Part shown: one piece after another, positions 1-44,668 of the stretch | Layout of the letters: each line of letters begins with the position of its first letter | Position numbering within the stretch: the first letter of the stretch is position 1 | DNA from: Candidatus Doudnabacteria bacterium | GTDB taxonomy: Bacteria > Patescibacteriota > Doudnabacteria > UBA920 | Direction: 5' to 3' | DNA: 44,668 bases | Assembly (NCBI GenBank): GCA_023245995.1 | Contig: JAHFJH010000007.1 | Coordinates: 1-44,668 of the forward strand | Notes under the pieces: generated by a model | Database searches by the model: none | Told to the model about the DNA's origin: nothing | Seen by the model: the letters and a program-made list of their open reading frames with translations, nothing else | Program-made: the position numbers and the translations under genes

Positions 1-11
1 AAATATCTATA

Positions 12-40
12 TTGACTAATATACCCATATATGCTATAAT
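12..40 (+). promoter_or_regulatory. sigma70-type promoter (TTGACT-17-TATAAT, extended -10 TGC) for the 211..1227 gene
   Basis: -35 TTGACT at 12-17, 17-nt spacer, -10 TATAAT at 35-40, read directly. Confidence 0.75.
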
Positions 41-210
41 TCGCTGTTACATACAAATCTCTTGCTAGATAAGCGTTTCTCTTACTTTAATTAGGAACTT
101 TTATCCAGCAAGGGCGTGGCCCCTTACTGTACTCAGCACTGCGCCATTTGGTGCAGTCGGTAGCAGTTCTGCCACACAAGTTGTTTCAAAGCGAACTAAG
201 GAGGACCATT

Positions 211-1227
211 ATGTTTCGCAAGATCACATTCGCCGTGGCGATTTGTTTCGTCACTTTCTTGGCGGTCGCTCCGGCGTCCGCTCAAACCCCAACACCGTTG
301 TCCTGCACCTTAACTGGTACAGGCAACACTTTCACAGCCACCGCGTTTGGTGGTGATACGCCTTTACCACGTTATGGTTACTATTTTTACGCCCCCGGTG
401 GCGTAATGACAACCAAAGATAGTGACGTGGTGGAAGTTGCGTATGCCAATTCCGGCCAATTTGTTGTCGCAGTGGCGACAATTGGCTTTCAGGAACAAAA
501 GTTGTGTGGCATTGTTCAGGTTGACCGCGATCTATATGGGCGGCCTCTGCGGCCGAGCGTAGATCGCGTGCCAGGACCAACTCGTGCCGAGCCGGCAGAT
601 GTTCAGTTCGCCCGCATTACCGGCCGCGTTCTGCCAACAAGCTTGGAACAGGTGCAGTTACTTTCCACTGCCCAGGATGCAAGGCTTGCGCTTGGCGTTC
701 CGCCTTCGGCATCTGGACGTCGGGTTGAGATCAGCTCTTTCCAAGCCGAGGCAGTTTTGACTGTCCTCATGGCGCAGCGTAACCATAAAGAAGGATCCGC
801 GACTCTCGAATGGGTTGCGGCTTGGGAAAATCCTGACGCCGCTACGCCGCTTGTGTACGAGCTGCCAGACAACGGTCGCGTGCCAACACTATGGGTTGTC
901 GTCTCTTACTACAAGGACGGTACTATTGCCTCCTCGGCTGGCAGTCCATGGCCACAAGCCGAGTGGCTGAAGATCGTTGGAACGATGAGGTCGGCAGGGC
1001 AGCCGGCGCAGATCTATCTAAATAGTGCGGCGTCTGAGGTGAACACTGTGTTTTTTGACGGGTTGTTAACTCAGCCTGTCCCACAAACTTCGTCGCTACG
1101 GCGTGCCACTAATTCCGATATGATCCTGCTAAACCCAGAAGAGGTGTACAAGCCCGGTCAGGTGACCGTATGCACCAAGTCCACCTTTGGCACACTTGCC
1201 AAGTGTGCCACAGGTTGGGTGAATTGA
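211..1227 (+). CDS. secreted hypothetical protein with an N-terminal PKD/Ig-like domain (ORF track start 148 probably too early)
   Basis: AAGGAGG at 198-204 before ATG 211; signal peptide MFRKITFAVAICFVTFLAVAPASA; TPLSCTL...CGIVQV resembles repeat units of the 1465..6303 protein. Confidence 0.85.
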   Translation: MFRKITFAVAICFVTFLAVAPASAQTPTPLSCTLTGTGNTFTATAFGGDTPLPRYGYYFYAPGGVMTTKDSDVVEVAYANSGQFVVAVATIGFQEQKLCGIVQVDRDLYGRPLRPSVDRVPGPTRAEPADVQFARITGRVLPTSLEQVQLLSTAQDARLALGVPPSASGRRVEISSFQAEAVLTVLMAQRNHKEGSATLEWVAAWENPDAATPLVYELPDNGRVPTLWVVVSYYKDGTIASSAGSPWPQAEWLKIVGTMRSAGQPAQIYLNSAASEVNTVFFDGLLTQPVPQTSSLRRATNSDMILLNPEEVYKPGQVTVCTKSTFGTLAKCATGWVN

Positions 1228-1241
1228 TTTTACGCGAAACT

Positions 1242-1300
1242 GCTTTAATGAGGCGAGTGACTTAACCGTTGCTCGCCTCTTTGCTTTTTTTATAATAACT
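1242..1300 (+). terminator. intrinsic terminator
   Basis: GAGGCGAG...CTCGCCTC hairpin followed by a T-rich run (tttgctttttttat). Confidence 0.75.
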
Positions 1301-1464
1301 TCACTAGTTGTTGCATTTAGAAATTGAACTGGCGATAAGCCGTTAAGAAACTAAAATGTGTTATAGTAAATATATTACATCTTGCGTAAGCATTTGCGCA
1401 TTACATACTCATGCGATTGGTTATTTGAATACTGAAGATATTTTTATAGACGACTTTTTTATAG

Positions 1465-4400
1465 GTGTGCATTATGTTTTCTTTACATTCTACAAACAAA
1501 AGATTTAATTTAATTCTTGGCTGTGTTTTGATATTTGCTGCCGTTCTGGTTTTTTTGTCATTTCAGCAGCACAACGCTTTGGCTATTACATGCACGGGTC
1601 AAGCTCAGTGTAGTGTGGACGGAACAGGACACGGTACATGCAGTAATGCACCCGATGTATCTATATCTTGTGGCACAGGTCAACATGAGTATTGTGCTAA
1701 TTCAGATTTGCCATGTGGCGATACTTATTGTTTTGGCACTGTCCAAGCTTGTGCCAATAGTTTTTACGTTTGTGACACCAACGGTGCTTGCGTAATAGGG
1801 AGTAAGGGTATTCATCCACACTATGAAGCTGACCCAACATGTAACAACCAGTGTCCGACGCCTACACCAACACCTTCGCCCATACCTCTCTCCTGTACTC
1901 TTTCTGGTGGAAATATATTAATTGGTGGGACAGTTACGGCAACTGCGCACGACGGTGCTGGTGCTCCTGGGTATTATTTTACTGCTCCTGGGGCAAGTTT
2001 TGTTGGAGCGACAAATGAGAGTGTGGATTTACAATACGACTCTCCTGGAACGTACAGTGTAGATGTGGCAACAGCGGCAAATCAAGACACAGCTCACTGC
2101 GGCGACGTAACAGTTGCAAACGCTCCTTTGCCTGGGGTTAGTCTTAGTGCTAGCCCTGCTAGTGGCCAGTATCCAACTGCTGTTACTTTAGGTTGGTCCA
2201 CAACCAACTCGCCAGACACTTGTGTTGCAGGCGGGGATTGGTCTGGTGGTAAGTCTGCTAGCGGTGGTAGCGAAGGCGTAGGTAACCCAGCTATTGGTAG
2301 TCACAGTTATACCATTACTTGTTCAAATACAAATGGAGTAGCAAGCGACAGTGTAGGCGTTACCATAGACCCACCAACGCTCTCTTGTTCTCTTTCTAAC
2401 GGAACTATTTCACAAGGTGGAAATGTAGACGCTTCTGCAACTGGTGGAGTTGGCAGTTACACATGGTCTACTCCTGGTGCGACTGTTTCTGGGAGTGGTG
2501 CAAATATTGGACTTCAGTATTTAAATTTTGGTTCGTATAGCGTAGATGTGTCTACATCAAGCAGTGGCCAGTCTGCACACTGTGGTGATGTTACTGTTAA
2601 CCCAAACGGACCTTATGTAAATTTGGGTGCAACGCCAAACCCTGTTAACAGTGGAAATCCAACAACGCTTTCTTGGGATTCTGGGTATGTAACTTCATGC
2701 ACAGCAACTCAAGGTGCAGGATTTTCTACCGGTGGCGCAGTTAGCGGTAGCGACGCCTCAAGCGCTTTAACAAATGCCGAAACTTTTATTGTAACTTGTT
2801 CTGGTCCAAATGGCACGGCGAGCGACAGCGTTACAGTTTATGTGAACAGCCCACCTGGCACTCCGCCTAGCTGTACCAGTAGCGCACCAGAGTCATCAAC
2901 TACTACAGCAATTTCCGGAGTATTCTTTGTGTATGCATATGGCGTTACGAACGCTACATCGGTAACTTTCCCAACATGGGGCGATGTTGGCGGACAGGAC
3001 GATTTGGTTTGGTATGCAGGTACAAATTTGGGTAGTGGCACATGGCGAGCAAGTATCAATTTAGCTAACCATAAGGCAGGCAACCCAGAGTACGGTAATA
3101 TAAACAGTCATATTTACATGAGTAACAGCAGTTTTACTAACACTTGGTGTGGTACTGCTAATTTTACTCGCACCTTTGTAGCGCCGACTCCCACACCTAC
3201 TGTTACTCCAACACCAACACCCGCACCAACTGCGACCCTAACAGCTTCTCCAAGTCCTGTTGAATATGGTTACTCAACTACACTTACTTGGACTTCCCAG
3301 AATACTGTAAGTTGCACCGAAGCATTTGGTGCAGGTTTTGCTACAGGTGGAGCGACTAGCGGTGCAGATGCGTCTACTGCCCTAACCGGCTTGTCTACCT
3401 TCCGTATGAATTGTCTTGGACTAGATGGTAGCACCGTGACTAAAGAAATTAGCGTGCCGGTAAATATTCCAACTCTCTCTTGTTCTTTTTCTCCTTCAAC
3501 CATACCTCTTGGGCAACCAGTTACAGCAACTGCGTACGACCCAGCTTTCGGCGCGACACTTTTTTGGTCTTACGGGGGTGCTTACAATGTTACGCAGTCT
3601 GGCAACACGTTAACTTTAACCTATGCAGCCCCTGGGACCTATACCGTGTCTGCTACTACTAGCCCACAAGGTTCTGCGAGTTGTAGTGTTACAGTAACAG
3701 CACTTCCTGCACCAACTGTGGCTTTAACTGCATCACCGAACTCTGGAAGTTATCCAACTCCTGTTACTTTGTCTTGGGTAACAGGCAATAGTCCTTCTAG
3801 CTGTTTTGCTTCTAGCTCACACAACGATTGGACAGGCAGTAAAAGTATTTCAGGTGGTTCGGAAAACATTGGTAGTCCAACTGCCGCTACTCATACTTAC
3901 ACCATAGTTTGTTCTAACGCGAATGGTGTCGCTTCTGACTCACAGACTGTAGTTATAAGTAGCATTGCTCTTCCACCAGCAGTTTCTCTTTCTGCAAGTC
4001 AGTCCTCTGGTTTGTATCCGACAAACATAACTTTGACTTGGACACCTTCGAATAGTCCAGATTCCTGTACCGCAACAAGCTCCACAGGTGACTGGGTTGG
4101 TAGTAAACTTGCAACCAACAGTCCGCACAGTGAAAGTTTGGTTCCGCTAGTAGGTGTGCATACATATACTATTACTTGTCCAAAATCTGGTTTTACTACT
4201 GCAACGGCAACAACTACTGTAACCATAACTTCCTTGCCACCTACTGTGAGTTTGACTTATGCGAGTAACCCAGTTGCATATAATACTCCAGCACAGTTGT
4301 TCTGGACATCTAACTACACAACCAGCTGTACAGCAACACAGGGCGCGGGTTTTAATACAGCAAATGCTGTTTCTGGTACAGATTTTTCTAGCAACTTAAC

Positions 4401-6303
4401 TGCTTCGGAAACTTTTTCCATTACTTGTACTGGTCCGGCCGGTATAGCTTCTGACTCTGTAGTTATTAATGTAGGTAGCCAACCTTCCAGTCCTGTCTCT
4501 TGTAGCATAACTACACCAAATCCGCTATACACCAACACGCCTATTACTGCAACTGCAACAGGTGGTCTTGCTCCTTTGTTTTGGTCTGTTCCTGGGGGTA
4601 CTCCAAATAGCGGTACCGGAAATAGTTTTACCACGCAATTTAGTTCGCAAGGCAACTATACTTTTACCGTTTCTTCTTCGGGTACACCACTCCAAACAAA
4701 TACTTGCACGGCCTTTGTACTAGCTCCACCACCACCGCCAAGCGTAACTCTTTGGACTAATACAACCAGCGGTGTATATCCAACGGCTGTAAGTGCGTAT
4801 TGGTTTACCACAGGTTCGCCAACCAGTTGTATTGCTAGTGGAGACGCTGGTTGGACTGGCTCTAAGGACCCATCTGGTAACTTTTTTGGCCAGTCGCTTG
4901 GTAACCCTGCTGTTGGTGTCCATACTTACATTCTTACCTGCAGTAATGCCAGTGGTGTAGGGAGTGACACCACAACAGTTACCATAACCGCCTCCCCACC
5001 CGTCTGCTCTCCTGCTACTCAAACCGTAGTCGTTGGTCAAGTAGCCACACTTACTGCAACTAGTGGTAACAATACTTACGCATGGTCTGCTACAGGTGCG
5101 TCACCCTCCAGTGGTAGTGGTTCAAGCTTTAGTGCTTCGTATGCAAGTACTGGCTTTAAAACCATTACTCTAACCTCTGCTGGACAGTCCACTACTTGTA
5201 ACGTACAAGTTAACAACGCACCAACACCTCCAACTGTAACCTTACTTGCCAGTCCAAGCAGTGCAACTCTTGGTACTCCAGTTAACCTCACTTGGACAGT
5301 AGGCAACAGTCCTGAGTCTTGTACTGCTACAAGCTCCACAGGTGACTGGTCAGGTAGTAAATCTGCTGTTAACGGTAGCCATACAGACACTCTTACTCCT
5401 ACTCTTGGTTCCCATGACTACACTATTATTTGTATTAACAGTACTACTACTCCAACAACAGTTAGCGACACTCGTACGGTAGTCATTAACCCAGCCCTAG
5501 TCATGACCTGCTCTGTTTCTCCTGCTTCTGTTGTTACCGGCCAGTCTACTACAGCAACAGCATTAAACGGAGTTGGTTCCTACACTTGGACAGCTCCAAG
5601 TGCAACTATTACAGGTGCCGGTAGTTCAGTAACCTTAAGCTATGCTACCCAAGGCACCTATGCTGTGAGTGTTACTACTTCTACTGGTCAATCTGCTTCC
5701 TGTGGTAATGTAACCGTTACTAACTCTGCTACTCCAGCAAATGTTATTGCCTCTGACAAAGACATAATTAGTGTTGGAGGTAAAGCTACTCCTGCAACAT
5801 CTGGTAATGGCACTTCAGACGTAGACGTTAGTGGTGTTGTCCCTATTCCAGAAGGTACACCTGTCACCTTTACCGTAACCTTAAAGAACGCCAGTGGTAG
5901 TGGTACTGTCTCTGGAGACATAACCGTAACTGACACCATGACCAACCTCTCTCGTCCTCAAGCAGGCTGGTCTGCCAGCATTACCTGCAACAACTTACCT
6001 TGCAGTACCTACACTCTAGATGTTCCAGGAGCATCTCCTGTTTTCACCATACGAGCTAACGGAGCTACCTTACCTCAAAACAGCTTCCTAACCTTAACTT
6101 ACACAGCTATACCTACAGGCCCTACCGGTAGTACTGCTACTATATTCCGCTTCCGTAACTCAGCCCGCATAGACTACACCGATCCAGTCAACGGACCAAG
6201 TTACATAGACTGCAGTGGTGGAGCACCTCTCTGTCCTTTAGAGACTCCTGCTATTCTGTTCTTTAGGAGCTTGTCGGTGCCGTTTTTGAATGAGATACAA
6301 TAG
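1465..6303 (+). CDS. giant secreted repeat protein: Cys-rich N-terminus, Thr/Pro linkers, tandem PKD/Ig-like repeats, C-terminal DUF11-like region
   Basis: 1612-aa ORF (GTG 1465 or ATG 1474); signal peptide; recurrent LSCSLS...GSYSVDVSTSSGQSAxCGDVTV and VSLSASPxSGxYPTxVTLxWxxxNSPxSC...YTITCSNxxGVASDS units. Confidence 0.9.
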   Translation: MCIMFSLHSTNKRFNLILGCVLIFAAVLVFLSFQQHNALAITCTGQAQCSVDGTGHGTCSNAPDVSISCGTGQHEYCANSDLPCGDTYCFGTVQACANSFYVCDTNGACVIGSKGIHPHYEADPTCNNQCPTPTPTPSPIPLSCTLSGGNILIGGTVTATAHDGAGAPGYYFTAPGASFVGATNESVDLQYDSPGTYSVDVATAANQDTAHCGDVTVANAPLPGVSLSASPASGQYPTAVTLGWSTTNSPDTCVAGGDWSGGKSASGGSEGVGNPAIGSHSYTITCSNTNGVASDSVGVTIDPPTLSCSLSNGTISQGGNVDASATGGVGSYTWSTPGATVSGSGANIGLQYLNFGSYSVDVSTSSSGQSAHCGDVTVNPNGPYVNLGATPNPVNSGNPTTLSWDSGYVTSCTATQGAGFSTGGAVSGSDASSALTNAETFIVTCSGPNGTASDSVTVYVNSPPGTPPSCTSSAPESSTTTAISGVFFVYAYGVTNATSVTFPTWGDVGGQDDLVWYAGTNLGSGTWRASINLANHKAGNPEYGNINSHIYMSNSSFTNTWCGTANFTRTFVAPTPTPTVTPTPTPAPTATLTASPSPVEYGYSTTLTWTSQNTVSCTEAFGAGFATGGATSGADASTALTGLSTFRMNCLGLDGSTVTKEISVPVNIPTLSCSFSPSTIPLGQPVTATAYDPAFGATLFWSYGGAYNVTQSGNTLTLTYAAPGTYTVSATTSPQGSASCSVTVTALPAPTVALTASPNSGSYPTPVTLSWVTGNSPSSCFASSSHNDWTGSKSISGGSENIGSPTAATHTYTIVCSNANGVASDSQTVVISSIALPPAVSLSASQSSGLYPTNITLTWTPSNSPDSCTATSSTGDWVGSKLATNSPHSESLVPLVGVHTYTITCPKSGFTTATATTTVTITSLPPTVSLTYASNPVAYNTPAQLFWTSNYTTSCTATQGAGFNTANAVSGTDFSSNLTASETFSITCTGPAGIASDSVVINVGSQPSSPVSCSITTPNPLYTNTPITATATGGLAPLFWSVPGGTPNSGTGNSFTTQFSSQGNYTFTVSSSGTPLQTNTCTAFVLAPPPPPSVTLWTNTTSGVYPTAVSAYWFTTGSPTSCIASGDAGWTGSKDPSGNFFGQSLGNPAVGVHTYILTCSNASGVGSDTTTVTITASPPVCSPATQTVVVGQVATLTATSGNNTYAWSATGASPSSGSGSSFSASYASTGFKTITLTSAGQSTTCNVQVNNAPTPPTVTLLASPSSATLGTPVNLTWTVGNSPESCTATSSTGDWSGSKSAVNGSHTDTLTPTLGSHDYTIICINSTTTPTTVSDTRTVVINPALVMTCSVSPASVVTGQSTTATALNGVGSYTWTAPSATITGAGSSVTLSYATQGTYAVSVTTSTGQSASCGNVTVTNSATPANVIASDKDIISVGGKATPATSGNGTSDVDVSGVVPIPEGTPVTFTVTLKNASGSGTVSGDITVTDTMTNLSRPQAGWSASITCNNLPCSTYTLDVPGASPVFTIRANGATLPQNSFLTLTYTAIPTGPTGSTATIFRFRNSARIDYTDPVNGPSYIDCSGGAPLCPLETPAILFFRSLSVPFLNEIQ

Positions 6304-6337
6304 ACATTTAAACAATTTACATATAAATAAAAATATA

Positions 6338-6372
6338 AAGCAAAAATGCCATTAGCATGGCATTTTTGCTTA
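6338..6372 (+). terminator. intrinsic terminator-like hairpin
   Basis: perfect inverted repeat AAGCAAAAATGCCAT-TAGC-ATGGCATTTTTGCTT. Confidence 0.7.
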
Positions 6373-6586
6373 AAATTGGGAGGTTTTGTATACCCAGACA
6401 CCATAAAATCCTTGATGGATTTTTGGTGTGAGGGTATACTGTTAACATGCCCAGTAGAGCTTCTTTGTACGGCTTTATTTTGTTCGGTTTATACACATAG
6501 ACTTCAGTGGGCACTGGAGTAATTTTATTAGTATACGTATTTGTTTGCCGCAAGGTTAGAACAAATTCAAAGAAGTCTTACTGGAT

Positions 6587-6868
6587 ATGTTAACGACTGA
6601 TGAGGTCAAAAAAATAGCTGTTTTGGCCCGAATTAGCTTAAGCCCAGAAGAAGTGGAAAAGTTTAGAAGTGAACTTTCTACTGTTTTAGACTATGTAGAA
6701 GACTTACAGCAGGTCAACATAGAAGGTGTGGAAGAAGTGTCACAGGTTACAGGTCTGGTTAATGTCCAACGGGAAGATATAAGCGTAGAGTTTGCAGACT
6801 TGCAGGCCATAACCAGCCAAGCTCCAGAAATGAAAGACGGGTATTATAAGGTTAAGGCAATATTATAG
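6587..6868 (+). CDS. gatC: Asp-tRNA(Asn)/Glu-tRNA(Gln) amidotransferase subunit C
   Basis: 93 aa, VKKIAVLARISLSPEEVEKF...LSTVLDYVEDLQQV...REDI; followed by gatA and gatB. Confidence 0.95.
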   Translation: MLTTDEVKKIAVLARISLSPEEVEKFRSELSTVLDYVEDLQQVNIEGVEEVSQVTGLVNVQREDISVEFADLQAITSQAPEMKDGYYKVKAIL

Positions 6869-6881
6869 AATTTTTAAGTTT

Positions 6882-6981
6882 AAAATTTTCAATTTTTAAA
6901 CAATTTTCAATGTATTAATGTTTAAGATTAAAAACATTTACGCATTCATTAAAAATTACAAAATTGAAAATTGAAAATTGT
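6882..6981. repeat. 7-nt-period degenerate repeat element with inverted arms
   Basis: aaattttcaatttttaaacaattttcaatg ... tcattaaaaattacaaaattgaaaattgaaaattg. Confidence 0.7.
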
Positions 6982-8475
6982 ATGAAATTCGAACATCTAG
7001 AACTATCGGAATTACGGGAGAAATTAGACAAGAAAGAAATAACTTCGGTACAGTTAACCGAGTATTTTTTAGCTCGCATAGAAAAGCTAAATCCAGAACT
7101 AAACGCCTTTGTAACTATTTGTAGAGACGAGGCTTTAAGCCAGGCTCGGGTCGCAGATGACTACATAAACTCTCCCGGAGAAAACCCGCCTTTGTGTGGT
7201 ATTCCTTTTTCTGCTAAAGATTTATTTTGCACTGTTGGCGTAAGGACAACGGCAAGCTCCAAAATTTTAGACCAGTATATTCCACCGTACGACTCTACAG
7301 TTATAGTAAAGTTAAAAGAACAAAAAGCAGTTTTAGTTGGTAAGACTAACCTAGACCAGTTTGCCCATGGTTCTAGTACAGAGACTTCTTATTACGGTCC
7401 GACTAAAAACCCATGGGACACATCGCGCATTCCCGGAGGTTCTTCTGGTGGTAGTGCTGCAAGTGTTGCGGCTGGCATGGTGCCCTTCGCTCTTGGAACG
7501 GAAACTGGCGGTAGTATTCGCCAACCATCTAGTCTTTGTGGTGTGAGTGGTTGGAAGCCTACATACGGAAGGGTGTCGAGATTTGGTGTAATTGCAATGG
7601 CTAGTAGTTTAGACAGCCCCGGAGCACACGGGAAATCAGTTAAGGATTTAGTTAGTTTGGCTAACATAATGTCGGGCGTAGACCTTAAGGATTCTACTAC
7701 AGGAGATAGAATTTCAGATTTTAGATTGCAGATTGCAGATTTGAAAGGCGTAAGAGTAGGCGTGCCAAAACAGTACTTTGTAGATGGTATGCAAGAAGAG
7801 GTAAGGGAAAGAGTTATAGAGGCTACAAAAGAGTTGGAAAGACTTGGCGCAGAGCTTGTGGAAGTAGACTTGCCACATACTAAATATGGTTCTTTGGTCT
7901 ACGCCATTGTTGCTCCAGCGGAGATTGCTTCTAATTTGTCTCGTTATGATGGCATTCGTTACGGATATGTAACTAGTGAAGCTAAGAACTTGCTGGAAGT
8001 GTACGAAAAGTCCAGATCTGAAGGCTTTGGCGACGAGGCTAAACGTCGCATTATGACCGGAACTTACGTGCTAAGTGCTGGCTACTACGACGCTTACTAC
8101 AAACGTGCACAAAAAGTCCGTAGATTTATCATAAACGAATTTGCTGAAGTATTTAAAAAAGTAGATGTATTAGTTGCACCGTCTAGTCCAAATGTTGCAG
8201 TAACGCTTGGCAAAGCTGCAGATGACCCACTTTTTGGTTACATTGCCGACCAGCTAAATATACCGTCTAGTCTTGCAGGGCTTCCAGCGTTGTCTGTTCC
8301 TTGTGGTTTTGCAAGGCCCCAAGACGGAGTCACGCCTTCTGTGGACGGCTTGCCTGTGGGTCTGCAAATAATAGGCCCGCAGTGGGGCGAACAAAAGATT
8401 TTTGATGTAGGTTTAGCTTATCAGTCCGCTACCGACTGGCACAAGAAACACCCGACGGAAATATCAAATTCCTAA
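6982..8475 (+). CDS. gatA: Asp-tRNA(Asn)/Glu-tRNA(Gln) amidotransferase subunit A
   Basis: amidase signature GGSSGGSAASVAAGMVPFALGTETGGSIRQPSS; likely start ATG 6982 rather than TTG 6964. Confidence 0.97.
   Translation: MKFEHLELSELREKLDKKEITSVQLTEYFLARIEKLNPELNAFVTICRDEALSQARVADDYINSPGENPPLCGIPFSAKDLFCTVGVRTTASSKILDQYIPPYDSTVIVKLKEQKAVLVGKTNLDQFAHGSSTETSYYGPTKNPWDTSRIPGGSSGGSAASVAAGMVPFALGTETGGSIRQPSSLCGVSGWKPTYGRVSRFGVIAMASSLDSPGAHGKSVKDLVSLANIMSGVDLKDSTTGDRISDFRLQIADLKGVRVGVPKQYFVDGMQEEVRERVIEATKELERLGAELVEVDLPHTKYGSLVYAIVAPAEIASNLSRYDGIRYGYVTSEAKNLLEVYEKSRSEGFGDEAKRRIMTGTYVLSAGYYDAYYKRAQKVRRFIINEFAEVFKKVDVLVAPSSPNVAVTLGKAADDPLFGYIADQLNIPSSLAGLPALSVPCGFARPQDGVTPSVDGLPVGLQIIGPQWGEQKIFDVGLAYQSATDWHKKHPTEISNS
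7711..7745. repeat. 7-nt-period repeat inside gatA (encodes ISDFRLQIADLK)
   Basis: atttcagattttagattgcagattgcagattt. Confidence 0.75.
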
Positions 8476-8488
8476 TATCTAATTTCTA

Positions 8489-9991
8489 ATGGAAAACGCA
8501 GAGTACAAACCAGTTATAGGGTTAGAAGTTCACATTCAACTTAAGACGAAGTCGAAGATGTTTGGTATGGCTCCAAACAAGCTAGACATGACCGAGCCCA
8601 ATGTGAATATAGACGAGGTAGTTACGGCACAGCCCGGAAGTTTACCTGTGGCCAACAAGGAGGCAATACGCCTTGCGGCTAAAATGGGTTTGGCTCTAAA
8701 CTGCACAATAGACGAGTGGAGTAAGTTTGACCGCAAACACTATTTTTACCCAGACCTTCCGAAGGGGTATCAGATTTCTCAGTTGGACCAACCAATTGCT
8801 AAAGAAGGCTGGCTGGAAATTACTAAGTCGGATGGTGCAGTCAAAAAGATTGCCATACAGAGGGCGCATCTTGAGGAGGATGCGGGGAAGAATATACATC
8901 CAGATGGTTTGCCTTACTCGCTTGTTGACTACAACCGTGCTGGCACGCCACTTTTGGAAATTGTTACTCACCCTTGCATAGAAAGCGCAGAAGAAGCACG
9001 TAAGTACTTAGAAGAACTTCAGCGGATTGCCCGCTATGTAGGCGCGAGTGATGCAGATATGGAAAAGGGGAGCATGCGTTGTGAACCTTCAATATCTGTT
9101 AGGTTGCCTGGAGAAGTTGGTTTGCCTCCATATAAGTGTGAAGTAAAGAACATAAACTCTTTTAAGTTTGTGGAACAGGCCATAAAGTACGAAATTGAAC
9201 GACAAACCGAAATGCGGAAAGAAGGCCTTGTCCCCAAGCAGGTGACCATGGGCTGGAACGAGAAGCTAAACCAAACAGTAGAGCAGAGAAGCAAAGAAGA
9301 GGCGAACGATTACCGTTATTTGCCCGAGCCAGACTTACCTCCACTACAGTTTACGTCGGAGTATATAGAGGAGCTTCGGGGAGAACTTCCAGAACTGCCA
9401 GCGGCAAAACGGAAACGGTTTAGGGAGGAGTACGGTTTGCCAGACGCGGATATAGAAAATTTAATCAATTGGAAAGAACTTACATATTATTTTGAGAATG
9501 TAGTAAGTGAGTTAGACGCGTGGATTCTTTCCGCCCCAGCAGAGTTGAGTGGAAAAACAGATAAACGCGGTAAGCTTATTAAGTCTGTTGCTAATTGGTG
9601 TCTGCAAGATTTTTCTGCCATGCTGAATGTAGAACATAAAAATCCGGACGAGTCTTTAGTTACTCCAGAGAACTTAGCTGAACTTGTAAAACTTATTGAT
9701 GACGGTAAAATTTCTAGCTCCGCGGCTAAACAGGTCTTCAGGGCCATGTACGAACGCGGTGGTGACCCAAGTGAAATAGTTGGCGATTTAGGGCTTGAGC
9801 AGGTGAGTGACGAGGGTGCTATAGCTTCTGTTATAGACGTAGTCATAGCAAACAACGAAAAAGCGGTAACAGATTATAAAGCAGGGCTTGAGAAGAGTTT
9901 TGGCTTTCTGGTTGGACAGGCTATGAAAGAACTTAAAGGCAAGGGGAACCCCAACTTAGTTAACGAGCTACTTCGAAATAAATTAAAATAA
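8489..9991 (+). CDS. gatB: Asp-tRNA(Asn)/Glu-tRNA(Gln) amidotransferase subunit B
   Basis: YKPVIGLEVHIQLKTKSKMF...DYNRAGTPLLEIVTHP, C-terminal GatB/Yqey domain. Confidence 0.97.
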   Translation: MENAEYKPVIGLEVHIQLKTKSKMFGMAPNKLDMTEPNVNIDEVVTAQPGSLPVANKEAIRLAAKMGLALNCTIDEWSKFDRKHYFYPDLPKGYQISQLDQPIAKEGWLEITKSDGAVKKIAIQRAHLEEDAGKNIHPDGLPYSLVDYNRAGTPLLEIVTHPCIESAEEARKYLEELQRIARYVGASDADMEKGSMRCEPSISVRLPGEVGLPPYKCEVKNINSFKFVEQAIKYEIERQTEMRKEGLVPKQVTMGWNEKLNQTVEQRSKEEANDYRYLPEPDLPPLQFTSEYIEELRGELPELPAAKRKRFREEYGLPDADIENLINWKELTYYFENVVSELDAWILSAPAELSGKTDKRGKLIKSVANWCLQDFSAMLNVEHKNPDESLVTPENLAELVKLIDDGKISSSAAKQVFRAMYERGGDPSEIVGDLGLEQVSDEGAIASVIDVVIANNEKAVTDYKAGLEKSFGFLVGQAMKELKGKGNPNLVNELLRNKLK

Positions 9992-9996
9992 AATTT

Positions 9997-10335
9997 ATGG
10001 TAAGAAGATTGCGTTTGGCCGAAGAGCCTAAGGCCCAAAATTACAGAGACGTAACCACTAAGCATGGAGTAGATTTGTCTAAACTCCAAGATTTAAGATC
10101 TGAGTTGGACGATTTTTTCAGCACAGATGCAGAGCGTAAAGTCGCCCGTTTGGACACTCGGTACAGAGAAGCTAAGGACAAGTTTATGGCTTTAGGGAGA
10201 CCAAGAGACACAGAGCCAAAAGAAACATTGGTAAGCACGCTTAACGCTTTTAGCTTGCCTAAATTTATGAAAAATCCGCACGCCTATTTAGCACTTTTGG
10301 ATTACTTAAGCGAGCACACTCTAATACCAGAGTAA
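9997..10335 (+). CDS. hypothetical protein, probable paralogue of the next ORF
   Basis: 112-aa ORF 5 nt after gatB; helical, charged. Confidence 0.75.
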   Translation: MVRRLRLAEEPKAQNYRDVTTKHGVDLSKLQDLRSELDDFFSTDAERKVARLDTRYREAKDKFMALGRPRDTEPKETLVSTLNAFSLPKFMKNPHAYLALLDYLSEHTLIPE

Positions 10336-10338
10336 TAT

Positions 10339-10668
10339 ATGCAAAGGTTTGGTTTAATTAGAGGCAGTAAACAAGAGCCAAAAGGGGAGAGTGCTGGCGC
10401 CGATTATAAAATAGGTTATGGACTTAATTGGCAAAAGTTACGTGAGTGTGAGGCTAGAATGAAGCAATTTTTAGGTGATAGATTGGAGATTCCAAAGCAT
10501 CGTGAGCAATTATATAAAGAGCAATTAGTAGCTTTTCGGGCAATGCCCGTAGAAAAGTTAGTGGAGCTTTTAAATAACTCCAGAGAAGTGAACTGGGATG
10601 CTAAGTTGTATGTCTTCTTAGCGCTTACACAAGCTCTCCGCGAAAAAGACAAAACTACCGAGTTGTAA
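10339..10668 (+). CDS. hypothetical protein, probable paralogue of the preceding ORF
   Basis: 109-aa ORF directly after the preceding gene; similar length and layout. Confidence 0.75.
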   Translation: MQRFGLIRGSKQEPKGESAGADYKIGYGLNWQKLRECEARMKQFLGDRLEIPKHREQLYKEQLVAFRAMPVEKLVELLNNSREVNWDAKLYVFLALTQALREKDKTTEL

Positions 10669-10683
10669 ATTGAAATAAAAAAT

Positions 10684-10730
10684 AGGCTAGGTAATGTGTC
10701 GTCTGTGGGTTGACACGCTACCTAGCCCAT
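10684..10730 (+). terminator. long hairpin, probable terminator
   Basis: GGCTAGGTAaTGTGTC...GACACgcTACCTAGCC inverted repeat. Confidence 0.6.
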
Positions 10731-10778
10731 TTGAGTTTCCCTCGAAAATTTCCTCCTTTCTTGGGGGTGTTTTTTGTT

Positions 10779-11843
10779 TTAGGTTCCTGCGATTAGGTCG
10801 TCTTCGAATTCCTCGTCCATAAAAGCGGCGAGGTTCTCGATGGCGACCTGTTCGTTGTGTGCGAAATTGAGACTTTCGATGTCTCCAGTTTGAAGGTTTT
10901 TCGCCATCACTTCAAAACCTGATTTAGTTTGCCGTGAGTCTTCTGTGGCCTTTAGGCGATCATTTTCTACGATCAACACCATACCAGCCGCAATTACACT
11001 GGCGCTAATCATGTTATCGCCTTCCGCCGCGGGTGTGGCGTTGTGGTCGGGTTCGTGTTTAGCCTCTGGCCTATGGTCCTCTTCTCTTTCACCTTCGCTA
11101 AGAAGCTCACCGAGACCAAGGTCCTCGGCAAAAATCAGAGCGAAACTCACGCCGATTTGAACGAAGATAGCTAGGATCGCTTTCTTCAAGAAGAAGAATC
11201 CTGGGTCAACGCTCAGATTTGGCTTGGCCCACCAGACGAGGCCTCCGAGACCTGCGAGGAGTAGGCATTCAATTCCAACTACCACCGAGTCACTTTCTTC
11301 GTAGAGGAAGACAGCCGCGAGGATGACGGTGATCAGGATGGCGACGGCGACTCCGAGCAGCGCCTTCCAACTGTGCTCGTACCAGTGGAAGGTGAAGTAG
11401 AGGGTGAAGCCCATCACCAAAATGCTCGTGACGGCCTGTATTCCTTTCAGGATCATCCGTTCATTTTTGTCGAGCCTCTCGTCTGGCACTAGCCTTGTGC
11501 CGAAGGTTAGACACACGCCGTAAAGCGTGGCCATTATTAGCATCTTCACCCAGACTGGGATGCTGGGGAAAGCTGGTGTAGGGTCCACCAGCCCGAGTAT
11601 GCACATGGCAAGCAAGAAGCAGGCAACGTGCATAAACTCTTGAAAGCGACCCGACCGCTCTTGGTAGAAGCACCAGAGCGACACGGCAATTCCGCCGGAA
11701 AAGGTGATGAGGCCAAGCCCGCCTCCCACCAGTGATTGCCACGTGCCCCACATGTAGAACATGAAGATGAGCACGAGGGAAGCGAGTGCTGTTTCAACGC
11801 CAGTGGAGATCACCAGCGCGTTTTTGAGGTGACTTTCTTTCAC
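10779..11843 (-). CDS. polytopic membrane protein with charged C-terminal tail, unknown function
   Basis: 354 aa, many TM segments; GTG start at 11843 preceded by AGGAGG; GTGA overlap with upstream ORF stop. Confidence 0.85.
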   Translation of the reverse strand: MKESHLKNALVISTGVETALASLVLIFMFYMWGTWQSLVGGGLGLITFSGGIAVSLWCFYQERSGRFQEFMHVACFLLAMCILGLVDPTPAFPSIPVWVKMLIMATLYGVCLTFGTRLVPDERLDKNERMILKGIQAVTSILVMGFTLYFTFHWYEHSWKALLGVAVAILITVILAAVFLYEESDSVVVGIECLLLAGLGGLVWWAKPNLSVDPGFFFLKKAILAIFVQIGVSFALIFAEDLGLGELLSEGEREEDHRPEAKHEPDHNATPAAEGDNMISASVIAAGMVLIVENDRLKATEDSRQTKSGFEVMAKNLQTGDIESLNFAHNEQVAIENLAAFMDEEFEDDLIAGT

Positions 11844-13060
11844 TGTTGCCTCCTGGGTTGTGCGGCCAGTGCGCCGCGGGTTTTAGGTTGCGGATGCTGT
11901 GTCGGTGATGTTGCTTGAAGTTCAGCCACTCCCAATGTCATCGCCTTTGCGACCAACTGGTCTTCTTCGGCTGAGATCTTCCAGTACGTAACTATGACGG
12001 GAAACTCAGCAAATCCGAGTGCCACCGCCAAAGCCAGTAAAGATATGGTCAGCATCCGAAAAAAGTGGGTTATCAACATCAAACCGAGCTGGTCAACGTG
12101 CCTTAGCGCCAGCCCACCGGTGTTTTCGGCGATTACTCGGGCACTGATAGTGCCTTGAGCGCTTGCGTTGAGAGTTAGGGCGCGTTTTGTCCACATTTCC
12201 CTGGCACGAGCCATCGCTTCAATGGCGTTCACCAGTGCGTTCGTAACCGCTCGCATTTGGCTTTCGGCCAGGTTTGGGTCTGGCCTAGCTTTGTTAGCCG
12301 AAGCACCGAGTTGTGCTCGGAGCTGCGATTGTTGTGCAGTTAGCACCGGAATCGCGTCGGCATTTCTTGCAACCTCGTTGGCATAGCTTGGAAGCAGATC
12401 GTCGGCGAACGCAGTATTGAAGTCAGCCTGAATTTTGCCAGCGCGTTCGTGCTGATCCAGCGCCAGCTTGCGAATGCGGCCAGAGCTTTTAGCGGTGTTA
12501 AGGCATGCCAACCGAAAATTATCTGGCAGCACTGCCGAGAATTTGGTAATGGAGGCAGCGTTTTTTGCTGCCGCTTTCCCTTCAACGACTTTGTGGAAGC
12601 CGTCTTTCTCGGTTTTGCTACTTGCCAGGCCGTAACTTAATTGCCGAACAAACTTGGGCAGGCGACCGCCGATCAGCTTGAGGATTTTCTCAATCAGTTC
12701 GGATGCCACGAATCTGTCCAGTTTCGGATCGGCTAGTTTATTGAGTTCGGCAGTGATCTCCTCGATTACTTTGATCGAATCACTGCCGAGTTCGGCTAGC
12801 TGGATGAACAGCCCTGTCATGCCGGCCATAGCTATCAGCGGCTTCGTGCTGGGCATGGTGAGTTGGTTTTCTCCGTAGATATTTTTCAGGGCGCGAACGT
12901 TTTCGCCGATGAGTTGTGCGGCTCCTGCCGCCATGTGACTCATCGCAAGTTGTACTTGCTTCACGACCTGATCGTCTTTCTCGTACTTCTCTGGTTGCAG
13001 CGAGCGGACTTTTAGGGCCGGCTGCCTGCGCAGTTTCAGTTTCAGACCTTGTCCTTTCAT
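11840..13060 (-). CDS. unknown helical protein with one C-terminal TM segment; two-gene operon with 10779..11843
   Basis: likely start ATG at 13060 (MKGQGLKLKLRR) preceded by GGGAG; ORF track start 13132 probably too early. Confidence 0.8.
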   Translation of the reverse strand: MKGQGLKLKLRRQPALKVRSLQPEKYEKDDQVVKQVQLAMSHMAAGAAQLIGENVRALKNIYGENQLTMPSTKPLIAMAGMTGLFIQLAELGSDSIKVIEEITAELNKLADPKLDRFVASELIEKILKLIGGRLPKFVRQLSYGLASSKTEKDGFHKVVEGKAAAKNAASITKFSAVLPDNFRLACLNTAKSSGRIRKLALDQHERAGKIQADFNTAFADDLLPSYANEVARNADAIPVLTAQQSQLRAQLGASANKARPDPNLAESQMRAVTNALVNAIEAMARAREMWTKRALTLNASAQGTISARVIAENTGGLALRHVDQLGLMLITHFFRMLTISLLALAVALGFAEFPVIVTYWKISAEEDQLVAKAMTLGVAELQATSPTQHPQPKTRGALAAQPRRQQ

Positions 13061-13122
13061 AGTTTTTCTCCCGGAAATATGCGATTGTGGGATTGAGACA
13101 AGCGCACGCTTGCCAGTGATTT

Positions 13123-13245
13123 GGTAAAGCAAAAAAAGTTATCAAAGAACTAAATGAATTGAAAAATAAAAAAGCCTTTGCTTTACCGCATAAGGCTTTT
13201 AAAAAACAGCCTTATGCGCTAGAGCAAAATGAAACTTCTTCATTT
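13123..13245 (-). promoter_or_regulatory. candidate attenuator leader: competing hairpins in the 5' UTR of the 13060-10779 operon
   Basis: stem 1 13187-13197/13208-13218; terminator stem 13170-13176/13194-13200 followed by U-run on the minus strand; stem 3 13123-13133/13177-13187. Confidence 0.6.
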
Positions 13246-13277
13246 TTGGGCAGTTTGTCTGTTTTTTGTTCAATGCT

Positions 13278-13306
13278 ATTCTAGCACTTTTTCGCCTAAT
13301 TGTCAA
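13278..13306 (-). promoter_or_regulatory. sigma70-type promoter for the minus-strand operon
   Basis: minus strand TTGACA (13306-13301), 17 nt, TAGAAT (13283-13278). Confidence 0.75.
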
Positions 13307-13332
13307 TAAATCGCTTAATTTAGATGTATTTA

Positions 13333-13361
13333 TTGACTATTACGCATATATATGCCATGAT
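13333..13361 (+). promoter_or_regulatory. sigma70-type promoter for the 13436 lipoprotein gene
   Basis: TTGACT, 17 nt, CATGAT; resembles the promoter at 12-40. Confidence 0.6.
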
Positions 13362-13435
13362 TTTGCATGGGCAAGCGCCCGTTTTGATGGAATGAAAGTA
13401 TTATAGGTCTGAAAAGAGAAATAGGAGGACTTGAG

Positions 13436-13894
13436 ATGTACACGAACCGGATAACTCTTTTTTTTGTATTGTTGCTTGGTTCAGGTTGTGGTGTGAGTGG
13501 CGTACCTAACCTTGGAGGTGCGCCTGAGCAAACATCTGCTCCGGCTACAGCGACTGTTGAGGCGTCTCCGACAGCTACTTTGCGGGAAGTGGCACCCGAG
13601 AAGTCAACTAAAGGCAAGGACTGCGGTGGTGGTTACTGGGTTTCCGCCGGACTCTCGCGGAGCGGTGAGCTTGTTGTTTACGACACAAGCGACGGTCGCA
13701 TTCCGCAGAAGGTCTCGGCTGGAGGCGTTTCCAGAACCATGCAACAGTGTGGCGTCGGCGAAGGCTCTACATGCCGTAAAGCAGAACAGGCCGGCATAGG
13801 GCTAGGCGAGCCCTTTAGGCTGTTCATTAACGATGAATGGAAGAATTTCGAAGGCTTCCGAAGCCACGTAAGGCAACAATTATGCGGCAAGTAA
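13436..13894 (+). CDS. small lipoprotein, unknown function
   Basis: AGGAGG before ATG; MYTNRITLFFVLLLGSGC lipobox; Ala/Thr/Pro-rich linker. Confidence 0.8.
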   Translation: MYTNRITLFFVLLLGSGCGVSGVPNLGGAPEQTSAPATATVEASPTATLREVAPEKSTKGKDCGGGYWVSAGLSRSGELVVYDTSDGRIPQKVSAGGVSRTMQQCGVGEGSTCRKAEQAGIGLGEPFRLFINDEWKNFEGFRSHVRQQLCGK

Positions 13895-13896
13895 CG

Positions 13897-13968
13897 ACGC
13901 CCGACTAGCGCGGCCTAGATTTACTTTTAGTACAATCTAGGTTCTCGTCTAGTCGGGTGTTTTATTTT
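13897..13968 (+). terminator. intrinsic terminator
   Basis: CCCGACTAG...CCTAGATT...AATCTAGG...CTAGTCGGG then TGTTTTATTTTTC. Confidence 0.8.
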
Positions 13969-14969
13969 TCATATTTTCTAAACCATGTTTTTTGTCTTTT
14001 TGAATACTTTTTTATTTCGGAAAATAATTGTGTGTAGTAGGGAGAAGACAAGAAATTTCTAATTTCTAATTTCCAATTTTTAATCTTAAGTCCCGAAGGC
14101 AAGCTTTTTATATACCGAGAAACATAACGATACTCGAGACCAAAGTCGTCTAGACGTTTCCAAGAGATGCCTTGCTTGCGTAGCTCAGTTACTTCTTTTA
14201 GCATTCCAGAATAAATTCGCTCTTGTAGGCGTTTTTCTATTCTCTTGTAAAGTTGCTCACGGGGCGGGTTTAAGTAGTGAATTTTGTTGTAGATTGGTTG
14301 GCTGTTAAATTGTTTAATCGCTAAATCGTTTTGTTGAGTCACTGGTATTGGCTTGCCTGTGGCATGAATAATTTCTAGGGCGCGAATGAGCCGGCGAGGG
14401 TTGTAAGGGTCTATTGTGCTTGCACGGGCAGGATCTTTTTTTTGGAGTAGCGCAAATAATTGTTTGGTAGATTTCTTTTCCATTAACTTTCGAAACTTTT
14501 TGTTTGGCGGGACTTCAGGAATGCTGTTATTCAGTATTAATGCATCTACATACTGTCCGGTGCCACCACAAATAATTGGCGTTTTGCCACGCGACAAAAT
14601 ATCGTTTATAGTTTTTTCGCCATCACGCTTAAAATCACTTACCGAGTATTGCTTTTTTGGGTTTACAAAATCTATGCAGTGATGGGGGATGCCCTTGTAT
14701 AGGAACACAAGGGAATTTTGAATTTTTAATTTTCCAATTTTTAAATTATGAGTTGAAGTTTTAAGTTTTGTCCATTTTCCTTCCACTTTACCAGTACCAA
14801 TATCTAGTCCTCTGTAGACTTGGCGTGAGTCTGCAGAAATTATTTCGCCGTTATATTTTTTTGCTAAGCGTATGGCATACTCGCTCTTACCACTGGCAGT
14901 AGGACCAATTACGATGTGAATATGTTTACTAGGTGTATTTGTTGTATTGGGTATACTTTTTTTGCGCAT
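13962..14969 (-). CDS. miaA: tRNA dimethylallyltransferase
   Basis: IVIGPTASGKSEYAIRLAKKYNGEIISADSRQVYRGLDIGTGK; PRRLIRALEI. Confidence 0.95.
   Translation of the reverse strand: MRKKSIPNTTNTPSKHIHIVIGPTASGKSEYAIRLAKKYNGEIISADSRQVYRGLDIGTGKVEGKWTKLKTSTHNLKIGKLKIQNSLVFLYKGIPHHCIDFVNPKKQYSVSDFKRDGEKTINDILSRGKTPIICGGTGQYVDALILNNSIPEVPPNKKFRKLMEKKSTKQLFALLQKKDPARASTIDPYNPRRLIRALEIIHATGKPIPVTQQNDLAIKQFNSQPIYNKIHYLNPPREQLYKRIEKRLQERIYSGMLKEVTELRKQGISWKRLDDFGLEYRYVSRYIKSLPSGLKIKNWKLEIRNFLSSPYYTQLFSEIKKYSKRQKTWFRKYEK
14051..14090. repeat. 7-nt-period repeat inside the miaA 3' region
   Basis: agaaatttctaatttctaatttccaatttttaatc; encodes LKIKNWKLEIRNF on minus strand. Confidence 0.75.
14711..14768. 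repeat. 7-nt-period repeat inside miaA (second site)
   Basis: gggaattttgaatttttaattttccaatttttaaattatgagttgaag; encodes NLKIGKLKIQNSL on minus strand. Confidence 0.65.
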
Positions 14970-15036
14970 AAAGACGGGAGGATTTACATGCTCATTTTCA
15001 CTATATTAGCGTATGCTACAATTAGTATACAGATAA

Positions 15037-15603
15037 ATGAAAGGGAAAAACACTATGAACAAAAAGTTTTTTATACCTGCAATTATAGTAGTTATTTTGG
15101 TAGTGGCAGGAGGCTTTTTAGCAGCTCGTAACAGTGCTAAGCAAGAAAGCGAAAATGCCAGCAAGACAGAACGTGAAGTAACTTTAAATGAGCAGTTGGC
15201 AGGTCAAAATGCAACTTCTGGCACAGCAACACCAAGCGCAACTCCGGTAGCCTCTCCGACTCCAACACCGACTCCACCACCGGATAGTCATTTTAGTGGC
15301 CCTGGGGACTCTGGTGAAGGAGTGGATACTCAAGTTTTTGAGGTAGATTACAATGGCACAAATTTTTCTCCGGCAAGTCTTTCTGTGCGCGTTGGAGATG
15401 TAGTAATATTTAAAAACTCTTCTTCCAGTGCTTTTTGGCCAGCCTCAAATCCGCATCCACAACATACTGACTACCCAGAATTTGATGCAAAAAAACCTAT
15501 TGCTGCAGGACAGAGTTTCCAGTTTAAGTTTACCAAGGCTGGTACATGGGGCTTCCACAACCACTTAAACGCCGGTGCCAAAGGAACTATAATTGTAAAA
15601 TAA
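15037..15603 (+). CDS. membrane-anchored cupredoxin-like protein
   Basis: N-terminal TM, TPTPTPPP linker, cupredoxin-like VEVDYNGTNFSPASLSVRVGDVVIFKN...AGTWGFHNHLNAGAKGTIIVK; start may be ATG 15055. Confidence 0.85.
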   Translation: MKGKNTMNKKFFIPAIIVVILVVAGGFLAARNSAKQESENASKTEREVTLNEQLAGQNATSGTATPSATPVASPTPTPTPPPDSHFSGPGDSGEGVDTQVFEVDYNGTNFSPASLSVRVGDVVIFKNSSSSAFWPASNPHPQHTDYPEFDAKKPIAAGQSFQFKFTKAGTWGFHNHLNAGAKGTIIVK

Positions 15604-15610
15604 TTTTAGT

Positions 15611-16441
15611 ATGCAAAATAAGCCACATACTTGGCAAACAGTAGGTCATTTAGTTCCCAAGAAGTTACTTGAACGGCAGTTATGGAACAAGACAGTTGCG
15701 CAGAGTTATATATTTTTAGGACCAGAGGGTGTGGGGAAACGAACGCTTGCAGAAGAATTTGCTGAAAGTATTGCTTTGAATGCAACAGAAGTAGTGCGTT
15801 TTAACTGCGAAGGGGTAGGCATGGAAGAGCTAAGGACGCTTTTAGCACAAGTTGCTTTAAAACCTGCCTCTGGAGGAAAACAAGTTTTCATTTTAGATAA
15901 GGCCGACACTTTAAACCAGTCATGTAGCAATGCACTTCTAAAGACACTGGAGGAGCCGAATAAATCTGCGGTTTTTATTTTAGTTGCTGGAAGTTATAGC
16001 TTGCCTTCTACAATAGTTTCGCGTTGCCAAATAGTTCATTTTGGAAAATTGAGCAGAGAAGAGTTGGAAAGTTTGGTCAAGCGGTATAGTTTAGAGCTTT
16101 CAAGCGACATGCTGGCCACAGCGCAGGGTTCTGCTGGGTTACTAATGCGTTTTGCGCGCGAACCGGATTTTTGGGGACAACAATTAGTGTGGCGACGGGA
16201 ACTTCACGAACTGCTAAGTGCAAGTGTCGCGGTGCGGGTTGTGCGCAGTCAGCAGTTTGCTTCTGAGGAAGTCGAACAGTTAAACGCAAGGCTTACAAAT
16301 TGGCTTTCAGTGCTTGTACAAGAATTGTCAACTTTCGGTGCTAATGCAAGGCAACTTTCTGTTATTTTAGAAGCATGGCAACGCATGAGAAAAAATGCTA
16401 ATAGAAAATTGGTTATGGAATATGTGTGTCTGAATATCTAA
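15611..16441 (+). CDS. holB: DNA polymerase III delta' subunit-like clamp loader ATPase
   Basis: GPEGVGKRTLAEEF; LDKADTLNQSCSNALLKTLEEP. Confidence 0.8.
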   Translation: MQNKPHTWQTVGHLVPKKLLERQLWNKTVAQSYIFLGPEGVGKRTLAEEFAESIALNATEVVRFNCEGVGMEELRTLLAQVALKPASGGKQVFILDKADTLNQSCSNALLKTLEEPNKSAVFILVAGSYSLPSTIVSRCQIVHFGKLSREELESLVKRYSLELSSDMLATAQGSAGLLMRFAREPDFWGQQLVWRRELHELLSASVAVRVVRSQQFASEEVEQLNARLTNWLSVLVQELSTFGANARQLSVILEAWQRMRKNANRKLVMEYVCLNI

Positions 16442-16474
16442 TTTCTAATGTCTAATACCTAACATTAAATTCGT

Positions 16475-17635
16475 ATGTTAAAACCAATTTCAATCGCAAA
16501 AAAGTTACTTGTATTTGTTCCGCTTTGCTTTTTGGCGGTGTCTTGTAGTCCATTTGGAGCGACTCCATCTGGAGCAGGTGTGGCCAAGACCACAAACGGT
16601 AGCAATGATTGGGCGTTCTCAAATAGGGCGGAGGTTGTGGCCACGAAAACCAACAAAAACCCCAAACCAACAGACTCTGCTTTGGCTACTTCTAGTGTTA
16701 TAGCTCTTTCTTTTTCACCTGAGAATTCTCAAAAGCTGTACGCCGCAACACTGGGAAACGGTTTGTTTTATTCCGAAAACAGCGCTGAGACATGGAAACA
16801 AGTTTTGCCAAAGTTTAACGCCTATGGTGTTGTGGTAGACCCTGCAAATGCAGAGGTAGTTTATGTAGCAGGTCAGGCAGACAAAAAGGCTAGAGTGCTT
16901 AGAAGTGACAACAGAGGTAAATCTTGGCAAGAAATATACAACGACGCAGCCGCGGGAAGTTCTGTACGTTCTATTGCTATTAGTCCTCAAGACTCAAAAA
17001 TAATTATTATTGGGCTAGCTTCTGGAAATCTTATTGGTAGTAGTGACGGTGGGTCTACATGGTCGCTTCTGCAAAATTTTCAAGACCCAGTTACACAACT
17101 GCTATGGCATAAGGGTGGCGTGCTCTATATAGTTGCTCGTGGTAAGGGTATATACCAGAGTCCAGATGGCGGAAAAACAGTAGAAAATATTTCAAAGCAG
17201 TTATTAAATTTGGAAGACTGGAGAAAGTCTTTGCAAAGTCTGTTTGCCGGTGACCCTACAGCAGTAGCCCAAATAGATATTCCGAGTGTGGCAACAACAA
17301 GTTTTTACCATATTGCGACCGCTACAAACGCACCTTACCCTTTGTTTTTGGCGGCAAATAATGGTTTGTTTATGTTGAAAGCCAGTAACGCAAATTGGGA
17401 GTATTTGAAACTTCCTTTGAAAAAGAGCGACAACACAGGCGTCCGCTCCGTTACGCTTGCAGGTAATGACACAATACTTTATGCGGGCGTTGCCAATACT
17501 ATTTATAGAAGCGTAAATGGTGGCAAGTCATGGCAGGTAAACGCTATTGCCACAGCGGCTACTATCAACTATATTTTAGTAGATCCAAATTTGCCCCAAG
17601 TAGCTTACGCAGGGTTTATAGGCACAGGCCAGTAA
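16475..17635 (+). CDS. lipoprotein with BNR/Ycf48-like beta-propeller repeats
   Basis: LAVSC lipobox; repeated SxDGGxTW/SVNGGKSWQ motifs. Confidence 0.85.
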   Translation: MLKPISIAKKLLVFVPLCFLAVSCSPFGATPSGAGVAKTTNGSNDWAFSNRAEVVATKTNKNPKPTDSALATSSVIALSFSPENSQKLYAATLGNGLFYSENSAETWKQVLPKFNAYGVVVDPANAEVVYVAGQADKKARVLRSDNRGKSWQEIYNDAAAGSSVRSIAISPQDSKIIIIGLASGNLIGSSDGGSTWSLLQNFQDPVTQLLWHKGGVLYIVARGKGIYQSPDGGKTVENISKQLLNLEDWRKSLQSLFAGDPTAVAQIDIPSVATTSFYHIATATNAPYPLFLAANNGLFMLKASNANWEYLKLPLKKSDNTGVRSVTLAGNDTILYAGVANTIYRSVNGGKSWQVNAIATAATINYILVDPNLPQVAYAGFIGTGQ

Positions 17636-17640
17636 TTAAT

Positions 17641-17714
17641 ATTGTAGATTGAGGATTTTAGATTGTCATGCATTGCTCAATCTGAAATTTGCGAGCTACA
17701 ATCTGAAATTTAAA
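17641..17714. repeat. 7-nt-period inverted repeat element upstream of frr
   Basis: attgtagattgaggattttagattg ... caatctgaaatttgcgagctacaatctgaaattt. Confidence 0.7.
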
Positions 17715-17716
17715 CT

Positions 17717-18274
17717 ATGTTAGATCAACTGCTTAAAGAACATCAGGAACAATTTACAAAAGTCATGGAACACTTACATCAAGACTTGGCAGGTGTGCGT
17801 ACTGGGCGAGCCAACCCAGGGCTCCTTAACACGGTTATGGTAGAGGTATATGGCGCAACACAACCTTTGCATCAGATAGCCGCAATTGGTGTGTCCGATG
17901 CTCGGACACTCACAGTAAGCCCATGGGATAAGTCTTTAGTGCCAGTGGTAGACAAAGCAATTCAGGCTGCGAACTTAGGTTTTAATCCGTCCAGCGATGG
18001 TCAGGTGTTACGGATTACTTTGCCACCTTTGACCGAAGATCGCAGAAAAGAAATGGTTAAAATGGTTGGTCAAATGGCAGAGCGAGCGCGTATTGGCATT
18101 CGAAATACCCGTGAAGATATTCTCAAAGCCGCAAAAAGAGCAGAGGCGGATGGTAAAATAGCCAAAGACGATATGAGCCATATGCAAAAAAAAGTGCAAG
18201 AACTTGTAGACACATATAATGCTCAAGTAAAACAAATTGTGGAAGAGAAAGAAAAAGAAATAATGACGGTTTAA
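17717..18274 (+). CDS. frr: ribosome recycling factor
   Basis: LAGVRTGRANPGLL...PPLTEDRRKEMVKMVGQMAERARIGIRNTREDI. Confidence 0.97.
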   Translation: MLDQLLKEHQEQFTKVMEHLHQDLAGVRTGRANPGLLNTVMVEVYGATQPLHQIAAIGVSDARTLTVSPWDKSLVPVVDKAIQAANLGFNPSSDGQVLRITLPPLTEDRRKEMVKMVGQMAERARIGIRNTREDILKAAKRAEADGKIAKDDMSHMQKKVQELVDTYNAQVKQIVEEKEKEIMTV

Positions 18275-18280
18275 CAATAG

Positions 18281-18332
18281 CAGATTGCAAATTTAAGATC
18301 GCAGATTCGAATTACTAATCTGTAATTTGCAT
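18281..18332. repeat. 7-nt-period inverted repeat element upstream of rseP
   Basis: gcagattgcaaatttaagatcgcagattcgaattactaatctgtaatttgc. Confidence 0.7.
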
Positions 18333-18357
18333 ATATAAATTTTCGCATTACCCTTAC

Positions 18358-19485
18358 ATGATATTTACTATTTTGATATTTATTGCCATACTCGGACTAC
18401 TGGTGTTTGTACACGAGTTAGGCCATTTTTTAGTTGCTAAGCGGGCCGGTATGAAGGTGGACGAGTTTGGGTTTGGGTTTCCGCCTCGGCTTGTGGGTGT
18501 ATACAAATCAACCACTGGCCGAAAAATTATATTTGGACATATGACCCCAACAGACCCCCTCTCAACCATTTACTCTATAAATAGCATTCCGCTGGGCGGG
18601 TTCGTAAAAATTGTAGGTGAGAATGGAGACGTGCCAAACGACCCCAATAGTTTTTCGCAAAAGTCATTTTGGGCTCGATTGATAACACTACTCGCTGGTG
18701 TGCTCATGAACGTAGTACTTGCTTGGGTGCTTATAAGTATTGGATTTGCTACGGGTGTTCCTACTGTCACAGACGAACAGACACAGCTTTCAAGAGGTGC
18801 TACTATAACTGCACCCGTTATAACTATATTAGGTGTAAATGCTGAGAGTCCAGCAGATAAAGCAGGGCTACGTACAGCAGACGCCCTGCTGGCTATAGAC
18901 GGTAGTACTTTTATAGCCATTGAAGATGTGCAAAACTATGTGCGGGCTCATAAAGGTGATACGCTAAATTTTAAAATTAAACGTGGTAAAACTATTTTAG
19001 CTGTAGCTGTGCAGTCTAGCGCAAACCCAAAAGAGGGAAGCGGGCCAACTGGAATTGCACTTGGGCTTGTGGGGCTACTTAAATACCCTTGGTACGTTGC
19101 TCCGGCTGTGGCTTTTAAAGCAACTGGCACTCAGTTGTGGGCGGTAGTTTCTGGCATAGGCCACCTTGTAACTGGTGGTGTGCATTTAAACCAGCTTGGG
19201 GGGCCGGCTAAAATAGCGCAGTTGACTGGGGAGGCAAGTAAATTGGGGTTTTCGTATTTATTGCAATTTGCAGCTTTTTTGTCTTTAAACTTAGCGGTTT
19301 TGAACGTTTTACCCATTCCAGCTCTAGATGGCGGTCGCGTGTTATTCTTAATTATAGAAAAAGTCCGTCGGCGTCCAAACAACCAGTCACTTGAGCAGAC
19401 AGTTAACGCCATTGGATTTTTGTTGTTACTTATTTTAATGTTACTCGTAACAGTCCACGATATTTATGGTTTTCTTGGGCATTAG
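18358..19485 (+). CDS. rseP: site-2 (RIP) zinc metalloprotease with PDZ domain
   Basis: VHELGHFLVAKRAG (HExxH); PDZ-like AESPADKAGLRTADALLAIDG; NVLPIPALDGGRVL. Confidence 0.95.
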   Translation: MIFTILIFIAILGLLVFVHELGHFLVAKRAGMKVDEFGFGFPPRLVGVYKSTTGRKIIFGHMTPTDPLSTIYSINSIPLGGFVKIVGENGDVPNDPNSFSQKSFWARLITLLAGVLMNVVLAWVLISIGFATGVPTVTDEQTQLSRGATITAPVITILGVNAESPADKAGLRTADALLAIDGSTFIAIEDVQNYVRAHKGDTLNFKIKRGKTILAVAVQSSANPKEGSGPTGIALGLVGLLKYPWYVAPAVAFKATGTQLWAVVSGIGHLVTGGVHLNQLGGPAKIAQLTGEASKLGFSYLLQFAAFLSLNLAVLNVLPIPALDGGRVLFLIIEKVRRRPNNQSLEQTVNAIGFLLLLILMLLVTVHDIYGFLGH

Positions 19486-19522
19486 CTACTGGGCTTGCCT
19501 GTCTATATTAACTTTGTGAATT

Positions 19523-20770
19523 ATGAGACAAACTAAATATTTTTTAAAAACTAGTAAAACAGTTTCAGAAGACGAGCCAACTGTGAATGGCAGACTTTTA
19601 GAACAGGCCGGTTTTGTAAGCAAACTTATGGCTGGTGTATACACGTATTTGCCATTAGGTCTACGTGTGTTAAATAACATCTCAAAAATTGTTCGTGAAG
19701 AAATGAACGCCGTTGGGGCTAGTGAATTACTTATGCCAATGTTGCACCCGAAAGAAATTTGGCAGACCACTGGCGGTTGGGACAACATAGATGTTTTGTT
19801 TAAAATTAATAGCAGAACGGAAAAAGAATACGCGCTTGGACAAAGCGAAGAAGAAGTTGTAACACCCTTAGTGCTTTCGCGCGTGCAGTCGTATAAGGAC
19901 TTACCTTTGGCTGTGTATCAAATAGGTTGGAAGTTCCGTGATGAGCTTAGGGCGAAGTCGGGTCTTTTGCGTGGTCGTGAGTTTTTAATGAAAGATATGT
20001 ACAGCTTTCATGTTTCTCAGGAAGACTTTGACAGATTTTATGCAGAAGCAAAACAAGCCTACTTCAAAATTTTTACCCGCTTGGGTTTAACAGCTAAAGC
20101 TACAGAAGCTTCTGGCGGGAGTTTCAGCCAAAAGATTTCTTACGAATTTATGGTTCTGACCGATGCCGGTGAGGACGATATTCTATATTGCGAGACTTGT
20201 GATTATTGCGTCAATGTAGAAATAACCGAACTAAAGTCTGGGGCATCCTGTCCAAAATCTTGCGGTGGTCTGCTTACTCAAGGCAGGGCGTCGGAAGTAG
20301 GAAATGTTTTTGACTTAGGACAAAAGTACGGCAAGGACTTTGGCTTGGGTTTCACCGATGTAGGCGGGAATAAACAGTATCCTGTTATGGGCTGCTATGG
20401 TATTGGTATTTCGCGACTTATGGGTGTTATAGCCGAAACAATGAATGATCCAAAAGGTATATTATGGCCGGAAAATGTTGCGCCTTTTAAAGTGCATCTT
20501 ATAGCACTGCCTGGGAAGGATGCAGAAAATGTTTTTTCTGCTTCAGATAAGCTGTATGCAGAACTTATAGAGAGCGGTGTGGAAGTATTGTACGACGATA
20601 GAGCAGATACTAGTGCAGGCGAAAAATTTGCGGATTCAGACTTAATTGGTATACCACATCGAGTAATTATCTCTCAAAAAACACTTGCAGATGCTTCGGT
20701 TGAGCATAAGAAGCGAAACGAAGATAAAAGCTCTTTAGTTTCACTAGACCAAGTAAGGCAAATATTGTAG
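19523..20770 (+). CDS. proS: prolyl-tRNA synthetase, short form lacking the INS editing insertion
   Basis: class II motifs: YLPLGLRVLNNISKIVREEMN; FRDELRAKSGLLRGREFLMKDMYSFH; GCYGIGISRLMG. Confidence 0.95.
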   Translation: MRQTKYFLKTSKTVSEDEPTVNGRLLEQAGFVSKLMAGVYTYLPLGLRVLNNISKIVREEMNAVGASELLMPMLHPKEIWQTTGGWDNIDVLFKINSRTEKEYALGQSEEEVVTPLVLSRVQSYKDLPLAVYQIGWKFRDELRAKSGLLRGREFLMKDMYSFHVSQEDFDRFYAEAKQAYFKIFTRLGLTAKATEASGGSFSQKISYEFMVLTDAGEDDILYCETCDYCVNVEITELKSGASCPKSCGGLLTQGRASEVGNVFDLGQKYGKDFGLGFTDVGGNKQYPVMGCYGIGISRLMGVIAETMNDPKGILWPENVAPFKVHLIALPGKDAENVFSASDKLYAELIESGVEVLYDDRADTSAGEKFADSDLIGIPHRVIISQKTLADASVEHKKRNEDKSSLVSLDQVRQIL

Positions 20771-20847
20771 AGTACATAGTACTGGTCACTAAAAATTCCA
20801 TTCACCAGCTGGCGAATAAAAATCAAAAGAAAAAGTATCTAAAACGA

Positions 20848-20931
20848 GATTTATAGAAATTTATAGAGACTTGTGAGATTGGCTGTTCAAAACAAACAAT
20901 TTTCACAAATCTCAACAAATCTCCAAATCTT
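20848..20931. repeat. degenerate inverted repeat region upstream of mreB
   Basis: gatttatagaaatttatagagacttgtgagatt ... cacaaatctcaacaaatctccaaatct. Confidence 0.5.
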
Positions 20932-21002
20932 TAGAGTACTCTTTCTTTTTTGTTTTATGACTTGTACTAAATTATATATTCAGATAACTAATTACTAATT
21001 TT

Positions 21003-22055
21003 GTGTTTGAACCCATATTTAAAAGATTTTCTCAGGATATTGGTATAGACCTTGGCACGGCAAATACCCTTGTTTACGTAAAAGGCAAGGGTATTGTTAT
21101 CAACGAACCATCTGTGGTAGCTGTAAATAACAGAACAAAACAAATAGTAGCCATAGGAACGGATGCTCAAAAAATGGTCGGTCGTACTCCTGGGTATATT
21201 ACTGCAACTAGGCCATTAGTAGATGGTGTTATTTCAGATTTTGAGGTTACTGAGCAAATGCTTCGGTATTTTATAGATAAGGTTCATACAAATACATACA
21301 GTTTTTTACGGCGTCCACGTGTGGTAATTGGTATACCTAGTGGGGTTACAGAAGTGGAAAAAAGAGCAGTACAAGATGCGGCAATAAATGCTGGAGCAAG
21401 GCAAGCATTTTTAGTGGAAGAACCTATGGCGGCAGCAATTGGTGCTAGGTTGCCAGTTCAGGACGCAGTAGGAAGTTTGGTGGTAGATATCGGCGGTGGA
21501 ACAACGGAAATTGCTGTGCTGTCTTTGGGTGGTGTTGTAGTTGCAAGGAGTCTTCGAGTGGCCGGAGACAAAATGAACCAAGCCATAGTCCAATATAGCC
21601 GAGACACCTTTAATTTGTTAATTGGTGAGCGAACAGCAGAAGATGTAAAACTTAAAATTGGTTCCGCAGCTACATTAGATGAGCCCTTGCAGGCTCCTGC
21701 GCGCGGACGGGACTTGGTTACGGGTTTGCCTAAAGAGATTATTTTAACTGACGCAGATGTACGTAGCGCGCTTCACGGTCCTGTAAGGTCTATTATAGAG
21801 AGTATAAAGGCGGTAGTGGAAGAAATGCCTCCAGAAATAGTTGCAGACATTATGCATAGGGGTATAGTTCTTGCTGGGGGTGGCGCACTATTGAGAAACT
21901 TAGATATTATTATTGCCGAGGAAACAAAAATTGCTGTTGTTGTTGCAGACGATCCTCTTACATGTGTGGCTCGTGGTACGGGTGTTATTGTTGAAGATTT
22001 GGAAGCACTCGCAGATGTGCTCGTACCAGCAGAACAAGAAACTATGAGAAGGTAG
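21003..22055 (+). CDS. mreB: rod shape-determining protein MreB
   Basis: IGIDLGTANTLVYVKGKGIVINEPSVVA; DIGGGTTEIAVLSLGG; GTG start. Confidence 0.98.
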   Translation: MFEPIFKRFSQDIGIDLGTANTLVYVKGKGIVINEPSVVAVNNRTKQIVAIGTDAQKMVGRTPGYITATRPLVDGVISDFEVTEQMLRYFIDKVHTNTYSFLRRPRVVIGIPSGVTEVEKRAVQDAAINAGARQAFLVEEPMAAAIGARLPVQDAVGSLVVDIGGGTTEIAVLSLGGVVVARSLRVAGDKMNQAIVQYSRDTFNLLIGERTAEDVKLKIGSAATLDEPLQAPARGRDLVTGLPKEIILTDADVRSALHGPVRSIIESIKAVVEEMPPEIVADIMHRGIVLAGGGALLRNLDIIIAEETKIAVVVADDPLTCVARGTGVIVEDLEALADVLVPAEQETMRR

Positions 22056-22195
22056 TGTTAATTACTAATGTCTAATTTTTAAGTAAGTCTTATACAACAT
22101 GTGCGTAGGCTTATTAGTGAGTCTAGAGTTTATATTTTGTTTGATATTTGAATTTTGTACTTTAGTTTAGAAATTAGTTAATTAGTAATTAGAAA
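22056..22195. repeat. 7-nt-period inverted repeat arms upstream of mreC
   Basis: ttaattactaatgtctaatttttaag ... tttagaaattagttaattagtaattagaaattt. Confidence 0.6.
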
Positions 22196-22212
22196 TTTTA
22201 GAAACTATTGTT

Positions 22213-23013
22213 ATGTTTTCCAGTATCCCAAAGATTCTTCGATATTTTATTTTTTTACTGTTAGTAGTTTTTGTACTGGCAACCTTACAGTTAAAAGGAC
22301 ACGCCGAACTATTATACAAGGTGGCGGTTATTGTTCCAGAGCCTATAGCTGCACCAGTACGCTCACTTTCACTCTCACTTCGCAAGGGGATTGGTTCAAT
22401 TTTTTCTATTCGCAGTCTGTATGTAGAGAATGGTGTGTTAAAAACTCGCGTTTCTACTTTAGAGCAACAAGTTGCCATGCTTGAGGGGGCTGAGACAGAA
22501 AATCAAACTCTTAAGGCTACACTGGGTTTTGTTTCTCGTCCGCCAGTGGCCTTGGTTCCGTGTACTGTCCTCGCACGTGATCCCGAAGGTATTACTCAAA
22601 CACTGTTGCTTTCATGTGGTGCAGAACAAGGTGTAACTGTAGGTCAGGGGGTTGTATCTTCTGGTTATTTAATTGGTAAGGTACTAATTACAACCAAAAC
22701 TACTGCGACTGTCCGTCTTATTACCGCTCCAACTACTGTAGTAGATGTTCGCATAGGAACAAGGCAGTTGAGCGGGGTGCTTAAAGGTTCATTTGGGTCT
22801 GGCTTGTTGTTAGATTTCATTCCTGAGCAGAGCGAAGTGGCAAAAGGAGATATAGTCACGACGGCCGGCATAAACGATAGGATCCCTCCAAATATTTTGG
22901 TAGGTAGTATTTCAGAAGTAGTTAAGCAGTCTGGGGCATTATTTTTGAAATTAACTGTATCAAGTCCGGTGGATTTACGTGACATTCGTTACGTGCACGT
23001 GTTAAAACCATAA
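22213..23013 (+). CDS. mreC: rod shape-determining protein MreC
   Basis: position after mreB; N-terminal TM, coiled coil, VLARDPEGITQTLLLSCGAEQGVTVGQGVVSSGYLIGKV. Confidence 0.93.
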   Translation: MFSSIPKILRYFIFLLLVVFVLATLQLKGHAELLYKVAVIVPEPIAAPVRSLSLSLRKGIGSIFSIRSLYVENGVLKTRVSTLEQQVAMLEGAETENQTLKATLGFVSRPPVALVPCTVLARDPEGITQTLLLSCGAEQGVTVGQGVVSSGYLIGKVLITTKTTATVRLITAPTTVVDVRIGTRQLSGVLKGSFGSGLLLDFIPEQSEVAKGDIVTTAGINDRIPPNILVGSISEVVKQSGALFLKLTVSSPVDLRDIRYVHVLKP

Positions 23014-23110
23014 TAATTTACTAAATACTAATCGGTACGAATGTACGAACATAACCGAAACTGAGATATGCATGTTCATATGTTAGTAATAGTTTGCATT
23101 TCGTGAAGAT

Positions 23111-23638
23111 ATGAAATCATATTTTTGGCCATTGTTATTGTTGTTTGTTTTATGGCTTGCTATGACAGCTGTACTACCAATATGGGCCTCGCATCCGTGG
23201 GTGCCAAACTTGCTACTGGCTGGTGTGCTTACGCTTGCAGTAACTGACGTGGCTCTCCGTTGGCGATGGATTATACCTCTTGCAGGTCTAATGTTGGACA
23301 TACATACAGGTTTACTTATTGGTTCGTTTACCATTGGATTTTCTTTTGTATATATACTCGCAGAATATATCTTTAGAAAGTTTATCCCTGCTAGCCGTTT
23401 TTATTTTGCTTTGCCTTTGGCTTTTTTTATCTCACGCATATTGTTGGAACTATGGAATATGGTTTTGGGATTTTTTGCTTATAATCTCGGTTGGCCAGTA
23501 CAAATTATTCCTCTGTGGTACGCGCCTGCATCAAAGGTGCTAGCTCTTATAATTGGTGCATTGGGTACTGTGGTACTATACGTTGTGTGGCTGGAAGTTT
23601 TGCATAGATTTGACCGACCCATAAGACTGCGTCGTTAA
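23111..23638 (+). CDS. mreD: MreD-like membrane protein
   Basis: hydrophobic 175-aa ORF between mreC and mrdA. Confidence 0.8.
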   Translation: MKSYFWPLLLLFVLWLAMTAVLPIWASHPWVPNLLLAGVLTLAVTDVALRWRWIIPLAGLMLDIHTGLLIGSFTIGFSFVYILAEYIFRKFIPASRFYFALPLAFFISRILLELWNMVLGFFAYNLGWPVQIIPLWYAPASKVLALIIGALGTVVLYVVWLEVLHRFDRPIRLRR

Positions 23639-23648
23639 ATAATATTTT

Positions 23649-25592
23649 ATGTCATTTCAAGTTACTACAATTGAGTACGATTCCGAGACGGGTCCAGGGT
23701 CTGCCGATGAGTTGGCATTTGAAGAAACTGTGTTTGCTGCCATGGGTCCAGTGAAAGGTGAAGTCGAGTCTAAGCGCCAAACTAAGAGCACGCTACCACT
23801 TGTAGTTGTAGTGCTGATTGTGTCTTTTGTGTTGCTAGGCAGGCTTGGATTTTTACAGTTGCATAAAGGCGCGCAGTTTAGGGCTATGGCGGAAGGGAAT
23901 CGTTTGCGTGAACGCATAGTGCTGGCGCCACGTGGACAAATAGTAGATAGAAATGGTGCAATATTAGCTACAAGCAGTCCGAGTTTCCGTTTAGTGTTGA
24001 CTCCACTAGATATACCGAAAGAAAATGTAGCAAATGAAGTAACCGCAGCATGCAAATTATTAGGCTTAGATGTCTCTGCCTTGTTGGACATAGCAAGCAA
24101 AATAGACCCAAAGTCAGTGCAGGGTGTTCTTTTGGCGACTAATTTGAAAGTGGAACAGGCGGTTTTGTTTCAGACGCATGCGCTAGAGTTTCCTGGTTTA
24201 GACATACAAGCAGTACCTGTTAGGCAATATACAAGCGCAGAGAGTTTTGCACACGTACTAGGAACCACAGGCACCATTTCAGAGTCTGACCCTGCTTTTG
24301 GTAACCAAGGGTACTCGGCTCAAGATGTAGTTGGTAAAAGTGGACTGGAGCAGTCTTATGAGTCTTCGCTTAAGGGAATAAACGGACAAAATTTAGTAGA
24401 GGTAGATGCAAGCGGTAATGTCGTAAAAAGTTTGGGTGAAGTTGCGTCTAGTCCTGGAAGCACGGTTAGGGTATCGCTCGATAAAGACTTGCAAGAACAA
24501 ATATATGAAGCCTTTGTATCTAGAGGTAACGTTAAAGGTGCGGCCGTTGCTTTGAATCCTAAAACTGGAGAAGTTTTGGCTTTAGTTTCTTTTCCTGGAT
24601 TTAACACTAACGCATTTGCACAAGGGATAAGCGAGACTGAATACAGAAAAGTGTTGCAAGATCCGACATTGCCTTTATTTAATCGTGCCATTGGTGCTCA
24701 GTTACCTCCAGGATCTACAGCAAAGTTAATGGTTGCGGTCGCGGGCTTGGAGGAAGGGGTTATAAATGACAGGACGGTTATAGTAGATAGCGGTAAAATT
24801 AGCATACCAAACCAGTTTAATCCTAGCGTTGTTTATGACTATGTTGGCTGGAAACGAGCAGGCCTTGGACCCATGACTGTGCGAAGTGCCATAGCGCTGT
24901 CTAGCGATATATTTTTTTATGAAGTCGGTGGTGGCTTGCCTGGTACACAGCAGAAGGGTTTGGGCATAGAACGTTTGGCCAGTTATTATAGAAAGTTTAA
25001 TTTAGGCAAACCTACGGGTATAGACATACCAGGGGAAAAATCTGGGCTTGTTCCAGACCCAGCATGGAAGTCTGCTTATTTTAAGGAGAGCGCGGTGCTC
25101 GGTAAGTGGTATCTTGGTGACACTTATCATGTGTCTATTGGGCAAGGAGATATGCTTGTGACTCCTTTACAAATGGCGCTGTGGACAGCGACGATTGCAA
25201 ATAACGGCGTTGGTTTAAAACCGCATATAGTTTTATCAATTATAGGAAAAGAAGGTAAGGCTGAACATGATATTAAGCCCGAAGTAATTGTGCCCAAGGT
25301 TGCGAGTGACACTTCTATTTCTGTAGTGCAACAAGGTATGCGCCAGACTGTGCTCGCTGGCAGTGCACAGCAGTTAAAGGCCTTACCAATTAGCTCTGCT
25401 GGAAAAACAGGTACGGCGCAGTTTGATAACAATACTAAAGAGCATGCTTGGTTTACTTCGTATGCTCCATATGAAGACCCGCAGATTGTGCTTACTGTAT
25501 TGGTTGAGGGTGGTGGTGAAGGGCATGCAGTTGCAGAACCAATTGCAAAAGAAGCACTTATGTGGTGGGCAAATCATCGTTATCAGAAATAG
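23649..25592 (+). CDS. mrdA: penicillin-binding protein 2 (transpeptidase)
   Basis: GQIVDRNGAILATSSPSFRL; PPGSTAKLMVAVAGLEEG; KTGTAQ. Confidence 0.95.
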   Translation: MSFQVTTIEYDSETGPGSADELAFEETVFAAMGPVKGEVESKRQTKSTLPLVVVVLIVSFVLLGRLGFLQLHKGAQFRAMAEGNRLRERIVLAPRGQIVDRNGAILATSSPSFRLVLTPLDIPKENVANEVTAACKLLGLDVSALLDIASKIDPKSVQGVLLATNLKVEQAVLFQTHALEFPGLDIQAVPVRQYTSAESFAHVLGTTGTISESDPAFGNQGYSAQDVVGKSGLEQSYESSLKGINGQNLVEVDASGNVVKSLGEVASSPGSTVRVSLDKDLQEQIYEAFVSRGNVKGAAVALNPKTGEVLALVSFPGFNTNAFAQGISETEYRKVLQDPTLPLFNRAIGAQLPPGSTAKLMVAVAGLEEGVINDRTVIVDSGKISIPNQFNPSVVYDYVGWKRAGLGPMTVRSAIALSSDIFFYEVGGGLPGTQQKGLGIERLASYYRKFNLGKPTGIDIPGEKSGLVPDPAWKSAYFKESAVLGKWYLGDTYHVSIGQGDMLVTPLQMALWTATIANNGVGLKPHIVLSIIGKEGKAEHDIKPEVIVPKVASDTSISVVQQGMRQTVLAGSAQQLKALPISSAGKTGTAQFDNNTKEHAWFTSYAPYEDPQIVLTVLVEGGGEGHAVAEPIAKEALMWWANHRYQK

Positions 25593-25702
25593 TTCTTAGT
25601 GCCTAGTACTTAGTCCTTAGTATGTGGCCAATTCAGCCTTTTTTCTGTACACTACAAGTGTTATTCTTGACTACACACTATGAACTAAGCACTAAATACT
25701 AT
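25593..25702. repeat. 7-nt-period inverted arms upstream of folD
   Basis: ttcttagtgcctagtacttagtccttagt ... ctatgaactaagcactaaatactat. Confidence 0.65.
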
Positions 25703-26530
25703 ATGTTGATTGACGGTAAGAAAATTGCGCAAAATATTTACGAAAGCGTAGCTACCCGGGTGGAGAAGTTATCTTTTAAGCCTATATTTTGTGATGTATT
25801 GGTAGGTGAAGATCCGGCCTCTAAGCAGTACGTTGCTATGAAAGCTAGAGTAGCTGAAAAAGTTGGTATAGAGTTTCTTCATGCAGAGTTTGCCAGTAAT
25901 ATCCAAGAGGACGAGCTTATACAAAATATTATTGAGTTGTCACGTAGGCAAAACCTGTGCGGTTTAATAGTCCAATTGCCATTGCCAGCACATTTTAATC
26001 GTACTCGCGTTTTAAACTCTATAAGCCCACAAGTTGACGTAGATTGTTTAAGTAGTAATAATTTGGACCTTTTTTATTCAGGTAAGGCTAGTATGTTGCC
26101 TCCGACTCCTGCAGCAGTTTTAGCCGTTTTGGATACTGTATTGGAAAATCCGAACGGAAAAACTTTTGTAGTTGTTGGGCAGGGTGAGCTCGTTGGCAAA
26201 CCCGTGTCTTACTTACTTGAGGCGCGCGGGTATAAAGTTAAGCGTGTGGTTGAGGCAACAGAAAATCCGGAAAGTGTTGTTAAGACAGGGGATGTAGTTA
26301 TCTCTGCTACGGGAAAACCACAGTTTATTACGGCAAGCTGGATACAACCGGGGGCTATTGTTATAGATGCAGGGACTGCTGAAAATGCTGGTAGTATAGT
26401 CGGAGATGTAGAAACAAGTTCTGTGTCTTTTGTTGCTTCATATTTATCACCCACACCCGGTGGTGTAGGTCCAGTCACTGTTGCTAAGTTACTGGAAAAC
26501 GTTGTTAATGTTGCAGAGAAATTGGCTTGA
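25703..26530 (+). CDS. folD: bifunctional methylenetetrahydrofolate dehydrogenase/cyclohydrolase
   Basis: MLIDGKKIAQNIYESV; VGEDPASKQYVAMK; GLIVQLPLP; PTPGGVGPVTVAKLLEN; true start likely 25703. Confidence 0.96.
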   Translation: MLIDGKKIAQNIYESVATRVEKLSFKPIFCDVLVGEDPASKQYVAMKARVAEKVGIEFLHAEFASNIQEDELIQNIIELSRRQNLCGLIVQLPLPAHFNRTRVLNSISPQVDVDCLSSNNLDLFYSGKASMLPPTPAAVLAVLDTVLENPNGKTFVVVGQGELVGKPVSYLLEARGYKVKRVVEATENPESVVKTGDVVISATGKPQFITASWIQPGAIVIDAGTAENAGSIVGDVETSSVSFVASYLSPTPGGVGPVTVAKLLENVVNVAEKLA

Positions 26531-26716
26531 GGTATATTCGGTGGATAACGTGCTTATTGACACAGTCTATTGTTCACTGTAAACTTAGTCAAAGTTACTC
26601 AATTGTAGATTGACGATTGTAGCTAGAAGGCGGATCTGCCTAAAGCACGAAAAATTTCATATTTCCTTTAAGATTCAGTCTACAAAAATTTTAAATTTAC
26701 AACCTACATTATTTAT

Positions 26717-27178
26717 ATGGCAAAGAAGTATTTACTTACCCCTGAAGGGCTAATAAAATTAAACGAAGAATTAAAACACCTAATTGAAGTTAAACGCAAA
26801 GAGGTTATTGAACGTATCCGTGAAGCCGCTTCGCATGGTGATTTGAGCGAAAACGCAGATTATGCGCAGGCAAGAGAAGAGCAGTCTTTTGTTGAAGGTC
26901 GTATAGAAGAAATAGAAGATATGATTAAAAACGCTGAAATTATTACAGCGACAACAAATCATACCTCTGTAAGTATCGGCGCTACCGTAACTGTAAAAGT
27001 TGGCGGTAAAGAAAGAAAATACACAATTGTTGGCAGCAATGAGGCAAACCCTGGTGAAGGTAAAATTTCTAACGAGTCATTGGTAGGTAAGTCCTTGCTA
27101 GGTAAGCGCGTGGGCGAAAAAGTTTCAGTAACGACACCTGCTGGCGAGTCGGAGTACGAAATTTTGGCAATTGAGTAA
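26717..27178 (+). CDS. greA: transcription elongation factor GreA
   Basis: LTPEGLIKLNEELKHL...AASHGDLSENADYAQAREEQSFVEGRI. Confidence 0.97.
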   Translation: MAKKYLLTPEGLIKLNEELKHLIEVKRKEVIERIREAASHGDLSENADYAQAREEQSFVEGRIEEIEDMIKNAEIITATTNHTSVSIGATVTVKVGGKERKYTIVGSNEANPGEGKISNESLVGKSLLGKRVGEKVSVTTPAGESEYEILAIE

Positions 27179-27193
27179 ATTACCTTTGTGTTC

Positions 27194-27230
27194 ATATCCG
27201 CCAGTGGCCACACTAGGCGGATTTTGTTAT
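27194..27230 (+). terminator. intrinsic terminator after greA
   Basis: ATCCGCC...GGCGGAT then TTTGTT. Confidence 0.65.
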
Positions 27231-27255
27231 AATAAACCTAAATCAGGGTATAGTA

Positions 27256-27340
27256 AAAAGGGTTAAGGGCTAAGTAAAATGCACTGCATTCTATACAGCT
27301 TTACGCTCTTAGCCCTGCGTACTTAGCCCTTAGCCCTAAC
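27256..27340. repeat. 7-nt-period inverted repeat upstream of lysS
   Basis: gggttaagggctaagta ... tacttagcccttagccctaac. Confidence 0.75.
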
Positions 27341-27342
27341 TT

Positions 27343-29247
27343 ATGAGTGAAAGACTAGAAGACATACGAAATAGACGAATTGAAAAAGTAAAGAAGATGG
27401 AGGAGCTGGGTTTAGATGCCTATCCTTCGTCTACTGCTCGTACTCATACTAACGCAGAGGCTTTGGACAATTTCAGCTTGTTGCAAGAGCAGACTATAAC
27501 TTTAGTTGGTAGAGTTAGAAGTATGCGAGGCATGGGTAAAATTTTATTTGCCCACATAGAAGACGGCAATGCTCGCGTACAAATTTTAGTGAAGCAAGAA
27601 ATAGTAGGGGATGAACAGTTTAACTTCTTTTTAGATACTCTAGATGTAGGAGATTTTATAGAAGCAACGGGAAAATTATTTGAAACAAAAACCGGAGAAA
27701 AAACACTTGAGACTATAAGTTTTAAATTATTGGCCAAGTCTTTGTTGCCATTGCCAACAGAGCATTTTGGGATTGCAGACGAAGAAACTAAACTTCGTAA
27801 GCGTTATTTGGACATTTTATTTGAACCCGCTGTAAAGGATTTATTTGTAAAAAAGGCAAAGTTTTGGCAAGCTTTTAGAGATTTTTTGCTTAAAGAGGGT
27901 TTCTTGGAAATGTACATGCCCATACTTGAACCAGTTCCTGGGGGCGCGGAGGCAGAGCCGTTTATTACTCACCATAACGCTTTAGATCGTGACTTTTATT
28001 TGCGAATATCTTTAGAATTGCCCTTAAAGAAAATGTTGGTGGCTGGTTATGAAAAAGTTTTTGAGTTAGGCCGAATTTTCAGGAATGAAGGAATTAGTCC
28101 TACGCATTTACAGGATTACACACAAATGGAGTTTTATTGGGCATATGCAGATTTTAATATGCTTTTAGATTTTTGGCAGCGCATGTACCAATATGTTATA
28201 CAACAGACATTCGGCAGTTTGGTTATAGAGGTAGACGGTCAAGTGACTGACTGGAGTGGCACATGGGAGCGTGTTAGTTATACTGAATTGTTTAAAAAGT
28301 TCACGGGTATAGATTTAGAAATAGCTCCAGACGAAGACTTGAGAGCTTATTGCGACAGTCATGGTATTACTTATGAGTCGTTTGTTCAACGTGGCAGGCT
28401 TATTGATCTTATTTTTAAAAAAGTTCGAACGGGTTTACCTAAAGACAAGCCAATATTTTTAATTAATCAACCTATAGAGCTAGAGCCTTTGGCTAAAAAA
28501 GTTCCCGGTAGTCAAAAATTAGTTCAACGCGCACAACTAATTGCTTATGGTAGTGAACTCGGCAAGGGTTTCGGTGAACTTAACGACCCTATAGATCAGC
28601 GATCGCGTTTTGAAGCGCAGGCCAAGTTGCGAGAAGCAGGGGATAAGGAAGCACAAATGTTTGACGCAGAATATATTGAGGCCATGGAATACGGTATGCC
28701 TCCAGCGGCGGGCTTCGGTGTTGCCGATAGGTTGTTTTCGGTTTTGGCAGGTAGGCCAATTCGCGAGACTGTAGTATTCCCACCTATGCGTGATGAGTCG
28801 CCAAAAGATAATGTGGGTAAAGCAAAAGAAACTAAGATTGCTGTTGTGCTTGTTAACGAGGGTGCTGGCCTAGAAAATTGGCAACGTTTGAACACTGTGG
28901 CGCATTTAACAGCTGCTTTTGGTGCGCGAGAGGGCAAAGCATTACTGATGCAAGACGAAATAACAACAGAGGACAGTCAAAAAATTAAGCTAAATATCCA
29001 ACACGCAATAATGCTTAAAACGGCAAAGACGAGTGCTGAACTGCTGGAGTTATCTGTGCAAGCAAAGCACGAGGGCTTGGAAGTTGCCGAGTTTACACGG
29101 GAAATGATAGAAACCACAGATGACAAAAAAGTAATTGAGTGGACTCATGGGAAGAAATTATCAGAAGTAGAATATTTAGGAGTTTTGGTATTTGGTAAGA
29201 AGTCAGTCGTGGATGGTTTGACTAAAAGTTTTTCATTACATGAGTAG
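27343..29247 (+). CDS. lysS: lysyl-tRNA synthetase (class II) with C-terminal DUF2000/PTH2-like domain
   Basis: LysRS motifs (FRNEGISPTHLQDYTQMEFYWAYAD; AGFGVADRLFSVLAG...VVFPPMR) followed by ~140 aa ending YLGVLVFGKKSVVDGLTKSFSLHE. Confidence 0.93.
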   Translation: MSERLEDIRNRRIEKVKKMEELGLDAYPSSTARTHTNAEALDNFSLLQEQTITLVGRVRSMRGMGKILFAHIEDGNARVQILVKQEIVGDEQFNFFLDTLDVGDFIEATGKLFETKTGEKTLETISFKLLAKSLLPLPTEHFGIADEETKLRKRYLDILFEPAVKDLFVKKAKFWQAFRDFLLKEGFLEMYMPILEPVPGGAEAEPFITHHNALDRDFYLRISLELPLKKMLVAGYEKVFELGRIFRNEGISPTHLQDYTQMEFYWAYADFNMLLDFWQRMYQYVIQQTFGSLVIEVDGQVTDWSGTWERVSYTELFKKFTGIDLEIAPDEDLRAYCDSHGITYESFVQRGRLIDLIFKKVRTGLPKDKPIFLINQPIELEPLAKKVPGSQKLVQRAQLIAYGSELGKGFGELNDPIDQRSRFEAQAKLREAGDKEAQMFDAEYIEAMEYGMPPAAGFGVADRLFSVLAGRPIRETVVFPPMRDESPKDNVGKAKETKIAVVLVNEGAGLENWQRLNTVAHLTAAFGAREGKALLMQDEITTEDSQKIKLNIQHAIMLKTAKTSAELLELSVQAKHEGLEVAEFTREMIETTDDKKVIEWTHGKKLSEVEYLGVLVFGKKSVVDGLTKSFSLHE

Positions 29248-29265
29248 TATTGTTTTTTGTTGATT

Positions 29266-29697
29266 ATGAATAACGTCCAAACTCAATTAGTTGTTGTTCT
29301 TGGGGCGGTGCGGGACAATTCAGGAAGGTTGCTTTTGGCAAAGCGCATAGACAAATCTATTCCAGAGGCCTATGGTAAGTGGGAATTTCCCGGTGGAAAA
29401 GTAGATTTCGGTGAACAGCCCGAGGAGGCTTTATTACGCGAAGTGTACGAGGAGTGTGGTTTGGCTATAGAAATTAAGCGTTTGTTGCCGAAAGTGTTTA
29501 CGCATGTTTGGGAAACAACTGATGGGCAAAGCGTACAGGTGTTTTTGTTGACTTATGAGTGTGTAGTAGTGGATGGGGATTTAAATAACTTACGAGTAGC
29601 AGATGAAATTGGTGAGCTTAGATTTATGACAGTTGCGGATATAGATAAGGAGGCATTACTGCCAAATGTGGTAGAAGCAATAACGTATTTGTCGTAA
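29266..29697 (+). CDS. NUDIX hydrolase (MutT-like)
   Basis: Nudix box GGKVDFGEQPEEALLREVYEECGL. Confidence 0.93.
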   Translation: MNNVQTQLVVVLGAVRDNSGRLLLAKRIDKSIPEAYGKWEFPGGKVDFGEQPEEALLREVYEECGLAIEIKRLLPKVFTHVWETTDGQSVQVFLLTYECVVVDGDLNNLRVADEIGELRFMTVADIDKEALLPNVVEAITYLS

Positions 29698-29733
29698 GTA
29701 GTTTTTAATTTAATATTCTTAATTCTGATTTGT

Positions 29734-31086
29734 ATGCTAGATATAAAATTTATTAGAGATAACATAGACGCGGTAAAAAAGGCCGCCACAGATAAACATG
29801 CGGATATAAATTTAGACGAGCTTTTAGACGTAGACGAACAACGTCGCGACTTGTTAACGGAAGTGGAAAGTTTGCAAGCGACTAAAAATTTGGTATCTAA
29901 AGAAATACCCAGCTTAAAAGACTCTGAACGTGAGGCCAAGATTTTGGAAATGAAAGAAGTAGACTCACGACAAACGGAGCTTCAAGAAAAATTGAAAGAA
30001 GTGCAGAAACAATTTGAGCGCCTCATGTTGCAAGTGCCAAATATTCCGTCGCCAGAGTCGCCCATTGGTGAAGACGACTCAGGTAATGTGCCTTGGCGTT
30101 ACTGGAGTCCAACTCTTGGCGAAGTGGACCCAAAAGAGACCGATAAGGTAGCTGAAGTGCCCACAAAGTTTGCGTTTGAGGTAAAAGATCATATTGCTCT
30201 TGGACAAAGCTTGGATTTAATAGACTTAGAGGCTGGGGTTAAAACTTCAGGGTTCCGTGGGTACTATTTGAAAAATGAAGCGGTGTTGTTGCAGTATGGC
30301 CTCATGTGGCATGCGCTCGAAAAACTGCGCGCCAAGGGTTTTACAGTCATGGCTACGCCAACCCTTGTGCGTGAATTTGCCCTTACTGGCGCTGGCATGT
30401 TTCCTTCTGGCCGAGATGAAATATATCAAATTGCCAATAGCGGAAAACTCTCTAGTGGCAAGGCAGAAGAGGAAGAACCCATGTACTTAGCAGGTACTAG
30501 CGAACCAAGCTTGCTTGCCTATTATGCGGATAAAGTTTTAGAGGAAAAAGATTTGCCAGTTAAAGTGGCGGGTATTTCTAGTTGTTACAGAAGTGAAATT
30601 GGTAGTTACGGTAAGGACACGAAAGGAGTCTACCGCATTCATGAGTTCATGAAGGTGGAACAAGTTATTCTTTGTAAGGCAACTATTTCTGAAAGTGATC
30701 AATGGTTGGAAACTTTGCGCGGTATTGCCGAAGAGCTGTTGCAGGATCTAAAATTGTCTTACAGAGTGTTGAACATTTGCACTGGTGATATGGGTGCGGG
30801 TAAATACAAAATGTATGACGTAGAGACCTGGATGCCAGCTCGTGCAAACTACGGTGAGACACATAGCGACTCATCGTTAACCGACTGGCAGGCACGAAGA
30901 TTAAATATTCGTTATAAAGATGCGGAAGGTAAGATAAAACACGTCTTTACCCTAAATAACACCGCAGTAGCAAGCCCGCGTATACTTATTGCTATTTTAG
31001 AAAATTATCAGCAACAAGACGGCAGTGTAAGGGTACCTGAAGTTTTGCAAAAGTACGTAGGTGCAGACGTAATAAAACCAAAATAA
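29734..31086 (+). CDS. serS: seryl-tRNA synthetase
   Basis: MLDIKFIRDNIDAVKKA; motif 2 CYRSEIGSYGKDTKGVYRIHEFMKVEQ; NTAVASPRILIAILENYQQQDGSVRVPEVL. Confidence 0.97.
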   Translation: MLDIKFIRDNIDAVKKAATDKHADINLDELLDVDEQRRDLLTEVESLQATKNLVSKEIPSLKDSEREAKILEMKEVDSRQTELQEKLKEVQKQFERLMLQVPNIPSPESPIGEDDSGNVPWRYWSPTLGEVDPKETDKVAEVPTKFAFEVKDHIALGQSLDLIDLEAGVKTSGFRGYYLKNEAVLLQYGLMWHALEKLRAKGFTVMATPTLVREFALTGAGMFPSGRDEIYQIANSGKLSSGKAEEEEPMYLAGTSEPSLLAYYADKVLEEKDLPVKVAGISSCYRSEIGSYGKDTKGVYRIHEFMKVEQVILCKATISESDQWLETLRGIAEELLQDLKLSYRVLNICTGDMGAGKYKMYDVETWMPARANYGETHSDSSLTDWQARRLNIRYKDAEGKIKHVFTLNNTAVASPRILIAILENYQQQDGSVRVPEVLQKYVGADVIKPK

Positions 31087-31093
31087 ATTTTAC

Positions 31094-32362
31094 ATGAGAA
31101 AAATACTTGAAACTTTGCTTGGCTTTTTTGCGCGACAAATAGTAAAAAAATATAAGCCTACTATAATTGGAATAACAGGCAGTTATGGAAAAACATCAAC
31201 AAGAGCTGCCGTTTTTGCTGTGGTGTCTCAAAAATACAAAGCTTACACGCCACCTAAAAATTTAAACGATAAACTCGGGTTACCTTTGGGTATAATTGGC
31301 CAAGACAGCCCCGGTAGTAGTTTATTTGGTTGGCTAAAAGTATTTTGGCGAATAAAAATGCTTTTATTGTTTCGCATGCAATACCCAGAAGTGTTAGTTC
31401 TTGAATATGGTATAGACAGAGTTGGTGAAATGGACGAACTTTTGGCTATAGCAAAACCGGATATTGCAGTACTAACAAGCGTGGGGATTTCACATTACGA
31501 GTTTTTTTTAGACCAACACACTATTGAACAAGAAAAAGCTAAACTTGTCTTAGCCGTAAGTAAGAGCGAGTCCGGAAAGCCAAGCGCAGTTATTTTAAAT
31601 GCCGATAATGAAATAGCACTACGCCAACAAAGCAAGGCCCACACGCACGTTTTAACATATGGACGTAGTGGCAGTGTTCGTTTTGATGAAGTAAAGGAAG
31701 TTTTTAACGGTGATCCTCACACAGAATTTATAGTACATACTCCAAGTAGAAAATTTGATGTTCAGATGCTTGCGCTTGGGTCGGCACATGTTTCTAGTTG
31801 TCTTGCCTCAGTTGCAGTGGCTGAAGTAATGAATATAGAAACCGACCTCATACAAAAAGGTTTATCGCAATACAAGCCTGTACCTGGAAGACTCCAAGTT
31901 ATCGCGGGTCTTAGAAGGTCTTGGATACTGGACGACACCTACAATGCAGCCCCAGAGTCCATGCAAGAGGCGTTGGCTCTGTTCGCACGTTTTCCAGCTA
32001 CACACAAAATAGCCGTACTAGGCGACATGCTAGAGCTTGGAACACTTTCAGAAAATGCACACAAGGCAGTAGGAGAGAAAGTGGCTCGCCTAGGGGTAAG
32101 CCATTTGGTTACCGTTGGTCCTGCAGGGAAAATTATTGCCGAGGCTTCTGTGCTTGCTGGTTTGCCGGAAGAACAGGTTATTAGCTACAGTTATTCAACT
32201 GACGCCGCAGAAGCGGTACGCGAGCTTATGAGAGAGGGGAGTCTTGTTTTGGTTAAGGGTAGTCAGGGTGTGCGCATGGAACACATTACTAAGGCCATAA
32301 TGGCAGAGCCTATGCGTGCCGGTCAGTTACTCTGCAGGCAGTATGGAAAATGGATACAGTAA
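31094..32362 (+). CDS. murF: Mur ligase family protein, MurF-like
   Basis: GITGSYGKTSTRAAV; ILDDTYNAAPESMQEAL; VLGDMLELG; VLVKGSQGVRME. Confidence 0.85.
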   Translation: MRKILETLLGFFARQIVKKYKPTIIGITGSYGKTSTRAAVFAVVSQKYKAYTPPKNLNDKLGLPLGIIGQDSPGSSLFGWLKVFWRIKMLLLFRMQYPEVLVLEYGIDRVGEMDELLAIAKPDIAVLTSVGISHYEFFLDQHTIEQEKAKLVLAVSKSESGKPSAVILNADNEIALRQQSKAHTHVLTYGRSGSVRFDEVKEVFNGDPHTEFIVHTPSRKFDVQMLALGSAHVSSCLASVAVAEVMNIETDLIQKGLSQYKPVPGRLQVIAGLRRSWILDDTYNAAPESMQEALALFARFPATHKIAVLGDMLELGTLSENAHKAVGEKVARLGVSHLVTVGPAGKIIAEASVLAGLPEEQVISYSYSTDAAEAVRELMREGSLVLVKGSQGVRMEHITKAIMAEPMRAGQLLCRQYGKWIQ

Positions 32363-32371
32363 CTGACATTT

Positions 32372-33460
32372 ATGTTTGGAAACAAAAAACAAAAATTAGA
32401 TCCGCGTGTAAAATACGAACAACCGCAATTTAAAAAGCAACTGCAAAATGCGCGGGCTTACAAACGGGTGCCTGCGTCGTCAGGAAATTCAGTTTTTTTG
32501 CGTATATTAAAGATAGCCAGACGTGTGCCGTGGAAGCTTGCGCTAGGAGTTGTAATCGCAACAGTTTTAGCTGTTTATATATGCTTTGTTCCTAATTTTT
32601 TGTTTATTACCACCATTACAGTGCAGGGTGGGACAGATAAAGTTGTTGCGGATGTAGAACAACAGGCAACAAGATTTTTACATACTTCGCACTTTGGAAT
32701 TCCTCGACGGAATATGTTATTTGTGCCTTCCCAGGAGCTGGCTACTTTTCTTGCGGCTGCAAACACACATGTGTGGAGAGTAGATGAAGTAAAAAAACAG
32801 TGGCCAAATAAGTTGTCAATACGCATAACGTCTCGTGTGCCTGTTTATAAATTCAATATTTCCGGACAGGAGATCGTTGTTGCAAATGATGGTAGTGTAC
32901 TGCCGAAAGAAGAAGCGCCATACAACAGTCAGCTTTTATTGGTGTCGGCGCAAACGGGATCGTTTGCGGAAGTCGGTGGTAAGCAGTTTAGTGGAGAGTT
33001 GCTGGCCACGCTTTCGTCAGTAAAGAATAATTTTACTGCATTGGTAAATTTACCGTCACCAACTAAGATTGAGTTGGTTCCGGTAATGGTTGCCGCCCCT
33101 TCTGCATCTATTTTGCCAACAAATAGCTTACCGCCTCAGGGTATAACGCCTACACACAGGCTAGAACAAGTGGCTTTAAATGTGCCTCCAGAGGAAGTAC
33201 GGGTTTTTGTACCCCCTTATGCAAATAGCAACACACCGGCATTTACTGTTCTTTTGCCTGTAAGTGAAGACACGAATGAGGTGCTTATAAAGTTGCATGC
33301 ATTGCTTGCAAGTCAGACTGCAGAAAGGATGAAGAATTTGGAGTATGTAGACATGCGTTTTTCTAGTCGTGCGTTTATTTGTCTAAAAGGTACTCCGTGT
33401 GTGAATGGAGAAAATACTGTACAAGTATCCGCGGTTCCAACACCCACAAAAAAACCTTAG
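32372..33460 (+). CDS. FtsQ/POTRA-domain-like cell division protein
   Basis: single TM then FITTITVQGGTDKV...FGIPRRNMLFVPSQELATFL...VDEVKKQWPNKLSIRITSRVPVYKFN. Confidence 0.75.
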   Translation: MFGNKKQKLDPRVKYEQPQFKKQLQNARAYKRVPASSGNSVFLRILKIARRVPWKLALGVVIATVLAVYICFVPNFLFITTITVQGGTDKVVADVEQQATRFLHTSHFGIPRRNMLFVPSQELATFLAAANTHVWRVDEVKKQWPNKLSIRITSRVPVYKFNISGQEIVVANDGSVLPKEEAPYNSQLLLVSAQTGSFAEVGGKQFSGELLATLSSVKNNFTALVNLPSPTKIELVPVMVAAPSASILPTNSLPPQGITPTHRLEQVALNVPPEEVRVFVPPYANSNTPAFTVLLPVSEDTNEVLIKLHALLASQTAERMKNLEYVDMRFSSRAFICLKGTPCVNGENTVQVSAVPTPTKKP

Positions 33461-33467
33461 TAAATAT

Positions 33468-33511
33468 AAAAAACACTGCCTACTTTTTTTGTAAGCAGTG
33501 TTTTTTATTTG
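33468..33511. terminator. bidirectional terminator between convergent ftsQ-like gene and thrS
   Basis: AAAAAACACTGC...GCAGTGTTTTTT. Confidence 0.85.
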
Positions 33512-33518
33512 GTTATTC

Positions 33519-35267
33519 TTACAGTTTGTTTTCTATTTCATTTTGCAATTTATTTGTAAAATCTAATACCGACATGCTCCCTAAATCTGCCTCACCGCGA
33601 CCGCGAACAGATATTGTACTTGCTTCAATTTCTTTTGCGCCTACAATAAGCATATATGGTACTTTTTGCCCCGCTGCTTCACGAATCTTTTTTCCAATTG
33701 ACTCACCACGTACATCTACATCTACGCGAGCATTTGGTATGTGTGTAAGTATTTCTTCTTTGACCTTTTGGGCGTATGCAAGTTGATTGTCGGATATAGG
33801 TAACACAGTAACCTGCGCAGGTGCAAGCCATACCGGAAAATTGCCGGCAGTGTGTTCTATGTACACAGACAAAAAGCGTTCAATAGAGCCCATAAGAGCG
33901 AAATGTATCATAACAGGTGTTTGGTCTTGTCCTGCGTCGTCTGTATAGGTTAGTCCGAAGCGCATTGGTTGCACAAAGTCTAGTTGCGGTGTAGCAAGCT
34001 GATGTTCGCGTCCTATGGCGTCCTTGGCCATAAAGTCTATTTTAGGTCCATAGAAGGCTGCTTCGCCTTCTGCTTGAAAGTAATCAAGGTTATTTTTTTT
34101 GGCGATATTTAGCAAAATATTTTGAGCTTTGTCCCAAAGTTCTGACTCCCCAAGATATTTTTCCGGCTGTTTAGGATCTCTGAAAGAGAGTCGTGCCCGA
34201 AGTTTCATGCCAATAGTTTCGTAAAATGTTTTTGTAACGTCTATTAGTTCTTGATAAATTTGTTCAATTTGGTCTGGAGTACAGAATGTGTGGCTGTCGT
34301 CTTGAGTAATAGAGCGCACGCGCGATAAGCCCATAAGCTCACCAGCTTTTTCGTCTCTATATACTGTAGTAGTCTCCATGTATTTAATTGGCAAATCGCG
34401 ATAACTGCGTGGACGACTGGCAAAAATTTGTTGATGGTGTGGGCAGTTCATGGGCTTCATGACTAGCTCGTCACTTGTCTCTTGGCTTTTGACCAGAAAT
34501 AATTCATCACCAAATTTCGCCCAGTGACCAGAGGTTTTGTACAAATCATTTTTTGTAATGTGGGGAGACCAAACACGTTGCCAGCCTTTAGCTAGTCGCA
34601 AGCCTTGTGAATATTCGTTTAACAGCTCGCGAATTAGTGCCCCTTTTGGCGTAAATAGGGGCAAACCTTTTCCGACTAAGTCTGAAATAGTAAACAAATC
34701 TAAACTCGCTCCGAGTTTTCTATGATCCCGTTTCTCTGCCTCTTCCAGCATTGTTATATGCTCCTCTAGTTCCTCTTTAGTATTAAATGCCAGACCGTAT
34801 ATTCTGGTGAGCATTTTATTTTTAGAGTCACCGCGCCAGTAGGCACCAGCCAGTTTTGTAAGTTTAAAACTTTCCGCGTCAATACTTTTCATGCTTTCGG
34901 CATGCCCTCCGCGGCACAAGTCCCAGTAGTTACCAGATTTATAAAAACTAACCTTAGAACCGTCTGAGGTAAATTCATCTATAAGCTCATGTTTATATTC
35001 ATTGTTTGGGTATTCATTTTTTGCTTCGTCAGCGGTTAGCTCGTGCCTTTCGAACTTGTCCCAAGAGGGGAGTATTTCTCGCATCTTTTTTTCTATTTTT
35101 GGCAGGTCGTCTTCGGAAATAGGATTGCTAAATTCGAAGTCAAAATAAAAGCCGTCGTCAATGGCCGGACCAATAGTGCGTTTGGTGTTTGGATAAAGTT
35201 GCATTACTGCTGCGGCTAAAAGGTGAGCGAGCGAATGTCGTTTGTTTTGTAGTTCTTCGTTATTCAT
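33519..35267 (-). CDS. thrS: threonyl-tRNA synthetase lacking the N-terminal TGS domain
   Basis: starts in the editing domain (HSLAHLLAAAVMQLYP); catalytic core MNCPHHQQIFASRPRSYRDLPIKYMETTTVYRDEKAGELMGLSRVRSITQDDSHTFC; SD AAAGGAG. Confidence 0.96.
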   Translation of the reverse strand: MNNEELQNKRHSLAHLLAAAVMQLYPNTKRTIGPAIDDGFYFDFEFSNPISEDDLPKIEKKMREILPSWDKFERHELTADEAKNEYPNNEYKHELIDEFTSDGSKVSFYKSGNYWDLCRGGHAESMKSIDAESFKLTKLAGAYWRGDSKNKMLTRIYGLAFNTKEELEEHITMLEEAEKRDHRKLGASLDLFTISDLVGKGLPLFTPKGALIRELLNEYSQGLRLAKGWQRVWSPHITKNDLYKTSGHWAKFGDELFLVKSQETSDELVMKPMNCPHHQQIFASRPRSYRDLPIKYMETTTVYRDEKAGELMGLSRVRSITQDDSHTFCTPDQIEQIYQELIDVTKTFYETIGMKLRARLSFRDPKQPEKYLGESELWDKAQNILLNIAKKNNLDYFQAEGEAAFYGPKIDFMAKDAIGREHQLATPQLDFVQPMRFGLTYTDDAGQDQTPVMIHFALMGSIERFLSVYIEHTAGNFPVWLAPAQVTVLPISDNQLAYAQKVKEEILTHIPNARVDVDVRGESIGKKIREAAGQKVPYMLIVGAKEIEASTISVRGRGEADLGSMSVLDFTNKLQNEIENKL

Positions 35268-35339
35268 AGTTCTCCTTTATAAAATAAATTCATATATCGC
35301 ATTCTATATACAATTGTATAAGAAAGCGAAAGTAATTGA

Positions 35340-35525
35340 TTAATAAAAAATAAAATCCCAGATTAAAGTTATGAAAATGTTCGTAACTTTAATCTGGGGT
35401 CTTTTAATAAATGAATATTAGACGACGATTCCGTCCCAGCGTGTCCTACTAAGAGCAGGACCTTTTATTTATTACTTTTTTCTTAAGCTCCTCGGTTGGT
35501 AGCCGAATCTACGCTTAAGTAATGT
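35340..35525 (-). ncRNA. candidate sRNA or thrS leader ending in a strong terminator hairpin
   Basis: minus strand -35 TTGCCA/-10 TACAAT upstream; hairpins CTTAAGC...GCTTAAG, GTCCT...AGGAC; 15-bp stem 35357-35371/35384-35398 then ATTTTATTTTTTATT. Confidence 0.5.
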
Positions 35526-35622
35526 ACTAAGGCTATTGTAGCGCAAGGTTGTTAGTTTTGGCAAATATTGTTGTGTCAAATAAAGAGCGCGCTCTGTGGG
35601 TGAGCGCGCCTTCAAGTTATTT

Positions 35623-35926
35623 CTACCCATTTATTCCGCCAAGACGTTTTCTGCCTTGGCTGATTAGCACATATGTGGTTTCCCGCGTTCTTAGGATTCT
35701 TCTAAAACTTGGGAAAAATTTCTCCACAACTCTTTCGCCGGTGATTTTTATTAAACCGGCTGTTTCGAGTTCTTTTGCTCGTTTTGACGTCATGGTCACC
35801 GTGGGTACAAACTTTCTCATTTTCAAGTCCATCCTTTAAGTTTTGATACCAGCGCAAGTTACGTTTTACGTTGCCAGAAGACAACAAAAACTTCCCGCTG
35901 TGGGGGTCTGTGAACAAAATGTTCAT
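35623..35926 (-). pseudogene. small gene split across two overlapping frames (35702..35926 and 35623..35832); frameshift or overlapping ORFs
   Basis: MNILFTDPHSGKFLLSSGNVKRNLRWYQNLK in one frame continuing as MDLKMRKFVPTVTMTSKRAKELETAGLIKITGERVVEKF in the +1 frame. Confidence 0.5.
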
Positions 35927-35958
35927 AGGCTCTCATAGAGAGAAGTTTACCGTCTATA

Positions 35959-35987
35959 ATTATATACTTTTTTTCTTATTTTGTCAA
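35959..35987 (-). promoter_or_regulatory. consensus sigma70 promoter TTGACA-17-TATAAT
   Basis: minus strand TTGACA (35987-35982), 17-nt spacer, TATAAT (35964-35959). Confidence 0.85.
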
Positions 35988-36034
35988 GAGTTTTGCATAT
36001 TCTTTATTTAAGTTTCTTGTTTTTACTATATCTA

Positions 36035-36262
36035 TAAAAAAATTAAAAACGAGTCAGGCTATCCTTTCTCGTTGTTGCTTATAACAGCTTGGTGAGCGCA
36101 CTCGGGCCCATTTAAGGTCTGGAACACCTTTTGGGAAGCACGCGCTCACCAAGCTGTACTGAACTGGCAATACCTAACGCCTGGGTTATGAGCCCGGGGT
36201 ATTCGGTCCTATTCTGAGGCACCTCGTACAATATTGCCGACATCACTCTTCCTTTTAGTTAG
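36035..36262 (-). ncRNA. candidate structured ncRNA (~225 nt)
   Basis: promoter TTGACG-17-TACACT at 36295-36267 minus; 16-bp perfect stem ACAGCTTGGTGAGCGC/GCGCTCACCAAGCTGT; second domain GGCAATA...TATTGCC; terminator AACGAG..CTCGTTTTTAATTTTTTT. Confidence 0.65.
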
Positions 36263-36266
36263 AAAG

Positions 36267-36295
36267 AGTGTAGCTACTTTTTTGTTGTCCGTCAA
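36267..36295 (-). promoter_or_regulatory. sigma70-type promoter upstream of the ncRNA candidate
   Basis: minus strand TTGACG (36295-36290), 17 nt, TACACT (36272-36267). Confidence 0.6.
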
Positions 36296-36311
36296 TATAG
36301 GCTTGTAGGTC

Positions 36312-39300
36312 TTAGACGCTTGTAACATGCGTGACTTCTGGAATTTGTTTAAGCTGATTGAATAATTCATTATTTATACGCACTAAGGATTTTGCTTTTA
36401 TGCGTTTTTCTGCATTGCCAGAGCCGAGAGCAACAAAGACTTGTGCATGTCCAGGGCTAGATTCCAATATATTTTTAATTTGCTCCATGGTTGGAGGAGC
36501 CGCTAGTTGTCTCATATGAATGATTACTTGTGCATTTTTTTCTGCTTCACCTAGAGCAATAAGATAGTCTGTGTCCTTAGGCAGTGGTTTTATGGAGTCT
36601 GCAATAATAGTAATTTCTCCGTCCCGTTCGTTCAGCCTTCCGCTGACCTCCACAACGGCGTCTACAGCAAGTAAGTGAACCACTTCTGGCATAAGTTTTG
36701 GGAAAACCAAAACTTCCACGTGACCCGTTGTGTCTTCGAGCGTAAAGAAAGCCATGGGCTCGTTTTTCTTTGTAAGAGTGCGTTTAAGCTTGGCCATGAG
36801 CCCTGCAACGGTAACAGTATTGCCTTCGTGTTCGGCCGTAAATTCGCGTATGGCAGAAAAATTTCTTAGTACTTCGCTGTATCTTTCTAGTGGGTGACTG
36901 GAGACATACATACCCAAATGTTCTTTTTCCCAAGCTAAAATTTCTTCTGGGGTGGCAGGCGAAGCCTCCTTAAGCCGTAGCGAAGCCAGCGGTAGTGTGT
37001 TTCCAAAAAGTGAATTTGGGGCGTCGAGCTCATGCTTAACCTTGCCACGCATATAATCGAGTACGTATTCAGTGTTCGCAAGAAGCATTCCACGTTCTCC
37101 GTACCTATCTAATGCACCTGCCTTCGCTAACGCTTCCCACGAGCGTTTGTTAAAGTTTTTAACATAGCATTTAGAGATAAAGTCGTCTAAGGCAGGAAAG
37201 GCTAAATGAGGGTTTAGGCCAGATGCAGGATTTGTATTTTCTGTGCCCTGTCGAATTCGGCCAGCTTTAATGGCTTCTATAACATCACTGCCTAAATTTT
37301 TTATTGCGCCTAAACCAAAGCGTATGGTGTGTTCATCTACTACTGTAAAGTCGTTCATGGACTCGTTTACATCTGGAGGTAGTACTGCAATACCCATGGC
37401 CTTGCATTCTTCCACTGCTTCATAAATTTTTGTTTCGTCGCCCGACTCGGCCGTCATGACTGCTGCCATGAATTCTACTGGGTAGTTGGCTTTTAAGAAT
37501 GCGGTTTGATAAGAGACTATGGCGTAACTTGCAGAGTGGCCTTTGTTAAATCCGTAGGCCGCAAATGGCTCTATCCAAGTCCATATTTGCTCTGCTTTTG
37601 CGGTTGTCCAGTTCATGGTTTTAACGCAACCTTCTACAAATTTACTGCGCTGTGCTTGCATTTCTGCCGGGATTTTTTTACCCACGGCTTTACGGAATTT
37701 GTCTAGCTCTTCCCATGTGTAGCCAGCAAGGTCGTGAGCCATTTGCAGTAGGTCGTCTTGATACACTAGAATGCCGTAACTTCTGGCTAGAATTTTTTCT
37801 AGAGCCGGATCTAAGTAAGTAATGAGGTTTTTATTGTGTTTACGCGCAATGAAGTCCGGTAAAAACTGTAGAGGGCCTGGGCGATATAGCGCTATCATGG
37901 CCATAATGTCAAAAATTGTTTCCGGTTTTAATTCTTTCAAATATCTAGTCATGCCTGCAGAGCCAAGTTGAAAGACGCCGAAGGTGTGGCCTTCCGAGAG
38001 TAATTTAAATGTTTTTACGTCTTGCGGAGGTAGGTTGTATATGTCTATTCGTACATTGTGTCTGGTTTCAACGAGCGCGAGTGCCTCTTCTAAAATAGAT
38101 AGGTTACGTATACCCAGCAAATCTAGTTTAATAACGCCAATAGCGTAAGAACTTGCGCCAACGTCTAGCGAGTACATATCGTACTGAGTTATAAGTCTTT
38201 CTCCGTCGGGTTCTTTTTGTAGTGGTAGGTAGTCGGTAAGTGGGGTGGGGGTAATTACAATTCCCGCAGCATGAATTGAAGCATGCCTGCAACCGCCTTC
38301 TATTTTTTTTGCAATGTCTATAATTTGTTTTGTTTCGGGGTCACGAGTGTATGCGTCTTTTAGCTCCGGACTCATGTCTATGGCTTTTTTAATAGTCATG
38401 TCGAAGCCTTGTTTGCCTATGGGAATCATTTTTGCTAACCGGTCGCATTTGCCGTATGGAACTCCCAGAGCCCTGCCAACGTCACGGACGGCAGCGCGAG
38501 CCTTCATGGTTCCAAAGGTAATAATTTGTGCGACTTTGTCGTGCCCATAACGCTCGGTCATCCATGCTATGGTGGCGTCTCTATGGGTGTCGGAAATGTC
38601 TAAGTCAATATCTGGCGGTGATGGTCTGTGTTTAGTTAAAAATCGTTCAAAGGGAATAATAAATTCTAGCGGGTCTACGTTAACTATTTGTAACACGTGT
38701 CCGACAAGACTACCGGCAGCACTACCACGAGTATTGGTAATGGCGCCTAAGCTGTGCGCACCGTGAACAATGTCGGCTACCATAATAAAGTACGGCGCAT
38801 ATCCTTTACTGCAAATAATATCGAGTTCGTAGTCTAGGCGTTCTTTGGCTATTTGTGGCACGTTCCCGTTGTATTTTTTTAGAGCATGCTCCTGTACTAG
38901 TGTGCGTAGATAAGATTCATTTGTTTCTCCTTCGGGAATTTCTACCTTTGCAAAATATCTTTGGTCTAAAAGTATTTCAAGATTGCACTGCTCTGCCGCC
39001 CAAAGGGTGTTAGTAATAGCTTCTGGAATATCGGCAAATAACTTCTTCATTTCTTCTGGCGTTTTTAGCGAGAGGTCGTTGTCTCTCATGTCGAGACGAT
39101 TTTCGTCGTTAACCGTTTTGCCTGTACCAATACAAACAAGTACGTCCTGTGCTTCGGCGTCGCTTTCGTGAATATAATGTGAGTCTGCGGTTGCCACAAC
39201 TCGCAAATCTTGTTCTCGAGCAAGTATTAGGGATTTTTGCAAAATACCCTCAAACTTTTTTGCGTCGGCAGTTGAGCTGTCTTTCCACCCGCGTTGCAGT

Positions 39301-39818
39301 TCTATAAGAAAATTTTCTTTACCAAAAATATCAAGGTATTCGTCTAAGACGCTGGCGATGTGTTTTTCATTACCTCCTGCAATGGCTCTTGGTAGTTCAC
39401 CACGGGGGCAGCCGGAAAGTGCTATGAGGCCATTTGCGTGTTTACGCAAAAGATCTTTATCTATTCTCGGCTTGTAATAAAAACCACGCGTGTGAGCTTC
39501 ACTTGTCAGTTGCATAAGGTTCTTATAGCCAATGTCGTTTTTTGCAATTAAAGTAAGGTGGTAGTAATCGCTATCTATTTTTCCTTCGCGGTCTTCCATA
39601 CCACGAATGGCCACGTAGCTTTCCATGCCTATGAGGGGTTTTATGCCTTTTTCCAGACATTCATGATAAAACTCAATAGCGCCATACATGACTCCATGGT
39701 CTGTTAGCGCTATGGCGGGCATGTCTACTTCTTTGGCACGCGAAACTAACGGCTCTATTTGAGACAGGCCGTCTAACAAGCTGTAATGGCTATGTGTATG
39801 AAGGTGGACAAAACTCAT
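36312..39818 (-). CDS. dnaE: DNA polymerase III subunit alpha
   Basis: PHP domain FVHLHTHSHYSLLDGLSQ; PPDIDLDISDTHRDATIAWMTERYG; C-terminal OB-fold. Confidence 0.98.
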   Translation of the reverse strand: MSFVHLHTHSHYSLLDGLSQIEPLVSRAKEVDMPAIALTDHGVMYGAIEFYHECLEKGIKPLIGMESYVAIRGMEDREGKIDSDYYHLTLIAKNDIGYKNLMQLTSEAHTRGFYYKPRIDKDLLRKHANGLIALSGCPRGELPRAIAGGNEKHIASVLDEYLDIFGKENFLIELQRGWKDSSTADAKKFEGILQKSLILAREQDLRVVATADSHYIHESDAEAQDVLVCIGTGKTVNDENRLDMRDNDLSLKTPEEMKKLFADIPEAITNTLWAAEQCNLEILLDQRYFAKVEIPEGETNESYLRTLVQEHALKKYNGNVPQIAKERLDYELDIICSKGYAPYFIMVADIVHGAHSLGAITNTRGSAAGSLVGHVLQIVNVDPLEFIIPFERFLTKHRPSPPDIDLDISDTHRDATIAWMTERYGHDKVAQIITFGTMKARAAVRDVGRALGVPYGKCDRLAKMIPIGKQGFDMTIKKAIDMSPELKDAYTRDPETKQIIDIAKKIEGGCRHASIHAAGIVITPTPLTDYLPLQKEPDGERLITQYDMYSLDVGASSYAIGVIKLDLLGIRNLSILEEALALVETRHNVRIDIYNLPPQDVKTFKLLSEGHTFGVFQLGSAGMTRYLKELKPETIFDIMAMIALYRPGPLQFLPDFIARKHNKNLITYLDPALEKILARSYGILVYQDDLLQMAHDLAGYTWEELDKFRKAVGKKIPAEMQAQRSKFVEGCVKTMNWTTAKAEQIWTWIEPFAAYGFNKGHSASYAIVSYQTAFLKANYPVEFMAAVMTAESGDETKIYEAVEECKAMGIAVLPPDVNESMNDFTVVDEHTIRFGLGAIKNLGSDVIEAIKAGRIRQGTENTNPASGLNPHLAFPALDDFISKCYVKNFNKRSWEALAKAGALDRYGERGMLLANTEYVLDYMRGKVKHELDAPNSLFGNTLPLASLRLKEASPATPEEILAWEKEHLGMYVSSHPLERYSEVLRNFSAIREFTAEHEGNTVTVAGLMAKLKRTLTKKNEPMAFFTLEDTTGHVEVLVFPKLMPEVVHLLAVDAVVEVSGRLNERDGEITIIADSIKPLPKDTDYLIALGEAEKNAQVIIHMRQLAAPPTMEQIKNILESSPGHAQVFVALGSGNAEKRIKAKSLVRINNELFNQLKQIPEVTHVTSV

Positions 39819-39885
39819 GAAAAATTACTACTTTTTAATTGCTAATTTTTGAGTCCCATAAAATATCGTAGGTAAATCTCTTATT

Positions 39886-39920
39886 TTAGGCATTAGGTAT
39901 TAGGTATTAGGTATTTAGGC
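39886..39920. repeat. 7-nt tandem repeat (ATTAGGT)
   Basis: gcattaggtattaggtattaggtattta. Confidence 0.8.
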
Positions 39921-39965
39921 CGATTATAGTATACCACCCCCTCTTGAATTTGTTATACTACAAGC

Positions 39966-40811
39966 ATGGCATTTCCTTCAGAAGAAACAAAAAATAGTAT
40001 ACGTCTTTCTTGGCTGTCTTTACTTGAGGGTTTAAACAGTTTTGAGCCGTGGCAACGTGTTCTTCTAATAGGTGGAATTATACTTATTATTCCAAGCTAT
40101 TGGTTTATGCGTTTGGGCACAAAGACAGCCTACGATCATATTTATAAAAAATATCAGGTAGCACCCCATGGGGCTTTTCAAAATCCTCAGGCGTTACTTA
40201 TTTCCACCCCTACTGTTTTGGCAGTTTCTGGTGGTTATATGGCTTACGCTAAAGTAACCAATCCAAATTTAAGCTTGTCGGCTTCCAATGTGCCATACAC
40301 GGCGAAGTTTTATAACGCCAATGGTCAGCAGGTTCGAGTTTCAAGTGGCCAATTTTATATTATGCCTGGTAAGGACACCTATATTATTGTCCCAAAGTTT
40401 TTGTCATCTGAAAAAATTAACTCCGCTACGGTTGAGACGACAGAGGTTAAATGGCAACAAAAGTTTAGCCTACCAACCGTGGCCTTTTCGGCGCCTTCTC
40501 CTACTATTTATGAAGATAAAGATGGTCTTCGTTTTGAAGGTGTGGTAACCAACGAAAGTTCGTATCAGCTTGGGGCTGTACACATTGTTTTATTTTTATA
40601 TGATGCGCAAGGCCAAGTGGTGGCCTTGGGGGACAGGTTAGAATATAAACTTACTTCGCATGAACGTAGGGCTTATGTCTTAAGGTTTCCGGGTTTAGCT
40701 AGAAGCTCTGTTGCTAGAGCTTTGCCTATGGTTGAAACGAACACCGCAGATGTTTCAAATATACAGACGACTGGCGAAAGACTAGAGCCAAACCTTCCAG
40801 TACAAAAGTAG
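39966..40811 (+). CDS. membrane protein with FxLYD/DUF3426-like extracytoplasmic domain
   Basis: N-terminal TM; RFEGVVTNESSYQLGAVHIVLFLYDAQGQVVALG. Confidence 0.75.
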   Translation: MAFPSEETKNSIRLSWLSLLEGLNSFEPWQRVLLIGGIILIIPSYWFMRLGTKTAYDHIYKKYQVAPHGAFQNPQALLISTPTVLAVSGGYMAYAKVTNPNLSLSASNVPYTAKFYNANGQQVRVSSGQFYIMPGKDTYIIVPKFLSSEKINSATVETTEVKWQQKFSLPTVAFSAPSPTIYEDKDGLRFEGVVTNESSYQLGAVHIVLFLYDAQGQVVALGDRLEYKLTSHERRAYVLRFPGLARSSVARALPMVETNTADVSNIQTTGERLEPNLPVQK

Positions 40812-40845
40812 TTATTCATAGCTTCACTGTGATTAGTATTTGCTT

Positions 40846-41943
40846 ATGAAATTTTTAAATTTGTTTAAATATTTTGATGGTCCGCTCTTGTTGGTGAGCG
40901 GATTGTTAATGTTGGCTGGTATTACCCTTATGTATACTACCTCGCTAGCTAATCCGACACTCTCTATATTTTGGCGTCAGGTTGTTTTTGCAATACTTGG
41001 AACAGTTTTGCTTGTTGGCATGGTGCGTTACAATTATCATACTTTGGCAAAAATAAATAGGTTCACTTATGTCGTGCTTATTTTATTGCTTATTTTTGTA
41101 CTTACTTTTGGTCGTAGCATACGCGGTTCTAGTCGTTGGATAGATTTGGGTTTTTTTCAGCTACAACCGGCAGAGTTTGCTAAGCTTGTTGTTGTAATTG
41201 GTATGTCGCGTTGGTTTTATTTATACCGTGGCCAAATAAATGCATGGAAAAACGTTATTATAACAGTGGCTTTAGCAGGCCTTCCCGCTATGCTTGTATT
41301 GGCCCAGCCAGATTTGGGTTCAAGCGCTGTAATTATGGCTGTATGGTTTGGTATTTTGCTTGTTAGTCCAATTAGTAAGCGTCGTATGCTAATTTTGGTA
41401 CTTTGTGGTGTTATTGCTGCCGCTGCGGGTTGGCAGTTCGTGTTGCGAGATTTTCAGCGAACACGCCTTGAAACTTTTATAAATCCAGAGTTAGATCCGC
41501 GGGGCAAAGGGTACAATGTCAGGCAAGCCATAATTGCAGTTGGAAGTGGGGAGTTAACTGGACGCGGTCTTGGCAAAGGACTGCAAAGCCAGCTTCGGTT
41601 TTTGCCAGAACGACAAACAGATTTTATTTTTGCAACGGCTTCAGAGGAGATTGGTTTTGTAGGTTCTGTTGTGGTGGTGGGTTTATATGCTCTATTGCTT
41701 CTTAGAATATTGCTTGTTGCACGCAGAGCTAGAGACGAGCTTGGAAGGTATTTGGCCTTCGGTGTATTTTTTTTATTTTTTTTCCAGATAAGTATAAATA
41801 TTGCTATGAACATTGGTCTTGCGCCAGTGACTGGTATTCCGTTGCCGTTATTGTCTTACGGTGGAAGTTCTCTCCTTGTCAGTTTTTTGGCTTTAGGTAT
41901 GGTGCATAATATTTCTTGGCAGTCGCGTGCTTTACGGTTTTAA
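40846..41943 (+). CDS. rodA: rod shape-determining protein RodA (SEDS family)
   Basis: QPDLGSSAVIMAVWFGILLV; PERQTDFIFATASEEIGFVGS; PVTGIPLPLLSYGGSSLLVSFLALGMV. Confidence 0.95.
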   Translation: MKFLNLFKYFDGPLLLVSGLLMLAGITLMYTTSLANPTLSIFWRQVVFAILGTVLLVGMVRYNYHTLAKINRFTYVVLILLLIFVLTFGRSIRGSSRWIDLGFFQLQPAEFAKLVVVIGMSRWFYLYRGQINAWKNVIITVALAGLPAMLVLAQPDLGSSAVIMAVWFGILLVSPISKRRMLILVLCGVIAAAAGWQFVLRDFQRTRLETFINPELDPRGKGYNVRQAIIAVGSGELTGRGLGKGLQSQLRFLPERQTDFIFATASEEIGFVGSVVVVGLYALLLLRILLVARRARDELGRYLAFGVFFLFFFQISINIAMNIGLAPVTGIPLPLLSYGGSSLLVSFLALGMVHNISWQSRALRF

Positions 41944-42048
41944 TATAAATAAGGTATGATATTAGTAGCGCATGTAAGAATTAAGTTAAACTACAGATTA
42001 TATTTCTTAGAGTTAGCCACTAACAAATAACTACTTATTTTTTGCTTT

Positions 42049-42414
42049 ATGAAAAATGTTGATTTAAAAAAGATATTAGGTCTGCTAAACACCATGCTTC
42101 GTTGTCCCATTTGTAATTATAAGTACGACATTAATAGTATGAAGGTGCTGGAGAACACCCACAATGAATTGTTGGGCGAGGCGAGTATACTTGTGCATTC
42201 TGATTGTAAAAAATGTCACGGTAGCGTTATGTTCAGCATAGGTGTTTATGGTCCGGAAGTTACTTCCATTGCCAGTGTTACTGACTTAACTTTGGAAGAT
42301 ACTAAGCGTTTCCGTGCAGCTCCTGTATTGTCCGCTAACGATGTTTTAGCAGTCCATAAAGAAATAAAAAAGTTTAAAGGCGATTTTGTAAAAGCATTTC
42401 AAACCAATTCTTAA
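42049..42414 (+). CDS. small zinc-ribbon-like protein
   Basis: 121 aa with CPICNYKY and CKKCHGS. Confidence 0.75.
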   Translation: MKNVDLKKILGLLNTMLRCPICNYKYDINSMKVLENTHNELLGEASILVHSDCKKCHGSVMFSIGVYGPEVTSIASVTDLTLEDTKRFRAAPVLSANDVLAVHKEIKKFKGDFVKAFQTNS

Positions 42415-42454
42415 AGTGGTTTAGATTCCTTGACTTGTAGTGTCATAAAATAGA

Positions 42455-42500
42455 GAAAAGGCGGCTCGTGTTTGTCTGTGCATAACGAGCCGCCTCTTTG
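42455..42500. terminator. terminator hairpin between convergent genes
   Basis: AAAGGCGGCTCGT...ACGAGCCGCCTCTTT. Confidence 0.8.
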
Positions 42501-43076
42501 TTAGTACCGCAAGCCGGCGTTAAAGCCGACCGCTTTGTTTTTCGGGTCGCCAAACGGAGCCACGAACAGTGTGGTCTTGTGAGGCAGGCCCCACCTTAGC
42601 TCGGCGCCGATGCGCAGAAAGGCTTGAGAACTTCCAACCTGCAAGTCTTCAATCCGAAACAGGAACCTGCCTTTCCTGTTTAGGGGCACCCAGAGCTTTT
42701 GGTAAAGCGTGTGAGCGTCATTTGTAGTTGAAAACTTTGCGTCGACAATCCAGACCACGGCATTTTCGCCCATGGGGACAATGAACACTCCTGCGGTCAT
42801 GACCTCACGTTTGGTCGTGCCGCCGAACTGAAGTTTGAGTGTGGTTTTCCCAACCTTAACGGTTGGACCAACGGCGAATTCCCCTCGGTGTAGCCCATTG
42901 CGTTCGCCGTAGTAGCGGACAAGACCGTTCCAACTTTTCGCATCGAAAAAAACATATTGCGAAATTGCTGGATGGCCTTTGCCATCGACTACGGTCTCGG
43001 TTTCACCACTGACCTGCGCCATTGCTGACACAGCGGTTAGCAGGAAAAACAAAGTGATAATTACGATTCTCTTCAA
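42501..43076 (-). CDS. secreted beta-strand-rich protein, possible beta-barrel
   Basis: signal peptide MKRIVIITLFFLLTAVSAMA; TTG start preceded by GGAGG; C-terminal strands ending in GFNAGLRY. Confidence 0.8.
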   Translation of the reverse strand: MKRIVIITLFFLLTAVSAMAQVSGETETVVDGKGHPAISQYVFFDAKSWNGLVRYYGERNGLHRGEFAVGPTVKVGKTTLKLQFGGTTKREVMTAGVFIVPMGENAVVWIVDAKFSTTNDAHTLYQKLWVPLNRKGRFLFRIEDLQVGSSQAFLRIGAELRWGLPHKTTLFVAPFGDPKNKAVGFNAGLRY

Positions 43077-43108
43077 TTTTGCCTCCTTGTTCGAGTGTTT
43101 TGGTTTTT

Positions 43109-43203
43109 AGAGTTTCTAATTGCAGGACTAGGTTGGTTTTTTAAACCAGCACAGACCTGCATTCGGAACTCAAAATTATACTATAAAAGTACAAATAAAT
43201 CAA
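43109..43203 (-). promoter_or_regulatory. promoter TTGATT-17-TATAAT plus structured 5' UTR
   Basis: -35 at 43203-43198, -10 at 43180-43175; UTR nested inverted repeats GAGTT/AACTC, TGCAGG/CCTGCA, TGGTTT/AAACCA. Confidence 0.7.
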
Positions 43204-43341
43204 TATTGCAAAATTTGGCTTGTTTCTTTATAATTATCTTTACGTAATGTGAATTTTGACCAATTGAGGTATTACTCTTGCTAATTAGGGTTACTGTTAT
43301 TGGGCTAAATCCTTTGCATAGATTAATATTTTTTTAATTTT

Positions 43342-43995
43342 ATGGATAAGATAGAACTAGGTGCAACAGTGCGTGACGAAAAAAAACCAGCACATGGTTT
43401 GCGCAGAACTGGGTTTGTACCAGCAGAATTGTACGGACATAACGTACCAAACATGCATTTGCAGTTAGCTCAAAATGAGTTTGAGCGAATTTTGCGTAAA
43501 GCAGGTGAGTCCACAATTGTAACTTTGAACATCGAAGGCGTTGGTACACGAAATGTGCTTATACACGATGTGCAAAAACATGCTGTTAAAAATCAGCCAA
43601 TCCACATAGACTTTTATGAAGTCAGTATGAGTGAAAAACTTACTGCTACAGTTCAAATAGAATTTACAGGTGATGCTCCAGCAGTAAAGGCCCTTGGTGG
43701 AACTCTTGTTAAAGTTTTAAATGAAGTCGAGGTTGAATGTTTGCCAGGGGACTTGCCTCATAATTTGGTTGTGGATATTTCTAGTTTAAACGGCTTTGAC
43801 GACATTTTGTCTGTAAAAGATATCCCTGCACCAAAGGGTGTTACTATAATTAGTCCAGCAGATGAGTTAGTGGTAAAGGTCCAGCCCCCACGCGATGTAG
43901 AGGCAGAACTTTCTACACCAGTTGAAGAGGACGTCACTAAAGTTGAGGGTGTGGTAAAAGCCGAGGCTGAACCAGCAGAAACAAAAGCTGAGTAA
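43342..43995 (+). CDS. rplY: 50S ribosomal protein L25 (long, CTC-type)
   Basis: GLRRTGFVPAELYGHNVPNMHLQLAQNEFERILRKAGESTIVTLNIEG; C-terminal TL5-like domain. Confidence 0.93.
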   Translation: MDKIELGATVRDEKKPAHGLRRTGFVPAELYGHNVPNMHLQLAQNEFERILRKAGESTIVTLNIEGVGTRNVLIHDVQKHAVKNQPIHIDFYEVSMSEKLTATVQIEFTGDAPAVKALGGTLVKVLNEVEVECLPGDLPHNLVVDISSLNGFDDILSVKDIPAPKGVTIISPADELVVKVQPPRDVEAELSTPVEEDVTKVEGVVKAEAEPAETKAE

Positions 43996-44000
43996 CTTTT

Positions 44001-44050
44001 TAAGAGCTGCACCTTTACAAATTTAGAAAGTGCAGCTCTTGTTTTTTATA
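44001..44050 (+). terminator. intrinsic terminator after rplY
   Basis: AAGAGCTGCAC...GTGCAGCTCTTGTTTTTT. Confidence 0.85.
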
Positions 44051-44075
44051 TTTTTACTTTGGAGCGAACGCGCGC

Positions 44076-44668
44076 ATGCAAACAAAAAAAATTACAATTA
44101 CAAAAACATTTATAAGTGCATACTTTTTGATTATATTGGCAGTAGCTGCTGGAGGTGCTTATGCATGGAAAAAACAACACGCAAGCGCCCTAAGTAGTGC
44201 TCAAGGCGTGGCAGTTCGGGACATACAACACGTAAAAGACGAAAAAGGCCGCATCCTTTCCGAGGCTTTACCCGTGCACAGCATGCCAGTGCATACAGTA
44301 CCAAAAGGGGCTATTCCTGTTGCTATTTTAATGTACCATCATGTAGGTATGTTGCCTGAAGACGGCGATGGCATACGTCGTGACTTAACAGTAAGCCCAG
44401 AAAATTTTACAGAACAAGTGGAGTGGCTACATGCAAACGGTTACCAGAGTGTAACGCTTGAGCAAGTATATTTGGCTAGTCAAAAGTTATTTGCATTACC
44501 AAAAAAGGCGGTAGTATTTACTTTTGACGACGGGTACAAAGACGTATTTGACTTTGCTTTACCAGTTTTACAAAAATATGGTTATGTGGGTAGCTTTGCC
44601 ATAGCACCAGGGCTTTTAGAAAAGCCAGATTACGCTACATGGGCGCAGGTGTTGTCGGCAAAGACTGT
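44076..44668 (+). CDS. polysaccharide deacetylase (NodB-like), truncated by window end
   Basis: manual translation: MQTKKITITKTFISAYFLIILAVAAGGAYAW...VAILMYHHVG...VVFTFDDGYKDVFDFALPVLQKYG; open to end (not in ORF track). Confidence 0.88.
   Translation, partial: MQTKKITITKTFISAYFLIILAVAAGGAYAWKKQHASALSSAQGVAVRDIQHVKDEKGRILSEALPVHSMPVHTVPKGAIPVAILMYHHVGMLPEDGDGIRRDLTVSPENFTEQVEWLHANGYQSVTLEQVYLASQKLFALPKKAVVFTFDDGYKDVFDFALPVLQKYGYVGSFAIAPGLLEKPDYATWAQVLSAKT

Follow-up and report, generated by a model that had tools for sequence, protein, structure and literature searches.

The attenuators of the trp, his and pheA operons of enterobacteria belong to the leader-peptide class, and in those of the classical trp type an anti-antiterminator causes ribosome-free RNA to terminate. 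A leader-peptide attenuator with an anti-antiterminator has also been described for ilvBNC of Corynebacterium (PMC11857589). The vmlR gene of B. subtilis, an example of attenuation that responds to antibiotic or translation stress, is preceded by a 219-nt leader that has an anti-antiterminator and a three-codon ORF led by a Shine-Dalgarno sequence (PMC9226507).

Here, we analyze the leader of a two-gene membrane-protein operon from a Candidatus Doudnabacteria bacterium whose 949-kb genome is assembled in 54 contigs; among relatives sampled from its phylum, genome sizes range from 0.5 to 1.5 Mb. The operon lies in a stretch of 44,668 nucleotides, hereafter “the window.” Its leader has the generic layout of an attenuator, all on one strand: a promoter, mutually exclusive antiterminator and terminator hairpins, and a U-tract before the first gene. 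The most likely reading of this arrangement is an attenuator-type switch of some kind. More specifically, we propose, with a probability of roughly 40%, that transcription through the leader is attenuated according to the passage of ribosomes along a leader ORF of 14 codons. The control logic is a known one, and the leader is a single instance of it, without comparative support.

Promoter, leader and alternative hairpins

The features of the locus are collected in Table 1. A check in minus-strand coordinates found every arm named in a first-pass annotation of the window in its place. That annotation had also proposed the promoter and a leader of ~210 nt, and both hold up. The promoter is the top-scoring site within 9900-15700. 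Transcription is expected, by deduction from the promoter, to start at ~13271, which leaves a leader of ~211 nt before gene 1, whose start is at 13060 and not 13061. The RNA between the expected start and the antiterminator, ~53 nt, is A-rich and only weakly structured. The small upstream hairpin that had been annotated is likewise present.

Table 1. Features of the leader and operon (window coordinates)
Feature	Position	Strand	Sequence	Properties
Promoter	13278..13306	-	TTGACA-17-TAGAAT	TTGACA at 13306-13301, 17-nt spacer, TAGAAT at 13283-13278; TG ahead of -10 (extended -10); 11/12 matches
Short ORF	13199..13243	-	MKKFHFALAHKAVF* (DNA ATGAAGAAGTTTCATTTTGCTCTAGCGCATAAGGCTGTTTTTTAA)	14 codons; ATG at 13243, TAA at 13201-13199
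Small A/U hairpin	13246-13239 / 13233-13226	-	AAAATGAA/TTCATTTT	8 bp; -4.6 kcal/mol; encloses the short-ORF start
Antiterminator core	13218-13208 / 13197-13187	-	CGCATAAGGCT/AGCCTTATGCG	11 perfect bp; -17.1 kcal/mol
Extended antiterminator	13228-13208 / 13197-13177	-		19/21 pairs; ~-26 kcal/mol
Predicted intrinsic terminator	13200-13192 / 13178-13170	-	AAAAGCCTT/AAGGCTTTT	9 bp; -13.5 kcal/mol
Terminator element with U-tract	13162..13200	-	TTTTTTATTTTT (U-tract)	U-tract runs to 13162
Third pairing	13187-13177 / 13133-13123	-	GGTAAAGCAAA/TTTGCTTTACC	11 bp; readthrough RNA only
Gene 1	11840..13060	-		406 aa; largely helical; one predicted membrane helix (339-357); Shine-Dalgarno GGGAG
Gene 2	10779..11843	-		354 aa; ~8 predicted membrane helices; GTG start; Shine-Dalgarno AGGAGG; overlaps gene 1 by 4 nt

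The 11-bp hairpin of the first-pass annotation was correctly located and paired, but it is merely the core of a longer, imperfect hairpin, in which the stem continues past two mismatches to 13228/13177. This extension, which was absent from the annotation (as was the short ORF), sequesters the 5′ arm of the terminator and also the part of the 3′ arm nearest the loop. The terminator has the position and the U-tract ascribed to it, and its stem of 9 bp is slightly longer than the 7 bp claimed. From this predicted terminator, a short RNA of ~105 nt would be expected.

The leader as a whole folds at -56.2 kcal/mol, surpassing all 200 shuffles (-39.7 ± 3.8 kcal/mol; z = -4.3). In equilibrium predictions, from which all fold probabilities given here are taken, unmasked RNA adopts the antiterminator with P ≥ 0.99 at every 3′ end from 13185 on, while the terminator stays at or below 0.001. 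The RNA alone is predicted to fold in this way because the extended hairpin is so much more stable than the terminator (-26 vs. -13.5 kcal/mol). We found no protector (anti-antiterminator) stem of the trp or vmlR type in the leader, and the ribosome-free RNA is predicted to be antiterminated with P = 0.997; because there is no such stem, the ribosome-free default would be readthrough. Since the antiterminator forms first and is the stronger of the two, the terminator can matter only if the antiterminator 5′ arm is held open.

The first-pass annotation had a third pairing compete for the terminator loop. Its arms are present, and the pairing excludes both the terminator and the lower stem of the antiterminator; it is compatible with the 11-bp core, as just one base is common to both. 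It cannot decide termination, however: by the time its 3′ arm is transcribed, the polymerase has already left the U-tract behind. Its effect is thus confined to readthrough RNA.

Rarity of the arrangement

Terminators were surveyed with a strict rule in 828,507 bases, or 87% of the genome. The rule returned 173 hits, compared with a mean of 16 in order-2 Markov genomes, and therefore picks mostly real terminators. Only this leader, among ~172 genome terminators, has an antiterminator of at least 8 bp that overlaps the terminator 5′ arm. None of 60 order-2 Markov genomes contained an overlapping antiterminator of at least 9 bp, and in an upstream-swap control among 172 terminators, 0.235 overlaps of 9 bp were expected over the entire set, and 0.017 of 11 bp. 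The unusual feature is that one arm has two alternative partners, 100 nt below a promoter. These results support the conclusion that the attenuator logic is unlikely to have arisen by chance.

Could the hairpins nevertheless amount to a plain terminator? In this foremost rival explanation, which we consider unlikely, the transcript would be a stable, structured RNA of ~105 nt or the message for a short peptide, with either hairpin leading to an end at 13162-13168; the operon would depend on readthrough or on a weak promoter of its own. Hairpins that combine a long A-tract, a stem and a U-tract are indeed common terminators here: the genome has ~80 long hairpins with at least 17 of 21 positions paired, many of them terminator-like. 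Moreover, the long hairpin of the leader stops 3 nt short of the U-tract, and one family member has a similar AGCCTTTGC-GTAAA-GCAAAGGCT hairpin. However, a promoter scan of the minus strand, on which the operon is encoded, revealed no promoter-like site in 13165-13061. A second, overlapping 11-bp partner is unnecessary for a simple terminator, and the long hairpin is rich in A/U at its base, where GGC precedes the U-tract, a poor configuration for termination.

Other hairpins were observed in the course of this work. In the window, a long hairpin with 18 of 21 positions paired (10680-10732) lies between two convergent genes (10339-10668 on the plus strand and 10779-11843 on the minus strand) and is presumably a terminator common to both. 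In another genome (G018, locus L004, ~1500-1540), a AGCCTTTGC-TTTAC-GCAAAGGCT hairpin that resembles the leader terminator precedes a sugar-kinase-like gene, and a second similar hairpin follows it directly. Several near-identical palindromes of the type CTAGGTTCTAG.../...CTAGCACCTAG occur in locus L033 (G000:C23) near 3825, 4912, 9729 and 11515, and also in L069 and L070; they are possibly a dispersed repeat family.

A short ORF over the antiterminator arm

Codons 9-12 of the short ORF coincide with the 5′ arm of the antiterminator, and its stop codon sits in the antiterminator loop, where it touches the 5′ arm of the terminator. The codons (KKFHFALAHKAVF) mix K, F, H and A, with no run for one amino acid that would match a pathway of the operon. 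We calculated the consequences of a ribosome on this ORF by masking the RNA (3′ end at 13165) over a stretch that reached 18 nt upstream and 12 nt downstream of the first base in the A-site codon. A ribosome translating the ORF would, in this calculation, sit on the arm whose pairing determines the fold. With the mask at codons 1-4, the antiterminator had a probability of 0.99, and at codon 5 it still prevailed over the terminator (0.83 vs. 0.16). At codons 6-11, the terminator reached P ~0.95; it fell to 0.64 at codon 12, and at codons 14-15 neither structure formed. Three footprint sizes gave the same three zones, with borders that moved by one or two codons. For readthrough RNA (3′ end at 13100; footprint of -18 to +12), a ribosome at codons 4-5 or 13-14 resulted in the third pairing with P = 0.98; with the ribosome at codons 4-5, this pairing coexisted with the antiterminator core. 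Where the third pairing forms, the terminator is excluded.

From the sequences, the exclusivity and rarity of the pairings and their predicted folds, we infer a model that covers termination, translation of the short ORF, the signal and the way in which the operon would respond to it. Transcription would begin near 13271. Once the RNA extends to ~13185, the antiterminator (13228-13177) would form and hide the terminator 5′ arm, and by default the polymerase would continue into the operon. A ribosome close behind the polymerase, on codons 6-11, would keep the antiterminator 5′ arm open; the terminator (13200-13170) could then form, and transcription would end near 13165. Should no ribosome initiate, or should one stall at codons 1-5 (Met-Lys-Lys-Phe-His), the antiterminator would form and the operon would be made. 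Impaired initiation or early elongation would thus raise operon expression. Once readthrough has occurred, the third pairing would stop the terminator from re-forming and may lock the read-through state.

Several observations argue for an attenuator read by ribosomes: the promoter is strong, the 11-bp overlap is unique, and the ORF occupies exactly the arm that needs opening. The first-pass annotation had offered “riboswitch or attenuator.” The attenuator logic is supported by the promoter, the exclusive hairpins, the U-tract, the operon and the swap control, whereas the riboswitch is not supported, as no Rfam family reached its gathering score; because the 14-codon ORF covers the antiterminator 5′ arm, ribosome-mediated attenuation is the better reading.

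Other observations weigh against it. When random upstream sequence was joined to this hairpin, 10% of Markov sequences and 13% of random genome pieces already contained an ATG-initiated ORF running across the arm with its stop inside the hairpin; the ORF is therefore not significant by itself and adds little alone. Both genes of the operon possess a Shine-Dalgarno sequence, but the short ORF has none. Such an absence is normal in this genome, however. Most genes of the window, judged from their upstream regions, also lack the motif, and in the 828 kb sampled it precedes only 8.4% of 442 long ATG ORFs (leftmost ATGs were used), as compared with 6.8% in a control taken within ORFs. This frequency, barely higher than background, suggests that initiation mostly proceeds without such motifs. 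The proposed attenuator would also be without a stem to turn the ribosome-free state off, and a ribosome at the stop codon blocks both folds, as that codon is so near the terminator arm. The long hairpin might weakly terminate by itself. Finally, neither a covariance-model search of 48 further genomes from the order nor a DNA comparison with 60 relatives yielded a homologous leader, and hence neither conservation nor covariation was seen. The fuller version of the model is more doubtful, and we advance it only tentatively: a translation-sensing attenuator without a protector, on by default and switched off by a coupled ribosome on codons 6-11, which controls an imported two-gene operon of ORFan membrane proteins in a bacterium of reduced genome.

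The same switch might instead be opened at its 5′ arm by an RNA-binding protein, a small RNA, or polymerase speed and Nus factors, the ORF being fortuitous. Second among the rivals, this explanation is also unlikely in our judgment. It accommodates the fact that the switch itself is improbable by chance and the ORF is not, and also the want of a Shine-Dalgarno sequence. Yet no known protein-binding leader was matched: the match to a PyrR site scored 18.5 bits, far from the gathering score of 54, and nothing ties the operon to pyrimidines. Furthermore, an ORF placed over the decisive arm requires no additional part.

Operon genes and genomic surroundings

The operon is flanked by gatB and miaA. 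Across the family, the interval between these genes (9992-13961 in the window) is a variable cargo spot of <200 nt to 3.4 kb; the syntenic intervals of family genomes hold different genes and no relative of the operon genes. The GC3 of the operon is 0.57-0.63, compared with ~0.3-0.4 in resident genes. Together, the operon and a divergent lipoprotein gene (13436-13894) occupy 10779-13894 of the window, with GC3 values of 0.51-0.63 and clear Shine-Dalgarno sequences; differing in both respects from most genes around them, they look like imported cargo.

Homologues of gene 1 were not found in 60 relatives, 380 genomes of the phylum, viral contigs, genome contigs, phages or plasmids, nor was there a family or structural match in Pfam, NCBIfam, PHROGs, PADLOC or the PDB. 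Gene 1 did give a 17-bit match in contig C7 of its own genome, but this lay inside an unrelated 487-aa ORF and was dropped as a chance hit. For gene 2, searches of family genomes, genome and viral contigs, plasmids, the PDB and protein families were equally negative. AlphaFold models computed without alignments (pLDDT of 41 and 46) were too poor for use. Regarding the leader, its DNA retrieved nothing from the 60 relatives beyond short terminator-like or A/T-rich pieces, a covariance model run on 49 genomes of the order matched the leader itself alone, and its exact pattern was not found in viral contigs.

These surroundings are what an explanation without any regulatory function would draw upon: an inverted repeat that came with imported foreign DNA would resemble an attenuator by accident. 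The neighboring genes are foreign-looking (GC3 of 0.57-0.63 vs. ~0.35), the spot is variable, and the repeat was not found elsewhere. We nonetheless regard this explanation as quite improbable, given the swap control and the fact that the inverted repeat is not a repeated element within this genome. Also, on the coding strand it is preceded by a near-consensus promoter and followed by the operon, and the U-tract is found on that strand alone.

Least probable is a metabolite-binding riboswitch: the leader shares with riboswitches that have terminator platforms a terminator/antiterminator pair in a 5′ leader, but it has no aptamer-sized domain ahead of the antiterminator, where only the smallest known aptamers would fit into the ~53 nt available, and no Rfam family reached its gathering score, which excludes the known riboswitch families at those thresholds. 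Matches to the leader at low thresholds fell far short of their gathering scores and were judged to be hairpin look-alikes, the best being SpF22_sRNA on the plus strand (29.5 bits vs. a gathering score of 55).

Comparison with known attenuators

If our preferred reading of a ribosome-sensing attenuator is true, ribosome-coupled attenuation serves to control newly acquired genes in a bacterium whose genome is very small, and the coupling between ribosome and polymerase there is tight enough to permit it. A brief literature search for transcription attenuation in Patescibacteria returned no paper.

The leader differs from the attenuators of amino-acid operons in several respects. It has no protector stem, its ORF has no run of codons for a single amino acid, and its stop codon touches the terminator arm; the genes that it precedes encode membrane proteins for which no homologue was found, rather than biosynthetic enzymes. 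In common with those attenuators, it has a short leader ORF and an antiterminator over the terminator 5′ arm, and the position of the ribosome would select between the folds. Unlike the vmlR leader, it has neither an anti-antiterminator nor a Shine-Dalgarno-led ORF, and its downstream genes match no resistance factor in the libraries searched. The two leaders are nonetheless of similar length (219 nt vs. ~211 nt here), and in each, a short ORF accompanies an upstream hairpin and the antiterminator and terminator structures are mutually exclusive; as in vmlR (PMC9226507), impaired translation would raise expression in our model. In its geometry, therefore, the leader appears to work like a leader-peptide attenuator, a resemblance that does not by itself establish membership in the class. 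The control is ordinary in kind and unusual in its setting.
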